Below, piece by piece: positions 1 to 46,595 of a DNA stretch of 46,595 nt. How positions within the stretch are numbered: the stretch's first letter is position 1; each line of letters starts with the position of its first letter. The stretch spans positions 1 to 46,595 of the forward strand of contig PKXZ01000016.1 in the NCBI GenBank assembly GCA_003132525.1. Reading direction: 5' to 3'. The notes beneath the pieces are model-generated. The model was not told the origin of the DNA. It worked only from the letters and a program-made list of their open reading frames with translations, and ran no database searches. Made by a program: the position numbers and the translations under genes. The DNA is from Candidatus Dormiibacterota bacterium (lineage in GTDB: Bacteria; Chloroflexota; Dormibacteria; Aeolococcales; Aeolococcaceae).

Positions 1-148
1 TTCGAGACTTCTGGCCCGCGGACGGCGAATGGAAGCAGACTCGGAGACAGGACCGAGGATCAGGTTCGTTCTGTTTGCTCGAATCCCACCGCTTTGCGGG
101 TCAGCCTGCGCGCTGGTCTCGTATGCCCTTGGTAGGCTTCAACTCCGC

Positions 149-223
149 GCCGACGTAGCTCAGTGGTAGAGCAGCGGTTTCGTAAACCGCTGGCCGGGAG
201 TTCGAATCTCCCCGTCGGCTCCA
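149..223 (+). tRNA. tRNA-Thr (CGT anticodon)
   Basis: The acceptor arms GCCGACG and CGTCGGC pair perfectly. The anticodon stem GCGGT/ACCGC encloses the seven-base loop TTCGTAA, giving anticodon CGT (threonine, ACG codons). The T arm GGGAG-TTCGAAT-CTCCC is canonical, and a CCA end is encoded after discriminator T. The 3' half of this gene is repeated downstream at 671-692, which marks it as an integration target. Confidence 0.95.
200..221. repeat. tRNA 3'-end copy of a putative attachment site
   Basis: The T-loop to discriminator region of tRNA-Thr, starting GTTCGAATCTCCCCGTCGG, is identical over 22 bases to 671-692. Tyrosine integrases commonly use tRNA 3' ends as attB, and integration leaves such direct repeats. 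A broken integrase end lies right after the second copy. Calling it an att site is inference from this arrangement. Confidence 0.7.
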
Positions 224-298
224 AGTTCGAATTCAAACCCGCTCGTCAGCGATGAACACCAGCGGTCGGCCCGGCTAGGCAACAACGGGAGATTGATG

Positions 299-724
299 AT
301 GAACGGACGGAGCGACAAGAGCCCTCAGCGCGAGTTCCGCGGTACGGGGGTGTATTGGAGTCTTTTGCTGGGCGTAATTCTCGCAATTGCGATTCTCATC
401 GGCATCATTCAGAACGCGCAATCCGTGCAGCTCAAATACCTGGTCTGGAACCTCAGCACCCCCCTGATCGTGGTTCTGTTGGTCACGATCTTCGCGAGTG
501 TTCTTCTCACCGCACTAGTGGGCGTCGCGTGGCGGCACCGTCGGCGTCGGCAGCTGACGGACCGTGAAGAGTTGCGAGGGCTTCGCGGGCATATTCCGGA
601 TCGAGCGCCCGAGACCTCGGAAATGCCGACGGTCGAGAAGGCGCCCCCCCGCAGTGAATCGGGACCATATGTTCGAATCTCCCCGTCGGCTCAGTGCAAC
701 TGTGTTCCTCCGGCTGCTGCATGA
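299..724 (+). CDS. LapA/DUF1049-like small membrane protein with att-derived C-terminal tail
   Basis: This reads as a 141-residue protein. It has two hydrophobic segments (around residues 15-37 and 50-75) separated by the NAQSVQLKYLVW stretch typical of LapA/DUF1049 inner-membrane proteins, followed by a very basic WRHRRRRQ cytoplasmic flank. I chose the third of the tandem TTG-ATG-ATG starts because GGGAG at 287-291 is best spaced for it. From about residue 125 the reading frame runs through the 22-base tRNA repeat and into the integrase remnant, so the tail (VRISPSAQ onward) is probably not original. The family is common in bacteria, with roles proposed in envelope or lipopolysaccharide assembly; nothing here shows a specific job. 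It sits between the tRNA and the second att copy, so it may be residual cargo of the lost element or a host gene with a replaced end. Confidence 0.65.
   Translation: MNGRSDKSPQREFRGTGVYWSLLLGVILAIAILIGIIQNAQSVQLKYLVWNLSTPLIVVLLVTIFASVLLTALVGVAWRHRRRRQLTDREELRGLRGHIPDRAPETSEMPTVEKAPPRSESGPYVRISPSAQCNCVPPAAA
671..692. repeat. second copy of tRNA-Thr 3' end (putative att site)
   Basis: These 22 bases are identical to 200-221. The identity stops after the shared CTC, where the tRNA continues CA and this copy continues AG. It lacks the rest of a tRNA, so it is not a second tRNA gene. The reading frame of an integrase C terminus starts immediately after it. Confidence 0.7.
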
Positions 725-866
725 CAAAAACGCATTCGGCTGATCCCTGATCTCCAAGCAGTTCGGCCACAGCCGCATGAACGTCACGGCGAAGTACTAC
801 ACGCGCTTCGCGGAGGAACTCGGGCGGGACGCTGCCGACACGCTCGAGGCACGCATCGCCGGCTAA
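693..866 (+). pseudogene. Tyrosine recombinase (integrase) C-terminal remnant
   Basis: One frame gives a string ending ISKQFGHSRMNVTAKYYTRF plus a short helical tail and TAA. This matches the last catalytic segment of phage-type tyrosine integrases: the LGHS box with its conserved His, then T-x-x-x-Y carrying the nucleophile Tyr. The part upstream (SATVFLRLLHDKNAFG) fits the helix before the LGHS box but is interrupted by TGA at 741-743. The HxxR box and the whole N-terminal half are missing. It is therefore a dead fragment adjoining the att copy, and fits decay of an element once integrated at the tRNA. Confidence 0.75.
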
Positions 867-1033
867 GCCGGGCGCAAGAACCTCAAATAGAATGCCGAGA
901 ACACCAGGACAATGCCGACGTTTGCTATCAGCCGCTCCCCGAACTGGTGACTGAAGAACAGGACGTCCACGCACACCACGGCGGCTACGAGCACGACCAC
1001 GTAACAAGCGACCACGGGTGTCAGTCTTCCCAT
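863..1033 (-). CDS. Small two-segment membrane protein (56 aa), hypothetical
   Basis: This short frame is absent from the supplied ORF track. It starts ATG with AAAGGA about five bases upstream and encodes MGRLTPVVACYVVVLVAAVV, a hydrophilic patch (FSHQFGERL), a second hydrophobic segment (IANVGIVLVFSAFYL) and a basic end RFLRPA. Good ribosome binding site, two clean membrane segments and positive-inside charge suggest a real gene. It shares its last bases with the integrase remnant on the other strand, so it may be newly formed or host-derived. I do not recognise a family and give no function. Confidence 0.5.
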   Translation of the reverse strand: MGRLTPVVACYVVVLVAAVVCVDVLFFSHQFGERLIANVGIVLVFSAFYLRFLRPA

Positions 1034-1229
1034 CGTTCCTTTCTACTCTAGGCCTCGTACCTCCGAGGCGGTCCTGATTCTGACCACCTCACGGACGACT
1101 TACGGGGTGAGAAGCAGGGGACAGCACGGTACTGAGTGGTACGCCGTTGTATTCGAAACAGCGCGCCGGCCAATGCCGAGCAGCCCGCACCTTCGCTCCC
1201 GGCCGCCAGGTGGACTTGCGCCGCCGACG

Positions 1230-1267
1230 GTAGTCAGTGCTACTATCTACCAGTAGTCAGTAGCGCT
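1230..1267. promoter_or_regulatory. Candidate PadR operator/promoter region
   Basis: Directly upstream of the PadR gene there is a direct repeat GTAGTCAGT (1230-1238 and 1253-1261) overlapping an inverted repeat AGTGCTACT / AGTAGCGCT (1236-1244 and 1259-1267, eight of nine matching). PadR-type repressors usually bind dyads at their own promoters, so autoregulation is the natural reading. No clear -35/-10 pair can be assigned with confidence. The rest of 1034-1290 shows nothing further except GGAGG at 1282-1286, the PadR ribosome binding site. Confidence 0.5.
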
Positions 1268-1290
1268 GAGTAGCCGCTGTTGGAGGTTCC

Positions 1291-1620
1291 ATGGGCAAGC
1301 AGATGACCGAGATGCTCAAGGGCACGCTCGAGGGCATCGTCCTCGCGAGCCTGTCCGTGCGGTCCGCGTATGGCTACGAGATCACGGCACGGCTGCGGGA
1401 GCAGGGCTTCTCCGACATCGCCGAAGGCACCGTCTACGCCCTGCTCGTCAGGTTCGAGCAAAAGGGTTTTGTCGACGTGGAGAAGATCCCGTCCGAGAAG
1501 GGCCCTCCTCGCAAGGTGTATTCGCTCAATGCGCAGGGACAGGAATATCTCGAAGAGTTCTGGAGGACGTGGCGCTTTCTCGCGGAACAACTCGAACAGC
1601 TCCATGGAGGAGGCGGATGA
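1291..1620 (+). CDS. PadR family transcriptional regulator
   Basis: This 109-residue protein has the PadR winged-helix pattern. MLKGTLEGIVLASLSVRSAYGYEI is helix 1 with the GYEI turn, EGTVYALLVRFEQKGFVDV is the recognition helix region, and GPPRKVYSLNAQGQEYLEEF is the wing and dimer helix. GGAGG sits five bases before the ATG. It overlaps the next gene by four bases and heads an operon with a DUF1048 protein and a two-gene ABC exporter, an arrangement widely seen for drug-sensing exporters. It probably represses this operon through the repeats just upstream and is relieved by a small hydrophobic compound. The ligand cannot be read from sequence. Confidence 0.9.
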   Translation: MGKQMTEMLKGTLEGIVLASLSVRSAYGYEITARLREQGFSDIAEGTVYALLVRFEQKGFVDVEKIPSEKGPPRKVYSLNAQGQEYLEEFWRTWRFLAEQLEQLHGGGG

Positions 1621-1991
1621 ACAAGCTCATCTCAAAGGTGGTCGGTGAGAAGCGGCAGTGGCGGGAGCACAAAGTGCGCACGCGACAGCTTCCCGAGAGC
1701 TATCGCACAGCGGTCGAGGCACTCGAGCGGTATCTGATGCATGTCGGACCCGGCGGGGACGGCGCCCACGCGGCTGCAATGTTCGAGGACCTCCTCGACC
1801 TGTTCGAGCAGAGCGCGGCGAACGGAACCCCGATCCGCGAGATCGTCGGTGAGGACCCCGTGGAGTTCCTCGAGGCGTTCGTTCAGAACTACCCGGACGG
1901 GCAGTGGAGGACCCGGGAGCGGAACCGGCTGATCAGCGCCATCGAGCGCGCCGCCGGAGAAAACACCGGCAGAGACCAGGGGGCCGTCTGA
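1617..1991 (+). CDS. DUF1048-like helical protein
   Basis: The ATG overlaps the PadR stop as ATGA, so I use 1617 rather than the longer ORF; this gives 124 residues. The sequence is largely helical and charged (KVVGEKRQWREHKVR, MFEDLLDLFEQSAANG, EFLEAFVQNYP), with no membrane segment and no signal. Position and composition match DUF1048 proteins, which are encoded between PadR regulators and ABC exporters in many Firmicutes and Actinomycetota. Function is unknown; a helper or modulator of the regulator-exporter pair is a guess from context. It is translationally coupled on both sides. Confidence 0.7.
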   Translation: MNKLISKVVGEKRQWREHKVRTRQLPESYRTAVEALERYLMHVGPGGDGAHAAAMFEDLLDLFEQSAANGTPIREIVGEDPVEFLEAFVQNYPDGQWRTRERNRLISAIERAAGENTGRDQGAV

Positions 1992-2800
1992 TGGCGACAC
2001 AGCCCGTTCAGGCGATCCACGTGCAGGGCCTGGAAAAATCGTACAAGAAGGTCCAGGCGTTGCGCGGCGTGGATTTCGACGTGGAGCGGGGCAGCATTTT
2101 CGCCCTGCTCGGATCCAACGGGGCGGGCAAGACCACAGTCGTGAGAATCCTGTCCACGCTGCTCAAGTCCGACGCCGGTAGGGCCAGCGTCAACGGGTTC
2201 GATGTCGCCACGCAGTCTGCAGACGTGCGGGGGTCCATCAGCCTCACGGGACAGTTCGCGGCGGTCGACGAAATCCTCAGCGGGCGGGAAAACCTCGTGC
2301 TGATCGCCCATTTGCGGCACCTCACGGACCCGGGCACGATCGCGGATGACCTGCTCGATCGTTTCTCGCTGACCGACGCGGCCGCGCGGAGGGTGTCGAC
2401 GTATTCGGGTGGCATGCGCCGCCGCCTCGACATCGCGATGAGCCTCGTCGGGAATCCGCAGGTCATCTTCCTTGATGAGCCGACGACCGGGCTGGATCCA
2501 GAGGCGCGCATCGAGGTGTGGCAGGCCGTGAAGAAACTTGCCGCGCACGGCACGACGGTGTTGCTGACCACGCACTATCTGGACGAGGCCGAACAACTCG
2601 CCGACCGGATCGCGATCCTCCGCGGTGGTCGGATCGTCGTGAACGGGACTCTGCTCGAGCTCAAGCAGATGCTTCCTCCCGCCAAGGTCGAATACGTCGA
2701 GAAGCAGCCGACTCTCGAGGACGTCTTCCTCGCCATCGTGGGTAATGACCACCAGGACGGCGACGGCGGCCATGACCACAACGCCGGCACGAACGAGTAA
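1991..2800 (+). CDS. ABC transporter ATP-binding protein, DrrA-like
   Basis: This 269-residue nucleotide-binding subunit contains Walker A GSNGAGKTT, signature YSGGMRRRLD, Walker B VIFLDEPTTGLD and H-loop TTHYLDEAE. It belongs to the DrrA/CcmA type that powers export with an ABC-2 permease. I start at ATG 1991, which overlaps the DUF1048 stop; the longer ORF only adds shadow sequence. It is shorter than typical DrrA proteins (around 310-330 residues) because the C-terminal domain is reduced, ending in a His/Asp/Gly-rich tail (DHQDGDGGHDHN) that could be disordered or bind metal. The partner permease follows after nine bases. Export of a hydrophobic toxin or drug is likely. Confidence 0.92.
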   Translation: MATQPVQAIHVQGLEKSYKKVQALRGVDFDVERGSIFALLGSNGAGKTTVVRILSTLLKSDAGRASVNGFDVATQSADVRGSISLTGQFAAVDEILSGRENLVLIAHLRHLTDPGTIADDLLDRFSLTDAAARRVSTYSGGMRRRLDIAMSLVGNPQVIFLDEPTTGLDPEARIEVWQAVKKLAAHGTTVLLTTHYLDEAEQLADRIAILRGGRIVVNGTLLELKQMLPPAKVEYVEKQPTLEDVFLAIVGNDHQDGDGGHDHNAGTNE

Positions 2801-2809
2801 GGAACGAGG

Positions 2810-3571
2810 ATGACCAAGCATTTCTTCGCCGACACGGCCTATCTGACGGGACGATCCCTGCGCCACATCACACGCAGCGTTGACACCATCATCACGACGA
2901 CGATCATGCCGATCGCCTTCATGCTGCTCTTCGTCTACGTGTTCGGCGGCGCGATCAAGCCAGGGTCGCATTCGTATGTGAACTACCTGCTGCCCGGCAT
3001 TCTGCTCATCACGATCGCTTCGGGCATCTCCTACACCGCATTCCGACTCTTCCTGGATCTGCAGAGCGGCATCTTCGAGCGCTTCCAGTCCATGCCGATC
3101 GCACGGTCATCCGTGCTGTGGGCGCACGTGCTGACATCGCTGGTCGCCAACCTGATCTCGCTCGTGGTCGTCGTGCTCGTCGCCCTTCTCATTGGCTTCC
3201 GGTCGGGGGCGGGAGCGCTGTCGTGGCTCGCGGTCGCCGGCATCCTCATCGTGTTCACCTTGGCGTTGACGTGGATCGCCGTGATCCCCGGTCTCTCCGC
3301 GAAGTCCGTGGACGGCGCGAGCGCGTTCTCCTATCCGCTGATCTTCCTGCCGCTCGTCAGCTCCGCATTCGTGCCCACCGACACGATGCCTGGCCCAGTT
3401 CGCGCCTTCGCCGAGTACCAGCCGGTGACGTCCATCGTCAATACGATCCGAGACCTGTACACACAGCAGCCGGCCGGCACCGACATCTGGATCGCGCTTG
3501 CGTGGTGTGTCGGCATCCTCATCGTCGCGTACGGCTTCGCCATGGTCATCTACCGCCGCAAGATCTCCTAG
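2810..3571 (+). CDS. ABC-2 type exporter permease, DrrB-like
   Basis: This 253-residue membrane protein has six predicted helices, including MPIAFMLLFVYVFGG, a cytoplasmic loop with FERFQSMPIARSSVLWAHVL, and the family pattern for ABC-2 permeases in which ERFQSMPI contacts the ATPase. The late segment FLPLVSSAFVPTDTMPGPVRAF is also typical (SSAFVP, MP-x-x-x-x-FA). It pairs with the ATPase just upstream to form a four-part exporter. Substrate unknown. Its stop overlaps the stop of the convergent gene at 3568 by four bases. Confidence 0.92.
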   Translation: MTKHFFADTAYLTGRSLRHITRSVDTIITTTIMPIAFMLLFVYVFGGAIKPGSHSYVNYLLPGILLITIASGISYTAFRLFLDLQSGIFERFQSMPIARSSVLWAHVLTSLVANLISLVVVVLVALLIGFRSGAGALSWLAVAGILIVFTLALTWIAVIPGLSAKSVDGASAFSYPLIFLPLVSSAFVPTDTMPGPVRAFAEYQPVTSIVNTIRDLYTQQPAGTDIWIALAWCVGILIVAYGFAMVIYRRKIS

Positions 3572-3936
3572 TAGAGCGTCCGCGCATCTTCTCCGGATTG
3601 TCCATCGGGAAAGAGATCTGCTCGCGCTTCCACTGCCAGGTCGGCCAGTTGACTGGCCGCGAGTACGTCCACACCGGAGTCCATGAGCCAGGCGATCAGT
3701 CCGTCGCGCGTGAAGACCGGCGGGCGATTGTCGTATGTGACCTGACCAACCACGTCACCATGGCTCAGCGTCACCAGTCCCCAGCTTGAAATGCCCCACC
3801 TTGGAGAGAGACGTCCGAATAAGAGTCGATACGCAATCTCCTCGGTTACCTGCCACGAGACCACATCGACGTCACCCTTGCGCTCCGGGAAGCCGCCCTC
3901 GAGGACGTCGTCGTTGTCGTCGTTCGTTGCATCCAC
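3568..3936 (-). CDS. Hypothetical cytoplasmic protein (122 aa)
   Basis: Begins with GTG and an acidic N terminus (MDATNDDNDD). No membrane segment, signal peptide or known motif is visible. The middle is rich in aromatic and small residues (RLSPRWGISSWGLVTLSHGD) and the end is mildly acidic. It is convergent with the ABC permease and upstream of nothing obvious. No good ribosome binding site precedes the GTG, so the start is uncertain. I do not recognise a family. The alternative, that the frame is a shadow, is less likely because no competing gene occupies 3572-4008. Confidence 0.5.
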   Translation of the reverse strand: MDATNDDNDDVLEGGFPERKGDVDVVSWQVTEEIAYRLLFGRLSPRWGISSWGLVTLSHGDVVGQVTYDNRPPVFTRDGLIAWLMDSGVDVLAASQLADLAVEARADLFPDGQSGEDARTLY

Positions 3937-4008
3937 ACCCGAAAGGCTAATCCGAACGCTCCATGTGGGTGAGCCCTGGCAGTGCGGCCCCGGCCGAGGC
4001 CACCGTCC

Positions 4009-5217
4009 TCACCGGCCAGGAATTCGCGATCGCGAACGCCAGGCGTCTGAACCGACAATCAGCAGCGCCGCGTAGGCTGCGACAGCCGCCGCGAAGAACG
4101 CCGGCGGAAAGCCGTTACGTTGTGCGAGCGCTCCGGCGATCGCGTTGCCGGCGGCGGTGCCCCCGCCGACCGCCGTCGACATCCATCCGAACGCCTCCGC
4201 TCCGCGGGAGCCACCATGGCGATCGATCAGCAACGACGTGGTCGCGAATGCGGGGTTCAACGCGAGGCCTCCGATCGCCAGAAGCAAACCGACAACAGCG
4301 AGCGGCAGCCCCGCGACAAGGGATGTCGTCGCCACCGCGAGCAGGCCAAGCAACAGGAGCAGGCGCGCGATCGGGTCTGCACGCCAGCGCACCCCTCCGT
4401 ACAGCAAGGCTCCGGTGATGCCGCCTACCGAGACCGCGGCGATGAGGATTCCTCCCAGGGCGGGCACCCCTCGAGTGATCGCGAGCGACGGTGCGGCGAC
4501 TTGAAAGACGCCGAGTGTGGATCCGAGCAGGAACGCAACCGCGAGAACGACTGGTACGGCGGTCGCTCGATGCCGGCGTGATGTGACCTGCACGTCGGCG
4601 CGTGCAATGGATTTCGTGGTGCCGAGCGCAGCGAACCCGATCGTCGCGACGCCACTGATCGTTGCGGCCGTGATCAGTGCAACGCCGGCGCCGAATGCGA
4701 CGAGAGCCGCGATCAACAGTGGCCCCGTGACAAGAGCGATCTCCTGTGTGAGGAACACCAGGCTGAAGGCCGCGGTGAGCTCATTCGCAGGCACGTGCCG
4801 GCCCCATTCCACGCGCATCGCCACCGACACCGGCGGCAGCATCAACCCCGCGAGAGCACTGCAGAGGATCATCCCCCAGGCTCCGCCACCGGCTCGCGCG
4901 ACGGCGACAACCCCGACCAACGCGGCGGCGTGCACCGGTCCGCAGATCAGCATCACCAGTCGCGTTCCATGCGAATCGATGAGCCGTCCCTGAATCGGCC
5001 GCGCAACAGCGGCTCCCACCCACAGGGCGGCGCTCACCGCGCCGGCGGCGATCAGTGACCCGGTCGCCTGACGCACCACCAGGACGAGGCCCAGTGGTGC
5101 CGCGCCCTGGGTGAGCTGCGCAAACAGGCCCAGTAGCGCCTGGCTACCCACGTGCGGTGTGCGGAGGAGCGTCGCGTAGACGCCTCGTTGCGGCGTTTGC
5201 AACTGGCGCGAGGACAC
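4009..5217 (-). CDS. MFS transporter
   Basis: This is a protein of about 402 residues with roughly twelve hydrophobic helices. It shows the major facilitator loop 2-3 pattern (ARPIQGRLIDSHGTR, a variant of G-x-x-x-D-R-x-G-R) and a repeated half with YGGVRWRADPIARLL. I take GTG 5217 as start because it lies one base after the VOC gene's stop; the TTG at 5238 would need a 20-base overlap. It resembles sugar or drug efflux MFS members (small-residue-rich helices, no large soluble domain). It is probably cotranscribed with the upstream VOC protein, a common detoxification pairing (efflux plus chelation or modification). Substrate unknown. Confidence 0.85.
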   Translation of the reverse strand: MSSRQLQTPQRGVYATLLRTPHVGSQALLGLFAQLTQGAAPLGLVLVVRQATGSLIAAGAVSAALWVGAAVARPIQGRLIDSHGTRLVMLICGPVHAAALVGVVAVARAGGGAWGMILCSALAGLMLPPVSVAMRVEWGRHVPANELTAAFSLVFLTQEIALVTGPLLIAALVAFGAGVALITAATISGVATIGFAALGTTKSIARADVQVTSRRHRATAVPVVLAVAFLLGSTLGVFQVAAPSLAITRGVPALGGILIAAVSVGGITGALLYGGVRWRADPIARLLLLLGLLAVATTSLVAGLPLAVVGLLLAIGGLALNPAFATTSLLIDRHGGSRGAEAFGWMSTAVGGGTAAGNAIAGALAQRNGFPPAFFAAAVAAYAALLIVGSDAWRSRSRIPGR

Positions 5218-5218
5218 G

Positions 5219-5620
5219 TCAGGACAGGTCCTGGGCAATCTCCCAGATATGGCCGCTTGGGTCGGTGAAGGCGGCGGTGCGGATTCCCCACGGGCGGTTC
5301 ATCAGACCGTTCAGGAGCGTCACGCCGCGCTGTGTCAACTCTGCGCAGACGGCATCGGCATCGCCGACGCCGATCGTGAATTGTGAACGCGATTCCGCAG
5401 CACTGCTCCCAACGGCTGCAGGCGCGATGAGAGCACCGGCTGCCGCCACGTCCAGGAGATTGATCAGAACACCGCCGAAGCGGAAGACGGCTGAGTTCCC
5501 ATCCTCAAAGTGTACGGGCAGGCCGAAGGTGTCCTGGTAGAACTGTTTCGCCGCGCGGAGATCGTCGACGAACAGGGTGATTGCGCGGATTTCCTTCGCT
5601 TGCTCGGACCACCGACTCAT
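5219..5620 (-). CDS. VOC (glyoxalase/bleomycin-resistance) family protein
   Basis: This 133-residue single VOC module has the opening beta-alpha pattern RAITLFVDDLRAAKQFYQDTFG, a central VFRFGGVLINLL strand, and the closing AFTDPSGHIWEIAQDL with the Glu that is a metal ligand in many members. The start is ATG 5620, preceded by GGAGAG at good spacing; the longer ORF upstream is noncoding. The family includes metal-dependent isomerases, dioxygenases and drug-binding proteins, so substrate cannot be assigned. It is the first gene of a pair with the MFS transporter. Confidence 0.85.
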   Translation of the reverse strand: MSRWSEQAKEIRAITLFVDDLRAAKQFYQDTFGLPVHFEDGNSAVFRFGGVLINLLDVAAAGALIAPAAVGSSAAESRSQFTIGVGDADAVCAELTQRGVTLLNGLMNRPWGIRTAAFTDPSGHIWEIAQDLS

Positions 5621-5750
5621 CTGGTGACTCTCCAATATGCAGCTCGACACGGCGCCCGCCCGCAGGCCGACACTGTAATCACAAACCTCAAGCCCGAGGC
5701 GGGCCCAGCAAGGTCCGGAGGAGCGTTTCTGATCTGACGTCATACCCCGG

Positions 5751-5777
5751 TGTCACAAGCGGGGCTGCTGTGGTGTC
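5751..5777 (+). promoter_or_regulatory. ECF41-type promoter upstream of the epimerase-sigma operon
   Basis: TGTCACA at 5751-5757 is followed after exactly 16 bases by TGTC at 5774-5777. The established ECF41 promoter consensus is TGTCACA, a spacer of about 16, then CGTC, so only one of eleven positions differs. The -10 lies 36 bases before ATG 5814. The downstream operon encodes an ECF41 sigma factor, so autoregulation is the simplest reading. GGTGTCAC/GTGACACC (5749-5756 and 5788-5795) also form an inverted repeat. Confidence 0.75.
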
Positions 5778-5813
5778 TTGTGGGTAGGTGACACCCCCAA
5801 CAAGGAGATGACG

Positions 5814-6746
5814 ATGAGAGTGTTTGTAGCAGGAGCGACGGGAGCGATCGGCAAGCAGCTGGTGCCGCGTCTGGTTGCCGCCGGCCACGACGTTCACGGC
5901 ATGACGCGCAGTGCGTCAAAAGCGGTGATGCTCCGCGAGCTGGGCGCTGTGCCGGTGGTCGCGGATGCGCTGGATCCGGATCAGGTTGCCGATGCGGTGG
6001 GCAGGGCTCGGCCGGACGTCATCGTTCATCAGCTCACCGCGATCCCGGCAACCTTGGATCTGCGCCACTTCGATCGTGATTTCGAACTGACCAACCGCCT
6101 GCGGACCGAGGGAACCGATCACCTGCTGTCGGCCGGGCAGGCAGTGGGAGTGCGGCGGTTTATCGCGCAGAGCTACTTCGGCGCATATGCGCGCACCGGC
6201 TCGGCCGTCAAGACCGAGGAGGACCCGCTCGATCCGGTGCCCGCGCGGGAGATGCGCGGGGTCGTGGCTGCCGTCCGTCACCTCGAGGAGGCGGTCCTCG
6301 GTGCACGGTGGACGGAGGGGATTCTGCTCCGCTACGGCGCGTTCTACGGTCCGGGGACCTCGCTGACGGCGGGCGCGGAGCAGGTGGAGCTGGTTCGCAA
6401 GGGCAGGTTCCCGCTGGTCGGCAACGGTGGCGGCGTGTGGTCCTTCATCCATATCGCCGACGCGGCAGAGGCGACGCTGGCGGCGGTCGAGCACGGCAGT
6501 CGCGGCGTGTATAACGTTGCCGACGATGACCCCGCTCCGGTCGCCGTGTGGCTGCCGGCGCTCGCCCAGGAGATCGGCGCCAGGAAACCCATGCACGTGC
6601 CACGGTTCGTCGGGCGGCTGTTCGCCGGTGAGGTCGGCGTGGTGATGATGACCGAGCTTCGCGGCGCCTCGAATGCAAAGGCAAAGCGCGAGCTGGCGTG
6701 GCAGCCAGGCCATCCCAGCTGGCGGCAGGGGTTTGCGGCGGCGTGA
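5814..6746 (+). CDS. NAD(P)-dependent epimerase/oxidoreductase, extended SDR
   Basis: This 310-residue protein has the nucleotide-binding motif VFVAGATGAIGKQLVPRL at the extreme N terminus and the extended-SDR layout, including QSYFGAYAR in the catalytic region and RYGAFYGPGTS near the substrate site. The classical YxxxK pair is not evident, so it may be a binding or isomerising member. I chose ATG 5814, not ATG 5808, because AAGGAG (5802-5807) abuts the first ATG and is correctly spaced for the second. It overlaps the ECF41 sigma gene by four bases (GTGA). Oxidoreductases and epimerases are the recognised target class of ECF41 factors, so this is very likely the regulated gene of the pair. 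Confidence 0.88.
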   Translation: MRVFVAGATGAIGKQLVPRLVAAGHDVHGMTRSASKAVMLRELGAVPVVADALDPDQVADAVGRARPDVIVHQLTAIPATLDLRHFDRDFELTNRLRTEGTDHLLSAGQAVGVRRFIAQSYFGAYARTGSAVKTEEDPLDPVPAREMRGVVAAVRHLEEAVLGARWTEGILLRYGAFYGPGTSLTAGAEQVELVRKGRFPLVGNGGGVWSFIHIADAAEATLAAVEHGSRGVYNVADDDPAPVAVWLPALAQEIGARKPMHVPRFVGRLFAGEVGVVMMTELRGASNAKAKRELAWQPGHPSWRQGFAAA

Positions 6747-7660
6747 CCGATCGCGAGCAGCTGCTTGACGAGCTGAGACCGGTCGCGTTCGCGATCGCCT
6801 ACCGGATGCTCGGCAGCGTCTCCGAGGCCGAGGACATGGTGCAGGAGGCGTTGTTGCGCGTGCATCAAACCCTTGACGCGGGAGACGAGATTGCATCGCC
6901 GCGCGCATTCGTCGCCACAGTGACCACGCGGCTGGCGATCAACGAGTTGCGCTCCGCGCGCGCCCGTCGTGAAAGGTATGTCGGCGACTGGCTGCCAGAG
7001 CCGATCATCACCGACGCCAGCGATGATCCGGCCCGGCACGCCGAGACAAACGAGTCGCTGTCGCTGGCGATGCTCGTGCTCCTGGAGACGTTGTCGCCTG
7101 AGCAGCGAGCCGTGCTGCTGCTGCACGACGTGTTCGATTACGGGTATCCGGAGATTGCGACGATCGTCGGCAAGACCGAGACCAACGTGCGCCAGCTCGC
7201 CACCCGCGCGAGACGCCACGTCGAACAGCGCCGTCCTCGCTACCAAACCACTCGTGAGCAGCGCGACGAGCTGGCACGACGGTTCTTCGCGGCCGCCGAG
7301 CAAGGCGATCTCGCCGGGCTCGAGGCGTTGCTCGCTCACGATGTTCAGCTGACCGGCGACGGCGGCGGCAAGGCCCCCGCGCTCGCGCGGTCGCTGCGCG
7401 GGCGCGACCGCGTCGCGCGCACGCTGATCAACTGGGTCCGCTTGGCGGCGCGGCTTCCGGGCGTGTCGTTTCGCACCGTCGAAGTCAACGGCGGCCCGGG
7501 AGCCCTCCTTCTCGACGGCGAGCAGCAGCTGATCGGCGTATTGGGGCTCGATATCGCCGACGGTCAGATCACGAGCATCAGCTCGATCGTCAACCCCGAC
7601 AAGCTGAGGCACCTCGGGCCGGTCGCCGACATCGCATCGCTGCTGAGGTCAGCTCGATGA
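6743..7660 (+). CDS. ECF41-family RNA polymerase sigma factor with SnoaL-like C-terminal domain
   Basis: This 305-residue protein has sigma region 2 (residues 10-75, LRPVAFAIAYRMLGSVSEAEDMVQE), a linker with the family signature WLPEP (83-87), region 4 (105-160, LSPEQRAVLLLHDVFDYGYPEIA), then a SnoaL-like extension with the diagnostic motifs DGGGK (206-210) and NPDKL (284-288). These three motifs define ECF41, whose C-terminal domain controls activity in place of a separate anti-sigma factor. The GTG start overlaps the epimerase stop, so the two are translationally coupled. A matching promoter precedes the operon. The inducing signal is unknown for the family. Confidence 0.95.
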   Translation: MTDREQLLDELRPVAFAIAYRMLGSVSEAEDMVQEALLRVHQTLDAGDEIASPRAFVATVTTRLAINELRSARARRERYVGDWLPEPIITDASDDPARHAETNESLSLAMLVLLETLSPEQRAVLLLHDVFDYGYPEIATIVGKTETNVRQLATRARRHVEQRRPRYQTTREQRDELARRFFAAAEQGDLAGLEALLAHDVQLTGDGGGKAPALARSLRGRDRVARTLINWVRLAARLPGVSFRTVEVNGGPGALLLDGEQQLIGVLGLDIADGQITSISSIVNPDKLRHLGPVADIASLLRSAR

Positions 7661-7695
7661 CGGGGTGGACCTCACTGATAAGCGCACCTGGTCGG

Positions 7696-9045
7696 CTATG
7701 GCACGTATGCCTGCAGGTTTGGGCCCGCAACCAACAGTTCGCCATCCGCAAAAACAGGCTGGGCGAAGATCGGATCAGCGTATGAGAGTGTCTTGAGGAT
7801 CGTACCGTTGGCCTTGTTCATCAGATAGACGGCGCTCGTCCCACCGGTATCGTTGTAGGTCGGGACTGCGAGAACCCCACTGCCGTCGAGGCTGGGTGTA
7901 CCGACCACCGGGCCCGTGCTCAGCGGCTTCTCCCACACCACCGCACCGCTGGTCGTGAGCTCGTACATGCTCCCCGGAGGCGCGCCCGTCGTCGCGGCAT
8001 CGGCGCCGATGAAGAGGTGGGTGCCGTCGTAGTCGGCGGACCCGCCGCAGAACGCGAACCCTTTGGGAGCAAAGGGAATCCCCAGCTGTATCTGCCAGGC
8101 GGTGGAGGTTTGATTGGAGTTGAGCGACGCCTGTGTCAGCGCGTAGAACACACCATCCTTGTTGCAGGCGCCAACCATCGGCGTGGTTCCCATCATGAAC
8201 AGCGTTGGGCTGGCGTTGAAGTCGCTGTTCTTGCCATACAGCCCCGGTATCTGATATGCACCGAGACGGGCGAGCGTTCCACCCGCGAGCTTCACTATTG
8301 CTGTCGCGTCGGTTCCGGGCGTGCCGTTGTCGTCGCCAGTGGTGATGTACACCGAGCCATCGGGAGCGACCGCGGCCGCGGTGTAGACCGACGCGCCTTC
8401 AACTGTCGGGCTGCCGGACGTGTAGTACTTGCCCACTTGCTTGCCCGTATGTTGATTGAGCGACACGAGTCCGTCATTGCCCGCCTCGTCGCAGTCGGTC
8501 GCGATCCCATAGTAGATATCGCCATTGGCGACGGTGGGGCTTGCCCAGTTGTAGTAGGCAGGCTTCGTGCTCCCGACCAGCGTGCGCCAGACGGTGGCTC
8601 CCGTTGCAGCGTTCAGCGCGTACAGGTAGTGATCGGCGGCGCCGACATAGACCGTCAGCTTGCCGGTCACCGGGTCCTTGGCCACGGTGGCGCTCGAGAC
8701 GATGCCTGCCTTTGAGCAGTCCGAGATCTTCAACGACTTGGTCCACTTGATCGCGCCGGTGGTGGCGTTGATCGCGTAGAAGTCGCCGTTCTCCGACCCG
8801 ATGTAGACGACCCCAGCGTTGACAGCCGGCGAGGCATTGAGAGTCCCACTCGGTGTCCACGTCCATATCGAGTGCGCGCCGCTCGCGTTGGCGACGGTGA
8901 CCGTGGTTGCACTGGGAACGTACGACGCATGCGCCGGTCCCCCGAGATACGCAGGGTAATTGTTGAGGGCGGCTGCCATGACGCTCCCTGCGAAGGCGAC
9001 GCAACTCATGGCGGCAACTCCGGCCGCCGCAATGCGACGGATCAT
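7696..9045 (-). CDS. Secreted PQQ-like beta-propeller repeat protein
   Basis: This 449-residue protein has a Sec signal peptide (MIRRIAAAGVAAMSCVAFAGSVMA, cleavage after VMA). Repeated propeller blades follow, of the pattern VVYIGSENGDFYAINATTG and LTVYVGAADHYLYALNAATG, with following Trp in W-T-K/W-R. This is the WD-like repeat of PQQ-dependent dehydrogenases and BamB, without a recognisable PQQ active site. I start at ATG 9045 since the signal peptide begins there and the longer frame is basic nonsense. It is divergent from the membrane protein at 9126, with a palindrome between. Likely an extracellular or envelope scaffold; enzymatic activity is not supported. Confidence 0.82.
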   Translation of the reverse strand: MIRRIAAAGVAAMSCVAFAGSVMAAALNNYPAYLGGPAHASYVPSATTVTVANASGAHSIWTWTPSGTLNASPAVNAGVVYIGSENGDFYAINATTGAIKWTKSLKISDCSKAGIVSSATVAKDPVTGKLTVYVGAADHYLYALNAATGATVWRTLVGSTKPAYYNWASPTVANGDIYYGIATDCDEAGNDGLVSLNQHTGKQVGKYYTSGSPTVEGASVYTAAAVAPDGSVYITTGDDNGTPGTDATAIVKLAGGTLARLGAYQIPGLYGKNSDFNASPTLFMMGTTPMVGACNKDGVFYALTQASLNSNQTSTAWQIQLGIPFAPKGFAFCGGSADYDGTHLFIGADAATTGAPPGSMYELTTSGAVVWEKPLSTGPVVGTPSLDGSGVLAVPTYNDTGGTSAVYLMNKANGTILKTLSYADPIFAQPVFADGELLVAGPNLQAYVP

Positions 9046-9095
9046 GCGCGGCTGATGATGCCACTTGTGGTCGGAAGAGTTTGGTACGGTGCGTT

Positions 9096-9111
9096 GCAAA
9101 CAATTGTTTGC
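9096..9111. promoter_or_regulatory. Perfect 16-bp palindrome in the divergent promoter region
   Basis: GCAAACAATTGTTTGC is a perfect dyad, AT-rich in a GC-rich setting, lying between the divergent starts at 9045 and 9126. That is the expected form and place of an operator for a dimeric repressor controlling both genes. It also argues that the true start of the + strand gene is GTG 9126 rather than ATG 9081, which would place the operator inside the coding region. The cognate regulator is not visible nearby. Confidence 0.65.
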
Positions 9112-9125
9112 TACCATCCCGCCAC

Positions 9126-11117
9126 GTGATTGGCGATGCTCCCGACGGCGCCGCGCCCGCCGCACCGACGGCTGAATACGGCACGATTGCGACGCTGGTT
9201 CCCCGAGTCGCAGCCGCCAGTGTCCTGATCCTTGTCGTTGGCACCTTCGCGACCAACAATAACGAGACCGGCGACCTCAACCATCCGATGTACTTCGCGA
9301 TGCTCGCGGTGGGCGCGATCATCACTGCAGCCTTCGTGCGCAACCATCGCTCAACACAGTTTGATGTCGCGCTCGCAGTCCTCGCGGCGTGTGGCCTTGT
9401 GCTCGGGATTGAGGCAATAGAGCGCCCCCAGCTCATGGGCTACTGGGAGGGTTTCGGCAACGTCGTCGCCCTCGGAACGGTCCTCCTTGTGATCGTCTTC
9501 GGGACCATCCTGCGTCCTGCTCGCCTCCCAAGGGCTGTTCGCATCGCTCTTGCGGTGGTCGTGGTCGCCTGCTGTCTTTTCGACCTCCTTGGTGCGATAA
9601 GAACAGTCGATTACATGCCGCTCGTTGACAACAACCTGAATCAGGTCAACGACATGCTTGGACCCGCCGCCGGCAACGTGCCGGATGTCACATTCATTCC
9701 TGAATACACCGCGCTCTATGGCTGGCTGCTCGTTCCCTTCCAACACCTTCTCTCGCCTCTGGGACTTGTGGCTGCGATCGCCCTTATCCTCACGGTCCTC
9801 AGCATCGCAACGCTGGCGCTTGCAGTCTGGGTTGTCAGCCGCATGTTCAGGGCCTATCGATTCGTTCTTGCGATTGCGTTCGTGATCCCGATCACGCTGG
9901 TGACCTCGCATCTGGTGGGTGATTCGAGCTCGATTGTCAGCTTCGCTCAAGAGTTGCCAATCCGGCTCTTCGCGGGCTTTCTCATCGCCGCAGTCGGGCT
10001 GACGGATCTCGTCAATCTGTACCGCGGCACGCTGCGACCCTGGCACCTCGTGATCACGGGCATCGTCTCTGGAGTCGTCACGTGGAATTCGCAGGATTTC
10101 GGGCTCGCAGCGACTGCTGTCTACGGTCTCATGATCCTTTGCGGCGCAATGTCGTCCACTCGCGTGCGCGCTCTTGGCCTGTGGCTCGCAGGGTTGATCG
10201 TCGGTATCGCTTCCTACCCGCTGCTCCTGCTTGCCACGGGCTCGCGTCTCAACCTTGGTTACGTGGGTTTTTTTATCAAGTCAGCCGGATCATTGGGTCC
10301 GGCACCGATTCAGGTACCCGGCCCAGTCCTCATCGTCGCACCCGTCATCATCTGCTCGGCTGCCGCGGGATGGGCGCTGATGTGGTTTCGACACCGAAAG
10401 GGAGCGCTGCAAGACCCGATCCTGGATCGAGCCATGATCACGCTGACATTTGTCGGATCGTGGGCCATCATTGGCCTGCTGTATTACGTGAACCGCGCGT
10501 TCGCGGGGGGACAGCTGCAGACGCTGCTGCTCCTCTGTGGTGTGTGCATCGCGAGCTTGCTGGGGGTCGCGCTGCGCACCGATGAGTTCAAGGCTCTCTG
10601 GCAGCCGAGCGCCGGTTGGACAACGTGGACCTGGTGGTCAACCAAAGCGAGGCTGCTTCCGTTAGGGGTCTTCGTCTGCCTCTGCTTTGCGTCCACATGG
10701 CTCACCACGAATCCGATCCAGGCGGCACGCCTTCTGGGCAACCATCCGGCCATTGACAGCTATACCGGCTACGACATCCCTCAGATCACCGCTGCAGTTG
10801 ACGCTGCCAAGCGATTCACCGCTGAGCAGGGCGGGGAGCTGAACTATGTGGGTGAGAGCTTCAACTACATCTCTCTCGTGACCCATGTTCCGAGTGCCTC
10901 GCTGCTCTTCGGATTCCCATTTTCCATTCTGTACAGCGTCGCGCAGGAAAAGGTGATCCAGAAGCAATGCCAGTATCTCGTCGCCGACAAGCAGAAGCCG
11001 AAGTGGCTGGTACTGTCATTGAATGGAGTGACTGGGTTTGGCGACGATGTTTGCGGGCTCTATCAGACCGTGAACATCCCAGGACTCGAGCACGGCCAGC
11101 TTCAGGAGCTCAAGTAG
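9126..11117 (+). CDS. Large polytopic membrane protein, possible GT-C type glycosyltransferase
   Basis: With GTG 9126 the protein has 663 residues. It has roughly twelve hydrophobic helices (for example AAASVLILVVGTFA, VALGTVLLVIVFGTIL, LGLWLAGLIVGIASYPLLLLA), and a soluble C-terminal domain of about 130 residues ending GLEHGQLQELK. Large loops between early helices contain acidic residues (VDNNLNQVNDMLG, FIPEYTALYGW), reminiscent of polyprenol-sugar dependent GT-C enzymes, but no diagnostic motif is certain. It is divergent from one secreted propeller protein and convergent with another, so a cell-surface glycan or glycoprotein role is plausible. ATG 9081 would add 15 residues across the palindrome and is disfavoured. 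Confidence 0.7.
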   Translation: MIGDAPDGAAPAAPTAEYGTIATLVPRVAAASVLILVVGTFATNNNETGDLNHPMYFAMLAVGAIITAAFVRNHRSTQFDVALAVLAACGLVLGIEAIERPQLMGYWEGFGNVVALGTVLLVIVFGTILRPARLPRAVRIALAVVVVACCLFDLLGAIRTVDYMPLVDNNLNQVNDMLGPAAGNVPDVTFIPEYTALYGWLLVPFQHLLSPLGLVAAIALILTVLSIATLALAVWVVSRMFRAYRFVLAIAFVIPITLVTSHLVGDSSSIVSFAQELPIRLFAGFLIAAVGLTDLVNLYRGTLRPWHLVITGIVSGVVTWNSQDFGLAATAVYGLMILCGAMSSTRVRALGLWLAGLIVGIASYPLLLLATGSRLNLGYVGFFIKSAGSLGPAPIQVPGPVLIVAPVIICSAAAGWALMWFRHRKGALQDPILDRAMITLTFVGSWAIIGLLYYVNRAFAGGQLQTLLLLCGVCIASLLGVALRTDEFKALWQPSAGWTTWTWWSTKARLLPLGVFVCLCFASTWLTTNPIQAARLLGNHPAIDSYTGYDIPQITAAVDAAKRFTAEQGGELNYVGESFNYISLVTHVPSASLLFGFPFSILYSVAQEKVIQKQCQYLVADKQKPKWLVLSLNGVTGFGDDVCGLYQTVNIPGLEHGQLQELK

Positions 11118-11124
11118 ATCGCGG

Positions 11125-13428
11125 CTACGCGGCGGTGCCAATGGCAATGCCGTTGCCGAGCGTGGCGAGATACACGAAGCCGTCTGCCCCAGCCGCCAGC
11201 GATGTGGCGTTGCCGGCGACCTCGTCGAAGTACGGGTCATTGAACCCCGTCGGGGTTGGACACGACACCGCACATTGCGTCACCTGCACCTCCCAGAAGC
11301 TCGGCGTCGCGCCTCCGCTGGCCATGTACACATAGTCACCATTGACGTTCGTGTATGTCGCAAGCGGGCCACCCGGGCTGCTCGTCACCCATGTGGGCGG
11401 TGGACATGTGGGAGTACACGCGGCGGTGTCGATGTAACCAAGTCCATTGGTGTTGGAGATCCATACCACGCTTGGTGTGCTCGGATCCGCTGCAACCCAT
11501 CCACGCCCCGGCGAGACGGTGGTGTCCGCATACAACTCGGTCCACGGCGCGAATACGCCAGCGATGAACAGCGACTCCCAAACCGCGTGTGTTCCCTCGT
11601 CGTACATGAACACCGCACTGCCGTCGCTCGCCCATGCCAGGCTGACCCCATGCACGTCATTGGGCGAGACGGTCGGTCCCGACGAGCCGCTTGGCGGTGG
11701 GATAAGCGCCCAGGTGCCCGTGGTTCCCGTCGCGGTGAACGCATAGACGCCCTTCTTCTGAAACGCCGCGAGCAGCACGTAATCATTCGGGCCGGTGACT
11801 TGCGCCGCGAGCGCGATCGGCCGCATCGCGACGCCCGCTGGTAGCGAGAGCGATGTCCATGGACCTCCGGTCGCCCATGTAGCGTCATACCAGATCGAGC
11901 CGAGCGAGTTTGTGGCGCGATTGCCGCCGGAGATGATCAGCGCGGACGGCGACACGCTCGCGTCCCATGTCAACGCAAGACCGGTACTGCTGCCGGTGGT
12001 GAATCGCGGGGGTGCGACCGCACCGTCGACGTCGGTCATGTCATCCGTCGAGCCGATGACATTCCAGTCGGCGTCGCTGGCGGCAACGTTGGCGGGGTCT
12101 GCGGGGTCCACCGAAACACCGAGGTCGAACGTCGAGTCCAGTCCGGCGACCGCTGGGAGCCACGCAGGCGTCGCACCGGGAGCGTAGTCCCAGATCCCGG
12201 ATCGCCCCGAGACGAGCATCGCATCGGGAGCACCGCCGTTGCGTGACCCCAGCAGGATGCTCGAGCCCGCGAAGACGTCGGTGGTGTTCCCAGCGCAGAG
12301 AGTGCTCGTGGATGACGCGCAGCCGCCGATCATCGCCTCGGGACCGAGAAGGTCACCGGCGGTGCCTGCGCTGGATCCCTCCCACCACGGGGTGGAGGTG
12401 CCGTAGATGTTCGCCCCGACGCTGTCCGGCGGCACCAACCCTGTGATGACCACGTGCGTTCCGTTGACCATCAATTGCTCGACATCCTTGATGCCGTGCC
12501 CCGCGTACGTGGCCGCATACAGCACGTCAACAGGTGTCTCGCCGGCAACCGTCTCGTAGCCGGTCAGCGTGTACCAGTGTTGCGTTGAGTCCAGCACCAA
12601 CCATGCCGTTCCGTTCCAGTAGCCGATTCCGTTCGCTCCGGCCGCGTACACACGTGAACCGAGACTGAGCAGCTCCTGGACACCCGATGAGACCCCTTTC
12701 TTGGCGCTGATGACCTTGGTTCGCACCTTCGACCCGAGGCCGGTCACCTCGTCAACGCCCTCGCTCGCCCCGGCCCTGCTGATGACCGAGATGAAGGCGT
12801 CGCCCTTGCCATCGAGCGCCACCGAGTTGAGAAATGACGAGCACAGCGCCACGCACGACCACCCGGCCGCGGGGCTGACAGACTTGAGCGCCCAACGCTG
12901 CAGGCCGCGGCCGAAGGACGCCGCGTAGAGATAGGTGCCGTCGCTCGCAAGCAGCGCGCCGGTGGCGCGCGGATTCCCGTTCTGCCCCGGGAGATTCGTC
13001 CCGTCGAAGACTGGCGGTGCTGCACCTTTCCCCGACGGTGACTCCGTCCAGGTCACACCGTCATCGAGCGATACGGCGACGCCACCGTTGCTGCCGTCGC
13101 CGACCGCCGCGTACCAGGTGGTCCCGACGCTGAGGAGCGCCGCGACGTGATACCCGGACGCAGGGAGCCCAGCGTCCTGGGGCGTCCACGTCTGCCCATC
13201 ATTGACGGATCGGAAGAAGCCCTGGGTGTCGCCGCCGGCGACGACCGTCCCGGTGCTGGTGGATTGTGCGAGCACGCTGATGAAGCCTCCACCGCTCAGC
13301 CCCGAGTTCTGAAAGGTCGGACCCGTGCCGTCAGCGTGCGCCGGGTGACCCATGGGAACAAGCGCAAGGCACATGACCATCGCAACGCCCAGCGCGGGCC
13401 ATCGATGTGCCTGCCTCGAAACCCCCAC
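11125..13428 (-). CDS. Secreted BNR/Asp-box beta-propeller protein (sialidase-like fold)
   Basis: This 767-residue protein has a signal peptide (MGVSRQAHRWPALGVAMVMCLALVPMGHPAHA) and Asp-box repeats: SVNDGQTWT and SLDDGVTWTE near the N terminus, with weaker copies later (ASDGSAVFMYDEG). This is the S-x-D-x-G-x-x-W signature of sialidase/VPS10-type propellers and of many noncatalytic surface proteins. No catalytic Arg triad of sialidases can be identified, so enzymatic function is unsupported. The GTG start has GGAGG seven bases upstream. The stop lies eight bases from the convergent membrane protein. Very Gly/Ser/Thr-rich composition suits an extracellular structural protein. Confidence 0.8.
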   Translation of the reverse strand: MGVSRQAHRWPALGVAMVMCLALVPMGHPAHADGTGPTFQNSGLSGGGFISVLAQSTSTGTVVAGGDTQGFFRSVNDGQTWTPQDAGLPASGYHVAALLSVGTTWYAAVGDGSNGGVAVSLDDGVTWTESPSGKGAAPPVFDGTNLPGQNGNPRATGALLASDGTYLYAASFGRGLQRWALKSVSPAAGWSCVALCSSFLNSVALDGKGDAFISVISRAGASEGVDEVTGLGSKVRTKVISAKKGVSSGVQELLSLGSRVYAAGANGIGYWNGTAWLVLDSTQHWYTLTGYETVAGETPVDVLYAATYAGHGIKDVEQLMVNGTHVVITGLVPPDSVGANIYGTSTPWWEGSSAGTAGDLLGPEAMIGGCASSTSTLCAGNTTDVFAGSSILLGSRNGGAPDAMLVSGRSGIWDYAPGATPAWLPAVAGLDSTFDLGVSVDPADPANVAASDADWNVIGSTDDMTDVDGAVAPPRFTTGSSTGLALTWDASVSPSALIISGGNRATNSLGSIWYDATWATGGPWTSLSLPAGVAMRPIALAAQVTGPNDYVLLAAFQKKGVYAFTATGTTGTWALIPPPSGSSGPTVSPNDVHGVSLAWASDGSAVFMYDEGTHAVWESLFIAGVFAPWTELYADTTVSPGRGWVAADPSTPSVVWISNTNGLGYIDTAACTPTCPPPTWVTSSPGGPLATYTNVNGDYVYMASGGATPSFWEVQVTQCAVSCPTPTGFNDPYFDEVAGNATSLAAGADGFVYLATLGNGIAIGTAA

Positions 13429-13476
13429 CTCGGAACCTCCCTGCCTGAGACACGATGTCGCGGATCGACCGCACCG

Positions 13477-14295
13477 TCAAACGGACGCAGTGTAGCGCTG
13501 CCCCAAGCGTTCCGTGAGGAACGCCTCCCAGGTCTTGCGGTTCGCCGTCCCAACAGGCTCGAGTGGGCCGGCGACCACATTGCCACCGGCACGGATGACG
13601 CGCGCGGTCTTGCCACCGACCCAGATCGGAAAGAGCAGCCGGCGCCGATGGGCGGCGCGCAGGTAGGTCCTGATCAGGTCGACCATCCGATACATGCGGG
13701 GTCCACCCAGATCCGCCACGTATCCAGCCGGCTCGCCAAGCGCGAGTTCCACGAGCCTCGCCGCGACCTCGTCAACATCGACGGGCTGAAAGCGAAACCC
13801 CGCGGGGACCGGCACAAGCGGGAGCTTGGTCAGTCCACGGGCCACGATCAGGAACAGGTCGTAGAACTGCGTCGCGCGCAGCGTTGTCCACGGCAACCCG
13901 GACTCGGCGATCACCCGCTCCGCGTCCTGCTTGTTTCGGAAGTACGCGAACGGGAGCCGACCGAACCCGACCACAGGGATGCGGTCGGTGCCGACCACCG
14001 AGATGAAAACGATATGTGACGCGCCGGCGCGCGACGCCGCTCGCGCCAGAGTCTCGGTCATCTTGACGTCGTCCTTGAAGGAGCCCGCGCAATGGATGAT
14101 CGTGTCGATACCCGACGCCGCGCCGTCGACCCCCTCGCCGGTGAGCAGATCACCCCTCACGTAGATCACGCCATCCTCGGATGCGTGGCCGCGCCGGCTG
14201 AGCACGCGGACCTCGCGCCCAGCGCCGTGCAGATCCGCAACGACGCGACGGCCGAGCGTCCCGCTCCCACCGGTGACCAGGATTGGTGCCGTCAT
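13477..14295 (-). CDS. NmrA-like / atypical SDR NAD(P)-binding oxidoreductase
   Basis: This 272-residue protein opens with ILVTGGSGTLGRRVVADL, the glycine-rich dinucleotide site, followed by RGDL and a mid region HIVFISVVGTDRIPVVGFGRLPFAYFRNKQDAE, in which Y-F-R-N-K is a YxxxK-like element. It resembles NmrA/SDR5a oxidoreductases that use NAD(P)H or act as redox sensors. GAGGAGG precedes ATG 14295. It is divergent from an ECF sigma factor, and its upstream region carries a mirror-image ECF-type promoter. It is therefore the probable regulated partner, as in the epimerase-ECF41 pair at 5.8 kb. Confidence 0.88.
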   Translation of the reverse strand: MTAPILVTGGSGTLGRRVVADLHGAGREVRVLSRRGHASEDGVIYVRGDLLTGEGVDGAASGIDTIIHCAGSFKDDVKMTETLARAASRAGASHIVFISVVGTDRIPVVGFGRLPFAYFRNKQDAERVIAESGLPWTTLRATQFYDLFLIVARGLTKLPLVPVPAGFRFQPVDVDEVAARLVELALGEPAGYVADLGGPRMYRMVDLIRTYLRAAHRRRLLFPIWVGGKTARVIRAGGNVVAGPLEPVGTANRKTWEAFLTERLGQRYTASV

Positions 14296-14350
14296 GACGA
14301 GCCTCCTCACATCGCAATTCGGGCGCAACCGGCACCGGATGAGATCCTGC

Positions 14351-14377
14351 GGTCACATCTGGTGGGTTTCGCGGGTC
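14351..14377 (+). promoter_or_regulatory. ECF-type promoter for the sigma factor gene
   Basis: GGTCACA at 14351-14357, a spacer of exactly 16 bases, then GGTC at 14374-14377. This has the same geometry as the ECF41-type promoter at 5751-5777 and the one on the opposite strand at 14386-14412. The -10 lies 36 bases before ATG 14414, the same distance as in the first module. Consensus assignment is inference. Confidence 0.6.
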
Positions 14378-14385
14378 ACTGCTAT

Positions 14386-14412
14386 GACACGCCGTGATGA
14401 GGGAATGTGACC
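14386..14412 (-). promoter_or_regulatory. ECF-type promoter for the divergent oxidoreductase gene
   Basis: Read on the minus strand: GGTCACA at 14412-14406, exactly 16 bases, TGTC at 14389-14386. It mirrors the promoter at 14351-14377, so both genes of the pair can be fired by one sigma factor. The start codon of the oxidoreductase lies about 90 bases downstream. Confidence 0.6.
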
Positions 14413-14413
14413 G

Positions 14414-15298
14414 ATGAACGAGAACGAGTGGCTGGCGGAACGATTCGAGGCCGAGCGGAGCCACCTGCGCGCCGTAGCTTTCCGGATGCTCGGATCGCTG
14501 AGCGAGGCGGACGATGCCGTCCAGGAGTCCTGGCTTCGGCTGAGCCGCTCCGGCGCCGGCGGCGTCGACAACCTGGGCGGTTGGCTGACCACGATCGTGG
14601 CTCGGGTCTGCTTGAACATGCTCCGGACCCGGAACTCGCGCCGGGAGGAGTCGCTCGACGCCCGGGCGCCGGGGTTCGCCTTCGTCGACGCGGCCGGGAC
14701 CGATCCCGAGCACGAGGCGGTGATCGCCGACTCGGTCGGGTTGGCGCTGCTCGTCGTGCTCGAGACGCTCTCTCCGGCGGAACGACTCGCCTTCGTCCTC
14801 CACGACACATTCGCCGTCCCCTTCGACGAGATCGCGCCCATCGTCGGGCGGACCTCCGCCGCGGCACGCCAGCTGGCGAGCCGCGCACGCCGGCGTGTCC
14901 GCGGGTCGGCGGTGGTGCCGGCTGTGGACCTCGCCCGCCAACGCAAGGTCGTCGACGCGTTCATCGCGGCCTCGCGAAGCGGTGATATGAAGGCCCTGCT
15001 TGCGGTCCTCGACCCGGACGTCGTGCTCCGGGTCGACGCCGCCGCCGTGCCTCAGGGTTCGTCGAGGGAGCTGCGCGGTGCGGCCACGGTCGCCCAGGGC
15101 GCGCTCGCATTCTCGGCGCGCTCACGGTTCGCCCAACCGGCGCTCGTGAACGGGGCGGTTGGCGTGGTCATGGCTCCGCGAGGGCGTCTTTTCGGCGTCG
15201 GGGTGCTGACCATCCGGGCGGATCGAATCCTGGTAATGGACCTGGTTGCGGACCCCGATCGCCTGGCACGCATCGAACTGGCCGTTCTCGCGGATTGA
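14414..15298 (+). CDS. ECF sigma factor with SnoaL-like C-terminal domain (ECF41/ECF56-like)
   Basis: This 294-residue protein has region 2 at residues 15-75 (RAVAFRMLGSLSEADDAVQESWLRL), region 4 around 108-162 (LETLSPAERLAFVLHDTFAVPFDEIA), then a SnoaL-like domain starting at about 172. The end carries ADPDRLARIEL, matching the NPDKL-type motif of ECF41 in weakened form. The WLPEP and DGGGK motifs are absent, so it fits the sister group often numbered ECF56 better than ECF41 proper. GAGGGA precedes the ATG. It is divergent from an NmrA-type oxidoreductase through a shared promoter region. Control is presumably by the fused C-terminal domain, since no anti-sigma gene is near. Confidence 0.92.
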   Translation: MNENEWLAERFEAERSHLRAVAFRMLGSLSEADDAVQESWLRLSRSGAGGVDNLGGWLTTIVARVCLNMLRTRNSRREESLDARAPGFAFVDAAGTDPEHEAVIADSVGLALLVVLETLSPAERLAFVLHDTFAVPFDEIAPIVGRTSAAARQLASRARRRVRGSAVVPAVDLARQRKVVDAFIAASRSGDMKALLAVLDPDVVLRVDAAAVPQGSSRELRGAATVAQGALAFSARSRFAQPALVNGAVGVVMAPRGRLFGVGVLTIRADRILVMDLVADPDRLARIELAVLAD

Positions 15299-15345
15299 GG
15301 TCATCGGGGCTCGCTGTCATACAGTGCCGCTCACGGAGGTAGGAC

Positions 15346-15822
15346 TTGACGGGTTCACGGGCGTGGCGCCTCGCGTGGTGCGCCGCGGGTCTGCTGCTGG
15401 TGGGGTGCGCAAGCGCTGCCGCTCAGACGTCGACAGCCTCCTCGACCTACCTCCAGCAGTACGCAAGCGCTGGAGGGGCGCTCGACACTGCCACGACCAC
15501 ATGGGACACGCTTGGCAAGGGCCTGGTCACCACGGGGACGAACACCGTTGCCAACGAAGCACCTATTGACGCGGCGTATGCGCGGGCTCTCGACACATTC
15601 AGCAACGCGCTCCTGGCCATCCAGTTCCCCGCGTCGACCAGGAACGACGTCCACAACCTGGTGAACGCCGCCGGCGCCGTGCGTAACGACCTTGCCGGGG
15701 TCGCCAGCGGCGCCGTGTCGACAACCCAGTTCGTCAACGACGAGGCCAACCTGCAGAACGCGATCAACATCGTCCAGCACGAGCTGGGGCTGGAGTCGAG
15801 CACGCCGATCGCGGGGGCCTGA
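15346..15822 (+). CDS. Putative lipoprotein (158 aa)
   Basis: TTG start at 15346 with GGAGG six bases upstream. The N terminus MTGSRAWRLAWCAAGLLLVGCASA has a lipobox LVGC, so the mature protein should be lipidated at that Cys. The remaining 135 residues are Ala/Thr/Asn-rich and helical (FSNALLAIQFPASTRNDVHNLV), with no known domain. It looks like one of the small helical lipoproteins common in high-GC Gram-positive and Chloroflexota genomes. It follows the ECF sigma gene on the same strand after 47 bases and might be in its transcript; function unknown. Confidence 0.75.
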   Translation: MTGSRAWRLAWCAAGLLLVGCASAAAQTSTASSTYLQQYASAGGALDTATTTWDTLGKGLVTTGTNTVANEAPIDAAYARALDTFSNALLAIQFPASTRNDVHNLVNAAGAVRNDLAGVASGAVSTTQFVNDEANLQNAINIVQHELGLESSTPIAGA

Positions 15823-15838
15823 CGCAGGGAAACGTCAG
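15819..15838 (+). terminator. Stem-loop at the end of the lipoprotein gene
   Basis: CTGACG and CGTCAG form a six-base stem around CAGGGAAA, overlapping the stop codon of the lipoprotein gene. No U-rich tract follows, so termination is only a possibility; it could equally be a 3'-end processing hairpin. Confidence 0.3.
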
Positions 15839-15920
15839 CCGGCCCGTCGTGATGGCGATGACTGCGTGGAATGCCGGTTCGTGCCGGTGAGCTTGTTCGC
15901 GATCGATCGGTCCGAGGCCG

Positions 15921-16679
15921 CTAGAGCAGCTGGTGGAGGGCGAACGCAACGCCGAAGACCACGACGACGGTGCGCAGCACCACCGGGTGCAGGCGCCTCG
16001 CCAGGCTCACACCGATGAAGCCTCCGACCGCGCTTGTCGGCACCATGACCAGCACGGCGATCCACGAGACCGGCCCGAAGAATGCGAAATACACCGCCGC
16101 GACGACATTGATGATCAGTGACAGCATGCCCTTGAGCGCGTTGATGCGCTGCAGGTCATCGCGGATAAAAAGGCCGAGCACCGCAAGCAACATCACTCCC
16201 AGACCCGCACCGAAGAACGCTCCGTAGACTCCGCCGAGGAACTGCGCGACGACGAGGACTGGCGAACGATGCTGCTGCTCGGCAGGGCGGCTCTGGCTGA
16301 TACGCGCGGTGAACACCGGCTGGAGCAACAGCAGCGCGCAGGCGAGCAGGATCAACCATGGCACGACTGCAGCGAACACGTGGTTCGACGTTCGCGTCAG
16401 CAGGATCGCACCGACCACCGCCCCCACGATGCTGATTGGTGCCAGGAAGCGAATGCGGTCTCGCTGCACGCGGAGCTCGGTCCGATACGCGACGCTGCCT
16501 CCCGCATAGCCGGGAAACATTCCGATCGTGTTGGTGACGTTCGCTGTCAGGGCCGGAAAGCCGAGCAGGAGCAGCGCCGGAAATGACACGAGCGTGCCTC
16601 CCCCGGCGACTGCGTTCACCGCACCGGCGATCAGCGCCGCGACGGCAACCAGGAGCAGATGGACTGCATCGAGGTGCAT
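15921..16679 (-). CDS. TauE/SafE (TSUP) family membrane permease
   Basis: This is a protein of about 252 residues with eight hydrophobic segments. It carries the repeated TSUP motif GAVNAVAGGGTLVSFPALLLLGFPALTAN near the N terminus, and its second-half counterpart FLGGVYGAFFGAGLGVMLLAVLGL. The family exports or imports sulfite, sulfoacetate and other organosulfur or small anions. I take ATG 16679; an adjacent GTG three bases upstream is equivalent. No sulfur-metabolism gene is close, so substrate is open. The gene appears monocistronic. Confidence 0.88.
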   Translation of the reverse strand: MHLDAVHLLLVAVAALIAGAVNAVAGGGTLVSFPALLLLGFPALTANVTNTIGMFPGYAGGSVAYRTELRVQRDRIRFLAPISIVGAVVGAILLTRTSNHVFAAVVPWLILLACALLLLQPVFTARISQSRPAEQQHRSPVLVVAQFLGGVYGAFFGAGLGVMLLAVLGLFIRDDLQRINALKGMLSLIINVVAAVYFAFFGPVSWIAVLVMVPTSAVGGFIGVSLARRLHPVVLRTVVVVFGVAFALHQLL

Positions 16680-16759
16680 CACGGATTGCCGGCCCGGCGA
16701 TGACGCTGCGGGCCGGCACTTCGCGTTGAAGACAAGTCGGAACTACGCGCTCGCGGCGC

Positions 16760-16975
16760 TCATCGGTTGCGCGTGCCGCGCTCGAGTTGCTCCCGACGCA
16801 TGCGCTCGAGCTCGAGAAGCCGGAATCCACGCCGCGGTGGCGGCAACTCGTTGACCTGGACACCGGTCGGCGCCTTATCCGGAGCCGTCGGCGGCGCATC
16901 GAAGCGCCGGATCGCGGAGCCTCGTACCGAGAGCCCCATGGCCACGGAGAGACGGTCACGAGCGGTGAGCATCAT
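16760..16975 (-). CDS. Small basic hypothetical protein (71 aa)
   Basis: The tandem ATGATG at 16975 is preceded by GAGGAAA at good spacing on the minus strand. The protein has a short helical start (MMLTARDRLSVAMGLSVRG), a proline-rich middle (APPTAPDKAPTG) and a basic helical end (RRGFRLLELERMRREQLERG). No family recognised. The opposite strand has an overlapping frame that I treat as noncoding here. The ribosome binding site is the main support, so confidence is moderate. Confidence 0.4.
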   Translation of the reverse strand: MMLTARDRLSVAMGLSVRGSAIRRFDAPPTAPDKAPTGVQVNELPPPRRGFRLLELERMRREQLERGTRNR

Positions 16976-17105
16976 CGAGGTTTCCTCAAGCCGGAATACG
17001 AGAGAACGACCCGACGTCCGAGGGCCCTCAACGATAGCACCGCTTTCGAGTGGCGGCCGGCCCCGAGTTGACAGCCTGGCCAAGGGCGGGAGCAAAATAC
17101 CAGCC

Positions 17106-17318
17106 GTGCAAGACACCCGCCGTGATGCGTCGAATGAGGGCCATGCCTTTCGGTGTGCTCACTGCGGTGCGACCCGGCTCATCCCGCTGACCGTCCAACA
17201 CCCGCGAGGCGAGTACCGTCGGATGCAGCGAATGAGCCGTCCGGTTCGCGCCGAGCTGAAGTGCATCGCTTGTGGCCACCGCCACGTCGCTCCTCCGAGC
17301 GTCCTTCTCGCGAGCTGA
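17106..17318 (+). CDS. Small zinc-ribbon-like protein (70 aa)
   Basis: The frame from GTG 17106 has two Cys pairs, FRCAHCGATR and LKCIACGHRH, spaced about 40 residues apart as in small zinc ribbons. Between them lies a basic segment (QHPRGEYRRMQRMSRP). The upstream part of the listed ORF is Arg/Ser-rich shadow sequence and I exclude it. GGGAG lies 13 bases before the GTG, somewhat far. Possible nucleic-acid binding; no family recognised. Confidence 0.45.
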   Translation: MQDTRRDASNEGHAFRCAHCGATRLIPLTVQHPRGEYRRMQRMSRPVRAELKCIACGHRHVAPPSVLLAS

Positions 17319-17367
17319 CCGGGGGTCGGAGGGGATCCCGTCGGAGGCTTCAACCGGGGTCCCGCTA

Positions 17368-17754
17368 TCAGCGGGCGACGAGCTGCACCAGGCCGATGAC
17401 GTTTCCGGCTGGGTCGCGGACGGTCGCCAGGAGACGGTCGGGACCGTCGGGGGTCGGATGCTCGAGCACCTCGCCGCCGTATGCCCGAACCGTCTTCATG
17501 GCCTCGTTCATGCTGTCGACGTTCAGCCACGGCAGCAGGCCGGCATCACGCGCGGGCGGCCGGTCGGTCACCCACTGGCCGATAAGGCCGGGCGCATCGA
17601 ATCCGGGATGCGGGTGCTCGATATGCCAGCCGAAGACGCGCGCATAGAACTCCGCTGATCGCTGCACGTTTGTCGCCGGGATCTGGAGGTACGAGAGCTG
17701 CCCCTGGGCCGGTCGCAGCGACTGGTCGAAGGTTTCAGGTTCGTCGGCTGGCAT
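17368..17754 (-). CDS. VOC family (glyoxalase-like) protein
   Basis: 128 residues from ATG 17754. The pattern QLSYLQIPATNVQRSAEFYARVFGWHIE is the classic opening strand-helix of the CFP-30/YpcA-like VOC subgroup, and LLATVRDPAGNVIGLVQL is the closing strand. The end has VQL rather than the metal-ligand Glu-containing pattern, so metal binding may be partial. The long upstream extension in the ORF track is the antisense of the DUF429 gene and is excluded. Function not assignable. Confidence 0.82.
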   Translation of the reverse strand: MPADEPETFDQSLRPAQGQLSYLQIPATNVQRSAEFYARVFGWHIEHPHPGFDAPGLIGQWVTDRPPARDAGLLPWLNVDSMNEAMKTVRAYGGEVLEHPTPDGPDRLLATVRDPAGNVIGLVQLVAR

Positions 17755-17855
17755 CACCCAGAGCATGCCACCACCGCGTGACACAGCCCGCCGTGTCGGC
17801 CAACCGCGCTCTCTTCTGAACAAGCTTGTGACCGCAAGCCTGTGACGGCTTGTCC

Positions 17856-18617
17856 TCAGGGAGCGAGATGGTCCAGCGCGTCGGGCAGGGGCAGCGCGAT
17901 CCATCCCTCGCTGCGCGCATTGGCCGACGTCTCGTCGTAGTCCTCGTTGCACAAGCCGCGCGCTTTCGCGTGTGCGACAAGCGCTGCGATGAGCGCATCC
18001 AGCTCGTGGTCGTTCTCTCGGATCCGTCCCCAGTCCTCGTCGCGCGTCGCGACGAGCCACGGTGCCCGTGCTCGCAGCTGGTCGACCAGGGCGTGTCGTG
18101 TCTCGCGACGGTCAGGCAGCGCGCCCTTGTACCGCCGATATGGCAGCCCCCAGACGAACAGCGCCGCGGCGGGATACACCTCGATCACCTTGCCGGCACC
18201 GCTTCGGTCCACCGGTCCGAGCACTCGCGCCATGCGCATGGCCGGGATCGCGATGAGATTCGTCGACACGCTCATCGGGTGGCATCTTGCCTCGGGCTCA
18301 CCGGGCCGGCGCGCCTGACTCGTGACCCATCGATCGGTCTCGCGAAGGCGCAGCGAGGCCATCCCCGCCGCGTCGACCTCGGCCGTCCACTTCTCACCCC
18401 GGTGGTGGCTGCTGACCGACTCCACGAACGCGCTCGGCCAGCCCAGCGGGATGTCGACCCCGACCCGGTCGCCGCTCTCGACGCACCGGCGTATCTCCCC
18501 ATCGCCGGCACCACGCGGCCCAAGCGGCTCGATCCGTGCCTGGTTGCCGCCCCAGCGGATCGAGCAAATGGCCGTTCGAGCGTCCTGGCTGGCCACGTCG
18601 ATTCCCACGCTCAGCAC
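17856..18617 (-). CDS. DUF429 protein, predicted RNase H-fold nuclease
   Basis: This 253-residue protein starts with the RNase H-like strand LSVGIDVASQDARTA (the catalytic Asp of the fold is the D in GID). It continues with GDRVGVDIPLGWP, another conserved DUF429 element, and ENDHELDALIAALVAHAKA near the C terminus, where the D of HELDA is the expected last acidic residue. The family is predicted to be nucleases; no biochemical role is established. GTG start, with no strong ribosome binding site. It is divergent from the hydrolase at 18652 with only 34 bases between. Confidence 0.85.
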   Translation of the reverse strand: MLSVGIDVASQDARTAICSIRWGGNQARIEPLGPRGAGDGEIRRCVESGDRVGVDIPLGWPSAFVESVSSHHRGEKWTAEVDAAGMASLRLRETDRWVTSQARRPGEPEARCHPMSVSTNLIAIPAMRMARVLGPVDRSGAGKVIEVYPAAALFVWGLPYRRYKGALPDRRETRHALVDQLRARAPWLVATRDEDWGRIRENDHELDALIAALVAHAKARGLCNEDYDETSANARSEGWIALPLPDALDHLAP

Positions 18618-18651
18618 GTCGTGGGCACCGTACTCCGGTCAGAATGGGTCG

Positions 18652-19464
18652 GTGGCATCCGAGAAGTTCACCGTGCAGCGGGGCACCGCCACCCTCGCGG
18701 GCGAGCGCTGGGCCGGTGACGGGCAACCCGTCGTGCTCCTGCACGCGGGTGTCGCCGACCGCCGGTCCTGGCATGCGGTGGCCGAGGCGCTCCAGCCCGC
18801 GAAAGGCGTCGTCGCATACGACATGCGCGGCTACGGCGAGACGTCGGGCGCCACCTACGGCTTCACGCACCTCGATGACCTCAACGCCGTGCTCGACCAG
18901 GTGGCAACCGGACCGGTGTGGCTTGTGGGGAGCTCGATGGGCGGGGAGATCGCGATCGATGCCGCGCTGGCGTCGCCGGAACGCGTCGCCGGCCTGGTGC
19001 TGCTCGCCCCGTCGGTAAGCGGTGCACCCGAACCGAGCGTCTTCGACGCCGACACCGACCGGCTGGTGCGCATGTGGGAGGCGGCGCAGACGTCAGGGGA
19101 GGTCGACGAGCTCAACCGCGTGGAGATGTGGCTCTGGCTGGACGGACCCTCATCGGCCGAGGGACGCGTGGCCGGCCCGGCTCGAGATCTCGCGCTGGCC
19201 ATGAACGCCATCGCGCTGAAGAACGAGCTCCCTGAGGAATCGGGCAAGAGCGGCCTTACAGCATGGTCACGGCTTGAGGAGATCACCGTGCCCGTCACTG
19301 TCGCCTGCGGCAACCTCGATATGCCATTCATCGTGGCGCGATCCAAGGAGCTCGCCGACTGGCTGCCGCAGTCGCGGTTTGAAATGCTCGAGGGAATGGC
19401 GCACCTCCCCTATCTCGAGCAGCCGGCGGTGGTCGCGGAGTTGATCAACTCGTCGATCCGGTGA
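18652..19464 (+). CDS. Alpha/beta hydrolase
   Basis: 270 residues from GTG 18652. It has an oxyanion-hole region VVLLHAGVADRRSW, a nucleophile elbow WLVGSSMGGEIA (Ser in G-S-S-M-G), an acid in the VACGNLDMPF region, and the catalytic His in EGMAHLPYLEQP, all in order. This is the haloperoxidase/carboxylesterase-like branch of the fold. The longer ORF (from 18322) is antisense to DUF429 and excluded. Its stop abuts that of the convergent CopCD gene. Substrate unknown; small ester or lactone hydrolysis is likely. Confidence 0.88.
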   Translation: MASEKFTVQRGTATLAGERWAGDGQPVVLLHAGVADRRSWHAVAEALQPAKGVVAYDMRGYGETSGATYGFTHLDDLNAVLDQVATGPVWLVGSSMGGEIAIDAALASPERVAGLVLLAPSVSGAPEPSVFDADTDRLVRMWEAAQTSGEVDELNRVEMWLWLDGPSSAEGRVAGPARDLALAMNAIALKNELPEESGKSGLTAWSRLEEITVPVTVACGNLDMPFIVARSKELADWLPQSRFEMLEGMAHLPYLEQPAVVAELINSSIR

Positions 19465-21447
19465 TCACGATCCCGGCGTGATCGTCACGTACGTCGCGAT
19501 CGCAATCCCGGTCGTGGTGGTGGCGAGGATGTCGTAGCGCGTCGCGCCCGGAGGCACGGTGGCGTCCGCGACAAAATGTCCGATCGGATCGAGCCTGCGG
19601 CTGACAAGGATCGTCGGAGTCCCGCCTGGGGGCGTCATCCCGATGGTCACCGACGCGATGTGGATCTCGCTCGTCTCGTTCGAGTTCGTGAAGAACGTGA
19701 CGTGAAACTCGTCCGCACCCGCCTTGTCAGGGTCGAGATAGACCTGAGCAAGCCAGCCGGCTTGCAGCTGGATCGAGTAGAGCGTCGGCAGGCCGGCGAA
19801 TCGTGCCGCCGTCACATACGGCGCCGGGGTGATCGTGGTCAGCTGCAGGTGCACCTCTGTGGAGCTGTCTGCGTTTTCGATGATCGCGGCGACCTCCCAG
19901 ATGCCGGCGACCGCGAGGTTGCCTCCACGAGCGGCAAACGTGCCGCTGGGCTGGCGCTTGAGCGTGAGCGTCGATTCGCCGAGCTGGGGTCTGAGCGGTT
20001 GCGTGAATTCGAGCTGGATGGAGCTGGCGTGCACGATCGCGCCGCTGTCGTAGTTGGTGACGCGGAGCGTGAATTCGTTGAAGCCCGCAGAGCCGGGCGA
20101 CACGGTGAGACGCACTTTGACCGTGGTGGCGAAGTCGCTGCCGGTCACCACGAGCTGGCTGGCTCGCACCGCGGCCGTGGACTGCGTCGACGCTAAGGGC
20201 GGCGCAACATTCACAAGAGTCGCTGCGACCAGCACCACGGCGATTCCGATGACGACTTCGGTGGACCCGGCTCTGCGCAGGCCGCGTAAGACCGTCGACG
20301 CGTGCGGCACATTGCCGTAGCGATTGACGGCCCCAAGCCCGGCAAGCACGACGAACAGCGCCACTTTGACGAGCACGAGAATCCCGAAGGCACTTCCGAA
20401 GAGCTGTCCAATCGAGCCGATCTCGATGACCGCGCGAAAGGTGCCGGTCAACGCGACGATCACGATCGCAATCCCGGCCGTTGTCGAGAAGCGGCGGACT
20501 GCGGCGCCCTTGACCTCGGACGGCGCACCGCGCACGGCGAGGATGAGCACAAGGAGTCCGCCGAGCCACACGCCGCCGGCGACGATGTGTGCCCACTGGA
20601 TCAGGAGGTTGACGGCCACCGGCGCCTGGGCGCCCGCATGGCTCGACGCAACGTCCACCCACATGGACGCTGCTGCACCGATCCCCGCCACCAGTACGCC
20701 GAGGCGCGACAGGCCACCGGCAAGGAACCAGGCGACCGCGATCGCGATGCCTGTCGCAACGATCGCGATGATGCGCTCGATCGCGGTCATCCCAAGTGAG
20801 GTCGCGAACAGTGCGCTGAACGTGATGCCCGCCGCCTCGCGCTGCGCCTCGATGATGCCGGCGACACCAAGGGCGGCGATCACCCATGCCGCCACGAGCA
20901 TGCGCTTCGTGAAACCGGGCACCGCACGCAACGCGATCAAGCACGTTGACGCGACCCCGACGATCGCCATCAAACCGATGAAGAACAGCCATCGCGCAAC
21001 GACCGCGAGGATCGATGGCGGCGGTGACACCACGGACTTTGCGGCGTGAGCGTTGGCGCTCGTGGCCGATTCACCGACGCCAAAGGCGTACGCGCCGGTT
21101 GCCAGGTGGCCGTCAATCTCGGACACCGTCTTCCACGTCACCGTGTACACACCGTTGCCGATGGGCTTGAGCGGCACCTCGAGCTCGAGGGGCAGACCGG
21201 GGACGGCCACCGTTGGGCCGGCGTCGACGCTGACCCCGGAGCTGTTGACGACCGTGATGCTGGACAGACGGGGGTCCGGTGGCTCTCCGAACGTGATCTC
21301 CACGACCTTCGGCGCCGTCTGCACCTCCGCACCCTCGGGTGGAACGGCGCTCTGCGGGAGCGCGTGTGCGGCCACCGTCAACGGCAGTCCGATCGCTGCC
21401 CCGACAGCCAGCGTGAGCGCGACGGCGAATGCCGGCCTGGCGCGCAT
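19465..21447 (-). CDS. Copper resistance protein, CopC-CopD-YtkA fusion
   Basis: This 660-residue protein has a signal peptide ending PLTVAA, so the mature chain starts HALPQSAVPPEGAEV with the N-terminal His that binds copper in CopC. The CopC domain runs to about residue 125 and includes the conserved SEIDGHLATGAYAFGV. About eight helices of CopD follow (roughly 140-420), then an extracytoplasmic YtkA/FixH-like domain (about 440-550) and a last beta-rich part. CopC-CopD fusions move copper across the membrane for import or enzyme metalation. It follows the anchored protein at 21451 by three bases and lies opposite an SCO-like gene, all pointing to copper delivery to a respiratory oxidase. 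Confidence 0.9.
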   Translation of the reverse strand: MRARPAFAVALTLAVGAAIGLPLTVAAHALPQSAVPPEGAEVQTAPKVVEITFGEPPDPRLSSITVVNSSGVSVDAGPTVAVPGLPLELEVPLKPIGNGVYTVTWKTVSEIDGHLATGAYAFGVGESATSANAHAAKSVVSPPPSILAVVARWLFFIGLMAIVGVASTCLIALRAVPGFTKRMLVAAWVIAALGVAGIIEAQREAAGITFSALFATSLGMTAIERIIAIVATGIAIAVAWFLAGGLSRLGVLVAGIGAAASMWVDVASSHAGAQAPVAVNLLIQWAHIVAGGVWLGGLLVLILAVRGAPSEVKGAAVRRFSTTAGIAIVIVALTGTFRAVIEIGSIGQLFGSAFGILVLVKVALFVVLAGLGAVNRYGNVPHASTVLRGLRRAGSTEVVIGIAVVLVAATLVNVAPPLASTQSTAAVRASQLVVTGSDFATTVKVRLTVSPGSAGFNEFTLRVTNYDSGAIVHASSIQLEFTQPLRPQLGESTLTLKRQPSGTFAARGGNLAVAGIWEVAAIIENADSSTEVHLQLTTITPAPYVTAARFAGLPTLYSIQLQAGWLAQVYLDPDKAGADEFHVTFFTNSNETSEIHIASVTIGMTPPGGTPTILVSRRLDPIGHFVADATVPPGATRYDILATTTTGIAIATYVTITPGS

Positions 21448-21450
21448 GCG

Positions 21451-22179
21451 CTACGTGCTCCGGCGGCGCAACCCGATCGCCAGATTGACCGCGCTCAGCA
21501 ACACCGCAACCACGATCGCGACGATCGCGAGAACGATTGCAAGCGACTCGCGGGACTTGGCGTTGCTTGCGGCTGTGGCGGCGGATTGCGCGCTCGCGAG
21601 CGCAGTTTCCGCGCGCTGATTCACGGCATCGACCTTGGTCGCGATGGCAGCGACCGCGGGCACCGCAACGGGAAACTCGACAGCGCTGGAATCAGCGACC
21701 GAATCGAACGTCGCCGGCCCTGACGTCACCGTCTTATCGATCGGTGTCCCGTTGATGCTGCCGAAGATGTGGAAGGTATACGCGCCTACCACAGTTGGGA
21801 TCAACGCGTAGTCGTACTCGTCGAGCCGGCCGTTGCCGGTGTCGGAATCGTACGCGGGTGCCGGGCAGAACGGGCTGCTCGTCGTGGTCCCGACAGTTAC
21901 CGTGACCTGGAAGTCGGGATGTGTGCAATCCTGGTTGAGGGTGCTCACCGGCGTGCCTTTCGGATTGTTCGCCGAGGCGATGTCGATGAACACCTGGATC
22001 GCGTTCTCTTCGCCGACGAACGTGTCGGTGCCGGATGCCGGCTCGCTCTGCCATCCGATGGCAACCCGATATTCACCGGCCGTGAAAACGTAGTGCGCTG
22101 ATGCGACGGCGACGGACGTCGCCAGTGCCATGAGCATGCCCGCGACGACGGCGCATGCACGAAGGCTGAGCTTCCACAC
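21451..22179 (-). CDS. Secreted, membrane-anchored copper-module protein with predicted N-terminal His
   Basis: GTG 22179 with GGAG at good spacing; 242 residues. The signal peptide ends VAVASA, an A-x-A site, so the mature protein would begin HYVFTAGEYRVAIGW. A beta-rich ectodomain follows, with one Cys pair (QDCTHPD, SPFCPAP) and a YTFHIFGSINGTPID strand. Then come a helical Ala-rich stalk (AETALASAQSAATAAS) and a C-terminal transmembrane helix ending RRRST. From memory, similar unnamed proteins occur beside CopC/CopD in other high-GC bacteria. The free N-terminal His and the operon suggest copper binding; that is inference. Confidence 0.8.
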   Translation of the reverse strand: MWKLSLRACAVVAGMLMALATSVAVASAHYVFTAGEYRVAIGWQSEPASGTDTFVGEENAIQVFIDIASANNPKGTPVSTLNQDCTHPDFQVTVTVGTTTSSPFCPAPAYDSDTGNGRLDEYDYALIPTVVGAYTFHIFGSINGTPIDKTVTSGPATFDSVADSSAVEFPVAVPAVAAIATKVDAVNQRAETALASAQSAATAASNAKSRESLAIVLAIVAIVVAVLLSAVNLAIGLRRRST

Positions 22180-22210
22180 GTGATATCTCCTCGTTGATGA
22201 GCGATCGAAG

Positions 22211-22226
22211 GTGAGCCGAAGCTCAC
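22211..22226 (-). other. UUCG-capped hairpin between cotranscribed genes
   Basis: On the minus strand, GTGAGC-TTCG-GCTCAC is a perfect six-base stem with the extra-stable UUCG loop, lying in the 56-base gap between the polytopic protein gene and the anchored protein gene. No U-tract follows. It may set differential mRNA stability within the operon or act as a weak attenuator. Confidence 0.5.
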
Positions 22227-22235
22227 GGACGCCGA

Positions 22236-22922
22236 TCAGACAGCGAGAAGCGGCGGCGGTGGCCTTCGCCAGAGGTGCCGTCCAATCCGCTCGAGGGGCG
22301 AGACTGAGCGGGCTACCGGCAAACGGAGGACAGCGGCGGCGGTGCGGCAGCGCCCGACGATGGCTCGCAGCAGTGCCTCGACGCGTTCGACTACCACCTC
22401 GCGCCGGTGCAGCAGCACCTGGCAGATGCGGACGATACCGGCGAGCAGCAGCGATACATAGAGGTGCACGAGCGGCGCCGCCCAGTGGACCCCGGTGATC
22501 GCACCGAGCCCCGGCGCGCGCTGGGACGTCGCAAGCGCTTCGACGTTCTCCTGGACAACGTACAGGGTGATCTGCGCCGCCGCCAATGGCAGCCAGATCG
22601 CGAGCAGCCGCGTTCCCGGATTCGACCGTATGGGTCGCGCGGCGGGGGCATGCGCCGAGCGCCCGCGCCAGATGCGACGCACACCTGCGCCGGCCCGGTC
22701 GAGGCGGTCGTTCAGCGCCTGCCATGCCCGCGCCAGGCGGAAGGCGAAGACGGCACTCAGCACCAGGAGCACTGCGGCGACGGGGAGCATGTACACGTGC
22801 GCCGGATTGGTCATCGACGCAACGACACCGGCGGATCCCCACACCCTGAGGTACTCGAGCGTATGGCCGATAAAGAGCCCAACGAGCGCCAGAAGCACGC
22901 TGCCTGGCGCGGCAAACCGCAT
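22236..22922 (-). CDS. Polytopic membrane protein of the copper module, unknown function
   Basis: I place the start at ATG 22922, giving about 228 residues; GTG 22940 and ATG 22997 are alternatives. Four hydrophobic segments are visible: VLLALVGLFIGHTLEYL, VYMLPVAAVLLVLSAVFAF, IWLPLAAAQITLYVVQENVE and WAAPLVHLYVSLLLAGIVRI. His residues lie within or next to three of them (GHTLEY, HVYML, VHLY). The C terminus is basic and ends PPPPLLAV. It is the promoter-proximal gene of the operon with the anchored protein and CopCD, and is divergent from the SCO-like gene. Membrane His residues would suit metal or heme binding, but no family is recognised. Confidence 0.65.
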   Translation of the reverse strand: MRFAAPGSVLLALVGLFIGHTLEYLRVWGSAGVVASMTNPAHVYMLPVAAVLLVLSAVFAFRLARAWQALNDRLDRAGAGVRRIWRGRSAHAPAARPIRSNPGTRLLAIWLPLAAAQITLYVVQENVEALATSQRAPGLGAITGVHWAAPLVHLYVSLLLAGIVRICQVLLHRREVVVERVEALLRAIVGRCRTAAAVLRLPVARSVSPLERIGRHLWRRPPPPLLAV

Positions 22923-23074
22923 ACGCCGGTTGGGGATCACGCGGGGAGCATACGCTCGCCAACCACGCAGGTCCCAGGCGCGGGTCGGGCGAGGCATAAT
23001 TGGCGCCGCGCTGGCCGCGACCCTCGCTGGCGGGAGGATCAGACCGTCAAACCGGGCGCGAACGAGGTCTGTGG

Positions 23075-23731
23075 ATGAAACCATCGGGGAGCCTCGGAGG
23101 GATCACTCGGTCCAAGCGCGGGCAGGCGCTGATCGTGGTGCTGGCACTCGCGGGCGGCCTCGGCATCGGCGCTCTGATGTCGGTCGCGATGCATCAGCGG
23201 GCATCGACAACCGCAGCCCAGGTAAGCCTCACGCCTTCGTCGAACGTGATCGGCGCCCCGCTGACGCGCCAGACGACTCCCCCTCTGACCGGGCTCGTCG
23301 ACCAGAACGGCCAGACAGTTTCGCTTGCGGATGAGAAGGGCCATGTGGTCCTCCTGGCGTTCATGGACCCGCTCTGCGTCAACCTCTGCCCGATCCTCGG
23401 TCGTGACATCGTCGCCGTCGAGCAGGCGCTCCCCAAGACGATCAAGCCGGTCCTGCTGATCGTGAGCGTGATGCCCGACCGCACCGCCGCCGATGTGAAG
23501 GACTTCATCAAGACGAACCTCACGACCCAGTGGGATCCCGGCTGGCACTGGCTGCTCGGCCCCGACGCGTCCCTCAAGATCACGTGGCTGCAATGGGGGG
23601 AGCCGCTCGAGCCGCCAAAGACGAACTACCTCGATGTCATTGACCCGCAGGGATACGTGCGCGTCGTGTACCCCGCGCCGCTCTTCGTCAGTGACGTCGT
23701 CCACGCCATCACCGTGGTGTCGACCGAGTAG
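23075..23731 (+). CDS. SCO1/SenC-like thioredoxin-fold copper chaperone, atypical
   Basis: 218 residues from ATG 23075. One N-terminal membrane anchor (QALIVVLALAGGLGIGALM) is followed by a thioredoxin-fold domain with the SCO CxxxC motif in MDPLCVNLCPILG, then WHWLLGPDASLKITW and YLDVIDPQGYVRVVYP. SCO proteins deliver copper to the CuA site of cytochrome oxidase using two Cys and a His. Here the His of the usual DHS/DHT element appears replaced by Lys (PPKTNYLDVID), so it may act mainly as a thiol oxidoreductase or use another ligand. It is divergent from the copper operon. The longer ORF from 23000 is excluded. Confidence 0.85.
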   Translation: MKPSGSLGGITRSKRGQALIVVLALAGGLGIGALMSVAMHQRASTTAAQVSLTPSSNVIGAPLTRQTTPPLTGLVDQNGQTVSLADEKGHVVLLAFMDPLCVNLCPILGRDIVAVEQALPKTIKPVLLIVSVMPDRTAADVKDFIKTNLTTQWDPGWHWLLGPDASLKITWLQWGEPLEPPKTNYLDVIDPQGYVRVVYPAPLFVSDVVHAITVVSTE

Positions 23732-23742
23732 CACCGCGGTGC
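23731..23742. other. 12-bp perfect palindrome after the SCO-like gene
   Basis: GCACCGCGGTGC starts on the last base of the SCO stop codon and lies about 65 bases before the HTH-TOBE regulator. It could be an operator for that regulator or part of a transcript end; no spacer loop or U-tract supports a classical terminator. The rest of the gap, to 23805, shows no clear ModE-type site. Confidence 0.35.
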
Positions 23743-23805
23743 CCGAGACCGCAATCGCGAGGCGTGGTTGAGAAGAAGCCAGCTTTTGCGCTAAGGTCGC
23801 GGCTC

Positions 23806-24222
23806 ATGCCGACGTACAAGATGGGTCAGGCCGCGGAGCTGCTCGGCGTCAGCGTGGACACGGTTCGACGCTGGGCCGACGCCGGCCGCATCGAGACGCT
23901 TCGCACCGAGGGCAGACACCGCCTGCTTGACGGTGCCGCGCTCGCACGATTCGCTGTCGAGCTGGCGAGCAATCAGCCGGCCCTGCCGGTGACTGAGTCC
24001 GCACGCAATCACTTCCGAGGACTGGTCACGGATGTCACGACCGACGGGGTGATGGCCCACGTCAAGCTCCAGGCCGGACCATTCCGGATCAGCTCGCTGA
24101 TCAGTAGCGAGGCGGTCGCTGAGCTCGGGCTGGAGCCGGGCATGCTCGCGGTCGCCTCCGTCAAGGCCACAAACGTGGTCATCGAGATGCCTCCATCCTC
24201 AGACACACAGGCGAGGAAGTGA
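23806..24222 (+). CDS. MerR/excisionase-type HTH protein with molybdate-binding TOBE domain
   Basis: 138 residues from ATG 23806. Residues 1-50 are a winged helix of the excisionase/MerR kind (KMGQAAELLGVSVDTVRRWADAGRI, then EGRHRLLDGAALARF). Residues 65-132 are one Mop/TOBE module (SARNHFRGLVTDV, VKATNVVIEMP) of the type that binds molybdate or tungstate oxyanion in ModE and ModC. It overlaps modA by one base. It is therefore the likely molybdate-responsive regulator of the modABC operon and perhaps of the cox and Moco genes nearby, doing the job of ModE with a different DNA-binding domain. Confidence 0.88.
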   Translation: MPTYKMGQAAELLGVSVDTVRRWADAGRIETLRTEGRHRLLDGAALARFAVELASNQPALPVTESARNHFRGLVTDVTTDGVMAHVKLQAGPFRISSLISSEAVAELGLEPGMLAVASVKATNVVIEMPPSSDTQARK

Positions 24223-25010
24223 TGCAGCTCCGTTTCCGCCCCGTGATGATCACTGCCACCGCGGCTCTGGCACTTGCCGCATGTGGCAGCTCGAGCACGC
24301 CGGCCGCGTCATCGTCACCCGATCCGTTCAGCGGGAACCTGACCGTGTTTGCCGCGTCGTCGCTGACCAACGCGTTCAACACGGCGGAGAAGGGCCTGGA
24401 GGTGGACAACCCAGGCTTCACGGGGACGTACTCGTTCGCCGGCTCGCAGGACCTCGTGACCGAGATCATCAGCGGTGCCCCGGCCGACGTCATCGCGACA
24501 GCCAACACCGACACCATGGCGCAGCTCACCGCCAAGGGGCTGGTCGAGACGCCTCAGGCCTTCTGCCAGAACAAGCTCGAGATCGCCGTCGCGCCGGGCA
24601 ACCCCTTGAACATTAAAACGCTCGCCGACCTCAACAACCCTGGGGTCAAGCTGGTGATCGGGGATCCGAGCGTGCCGGTCGGTGAGTACGTCACGGACAT
24701 CGAAGCATCGGACACGCTGACATTCCATCCTGTATCGCTGCAGCTCAGCGATGCGGCCGTGCTCGAGCAACTCGAGTCGGGCGATGCGAATGCGGCGCTC
24801 GTGTTCGTCACCGACGTGATCGGCGCGCCCGGCAAGGTGACCGGCGTGCCCATCCCGGACGCGCAGAACAAGATCGGGACCTACGAGATCGCCGCCATCA
24901 AGGCGAGCAGCAACCTGGGCGCCGCAGAGGCGTTCGTGACCTCTGCTGTCTCCGGCGATATCCAGTCCATCCTGCTATCGGCTGGATTCCTGCCGCCACC
25001 GAAGTCGTGA
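24222..25010 (+). CDS. modA: Molybdate ABC transporter substrate-binding lipoprotein ModA
   Basis: 262 residues. Lipoprotein signal MQLRFRPVMITATAALALAAC with lipobox LAAC, then a type II periplasmic-binding fold beginning LTVFAASSLTNAFNTAEK, with the oxyanion contacts expected in ASS, FAGSQDL and SVPVGEY. These are the classic ModA/WtpA signatures. I use ATG 24222 because GAGGAA lies just upstream; GTG 24219 is too close to it. The gene overlaps the HTH-TOBE gene and modB. It captures molybdate or tungstate outside the cell for ModBC, and so feeds the molybdenum cofactor genes that follow. Confidence 0.95.
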   Translation: MQLRFRPVMITATAALALAACGSSSTPAASSSPDPFSGNLTVFAASSLTNAFNTAEKGLEVDNPGFTGTYSFAGSQDLVTEIISGAPADVIATANTDTMAQLTAKGLVETPQAFCQNKLEIAVAPGNPLNIKTLADLNNPGVKLVIGDPSVPVGEYVTDIEASDTLTFHPVSLQLSDAAVLEQLESGDANAALVFVTDVIGAPGKVTGVPIPDAQNKIGTYEIAAIKASSNLGAAEAFVTSAVSGDIQSILLSAGFLPPPKS

Positions 25011-25807
25011 CCAGGGGCGTCACGCGACGCCCGCTGATCGGTCTCGTCATCCCGGCGGCGGTGGCCGTTCTGTTCATCGCACTACCGCTGGTGGGACTCC
25101 TCGCCCACGTCGACTGGAGCAACCTCCCGTCGGAGCTCGTGTCGACGGACGTGCTCACCGCTCTCCGGCTCTCGCTCGAGTGCTCGGCCATCGCCGTGGT
25201 GATCGCGCTCGTCATTGGGGTACCCCTCGCCTATCTACTCGCGCGCACTTCGTTGCCAGGACGCCGGGTCTTTCGCGGACTGGTAACCCTCCCCCTGGTG
25301 CTGCCGCCCGTGGTCGGTGGCATCGCGCTGCAGACGGCGTTCGGCACCACCACCCCGATCGGCACCGTGCTCCAGCACCTCGGGATCGTTCTTCCGTTCA
25401 GCACCGCCGGCGCCGCGATTGCCGAGGCCTTCGTCGGATTCCCCTTCCTGGTGATCACCGTCGAGGCGGGCCTGCGCCAGCGCGACGATCACCTCGAGGA
25501 GGTGGCCGCGACCCTCGGGGCTCGACCGTGGCGAAGGTTCTGGCAGGTGACGATGCCACTGGCGGCGCCGTCCATCGCCGCCGGAGCCGCGCTCTGCTGG
25601 GCTCGAGCACTTGGCGAATTCGGCGCCACGATCACGTTTGCCGGGAGCTTCCCCGGTACCACCGAGACGCTGCCGATCGCCGCGTACAGCTCATTCGAGG
25701 GCTCGGGTCAGGTCGGTGAGGCGATCACGCTGTCACTGCTCCTCCTTGCGATCTCGATCCTGGTGCTCGTCGTGCTGCGCGACCGCTGGCTCGGAGCACT
25801 CCGTTGA
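25007..25807 (+). CDS. modB: Molybdate ABC transporter permease ModB
   Basis: 266 residues with about six membrane helices. It has the cytoplasmic EAA loop DHLEEVAATLGARPWRRFWQVTMPLAAPSIAAG, which docks on the ATPase, and the ModB/CysT pattern ARALGEFGATITFAG. The GTG start overlaps the ModA stop (GTGA), and its stop overlaps the ModC start, so the three are coupled. Transports molybdate delivered by ModA. Confidence 0.95.
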   Translation: MTRGVTRRPLIGLVIPAAVAVLFIALPLVGLLAHVDWSNLPSELVSTDVLTALRLSLECSAIAVVIALVIGVPLAYLLARTSLPGRRVFRGLVTLPLVLPPVVGGIALQTAFGTTTPIGTVLQHLGIVLPFSTAGAAIAEAFVGFPFLVITVEAGLRQRDDHLEEVAATLGARPWRRFWQVTMPLAAPSIAAGAALCWARALGEFGATITFAGSFPGTTETLPIAAYSSFEGSGQVGEAITLSLLLLAISILVLVVLRDRWLGALR

Positions 25808-26856
25808 CCCTGCATGCGCGCGTGCAAACGCAGCTCGGCAGCCTGCACCTCGACTGCGACGTCAGTGTGGATTCCAACGTCACCGTCGCCGTCCTCGGAC
25901 CGAACGGCGCCGGCAAGACAACGTTGCTGCGCGTCATCGCCGGCCTGGCACCGGTGGCCACGGGACGGGTGGAGGTCGACGGCGTCGTGTTCGAGGACAC
26001 CGAGAGCAGAGCGTGGCTGGCGCCCGAAGCCCGACGGGTCGGCTTCGTGTTCCAGGATCACGGTTTGTTCCCGCACCTCAGCGTCCTCGACAACGTCGCA
26101 TTCGGCCTGCGCGCACGCGGCATGAACCGCGACACTGCAGCGACGAAGGCTCACGAGTGGCTGGAGCGAGTCGACCTCGGGAGATACGCCAATTCACGCC
26201 CGAGTGCTCTCAGCGGCGGCCAATCGCAACGCGCCGCGCTCGCGCGCGTCCTGGTCACCGACCCACAGGCACTCCTCCTTGACGAACCGCTTGCCGCCGT
26301 CGATGCGTCCGGCCGGCTCGAGTTGCGTCGCGCGCTGCGCGAGCACCTGGCTACCTTCAGCGGGGTCCGGCTACTGGTCACCCACGATCCCCTCGAGGCG
26401 GCCTCACTGGCCGAGCGGGTGATCGTCCTCGAGGAAGGGCATGTGACCCAGGAGGGGCTCTTCAGCGAGGTGTCCGCGCGGCCTCGATCGGCATGGATCG
26501 CGCGCATGGCCGGGCTGAACCTGCTCCGCGGTGCGGTGTCCGGTGATCAGATTCGGCTCGAGGATGGGTCGTCGCTCACCGTGGCAACCGACGTGGCTGG
26601 ACCCGCGCTGGCGACCATCCAGCCGCGAGCGGTCGCGCTCTACCGCCAGGCTCCAGAAGGCAGTCCCCGCAATGTGGTGCGTTGCAAGGTCGCTGGTGTC
26701 GATCCCGAGGGTGACCGCTGGCGCATCCGGCTCGACGGGCCGTTTCCCCTCGTAGCAGAGGTGACACCGGCCGCGGCGGCGGAGCTGCGGCTTGCCGACG
26801 GCGGAGAGGTGTTGGCGGTCGTCAAGGCGACGGAGATCGACGTCTATTCCATGTGA
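25804..26856 (+). CDS. modC: Molybdate ABC transporter ATPase ModC
   Basis: 350 residues from TTG 25804. Walker A GPNGAGKTT, Q-loop FVFQDHGLFPHL, signature LSGGQSQRAALAR, Walker B ALLLDEPLAAVD and H-loop VTHDPLEA. A C-terminal TOBE domain follows (about residues 270-350, with NVVRCKVAGVDPEG and VVKATEIDVYSM) that in ModC senses molybdate and can trans-inhibit transport. It is the last gene of the mod operon. A 74-base gap with an inverted repeat separates it from coxD. Confidence 0.95.
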   Translation: MTLHARVQTQLGSLHLDCDVSVDSNVTVAVLGPNGAGKTTLLRVIAGLAPVATGRVEVDGVVFEDTESRAWLAPEARRVGFVFQDHGLFPHLSVLDNVAFGLRARGMNRDTAATKAHEWLERVDLGRYANSRPSALSGGQSQRAALARVLVTDPQALLLDEPLAAVDASGRLELRRALREHLATFSGVRLLVTHDPLEAASLAERVIVLEEGHVTQEGLFSEVSARPRSAWIARMAGLNLLRGAVSGDQIRLEDGSSLTVATDVAGPALATIQPRAVALYRQAPEGSPRNVVRCKVAGVDPEGDRWRIRLDGPFPLVAEVTPAAAAELRLADGGEVLAVVKATEIDVYSM

Positions 26857-26871
26857 CGCTGCCATGTGGCG

Positions 26872-26891
26872 GCGCGACGTGACGGTCGCGC
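26872..26891. other. Inverted repeat between modC and coxD
   Basis: GCGCGAC-GTGACG-GTCGCGC is a perfect seven-base inverted repeat, 16 bases after the modC stop. It may be a GC-rich transcript-end hairpin without a U-tract or an operator before coxD. It is the only conspicuous signal in this gap; a TTGACC at 26896-26901 lacks a convincing -10. Confidence 0.4.
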
Positions 26892-26930
26892 GGCTTGACC
26901 GCAGTGCGGCGAACTCGTCAGGCTGACCAT

Positions 26931-27824
26931 ATGAACGCCCCGACCGATGCCGCGCAGCCCGCTTCGGTCGACGCGGTCGTCGAACTCCTCGCCGCCCAGG
27001 ACTACCTGTGCGACCGGCGCTTGGCAACGGCGATTCTCGTCTCGATGCGCATCAGCAAGCCACTCTTCCTCGAAGGCGAAGCCGGGGTTGGCAAGACTGA
27101 GGCTGCGCGAGCGCTCGCCGCCGGTCTGGGCGCACGACTCATCCGGTTGCAGTGCTACGAGGGCATCGACCTGGCCCACGCCGCTTATGAGTGGAATTAC
27201 GCGCGCCAGCTGCTGCATATCCGCCTCGTCGGCGAGAGCGAAGACCGCGCCCGCGCCGAGCAGGACATCTTCGGCCCCGACTTCCTGCTGCGGCGCCCGC
27301 TGCTCGATGCCATCGACAACCACGACCCAGTCGCGCCGGTGCTGCTCATCGATGAGATCGACAGGTCCGACGAGGAGTTCGAGGCATTCCTGCTCGAGAT
27401 CCTCGCCGACTACGCGATCAGCATCCCCGAATTGGGCACGATCCGCGCGACCCGTCCGCCCCTGGTGATCCTCACGGGTAACCGCACGCGCGAGGTGCAC
27501 GACGCGCTCAAGCGCCGCTGTCTCTACCACTGGATCGACTATCCGGACCTCGAGCGAGAGGTCGCGATCGTCCGCGTTCGCGCACCCGAAGTCTCCGAGC
27601 GTCTCGGCCGCCAGGTCGCGGAGGTGACCCAGCGACTCCGAGGTCTCGACCTCTACAAAGTGCCAGGGGTGGCAGAAACAGTCGACTGGGCGCGGGCACT
27701 CGCAGCCCTCGGCCACAGCGAGGCGACGCCCGCGGCGCTGCGCGAGACCATGGGTGCGGCGATCAAGCACCAGGAAGATCTCCAGCGAAGCGAGGAGGCG
27801 ATCACGGAGCACGCCGGACGATGA
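26931..27824 (+). CDS. coxD: MoxR-type AAA+ ATPase CoxD
   Basis: 297 residues from ATG 26931. Walker A LFLEGEAGVGKTE, then a long insert with YEWNYARQLLHIRL characteristic of CoxD, Walker B APVLLIDEIDRSDEEFEAFLLEIL, sensor 1 LTGNRTRE, and an Arg-rich sensor 2 region. CoxD is the chaperone-like ATPase needed for maturation of the Mo-Cu active site of aerobic CO dehydrogenase, working with the VWA protein CoxE. Here coxE follows with an ATGA overlap. The structural coxMSL genes lie 5 kb downstream on the opposite strand. Confidence 0.93.
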   Translation: MNAPTDAAQPASVDAVVELLAAQDYLCDRRLATAILVSMRISKPLFLEGEAGVGKTEAARALAAGLGARLIRLQCYEGIDLAHAAYEWNYARQLLHIRLVGESEDRARAEQDIFGPDFLLRRPLLDAIDNHDPVAPVLLIDEIDRSDEEFEAFLLEILADYAISIPELGTIRATRPPLVILTGNRTREVHDALKRRCLYHWIDYPDLEREVAIVRVRAPEVSERLGRQVAEVTQRLRGLDLYKVPGVAETVDWARALAALGHSEATPAALRETMGAAIKHQEDLQRSEEAITEHAGR

Positions 27825-29032
27825 TCGGCAACACACCGGATCCTGTCGAGAGCGTGACGCTCTTCGCGCGCCTCCTGCGCGATGCCGGGTTCACCACCGG
27901 GCCCGAGCGCGTGCGCGACGCGTGCGAAGCGCTACTGGCAATCGACCTGGCGCACACGGACGAGGTCCGCTACGCGCTTCGAGCTGTGTTCGTGACCCGG
28001 CGCGAGGAGGGCCCGGTGTTCGACGCGGCCTTCGATCTGTTTTTCTCGACACCGGGTGGCGAAGGCAGGGCCGGTTCCATCCCCGGGCGCAGCCGTCCCC
28101 TGGCACTCGACCCCAAACAGGCGCTGGCATGGATGAACGCCCTCGGACTGCCGTCAACCGGCCCTGCCCGGGAGGTCGAGGGGCCGTCCGCGTCGAGCGC
28201 CGGTTACAGCGCCGAGGAGTTGCTGCGTCAGCGCGACTTTCGCGAGATGACGTGGGAGGAGCTCGCGGCGGTCCGCCGGCTGCTCGGTCAGTCCCCGTGG
28301 AGGGTCGCCGAGCGCAGGACCCGGCGCTTGCGTGCCGATCGTCGAGGCACGATTCAGCTGCGCCGCACCATGCGGGCCGCCGCGCGCCAGGGAGGGGATG
28401 CCCACCGGCTCGCACGCGCGAGCGTGCGCACCAAGCGCCGTCCAATCGTCATCCTCTGCGATGTCAGCGGTTCGATGGATCGCTACTCACGTCAACTGTT
28501 GGTCTTCGCGCACGTGATCGGCAGGCGCGAGCGTGTCGAGACCTTCGCGTTTTCGACGAACTTGACGAGAATCACACACCTGCTGCGTCACGGCGACGTT
28601 GATTCGGCGCTCGACCACGTGGCAAGCCAGGTGCATGACATCGGCGGGGGAACCCGCATCGCCGATGCGCTGCATGTCTTCCAACGTGACCACGCACGCC
28701 GGGTGCTCGGTCATGGCGCCGTCGTGCTGATCATCAGCGATGGATGGGACCGTGGCGATCCCGATGAGCTCGGCCGGGAGATGGCCCGCCTGCGCAGGAG
28801 CTGCCATCGCTTGATCTGGCTCAACCCGCTGCTCGGCAGCAGCGCGTATCAGCCGGAGACGCGCGGCATGGCTGCTGCCCTCCCCTATTGCGACGATTTC
28901 CTGAGCGCCCACAGCGTCGACGCTCTCGACGCACTCGGAAGGCTGCTCGCTCAGCTCCCTCGACGGGTCAGCCGTTCGCCTCACGGCGCCGCCGCCGGGA
29001 TCGCCGCACCCGGCGCAACAGCAGCAGGCTGA
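27821..29032 (+). CDS. coxE: VWA domain protein CoxE
   Basis: 403 residues. The N-terminal two thirds are the CoxE-specific region (SVTLFARLLRDAGFTTGPERV at the start, GYSAEELLRQRDFREMTWEEL in the middle). The VWA domain starts at about residue 208 with the metal-ion adhesion motif CDVSGSMDRYS (D214, S216, S218). CoxE partners with the CoxD ATPase in inserting sulfur and copper into the CO dehydrogenase active site, as shown in other CO oxidisers. The C terminus overlaps the end of convergent coxG by 65 bases; the last residues (AAAGIAAPGATAAG) are low complexity and fall in that overlap. Confidence 0.92.
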   Translation: MIGNTPDPVESVTLFARLLRDAGFTTGPERVRDACEALLAIDLAHTDEVRYALRAVFVTRREEGPVFDAAFDLFFSTPGGEGRAGSIPGRSRPLALDPKQALAWMNALGLPSTGPAREVEGPSASSAGYSAEELLRQRDFREMTWEELAAVRRLLGQSPWRVAERRTRRLRADRRGTIQLRRTMRAAARQGGDAHRLARASVRTKRRPIVILCDVSGSMDRYSRQLLVFAHVIGRRERVETFAFSTNLTRITHLLRHGDVDSALDHVASQVHDIGGGTRIADALHVFQRDHARRVLGHGAVVLIISDGWDRGDPDELGREMARLRRSCHRLIWLNPLLGSSAYQPETRGMAAALPYCDDFLSAHSVDALDALGRLLAQLPRRVSRSPHGAAAGIAAPGATAAG

Positions 29033-29690
29033 TCAGTCCCGCGAAAGCCGCGGCAATCATCTGAGGCCGCACGTTGATCCGGCCCAGGCGCTCCCTGGCC
29101 ACGGCGCGTCCGAGCGCGAGGGCGTCGAGCGACGCCGGCTCCGATGACGCCGGCGCCGGTGATGGTGCAGGTGTACCCGGAGCCGCGGTCGATGACGAGT
29201 TGTTCGGCGCGGACGCGTCGGTCGCCGGCGCAGGACTCGACGGCGGACCCTCGAGCTTCGACTGAATGCACTCCGCCGCCTGTCCCACCAGGTGGCGCGA
29301 GACGTCCTCCATGATGCCCCGGCCGAATTGGGCGATCCGTCCCACCACGGTGAAGTCGGTGGTGAGCGTGACCTTCGAGCTGTCGCCGTCGGCAGCCACT
29401 GCCATGATCGTCGTGGCCTGCGCAGTCCCGGAGCCCGTCGTCTCGCGTCCCTCGGCCTCGAGCGTCGCGGTGCGCGTGTCGGTATCGCGCGAGGTGATCC
29501 GAGCGGTGCCGTTGTAGCTCACCGTGACCGGTCCGACCTTGATCCGAACCTTGCCCTTGAACGTATTCGGATCCACCACTTCGGACAGCTCCGCGCCGGG
29601 GACGCAACTGACGACGTTGTTGACGTCGAGCAGGAACTCGTAGACCCGGTCAGGTGGCGCCTTGACGGCAAAGGAGTTCTCGATTTGCAT
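28968..29690 (-). CDS. coxG: CoxG, SRPBCC-fold membrane-anchored protein
   Basis: 240 residues. Residues 1-150 form the CoxG/SRPBCC fold (MQIENSFAVKAPPDRVYEFLLDVNNV, then VPGAELSEVV and FKGKVRIKVGPV). A Pro/Ala/Ser linker of about 45 residues follows, then a C-terminal membrane helix (MIAAAFAGLISLLLL) and a very basic end RRVRRSRRRRRE. CoxG anchors CO dehydrogenase at the membrane in Afipia, and in mycobacteria it has been reported to shuttle quinone to the enzyme. The fold's hydrophobic cavity and the anchor seen here fit that role. The gene is convergent with coxE and overlaps it. Confidence 0.9.
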   Translation of the reverse strand: MQIENSFAVKAPPDRVYEFLLDVNNVVSCVPGAELSEVVDPNTFKGKVRIKVGPVTVSYNGTARITSRDTDTRTATLEAEGRETTGSGTAQATTIMAVAADGDSSKVTLTTDFTVVGRIAQFGRGIMEDVSRHLVGQAAECIQSKLEGPPSSPAPATDASAPNNSSSTAAPGTPAPSPAPASSEPASLDALALGRAVARERLGRINVRPQMIAAAFAGLISLLLLRRVRRSRRRRREANG

Positions 29691-29761
29691 TCCCGGAATT
29701 GTGCGCCGCAGGACAATACGGCGGCTTGTCCCGTCCGGCCGTGGAAGGGGATACTCATGTG

Positions 29762-30838
29762 ATGCGGGATCTGCTGCCGACGCTGCATGAATGGAGTGAG
29801 GGTGACCCCCTGGTTGCAGTCGCGACCGTTGTTGGCACGTCGGGTTCGACGCCGCGGCCCATGGGCGCTCGGCTCCTGGTCAGCAGGGACGGTCGCATGG
29901 CCGGTTCGGTGAGCGGTGGTTGCCTCGAGTCCGCCGTGGTTCTTGAGGCCCAGGCGACCATCGCCGGCGACGCCCCACCTCGCCTGCTCCACTACGGCAT
30001 CAGCGATGAGATGGGCTGGGCAGTCGGCCTGTCGTGTGGTGGCGAGGTCGACATCTTCGTCGAGACCCTGGACAGCGACGGATCGGATCCGGTCATCGAG
30101 GAGGTGCGACGTGCCATCGAGACCTCACGACCGGTGGCGCTCCTCACCGCCCTGGATGGCGATCAGGCCGGCCATCGCGCCGCGGCCACCGCCGACGGCG
30201 GCCTGGTCGGCAGCCTGGGCGGGTCGTCGACCGTGGCCGAAGTGGTTGTAGCGGCTCGCAGCAGGATCGCGTCCGGCCTCCCAGGTGTCGAGGAGATATC
30301 CGGGATGCGCATCTTCATCGATCCGATCGTCCCCTCACCGCAGCTGGTGGTCATTGGAGCGGTGCACATCGCGATCGCGCTCACCACCATGGCTCGGGCC
30401 GCGGGATTCACGGTGTCGGTGGTCGACCCGCGCACTGCCTTCAACAACGTCGAACGTATCCCGGACGCCGAACGACTGGTGACCGCGTGGCCGGACGAGG
30501 CCCTGCCCCACTTCGACCTGGGACCACGTGACGCGGCGGTGTGTCTCGCCCACGATCCAAAGTTCGAGGACCCGGCTTTGACCGCCCTGCTTCGCACCGA
30601 GACCGGCTACATCGGCGCGATCGGGAGTCGCGGCACCCATGCCAAACGCGTCGTGCGACTCCGCGAGGCAGGGTTCAGCGATACGGACATCGCGCGCATC
30701 CACAGCCCAGTCGGGCTCAACCTCGGTGCGGCCACGCCCGAGGAGATCGCCATCGCCATCCTTGCCGAGATCGTGGCCGTGCGGCGCGGCCGCGACGCAG
30801 GATCGCTATCCGCTGTTCCAGCAGCGCCCGTCGGGTGA
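29762..30838 (+). CDS. XdhC/CoxI family Moco sulfurase-insertion factor
   Basis: 358 residues from ATG 29762; GTG 29759 is an equal alternative. The XdhC N-terminal domain is clear (VAVATVVGTSGSTPRPMGARLLV, then GSVSGGCLESAVV), followed by the Rossmann C-terminal domain (PQLVVIGAVHIAIALTTMARAAGF) and YIGAIGSRGTHAKRV, LNLGAATPEEIAIAILAEIV. XdhC proteins bind molybdenum cofactor, protect its sulfido form and hand it to xanthine oxidase-family enzymes, here the CO dehydrogenase. The long listed upstream codons overlap the coxG promoter area and are excluded. It overlaps the next gene as GTGA. Confidence 0.92.
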   Translation: MRDLLPTLHEWSEGDPLVAVATVVGTSGSTPRPMGARLLVSRDGRMAGSVSGGCLESAVVLEAQATIAGDAPPRLLHYGISDEMGWAVGLSCGGEVDIFVETLDSDGSDPVIEEVRRAIETSRPVALLTALDGDQAGHRAAATADGGLVGSLGGSSTVAEVVVAARSRIASGLPGVEEISGMRIFIDPIVPSPQLVVIGAVHIAIALTTMARAAGFTVSVVDPRTAFNNVERIPDAERLVTAWPDEALPHFDLGPRDAAVCLAHDPKFEDPALTALLRTETGYIGAIGSRGTHAKRVVRLREAGFSDTDIARIHSPVGLNLGAATPEEIAIAILAEIVAVRRGRDAGSLSAVPAAPVG

Positions 30839-31890
30839 GGCTGGAGGTCCTCCTCGGCTCGGCGGTCGACGGACCCTCATCGCAGTGGGTCGGCGCCGTC
30901 CTCTGCCGCGACGTCCTCGACCGGAACAAGCACCCCGTTCTGCTCAAGGGAACCGTGCTCTCGGCTACACACGAGCAGCAGTTGCGCAAAGCCCATCCCG
31001 ACGAGCTGCACGTCCTCTGGCTCGACGAAGGCGACGTCGGCGAGGATGCGGCCGCGATTCGGATCGCAGCCGCGGTCGCCGGTCCCGGGACATTCGCCCG
31101 GCCGCCGGTGGAGTCACAGGCGCGCCTGGTCGCCGCGTGGCGAGGAATGGTCGCCGTCGACGTCAGGGCGCTCGGGGCGGTGAACGCGGTAGATGGGGTG
31201 ACCGTGTTCACGGTGCCCGACGCGCTCCATGTCGATGCAGGAAGGACGCTCGCCGGCGTCAAGATCACCCCGCTCGCAATCTCCGAGTGGTCACTCGAAC
31301 AGGCGGAGCGCGCCGCGCTGTCCGCCGAGGGCGGCGGCGGAGTCCTCAGCGTCCGGCCTTTCCTGCCGCTGCGCGTGGCTGCAATCGTGCGCCAGCACCT
31401 CACCGACGAGGCTCGAGCCCGTTTCGAGCACTCGCTCGGGATGCGCAGCGCCTGGTTCGGCGGCACCATCGAGCCGGTCCGCTACATCGACGACAGCGCT
31501 GATGCGGTCCGCGAGGCGCTTGTCGATGCCGCCGGGTCGGCAGACATCGTGCTGGCAGTCGGTGTTGCGTCCGTCGATCCACTCGACGTCACCTGGCAGA
31601 GCCTCCTGGCGGCGGGCGCGACCTCGATCCGGCGTGGCCTGCCGATGCATCCGGGCAGCAGCTACTGGATCGCCGAGTTGCTCGACCGCCCGGTCATCGG
31701 CGTAGCTTCATGCGGCATGTTCTCGCGCCGGAGCGCGCTCGATCTGCTGATCGCGCGGCTCCACGCGGGCCTGCCGCTGGACTCGGCATACCTGTCGTCG
31801 CTGGGCCACGGTGGCCTGCTCGGCAAGGAGGCCGCCTGGCGGATCCCTCCTTACGAGGCCGCCCTCGGCCACGACACCGACGAGGACTGA
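30835..31890 (+). CDS. Molybdopterin-binding-like protein (MoeA/MogA fold) of the CO dehydrogenase cluster
   Basis: 351 residues from GTG 30835, coupled to XdhC. The N-terminal part (VLCRDVLDRNKHPVLLKGTVLSATH) resembles MoeA-like domains found beside XdhC genes. The C-terminal part from about residue 220 has the MogA/MoeA alpha-beta fold with SADIVLAVGVASVDPLDV where cofactor-binding proteins have the GG-T-S/G-x-G-x-x-D motif, and LPMHPGSSYW where they have PG-x-P. These loops are degenerate, so adenylyl transfer is doubtful and a carrier or scaffold role is more likely. Confidence in the fold is fair, in function low. Confidence 0.7.
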   Translation: MRLEVLLGSAVDGPSSQWVGAVLCRDVLDRNKHPVLLKGTVLSATHEQQLRKAHPDELHVLWLDEGDVGEDAAAIRIAAAVAGPGTFARPPVESQARLVAAWRGMVAVDVRALGAVNAVDGVTVFTVPDALHVDAGRTLAGVKITPLAISEWSLEQAERAALSAEGGGGVLSVRPFLPLRVAAIVRQHLTDEARARFEHSLGMRSAWFGGTIEPVRYIDDSADAVREALVDAAGSADIVLAVGVASVDPLDVTWQSLLAAGATSIRRGLPMHPGSSYWIAELLDRPVIGVASCGMFSRRSALDLLIARLHAGLPLDSAYLSSLGHGGLLGKEAAWRIPPYEAALGHDTDED

Positions 31891-33137
31891 ACCTCCCCCG
31901 ACCGCGCCCGGAAGTCGTACGCAACGCGGCCGTCCCTGACCACAAGGCGGATGTGACCGGGGTCCGCGAGGGTGTCGATGTCCGCCAGCGGGTCGCCGCG
32001 AACCGCGACCACGTCGGCGAGCTTGCCGGCAGCGAGGGTTCCGAGGTCGGAGCGGCGAAGCAGCTCGGCCGGCACACGCGTCGAGGCCTCGATTGCCTGC
32101 ATCGGGGTCATCCCGCAGCGAACCATCTCGCCAAGCTCCCGGAGGTTCTTTCCATGCGGCCCCACCGCCGCGTCGGTGCCCATCGCGATCTTCACGCCGG
32201 ATGCAATCGCGGCTGAGACGGCCGCTCGATGCAGCGAACGGATCCGTTCGGCCTTCGCGATCATCTCCGGCGGGAGGCCGCCGCTGGTCCTGGCTCCTTC
32301 GATCACATCGCCCGGCGCAACCAGCGTGGGTACCAGGTACGCGCCCTTCTCCTTCATGAGCGCGATGGCCTCCTCGTCGAGGAGGCATCCGTGCTCGATG
32401 CTCGTGACCCCGGCGAGGAGTGCGTTGCGAATCCCCGCCGGTGACATGGCGTGAGCCATGACACGCTTGCCGACAACGGCGGCTTCCTCCACGGCGGTTC
32501 GGATCTCATCGATCGAGAACTGCGCGTGGTCGGGGAGATCGCCGGCGCTGAGCACGCCGCCGCTCGTGCAGAGCTTGATCCAGTCCGCGCCGGCCTGAAG
32601 CACCTGGCGAACCTTGCGGCGCATGTCGTCGACCCCGTCGACGACGCCGTGGGGCACGTCGACATTCATGGTCATCCCGAGGCGCGCGCCGCACGGCATC
32701 AGGTCGTCACCGTGGCCGCCGGTCTGGCTCAGCAGGCTGATCGCCAGCTCCATTCGCGGCGCCGGGAAATACCCGGCCTCGGCGGCGAGGCGGACGCCCA
32801 CCGGGGTATGGCCGGCGTCGCGGACTGTCGTGACCCCCGCCGCGAGGGTGCGCGCGCTGTTGGGGATCGAATTGAGCAGCGCCAGCGACGCCGGGGTCAT
32901 CAGGATGCGCACGAGGTTGGTGCCCGACGACGCCAAGTGGACGTGCATGTCCATGAACCCCGGAAGCAGCGTGAGATCGTCGTCCTCGAGCACCTCTGCG
33001 TCCGCGGGAATCGTCAACGACGAACGCTCGCCCGCGGCCATGATCTCACCGTCCTCGATGACCACGGCGGCGCGCTCCAGCGGGTCGCGCCCGGTACCGT
33101 CGATGAGTCGCTCGGCGACGATGACGAGTGCTGGCAC
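31851..33137 (-). CDS. Amidohydrolase family protein (imidazolonepropionase/prolidase-like)
   Basis: 428 residues; GTG start with GGAGG six bases upstream. The metal-site residues appear in order: GFMDMHVHLASSG (HxH), KLCTSGGVLSAGD (bridging Lys), VMAHAMSPAG and SIEHGCLLD (two His), and MGTDAAVGPHG (Asp). This matches the metal-dependent amidohydrolases that include imidazolonepropionase-like, Xaa-Pro and mycotoxin-cleaving enzymes. Substrate unknown. It overlaps the convergent molybdopterin-binding-like gene by 40 bases and lies between CO dehydrogenase accessory genes without an obvious link to them. Confidence 0.88.
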   Translation of the reverse strand: MPALVIVAERLIDGTGRDPLERAAVVIEDGEIMAAGERSSLTIPADAEVLEDDDLTLLPGFMDMHVHLASSGTNLVRILMTPASLALLNSIPNSARTLAAGVTTVRDAGHTPVGVRLAAEAGYFPAPRMELAISLLSQTGGHGDDLMPCGARLGMTMNVDVPHGVVDGVDDMRRKVRQVLQAGADWIKLCTSGGVLSAGDLPDHAQFSIDEIRTAVEEAAVVGKRVMAHAMSPAGIRNALLAGVTSIEHGCLLDEEAIALMKEKGAYLVPTLVAPGDVIEGARTSGGLPPEMIAKAERIRSLHRAAVSAAIASGVKIAMGTDAAVGPHGKNLRELGEMVRCGMTPMQAIEASTRVPAELLRRSDLGTLAAGKLADVVAVRGDPLADIDTLADPGHIRLVVRDGRVAYDFRARSGEVQSSSVSWPRAAS

Positions 33138-33185
33138 CTCACACCTCCGGTATCGCGAACTGGACCGCCCGAGGCTAGCAGAGCG

Positions 33186-33788
33186 TCAGGCTGGGTCCGC
33201 GGTGAGGCGTTCGAAGTCCTCGCGGGTGTCGATGTCGATCGGGTGGCCTCCCGGTCTGTCGGCCGCGACTGCCGCCACCAGTTCCGGGTGAGCGCGAACC
33301 AGAGCCCGGCAGCCGACGTCTCCCGTAAGCGCGTCGATGTCGCCCCAGAGCTCGCGGGCGAGAACCACCGGTGGGTGGAGCAAACCGTCGAAACTCAGGG
33401 CGGCCGCCGGAAGCCCGGAGGCGACCTGGGTCTCGAGGAGCCGGTTGATCATCTCGGCACTGAGATCGGGCTGGTCGCCGAGGATGACCACGGCCCGAGA
33501 CACGTCGGCGGCGAGGCTGACGATCCCGGCCTTCAGCGATGTGCTCATCCCCTCGGCATGGTCGGGATTGACGACGACACGAGCACGGCCGAGACGCACC
33601 GCCCGCCTGATCTCATCGGCGTGTGCTCCAAGGACCACCACCACCTCATCGAGCCGCGAGTCGCATGCGGCGGCGAGCGCTGTCTCGAGGAGGGGCCGGC
33701 CCCGCACCGGAAGCAGCTGCTTCGGCTCGCCCATCCGTCGTGACGCCCCAGCGGCGAGGATGACCCCCGCCGACCTCGACGCGACCAC
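33186..33788 (-). CDS. MocA/MobA-like nucleotidyltransferase (probable molybdopterin cytidylyltransferase)
   Basis: 200 residues. Nucleotide-binding start GVILAAGASRRMGEPKQLLPVRG, then VVILGDQPDLSAEM (metal-binding D of GDQPD) and a conserved C-terminal GGHPIDIDTREDFERL. The GEPKQLLPVRGRPLLE pattern is that of MocA enzymes, which make molybdopterin cytosine dinucleotide, the cofactor form used by CO dehydrogenase, rather than MobA, which makes the guanine form. It abuts the XdhC-YHS gene, last in the coxMSL transcript direction. A separate MobA is at 43.8 kb. Confidence 0.85.
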   Translation of the reverse strand: MVASRSAGVILAAGASRRMGEPKQLLPVRGRPLLETALAAACDSRLDEVVVVLGAHADEIRRAVRLGRARVVVNPDHAEGMSTSLKAGIVSLAADVSRAVVILGDQPDLSAEMINRLLETQVASGLPAAALSFDGLLHPPVVLARELWGDIDALTGDVGCRALVRAHPELVAAVAADRPGGHPIDIDTREDFERLTADPA

Positions 33789-34759
33789 TCAGCCCGCGGT
33801 GGCTCGGAGGAACCGCGCCGGTTCTGTGGCGAATTGCTCGCGGCATCCCGAGCAGCAGAAGAAGTAGGTCTCGCCGTCATGGGTGGCGGTATGCGACGCG
33901 TCCTTGGTGTCGACAGTCATCGCACACACCGGATCGACGGCGAATGCCGCAAGCGAGGCCGGCGCCGGCACGGGGTTCGCAGTCCTGCGTTCGTGCCGCA
34001 GGGCCACCAGCTCCGCGAGCGCATGGAGCGCGATCTCCTCCTGCGCCCCCGCGCGCCGTGCTCCGGCCGGAGCACGCACCCGAGCACGCTGCTCGTCTGG
34101 CATCCCTCGGTCTCGGAGGGTGTCCAGGACGGCGGCGGAGCGGCGCTCGCTTGCAACGAGCGCAACGTCGGCATCCGCAAGGGTCAGTGCCGCCTCCAGG
34201 CCATCGTCGTCGTAATGCCCCATGGTCGCGACCACAACCCAGCAGTCCTTCTCCCCGGCAAACGCTCCGAGGTCCAGGCTGTTGAGCACACGATCCGCAC
34301 CCGGAAAGTCATCGATGGATGCACCGGGATGGACGCCGCAGGTGCGGAAACCAACGACCCGGCCGAGCTGGATGAGTGTCCGCGCAGCCGGGCTCTCGCC
34401 GATCACCACGAGCAGGGGCTTGGGGAGATGCGGGTCGATGAAGATGTCGAGCGTCCCGCCGCTCGGGCACGTCGTGGCCACAGTGAGCTCACCTCCGTTG
34501 CGGGTCTCGCCCGTGTCGGTGTCCGGACGGATGCGCACCAGCCTGGGCAAGCCATCACTCATCGCGACGAGCGCTTCGCGGCGGACGAGCGCGTCCGAGC
34601 AGCTGCCGCCGATCCATCCGTGCAGCTCGCCGTCGGCGGTGATCACGGCCTTGTCGCCGGGATGCGCCGACGTCGGCGACTCCGTGCGAACCACGGTTGC
34701 GAGTGCGCACGGACGCCCCGACGCGGCGTTCTCGGCGAGCAGGTTCACCAGTCGGTCGT

Positions 34760-37146
<2,387 letters not shown>

Positions 37147-37147
<1 letters not shown>

Positions 37148-37632
37148 CACGCTACTCCTGCGGTATTCTCGGCGGCGTTTGCGGCCGCGGCGTGCTGGAT
37201 CGCCTTGACGATGTTCATGTAGCCGGTACATCTGCAAATGTTGCCGCTGATACCCCAGCGAATCTCGTCCTCGGTGGGATGCGGGTTGGCTTCGATGAGC
37301 GCTTTTCCGACCAGCATCATGCCGGGGGTGCAGAAGCCGCACTGCAGCCCGTGTTCCGCGTGGAACCCCACCTGGATCGCGTCGAGCTTGCCGCCCGCGG
37401 CCAGACCTTCGACTGTGGTGACCTTCTTGCCGTCGAGCATCGGCGCGAGCAACGTGCAGGACTTGACCGGCCGGCCGTCGAGCAACACCGTGCAGGCGCC
37501 GCAGTTGCTGGTGTCGCACCCGATGTGCGTCCCGGTCATCCCCAACTTCGTGCGGATGAGATCGACGACGAGCGTACGCGGCTCGACGTCGACGCTTTTC
37601 TCAGTTCCATTGATCTCGAACGTCACCTTCAT
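37147..37632 (-). CDS. coxS: CO dehydrogenase small subunit CoxS, [2Fe-2S]
   Basis: 161 residues. N-terminal plant-type cluster ligands C39, C44, C47 and C59 (HIGCDTSNCGACTVLLDG, KSC) and C-terminal cluster ligands C98, C101, C133 and C135 (QCGFCTPGM, ICRCTG). It carries electrons between the Mo site of CoxL and the FAD of CoxM. ATGA overlap with coxM upstream and TGATG with coxL downstream. Confidence 0.97.
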
Positions 37633-38507
37633 GCCGCTGCTCCCTGGGCGCGATTGATCGCGGTGTGCAGGCCACGCTGCACGAAGACCCGTGCAACGTC
37701 GCGCTTGTACTCCGCACTCCCCCGGATGTCTGCCTTCGGCTCGGCTGCCTCACCCGCCAGCCGGGCCGCCTCCGCGATCACCGCATCCGTCGGCTCCTGT
37801 CCGGCGAGCGCGGCCTCAGCGGCCGTCGCTTTGATGCTGTGCGCACCGACGGCGCACAGGCCGATGCCCGCAGTTGCGATGCGGCCGTCATCACCGAGCA
37901 CAACGTGGACAGCGGCCGCCACGCTGGCAAAATCGCCGACCTTGCGTTCCAGCTTGAGATAGGTCCCTCCGGAGCGACCCGAGCCGACCGGGATCCGTAT
38001 CTCAGTCATTACCTCGTCGGCGTGCAGACCGGTGGTGAAGGGGCCTTCGAAAAAGCCGGCGGCCGGCAGCACGCGCTCGCCGCCCGCGGACTTGACGACG
38101 AACTCTGCACCAACCGCGAGCATCACCGCGCCCCAGTCACCGGCGGGATCCGCATGACAAACGGAACCGCCGACGGTTCCCATGTTACGGATGAGCGGAT
38201 CGGAGATGAGCGGCGCCGCGTCGAGAAGAACGTCGAGCGTCCCGCGCAGTTCAGTAGCACTCTCGACATCACGATGGCGAGTACGTGCGCCAATCCGCAC
38301 ATGCCCGTTTTCTCTACGAATTCCCTCGAGTCCCTCGACCCTTCCTATATCAACGACAATGACCGGAGCCGCAAATCGTAGTTTCAGTAAAGGTATCAGG
38401 CTCTGCCCTCCGGCGAGCACCTTCGCATCGTCACCGTGCTGACCCAAGAGGCTGAGCACCTCGTCAAGCGCCCCCGGCGCGATGTAGTCGAACGCGGCAG
38501 GGAACAT
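37629..38507 (-). CDS. coxM: CO dehydrogenase medium subunit CoxM, FAD-binding
   Basis: 292 residues. FAD pyrophosphate site VLAGGQSLIPLLKLR (the AGGQS loop of CoxM/XdhB flavoproteins) and the second flavin loop NMGTVGGSVCHADPAGD. The C-terminal domain runs to NRAQGAAA. First gene of the coxMSL operon, with GGAGG six bases before the ATG. It accepts electrons from CoxS and passes them on to the quinone pool, probably with CoxG. Confidence 0.96.
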   Translation of the reverse strand: MFPAAFDYIAPGALDEVLSLLGQHGDDAKVLAGGQSLIPLLKLRFAAPVIVVDIGRVEGLEGIRRENGHVRIGARTRHRDVESATELRGTLDVLLDAAPLISDPLIRNMGTVGGSVCHADPAGDWGAVMLAVGAEFVVKSAGGERVLPAAGFFEGPFTTGLHADEVMTEIRIPVGSGRSGGTYLKLERKVGDFASVAAAVHVVLGDDGRIATAGIGLCAVGAHSIKATAAEAALAGQEPTDAVIAEAARLAGEAAEPKADIRGSAEYKRDVARVFVQRGLHTAINRAQGAAA

Positions 38508-38703
38508 CCGAGACCTCCGGGATTTGACTCGATGACTCTCGAGGCAGTGTCCGGCAGTGGACAGAGGTCAAGGGTACGCCACCAAGAGAGGCGGCGAAAA
38601 CTGCCGCGCCGCCAACAGGTGACATTGGAAATACCCTTGTCCTGGCGGTGACTATGATGGTTGTCGGCATCCCGACCCCGGGTGGAGGATCAGAACTCTG
38701 ACG
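38508..38703. promoter_or_regulatory. Divergent intergenic region between coxM and moeA
   Basis: 196 bases separate the coxMSL operon from the Moco operon and must hold both promoters. Visible signals are TGTCC-GGCAGT-GGACA (38548-38563, inverted repeat), CTCGA-TGACTC-TCGAG just before it, a TATGAT -10-like hexamer at 38653-38658 for the + strand without a well-spaced -35, and a GTCGG-CATC-CCGAC hairpin before moeA. I cannot recognise a Moco riboswitch consensus. Which sites are regulatory is open. Confidence 0.45.
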
Positions 38704-39936
38704 ATGTTGACGCACGCCGCCGCCACCGAACTCGAATCAGTCGCCGGCGCGCAGCGGCGTCTGCTCGAGCAGGTTGGCGTACTCCCACCCGAGACGATCG
38801 GCCTCGACGCCGCACTCGGCCGGATCCTCGCCGAGGCGATCTCCTCGCAGACCGATCTCCCCGGCTTCGACAACTCCGCCATGGATGGGTATGCCGTGCG
38901 TGCAGCCGATATCACGCATGCTTCAGCCGGCGACCCGGTGCGCCTCCCGGTCGCCGGTGAATCGCGAGCCGGAGCGCTTCCCGGTGCACACGTCGCGGGG
39001 ACCGCGATGCGGATCATGACCGGCGCACCCATGCCTGGCGGCGCGGACACCGTGGTGCGCCAGGAGGACACCTCGCGAGACGGCGCCACCGTGCTCATCG
39101 AGGTGGCGACACCACTCGGTACCAGCGTGCGCCCGCGCGCCGCGGATATACGCGCCGGAGACACGGTGCTCGAGCCCGGCCAGCAGATGAGCAGCATCGA
39201 TATCGGCGTGGCGGCGGCGCTCGGCCACGACCGTCTCCTGGTAGGAGGACGGCCGCGCGTCGCCCTGCTCGCCACCGGGGATGAGCTGGTGCCGGCGGGA
39301 ACGCCTCCGGGTCCCGCGCAGCTCGTGGATTCCAACTCTCCAATGCTCACCGCCGCTGTTCTCGAGGCGGGTGGCGCTCCCACATTTCTTGGCATCGCTC
39401 AAGATTCGAAGGAGTCAGTGCGCGCACTCCTGGAGGCGGCGTCCTCGTCCGACCTCGTGGTGAGCAGCGCCGGCGTCAGCGTCGGTGACCACGACTGGGT
39501 CCGCGAGGTGGCCGCAGAGTTAGGGACCATGTCGACGTGGCGGGTGGCCATGCGTCCCGGCAAGCCCGTGCTGATCGGAACGCTGCGAGATGCAATCTTC
39601 ATCGGCCTGCCCGGCAACCCGGTCAGCAGCTCGGTGACGTTCGAGCTCTTCGCGCGACCGGTGATTCGCAAGATGCAGGGTGCGCACGAGCTGCACCGGC
39701 GGCGGCTGCTCGTACGGACCGGTGAGCAGCTTTCAAAACCCGCAGGGCTCGAGACCTACAGCCGCGCCGTCCTTCGAGCCTCGGAAGACGGTGGCCTGCC
39801 ACGCGCGCACAGTGCCGGCGACCAGGGTTCGTCGATGATGCATTCGCTCACTCGCGCCGACTGCCTGCTCGTGTTTCCTGCAGATCTCGAGGTCATCGCG
39901 GCCGGAACGATCGTCGAGGCGATTCCCCTGCGATGA
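38704..39936 (+). CDS. moeA: Molybdopterin molybdenumtransferase MoeA
   Basis: 410 residues. Domain order of MoeA is complete: LPGFDNSAMDGYAVRAAD in the N-terminal part, RIMTGAPMPGGADTVVRQED, then the MPT-binding domain with VALLATGDELVPAG, SSAGVSVGDHDWV and FIGLPGNPVSSSVTFE, and the small beta domain IV. It inserts molybdate into adenylylated molybdopterin, using the metal brought in by ModABC. GGAGG is 15 bases upstream of the ATG, which is far; the start could be slightly different. First gene of the Moco operon, overlapping moaA by four bases. Confidence 0.95.
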   Translation: MLTHAAATELESVAGAQRRLLEQVGVLPPETIGLDAALGRILAEAISSQTDLPGFDNSAMDGYAVRAADITHASAGDPVRLPVAGESRAGALPGAHVAGTAMRIMTGAPMPGGADTVVRQEDTSRDGATVLIEVATPLGTSVRPRAADIRAGDTVLEPGQQMSSIDIGVAAALGHDRLLVGGRPRVALLATGDELVPAGTPPGPAQLVDSNSPMLTAAVLEAGGAPTFLGIAQDSKESVRALLEAASSSDLVVSSAGVSVGDHDWVREVAAELGTMSTWRVAMRPGKPVLIGTLRDAIFIGLPGNPVSSSVTFELFARPVIRKMQGAHELHRRRLLVRTGEQLSKPAGLETYSRAVLRASEDGGLPRAHSAGDQGSSMMHSLTRADCLLVFPADLEVIAAGTIVEAIPLR

Positions 39937-40964
39937 CGGCCGTTTCCGCGCTGCCGGCGGTGCTGGCCGGTCCCGACCGGCTGGATCGCTCCCTGCGTGA
40001 CGTGCGCATCTCGGTCACCGATCGCTGCAACTTCCGCTGCCCGTACTGCATGCCGAAGGCGCGCTTTGGACCTGGACACCGGTTCCTGCCTCGCGCCGAA
40101 GCGCTCGATGCGCGCGAGATCATCCGGCTCGCAGGAGTGTTCGCATCACTCGGAGCGACCAAGATCCGCTTGACGGGCGGCGAACCGCTCCTCCGCACGG
40201 ACCTCGTCGCAATCGTTGAGGGCATTGCAAGACTCGGCGTGCCGGACATCGCGCTGACCACCAACGGCGCTCTGCTCCGCCGCTGGGCGGGCCGTCTGCG
40301 CGACGCTGGTCTCCACCGTGTCACGGTCAGCCTCGACTCCCTCGACCCGGCGGTCTTCAGCGCTATGAGTGACTCGCGGATTGGGCTCAGCGAGGTGCTC
40401 GACGGGATCGCCGCCGCGCGTGATGCGGGCCTCGAGCCCATCAAGTTGAACTGCGTGGTGCAGCGCGGCGTCAATGAGGACGGGCTCCTCGACCTCGTCG
40501 GCTTCGCGCGTCGCGAGGGACTTCGGCTGCGCTGCATCGAGTACATGGACGTCGGCGCGACCAATGGCTGGCGCCTGGCCGACGTGGTGAGCGGTGAGGA
40601 GATCCTCGAGCGCGTCGGCCGCGTATACCCGCTTCTCGAGGAGTCGTCCGCTCCGACAGCCGTTGCCCGTACATATCGATTTGCCGACGGCGCGGGTGAC
40701 CTCGGCGTGATCACATCCGTGAGCCACCCCTTCTGCGGCGACTGCACGCGGGCGCGCCTCAGCGTCGACGGCAAGCTCTACACCTGCCTCTTCGCGACCT
40801 CGGGCATCGACCTCCGCGAGCCGCTGCGGTCCGGTGCGGATGACGACACGCTGCGTCGCATCGTCGCTGATCGCTGGAAGCGTCGCGACGATCGCTACTC
40901 CGAGTTGCGCGGGCTCGGGATCGCCCAGGGTGATCGCATCGAGATGTCGTACATCGGCGGGTGA
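39933..40964 (+). CDS. moaA: GTP 3',8-cyclase MoaA (radical SAM)
   Basis: 343 residues. Radical SAM cluster ligands C32, C36 and C39 in TDRCNFRCPYCMP; GTP-side cluster in HPFCGDCTRARLSVDGKLYTCLF; GGEPLLRTDL for SAM binding; and the C-terminal Gly-Gly (SYIGG) that is essential in MoaA. It performs the first step of molybdenum cofactor synthesis, making 3',8-cyclo-GTP for MoaC. Overlaps moeA (ATGA), and the moaD-moaE fusion begins three bases after its stop. Confidence 0.97.
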   Translation: MTAVSALPAVLAGPDRLDRSLRDVRISVTDRCNFRCPYCMPKARFGPGHRFLPRAEALDAREIIRLAGVFASLGATKIRLTGGEPLLRTDLVAIVEGIARLGVPDIALTTNGALLRRWAGRLRDAGLHRVTVSLDSLDPAVFSAMSDSRIGLSEVLDGIAAARDAGLEPIKLNCVVQRGVNEDGLLDLVGFARREGLRLRCIEYMDVGATNGWRLADVVSGEEILERVGRVYPLLEESSAPTAVARTYRFADGAGDLGVITSVSHPFCGDCTRARLSVDGKLYTCLFATSGIDLREPLRSGADDDTLRRIVADRWKRRDDRYSELRGLGIAQGDRIEMSYIGG

Positions 40965-40967
40965 CCG

Positions 40968-41660
40968 ATGGATGACGTCACCGTCCTCGTCTTCGGACCG
41001 CTGCGCGAGCGCGTCGGCATCGCCGAGATCCACGTCGCCGGTGGCACTGTGCAAGAGGTGTGGGACGAGCTCGTCCGACGGCATCCGGCTGCGGCGCTTG
41101 ACGCCGGATCAGTCCGTGCGGCGCGCAACCTCGGCTATTGCGAGTGGAACACCGTGGTCCACGGCGGAGACACGGTCGCGTTCATCCCTCCGGTCTCGGG
41201 CGGGAGCGACGATGACTCGCTGGTGCGGGTGTGGATCACCAACGCTCCGATCGACATCGGGGCGGTGATCGCCGGCGCCGGTACCTCGCGCGACGGCGCG
41301 GTCGCAACCTTCGTTGGCAGGGTGCGTGACCACAACGACGGGGTTGCGGTGCACCGCATGGACTACGAGGCCTACGCGGAGATGGCCGAGGCCGAGATGC
41401 GGCGCATCGGCGAGGAGCTGTTTGCACGCGGCGGGATCGGCACGATCACCATCGTGCACCGTGTGGGTGCGCTGCTCGTCGGCGACGCGAGCGTGGTCGT
41501 GGTGGTTGCGGCCCCGCATCGAGACACCGCATTCCCCGCCTGCCAGGAGGCATTGGAGATGATCAAGCGGACCGTGCCGGTGTGGAAGCGTGAGCACCGA
41601 GCCGATGGTGCGATATGGGTCGACGCCCGTCACGGAGCGGCACGCGAGGCAACCTCATGA
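40968..41660 (+). CDS. MoaD-MoaE fusion (molybdopterin synthase, MoaX-like)
   Basis: 230 residues. Residues 1-79 are MoaD (VLVFGPLRERVGI, then AFIPPVSGG at 73-79 with the Gly-Gly normally at the C terminus). MoaE begins straight after (VRVWITNAPIDIG, GAVATFVGRVRDHNDG, DYEAYAEMAEAEM, and the catalytic lysines in MIKRTVPVWKREH). In free MoaD the GG tail carries the thiocarboxylate sulfur, so it must become accessible; mycobacterial MoaX fusions are cleaved after GG. The enzyme adds the dithiolene sulfurs to cyclic pyranopterin. ATGA overlap with moaC. Confidence 0.95.
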   Translation: MDDVTVLVFGPLRERVGIAEIHVAGGTVQEVWDELVRRHPAAALDAGSVRAARNLGYCEWNTVVHGGDTVAFIPPVSGGSDDDSLVRVWITNAPIDIGAVIAGAGTSRDGAVATFVGRVRDHNDGVAVHRMDYEAYAEMAEAEMRRIGEELFARGGIGTITIVHRVGALLVGDASVVVVVAAPHRDTAFPACQEALEMIKRTVPVWKREHRADGAIWVDARHGAAREATS

Positions 41661-42151
41661 AAGAGAACCGACTCACGCATGTCGATGCAGTCGGCCGCGC
41701 GCATATGGTCGACATCAGCGACAAACCGGTGACCCAGCGCAGCGCCACCGCGCGAGGCCGCGTCAGCTGCAGCACTGAGGCCGTGGAGCGGATCGCCGCC
41801 GACAGCGTTGCCAAGGGCAGCGTCCTCGACACCGCGCGACTGGCCGGCATGATGGGCGCCAAGCGCACGTCGGACCTCATCCCTCTCTGCCATCCCCTCG
41901 CGCTCCGTCATATCGATGTCGACCTGCGCCTCGACACCTCCGAGACGCCCGGAGTTGTGATTGAGGCAACGGCGCGCGTAGAAGGCCCCACTGGCGTCGA
42001 GATGGAGGCGCTGACCGCCGTCGCGATCGCGGGTCTCACCGTCATCGACATGATCAAGGCGGTGGATCACTGGGCCACGCTCACCGACGTGACCCTGGTG
42101 CACAAGGAGGGCGGCCGGAGCGGGTCGCTCGACCGGCCGGAGACGCCCTAG
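41657..42151 (+). CDS. moaC: Cyclic pyranopterin monophosphate synthase MoaC
   Basis: 164 residues. MoaC motifs MVDISDKPVTQRSATARG, KGSVLDTARLAGMMGAKRT, LIPLCHPLALRHIDVDL (active-site CHP), VEMEALTAVAIAGLTVIDMIKA and a final HKEGGRSG. It converts the MoaA product to cyclic pyranopterin. Translationally coupled to the MoaD-MoaE fusion by ATGA. Four-base overlap with the convergent mogA-like gene. Confidence 0.97.
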   Translation: MKENRLTHVDAVGRAHMVDISDKPVTQRSATARGRVSCSTEAVERIAADSVAKGSVLDTARLAGMMGAKRTSDLIPLCHPLALRHIDVDLRLDTSETPGVVIEATARVEGPTGVEMEALTAVAIAGLTVIDMIKAVDHWATLTDVTLVHKEGGRSGSLDRPETP

Positions 42152-42660
42152 GACGCGGGACTCGACGGCTCTGGGTGCGTCGTGTCGCCTGCGAGCAGCG
42201 CGAGTGCGTGCGGCAGTGCAGGCCACACCGCGTCGAGACACTCGGCCACGGCGTTGGGACTCCCGGGCAGCGACAGCACGAGACAGTTGGTCATGACGCC
42301 GACGACCTGCCGTGAAAGCATCGCGTGAGGCGTTGACTTGAGCCCATCGTGACGCATCACCTCGGCCATCCCCGGGACCTCGTAGTCGAACATCGGCAGC
42401 AGCGCCTGCGGTGTCACATCGCGAGGGCCGATGCCGGTGCCGCCGGTGAGGATGAGCACGTCGGCGTGCTCCGCGCATCGCCGCACCGCCGCGCGAATCG
42501 ACTCGAGGTCGTCGGGCACGCTCTCACGCGCGACAACATCGGAGGGAAGCAGCGCGAATCGCGCCACGATCACGTCGCCGCTGCGGTCATCGGCGTCGAT
42601 CCCGCGGCGGCTGTCGCTCACAGTGATCTCGGCCGCGCGCCATCGATGCTCGTCATTCAC
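42148..42660 (-). CDS. Molybdopterin adenylyltransferase, MogA/MoaB family
   Basis: 170 residues. The fold signature is complete: AEITVSDSRRGIDADDRSG at the start, LILTGGTGIGPRDVTPQAL as the MPT-binding loop, and VLSLPGSPNAVAE as the second loop. It adenylylates molybdopterin before MoeA inserts molybdenum. It overlaps fdhD by four bases on the same strand (fdhD first) and lies tail to tail with moaC. The MoaB type is usual in actinobacteria. Confidence 0.93.
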   Translation of the reverse strand: MNDEHRWRAAEITVSDSRRGIDADDRSGDVIVARFALLPSDVVARESVPDDLESIRAAVRRCAEHADVLILTGGTGIGPRDVTPQALLPMFDYEVPGMAEVMRHDGLKSTPHAMLSRQVVGVMTNCLVLSLPGSPNAVAECLDAVWPALPHALALLAGDTTHPEPSSPAS

Positions 42661-43487
42661 TGGCGAATGATCCGCTCGTGGCCGGCGTAGACATTCATCT
42701 GCTCACCGCGGAGGAAGCCTATCAAGGTCATCCCCGAATCCGACGCGAGCTCGACGGCGAGGCTGGACGGCGCGGAAATGGCTGCCAGCAAAGGAATCCC
42801 GGCCATCAGCGCCTTCTGCGTCAACTCGAAGCTGGCGCGGCCGGACGCGAGGATCATGTGCGATCGTAGCGGCAATCGCCCCTGTGTCGCCGCCCATCCG
42901 ACCACCTTGTCGAAGGCGTTGTGCCGGCCGACGTCCTCGCGGAGACAGAGCAGCGATCCTGTGCTGTCGAAGAGCGCCGCAGCATGCAGTCCACCGGTGC
43001 GGGAGAACTGTCGCTGCGCCGAACGCTGGACGGCGGGAAGGCTGAAGAGAAGTGCCGGCGAAACACGAAGCGGATCGTCGACGACGTTGTAGGCCGACGT
43101 GGTACGGACCGCTTCGATGCTCGCCTTGCCGCACATGCCGCATGACGAGGTCATGTAGAAGCCACGCGGCGTCACCTCGCGAGCTGGCGCGGCTGCGGCG
43201 AGCGTGACCTCGACGATGTTGAGCTCCCCGGTCGCGGCCGCGGCGTCGGGGCACATCCGCATCGACGCGATCTCATTCGCCTCGCGAACGATGCCCTCGG
43301 TGATCAGGAACCCGGCGACGAGGTCGAAGTCGTCCCCGGGGGTGCGCATGGTGACCGAGAGCGAGACGTCCCCGATCCGGATCTCGAGTGGCTCCTCGGT
43401 GCTGACGTCGTCACTCCGCCATGTCACGGCGCCACCGGCCGCAACCTGCATCACACGTCTGTGGCGCACGGTCATACGGACCACCAT
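42657..43487 (-). CDS. fdhD: FdhD, Moco sulfurtransferase
   Basis: 276 residues (ATG 43475 is an alternative start). FdhD motifs include EEPLEIRIGD, FYMTSSCGMCGKASIEAV with the CGMC pair that passes sulfur, LREDVGRHNAFDKVVGWA, and ASGRASFELTQKALMAGIP. It carries sulfur to the Mo atom of formate dehydrogenase-type enzymes. No formate dehydrogenase is in this window, so its client is elsewhere or it serves a different Mo enzyme. Confidence 0.95.
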   Translation of the reverse strand: MVVRMTVRHRRVMQVAAGGAVTWRSDDVSTEEPLEIRIGDVSLSVTMRTPGDDFDLVAGFLITEGIVREANEIASMRMCPDAAAATGELNIVEVTLAAAAPAREVTPRGFYMTSSCGMCGKASIEAVRTTSAYNVVDDPLRVSPALLFSLPAVQRSAQRQFSRTGGLHAAALFDSTGSLLCLREDVGRHNAFDKVVGWAATQGRLPLRSHMILASGRASFELTQKALMAGIPLLAAISAPSSLAVELASDSGMTLIGFLRGEQMNVYAGHERIIRQ

Positions 43488-43534
43488 AGCGGCGTCCCCA
43501 CGCTCGATGGTGCCCGGACGACATCATTGGTTCC

Positions 43535-43825
43535 ATGACCGACGCCCCCGACACCGGCGACGTGCTCGGCGAGCTCGCCTCGAAACTGAGCGCTGGCCGC
43601 AGCGACATGGATCCGCTGGAGCCGCTCGACCTCGCCGGCCGAGCGCGCCTGCTCCGGATCGCTCGTGACGTCGCGCATGCCACCCAGCGTCAGAACGCAC
43701 CGCTCGCCGCCTACCTGATCGGTCGCTTCGTCCAGGACGCCATCCGATCGGGCGTTTCGCAGGCTGACGCCATCGACCAGGCGGCGTCGGTGGTGCGGTC
43801 GCTCATCGGAGAGTCTCCGGACTGA
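43535..43825 (+). CDS. Small helical protein, DUF6457-like (96 aa)
   Basis: No signal or membrane segment; an acidic start (MTDAPDTGDVLGELAS), then two amphipathic helices (LDLAGRARLLRIARDVAHATQRQ and APLAAYLIGRFVQDAIRSG). It resembles DUF6457, a small domain of unknown function found beside or fused to MobA in actinobacteria; this is from memory. The gene lies between fdhD (divergent) and mobA (convergent, 23-base overlap), which fits that link. Confidence 0.7.
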   Translation: MTDAPDTGDVLGELASKLSAGRSDMDPLEPLDLAGRARLLRIARDVAHATQRQNAPLAAYLIGRFVQDAIRSGVSQADAIDQAASVVRSLIGESPD

Positions 43826-44447
43826 CTGCAGCCACGTCCTCGGGCGTGTTGAGGTTGCGGGCGAACCTCTCAGAGATGCCCGCCGCGCGCCACTCGCTCT
43901 CGGGGACACGACGGGCTTTCACACGCGCGATCAGACCGCGGAGCGAACGGTCCGGTCCGGCGAGCGCTGCCTCCGCCTCTTCAAGAATGGACGTCGCGTA
44001 GACAGCATGAAGGGGCTCGACACCGCCGGCCGTCTCGCACACCGCCACATCGGCGTCGCCGATGACGCCGGCCAGCAGCTGGAGGAGGCGCGGATCGATC
44101 CAGGGAAGATCCACCGCCACGACCGTGAGGAGCAAGTGCGGTGATGCCCGCAACGCCGCGACGACCCCGCCGAGCGGACCCGCGTCCCGCACTGCATCGG
44201 TGACCGATTGGCGGCCGTCAAGGGTCGTGGCCGTATCACCGGGAGCGATGAGCACCGGGTCGCAGACTTCGTCGAGGTGCGCAACCGCCCGCGCAAGCAG
44301 GGTCGTTCCGCCGAGCGTGATGGTCGCTTTGTCGACACCCATGCGCGTGCTCCGACCACCGCAGAGGACCACTCCGGCAAGTCCTGCGCCGCGACGCGCA
44401 CGGTCGTGCCGAATCGCGTCTTCGTCAGCTGCGAATGGGGGCTCCAC
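43803..44447 (-). CDS. mobA: MobA, molybdenum cofactor guanylyltransferase
   Basis: About 214 residues; start uncertain (TTG 44456 in the track, GTG 44447 chosen). Nucleotide loop GVVLCGGRSTRMGVDKATITLGG, then DAGPLGGVVAAL, VAVDLPWIDPRLL (metal Asp) and ARNLNTPEDVA near the end, all MobA hallmarks. It makes the bis-guanine cofactor used by formate dehydrogenase and nitrate reductase families. With the MocA-type enzyme at 33.2 kb, the organism can likely make both cytosine and guanine forms. Confidence 0.9.
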   Translation of the reverse strand: MEPPFAADEDAIRHDRARRGAGLAGVVLCGGRSTRMGVDKATITLGGTTLLARAVAHLDEVCDPVLIAPGDTATTLDGRQSVTDAVRDAGPLGGVVAALRASPHLLLTVVAVDLPWIDPRLLQLLAGVIGDADVAVCETAGGVEPLHAVYATSILEEAEAALAGPDRSLRGLIARVKARRVPESEWRAAGISERFARNLNTPEDVAAVSPETLR

Positions 44448-44496
44448 TGGACGCAAGCTTACGAGAAGCCAGCGCCGAACCCCGCGTGACTGCGAA

Positions 44497-44514
44497 CGCT
44501 GCGTTGCCGCAGCG
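44497..44514 (-). terminator. GC-rich GNRA-capped hairpin downstream of the pilin gene
   Basis: On the minus strand, CGCTGCG-GCAA-CGCAGCG is a perfect seven-base stem with a GCAA tetraloop, 12 bases after the pilin stop and before mobA. Only TT follows, so intrinsic termination would be weak. It probably marks or stabilises the pilin mRNA 3' end. Confidence 0.45.
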
Positions 44515-44525
44515 ACGCCGTCGCG

Positions 44526-44750
44526 CTAAGCGTTCAGACCGTTGCTGACGTTCGAGAAGACGTTGTTCGCCTGGTGTCCGACGACACCGACCACGATGAT
44601 GACGAAGATCGCGACCAGGACGATGATGAGCCCGTACTCGACGAGCCCCTGGCCACGTTCGTCATCGCGCCGCCGGGTGGTGGGAGCGGTCCACGACCTC
44701 ACCAGGGCTACCAACGCGGGGAAGAATGCCGGGATCATGTCGACGAGCAT
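44526..44750 (-). CDS. Flp/Fap-type type IVb pilin
   Basis: 74 residues. A positively charged leader (TAPTTRRRDDERG) ends at the prepilin cleavage G, followed by QGLVEYGLIIVLVAIFVIIVVGVVG, the Flp pattern with Glu at +5 and Tyr at +6 and one long hydrophobic helix. The mature pilin would be about 40 residues, normal for the family. No Tad/Cpa assembly genes are in the window. The leader is long (about 34 residues) for this group, so a later start is possible. Confidence 0.88.
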   Translation of the reverse strand: MLVDMIPAFFPALVALVRSWTAPTTRRRDDERGQGLVEYGLIIVLVAIFVIIVVGVVGHQANNVFSNVSNGLNA

Positions 44751-44848
44751 CAGTCACATGCGGCGGCCAGACGTTGTGGTTGGGTGACGAGCTTGTTTCG
44801 GTGATCACCAACAGAAATGGCGCCTGTTACCCGGCCGTTACCCGCGGC

Positions 44849-46429
44849 TCAGCGGGCGAGTTCAGCGCTCTTGATTGCCGCGCCGTATCCCTCGGGCAGC
44901 GGCCGCGGAGGCTGCGGCCCCACGTACAGCGCAGACGGCCGGATCAGCCGGTTGTTGGCCGCCTGCTCCGCGATCGCGGCGGTCCAGCCGACCGTGCGGC
45001 TCGATGCAAATGTGGGCGTGAACATATCGGGCGGAATGCCGACGCTGTTCATCACCACGCCGGCGTAGAACTCCACGTTGGTGTACAGGCGGCGGCCCGG
45101 CTTGAGCTCATTGAGGACGCGCAACGCGGTCTGCTCCACCTGGACGGCGAACTCCGCCTGATCACCACCGAGCTCGATGGCAACCTCACGGAGCAGGGTC
45201 GAGCGTGGATCGTCGGTCTTGTAGACGCGGTGGCCGAAGCCCATCAGGCGCTCGCCGGACGAGATCTCGTGCCGCAGGTATTCCTCGGCCTTGTCCGGGG
45301 TGCCGATCGCATCCAGCATCGCCAGCGCTCGCGACGGCGCACCACCGTGGAGCGGGCCGGCCAGGGCGCCGATGGCTCCGGTGAGTGCCGACCCGATGTC
45401 CGATCCCGTCGAGGTGATCACCCGTGCGGTGAACGTCGACGAGTTGAAGCCGTGGTCCATGGTGAGAATCAGGTACTGCTCGAGCGCGCGGATCGCGCGG
45501 TCGTGGGGCCGCTCCCCGGTGAGCATCTGGATGTACGCGCCCACGTAGCCGAGGTCCGCGTCCGGTTCGACCGGCTCGAGGCCGAGGTGATGCCGGTGCA
45601 GGCGCATGAGCACCACCGGGACGACCGCCGCCATCTTCAGGCACTCTCGGCGAACCTCATCGGCGGGGATGTCGAGCGTGGGTTTCTGTTCCAGCGCGGC
45701 GCCGGTGATCGACACCGCCGACCGCAGCGCCATGAGCGGCGTGTACCCGGGCAGCGCCGCGATCCGCGGGAGCATGTCCGCGACCGACTCCGGGAGCGAG
45801 CGAGCCTCGACAGCACGCTTGGTGAACTTCTTCAGCTGTGCATCGTCGGGGAGCTCGCCCTCGACGAGGAGGTGCCACACCTGCTCGAAGGAGCAGCGGC
45901 GGGCGAGCTCGACGGCGTTGTAGCCGCGGTAGTGAAAGAAGCCCTCCTCGCCGCGCACGTCGCCGACAGAGGTTTCCGCCACGGCCACGCCCTCAAGGCC
46001 GCGTGGCGCAAGCGCGGGAGGAGCCGACCCGGCCGGCTGGACGTCCTCGATGTGCGCGACCCGGACCACATGGCGGATCGAGAGGATGCCAGCCACACGG
46101 TCGCCGTCCATCACGGGGAGGTGGCGGAAGCGCCGCTCCCGGAAGACCTCGAGGCCCTTCTCCACCGTGTCGGTGACTGACACCGTGACCGGTTCCTTGG
46201 TCATGACCTCATCCACCTTGGCAGTGCCGGGGTCGATGCCGTGGCCCACCGAGCGGAGGAGATCGCGTTCGCTGATCATCCCTTTCAACCGGCCGTGCGA
46301 ATCGAGCACGGCTGCCGCACCGACGTTTGCGCCATCCAGGATCACCGAGGCTTCGGCGAGGGTGATGCTGGTGGGCACGACCACCGCCGGCTTGTGCATG
46401 ACGTCAGCGACGGTCAGTGATGCGGTCAC
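44849..46429 (-). CDS. Citrate synthase with N-terminal CBS-domain pair
   Basis: 526 residues. Residues 5-125 are two CBS motifs (VADVMHKPAVVVPTSITLAEA, then VDEVMTKEPVTVSVTDTVEKG and RHLPVMDGDRVAGILSIRHVV). After a linker, citrate synthase runs from about 145: FFHYRGYNAVELA, MDHGFNSSTFTAR (H326), GPLHGGAPSRA (H361), GFGHRVYKTDDPR and SSRTVGWTAAIAEQ. It condenses acetyl-CoA (or propionyl-CoA) with oxaloacetate. CBS pairs usually bind adenine nucleotides, implying energy-state control. At the usual catalytic Asp the motif reads TNVEFYAG (E453), as in some paralogues. No domain boundary frameshift is seen; it is one frame with a good length. Confidence 0.92.
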   Translation of the reverse strand: MTASLTVADVMHKPAVVVPTSITLAEASVILDGANVGAAAVLDSHGRLKGMISERDLLRSVGHGIDPGTAKVDEVMTKEPVTVSVTDTVEKGLEVFRERRFRHLPVMDGDRVAGILSIRHVVRVAHIEDVQPAGSAPPALAPRGLEGVAVAETSVGDVRGEEGFFHYRGYNAVELARRCSFEQVWHLLVEGELPDDAQLKKFTKRAVEARSLPESVADMLPRIAALPGYTPLMALRSAVSITGAALEQKPTLDIPADEVRRECLKMAAVVPVVLMRLHRHHLGLEPVEPDADLGYVGAYIQMLTGERPHDRAIRALEQYLILTMDHGFNSSTFTARVITSTGSDIGSALTGAIGALAGPLHGGAPSRALAMLDAIGTPDKAEEYLRHEISSGERLMGFGHRVYKTDDPRSTLLREVAIELGGDQAEFAVQVEQTALRVLNELKPGRRLYTNVEFYAGVVMNSVGIPPDMFTPTFASSRTVGWTAAIAEQAANNRLIRPSALYVGPQPPRPLPEGYGAAIKSAELAR

Positions 46430-46526
46430 GGTGTCAGTCTAGCGCTGTCCACCGGGAGCCCCGATGCGGCAATGCTGCGGTCCGCGTGCGCGGGAGGCCG
46501 CCCGGGCGTCACGATCTGTCGACCAC

Positions 46527-46595
46527 ATGACTGGCGACATCGATACCCGCGCTCGGGACACCGGCGACATGGATCCGGAGGCATATCGGCAGGCG
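46527..46595 (+). CDS. Partial gene, possible PLP-dependent decarboxylase N terminus
   Basis: Only 23 codons lie inside the window (MTGDIDTRARDTGDMDPEAYRQA). The MDPEAYRQA segment resembles the start of group II PLP-dependent decarboxylases (aromatic amino acid type, MDPEEFR). An internal ATG at 46569 could be the true start. The gene runs off the end, so identity is tentative. Confidence 0.4.
   Translation, partial: MTGDIDTRARDTGDMDPEAYRQA

Follow-up and report, generated by a model that had tools for sequence, protein, structure and literature searches.

The 242-residue protein that we followed in the window, the whole 46,595-nucleotide stretch of DNA analysed here, belongs to a family whose members almost all begin with histidine after predicted signal cleavage and are nearly always encoded beside copper genes of the CopC-CopD type. 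By analogy with YcnI of Bacillus, we consider it likely that this protein (hereafter the His1 protein, numbered from the mature N-terminus) is a functional equivalent of YcnI unrelated to it by sequence, with an extracellular Cu(II) site made of His1 and Glu18 and with exchange of Cu(II) with CopC. The family itself is best read as a new one, without a Pfam or NCBIfam model, of an already known kind of copper protein.

The gene and its product

The open reading frame described in the earlier note was found to be real, since its start, stop and ribosome site all fit, the sequence GAGGAG lying seven bases 5′ of the GTG start (Table 1). It is present as a single copy in the window genome. The layout of the product comprises a signal peptide, an Ig-like all-beta domain, an alanine-rich helical stalk, a C-terminal transmembrane helix and an RRRST tail. 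In an AlphaFold2 model built with 70 sequences (mean pLDDT 91.6), strands were formed by mature residues 2-6 and 9-15, with Glu18 following, and residues 148-212 formed one continuous helix. A C-terminal hydrophobic segment was present in 90 of 102 members, and together with the modelled helix it bears out the stalk and membrane anchor proposed earlier. The Cys pair that had also been pointed out does exist (mature C57 and C77) but is restricted to a close subset of the family.

The two cysteines lie, together with H59, in a clade-specific insertion reading DCTHPDF ... FCP. They occur together in 11 of the 102 members, all close relatives, always as a pair where the gene is intact, and they probably form a disulfide. 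A part for them in a metal site was ruled out on account of this limited distribution.

Table 1. Positions of the features discussed in the text, given in window coordinates
Feature	Position	Strand	Remark
CopCD fusion: CopC domain (H1, E28, DGH motif), CopD membrane domain, C-terminal YtkA-like region	19465..21447	minus	
His1-protein gene, 242 aa	21451..22179	minus	GTG start at 22179, stop at 21451
His109 codon (YTFH)	21769..21771	minus	not conserved
Cys pair, within a clade-specific insertion	21865..21927	minus	mature C57, H59, C77
Glu18 codon (E46 of the precursor, GWQSEP motif)	22042..22044	minus	E in 102/102; sole other invariant candidate ligand
His1 codon (H29 of the precursor)	22093..22095	minus	H in 152/154
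Signal peptide, predicted cleavage A28/H29	22096..22179	minus	-3/-1 rule holds across 154 relatives
4-helix (4-TM) membrane protein, upstream partner	22239..22922	minus	start codon uncertain; ORF opens at 23084
Sco1/SenC-like gene, divergent	23069..23731	plus	Pfam SCO1-SenC 3.8e-05, barely above cut-off
MerR-type helix-turn-helix fused to Mop/TOBE domain	23764..24222	plus	

Searches of Pfam, NCBIfam and PDB sequences with the window protein returned no family or relative, only noise, and a RIFIN match was discarded as noise on the alanine-rich stalk; the plasmid collection gave no match. No description of the family was found in the literature searched, chiefly openly accessible papers, so that an earlier one may exist; a search for the CopC family together with Chloroflexi also found nothing.

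Histidine at the mature N-terminus

Signal cleavage was predicted after ASA and before HYVFTAGEY, the mature protein opening with HYVFTAGEYRVAIGWQSEP directly after ASA. Relatives were pooled from 101 related genomes, 400 genomes of the phylum, a collection of 84,980 species and 60 extra regions picked mostly from weaker matches, and 154 distinct members with a covered N-terminus were compared. His at +1 was shared by 152 of them, which is far above chance when set against the 2.6% background of His at this position in signal-peptide proteins in general (PMC12537917). The remainder of the site was equally regular: a hydrophobic signal core was present in all 154, position -1 was Ala or Gly in 153, and position -3 was Ala, Val, Thr, Ile or Leu in 153. 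These results agree with the earlier proposal that an A-S-A site leaves His as residue 1, and the neighbouring CopC was likewise seen to be His-first (VAA, then HALPQ).

The searches did not select for His1, as the pattern used on the 84,980 species lies in PTxxGxYTF and the other searches employed whole-protein profiles; the profile used for counting members does start at His1. As the residue is kept at such frequency against a low general background and at a median pairwise identity of 36% (first 102 members), we regard the N-terminal His as a defining feature of the family.

Operon and genome context

The CopCD gene starts 3 nt downstream of the His1-protein gene, and its product matched CopC (1.1e-17) and CopD (3.8e-17) in Pfam. 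In two other genomes (G050 and G240), the homologous C-terminal region of the partner CopCD matched Pfam YtkA; with this C-terminal YtkA-like domain, the partner has the CopC-CopD-YtkA architecture of YcnJ. The family was found in 108 of 400 sampled Chloroflexota genomes, about a quarter. CopC was present in 107 of these 108 compared with 113 of the 292 family-negative genomes (Fisher p 2e-33, uncorrected for phylogeny, so that kindred genomes count as if independent). Among 80 named loci, 66 have the start of a CopC domain no more than 600 nt downstream in the same orientation, and several of the 14 exceptions end at a contig edge. Across 131 other flanking ORFs scanned with Pfam, no further family turned up more than four times, and an Rfam search of the operon gave no match.

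The earlier note had named CopCD and a His-rich membrane protein as operon partners. Both partners were confirmed, but "His-rich" is a loose description of the membrane protein: in its alignment His20, Glu125, Glu128 and a C-terminal R-x-P-P were invariant and His42 nearly so, making two conserved His beside two invariant Glu. Of the 80 loci of the family, 35 encode this 4-TM protein no farther than 5 kb away. It belongs to no Pfam or NCBIfam family and has no fold match in the PDB; a PDB profile match, TMH4C4, was discounted, as its name marks it as a designed protein of helices. The divergent Sco1/SenC-like gene also adjoins the operon in most loci of the same genus. Sco1/SenC proteins deliver copper to cytochrome oxidase, and the window genome encodes heme-copper oxidases.

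Further along the plus strand, a MerR-type helix-turn-helix is joined in one protein to a Mop/TOBE domain, which binds molybdate. It is followed by modA-, modB- and modC-like ORFs, and the fusion reads as a compact molybdate-sensing regulator.

The YtkA-like domain of the partner bears on how the His1 protein itself may work. YtkA-like proteins (PF13115), including the CopCD C-terminal domain, share with it an Ig-like fold and the pattern G-x-N...D-x-G-x-P-V, whereas the His1 protein has an extra N-terminal hairpin that carries His1. For the window protein no PF13115 match over the cut-off was found, but residues 18-110 weakly resembled the corresponding domain at the C-terminus of the partner CopCD (hhalign p 4.7e-4; the controls gave 0.13 for DUF1775 and 0.037 for CopC), and 8 of 70 family members gave weak Pfam YtkA matches. 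On this resemblance the protein might be a structural, YtkA-like partner of CopCD that holds no copper alone, His1 supplying a ligand only while the protein is briefly bound to Cu-loaded CopC; an N-terminal His on both partners would suit such a hand-over. We consider this unlikely, as a free N-terminal His chelates Cu(II) unaided. YcnI, the known protein in the same slot, moreover binds Cu(II) stably (PMC8424229).

Candidate ligands of the N-terminal site

Four positions were fully invariant in the first 102 members, namely His1, Gly14, Glu18 and Pro19, while Pro100, Thr101, Gly104, Tyr106, Phe108, Gly112, Phe130 and Pro142 were invariant or nearly so. Glu18, in the GWxxEP motif, was found in all relatives having His1. 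A tight hairpin between the modelled strands 2-6 and 9-15 would set His1 opposite Gly14/Trp15 and near Glu18. From the sequence conservation, Glu18 is a candidate for the Glu of a YcnI-type mono-histidine brace or for a second-sphere Glu of the CopC type, although its conservation could also be structural. Position 15 is Trp in 70 and Phe in 29 of the 102 members, so a YcnI-like Trp is not strict in the family.

Two distant paralogues (L183 and L184) were found to have neither His1 nor Glu18, and they do not adjoin CopC in the stretch fetched. Their two genomes, of one taxonomic family, also carry copies with both residues, and the joint loss is probably one evolutionary event. Such a co-loss is what one shared site would predict.

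As a second ligand the earlier note had suggested the His of YTFHIFG (His109), with which His1 could form a bis-histidine brace that binds Cu(II) and is perhaps catalytic. His is the commonest residue at this position (68 of 102) and lies in core strand 107-114 of the model. However, Arg is found there in 27 of the 102 members, so that a His1/His109 brace is not a family rule, and Arg also occurs in three relatives from the genus or family of the window protein (L006, L007 and L008). No conserved second His, as in the LPMO-like bis-histidine brace, was present among the 102 aligned members, and no enzyme context was found that would go with catalysis. A bis-histidine brace therefore appears quite improbable. 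Binding of another metal (Ni, Zn or Fe) at the His1 site is very improbable, for although Ni is preferred by DUF4198, a different family with an N-terminal His (PMC12537917), the linkage seen here is specific to CopC/CopD and no recurrent Ni or Zn genes were present among the flanking ORFs scanned with Pfam.

The idea of a copper protein with a free N-terminal His is thus strongly supported by the family conservation and the CopCD linkage, and the protein stands as a candidate of this kind, though His109 is not supported as the general second ligand. In the reading that we prefer, the YcnI-like one, export and signal cleavage would expose His1 of a membrane-anchored protein outside the cytoplasm, where its free amino group and side chain would hold Cu(II). 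Glu18, in the loop that follows the pairing partner of the N-terminal strand, would complete or tune the site in the manner of a mono-histidine brace. The protein may then exchange Cu(II) with CopC of the CopCD importer, the direction presumably being copper import.

Comparison with known copper proteins

Structural searches with Foldseek returned generic Ig-like folds only, with no match below E 0.001. Of the structural matches listed, CrdA of H. pylori (PDB 9ll4), a secreted copper protein, had the highest target-normalised TM-score (0.65), but this match was weak (E 0.017, 9% identity), and CrdA relies on Met and contains no His (PMC9182242). The anglerases Ang-1/Ang-2, DUF4198 and DUF6702, the signal-strapping families, resemble the His1 protein in being secreted and in having a conserved N-terminal His, and Ang-1 combines a beta-sandwich fold with a mono-histidine brace (PMC12537917). 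The Ang domains are, however, fused to a HupE/UreJ permease, whereas the window protein has a single anchor helix and matches no Pfam family. CopC of the C0-1 type (PF04234) resembles the His1 protein in its N-terminal His, in an invariant Glu close to that end and in its copper locus; in P. fluorescens CopC, Glu27 helps deprotonate the N-terminus (cited in PMC9182242). The His1 protein nevertheless has no counterpart of the DGH motif that forms part of the Cu(II) site in CopC, and CopC is its neighbour gene. Homology to CopC was rejected for want of profile support, PF04234 giving no Pfam match in the window protein and hhalign a p of 0.12.

The closest parallel is YcnI (DUF1775, PF07987). 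In Bacillus YcnI, a mono-histidine brace binds Cu(II): the ligands are the N-terminal His, Glu50 and water, Trp137 lies close by, and a C-terminal helix anchors the protein (PMC8424229). In vitro, Cu(II) is exchanged between YcnI and the CopC domain of YcnJ, and cells that lose one or the other protein grow less well when copper is scarce; YcnI is only accessory in Bacillus, the effect of His27Ala being small (PMC12362106). YcnJ supports oxidase function (PMC13344008). YcnI of Bacillus subtilis and the His1 protein share a signal peptide, His1, a beta-sandwich, a C-terminal membrane helix and an operon with CopC-CopD-YtkA. Glu18 and Trp15, available near the N-terminus, could correspond to the Glu and Trp of the YcnI site. 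Their motifs differ, GWxxEP in the His1 family and VPxEK in YcnI. PF07987 gave no match in the window protein at E up to 1, and alignment of the two families with hhalign (p 0.018, probability 2.6%) revealed no profile similarity. Homology to DUF1775 was thus rejected, and the analogy to YcnI rests on context and site, not on descent. Since slot, anchoring and His1 are in common, the His1 protein most likely acts as YcnI does.

DUF1775 was found in only 10 of the 400 sampled genomes and in none of the window genome's proteins. In two genomes (G380 and G160), the order 4-TM protein, DUF1775, CopC places YcnI in the slot of the His1 family, and the 4-TM gene accordingly recurs upstream of both families in CopC operons. 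One contig (L188 1-8601, that is G380:C40:20900-29500) carries two parallel copper operons on opposite strands, with 4-TM/DUF1775/CopC on one and 4-TM/His1 family/CopCD on the other. In the DUF1775 proteins of two loci (L189 and L190), the position of the Glu ligand reads PHG and not PxE, and their copper site may for this reason differ from that of Bacillus YcnI.

In our estimate the chances are roughly even that convergence is at work here: an anchored beta-sandwich bearing a His1/Glu copper site would have arisen in two families of unrelated sequence, each encoded between a conserved 4-TM membrane protein with His and Glu and a CopC-CopD importer. Chloroflexota would then use mostly the His1 family and others YcnI, and the 4-TM protein would be an overlooked component shared across bacterial copper import. 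Bacterial copper uptake is poorly known, and in the literature searched no anchored extracellular protein other than YcnI had been studied as the partner of a CopCD importer. The present analysis proposes a role for many proteins without a family name and draws attention to their uncharacterised 4-TM partner. If true, a second, unrelated family in the YcnI slot would suggest a general design in which one N-terminal-His protein hands Cu(II) to another, for which the His1 family and YcnI would provide a clean comparative test.
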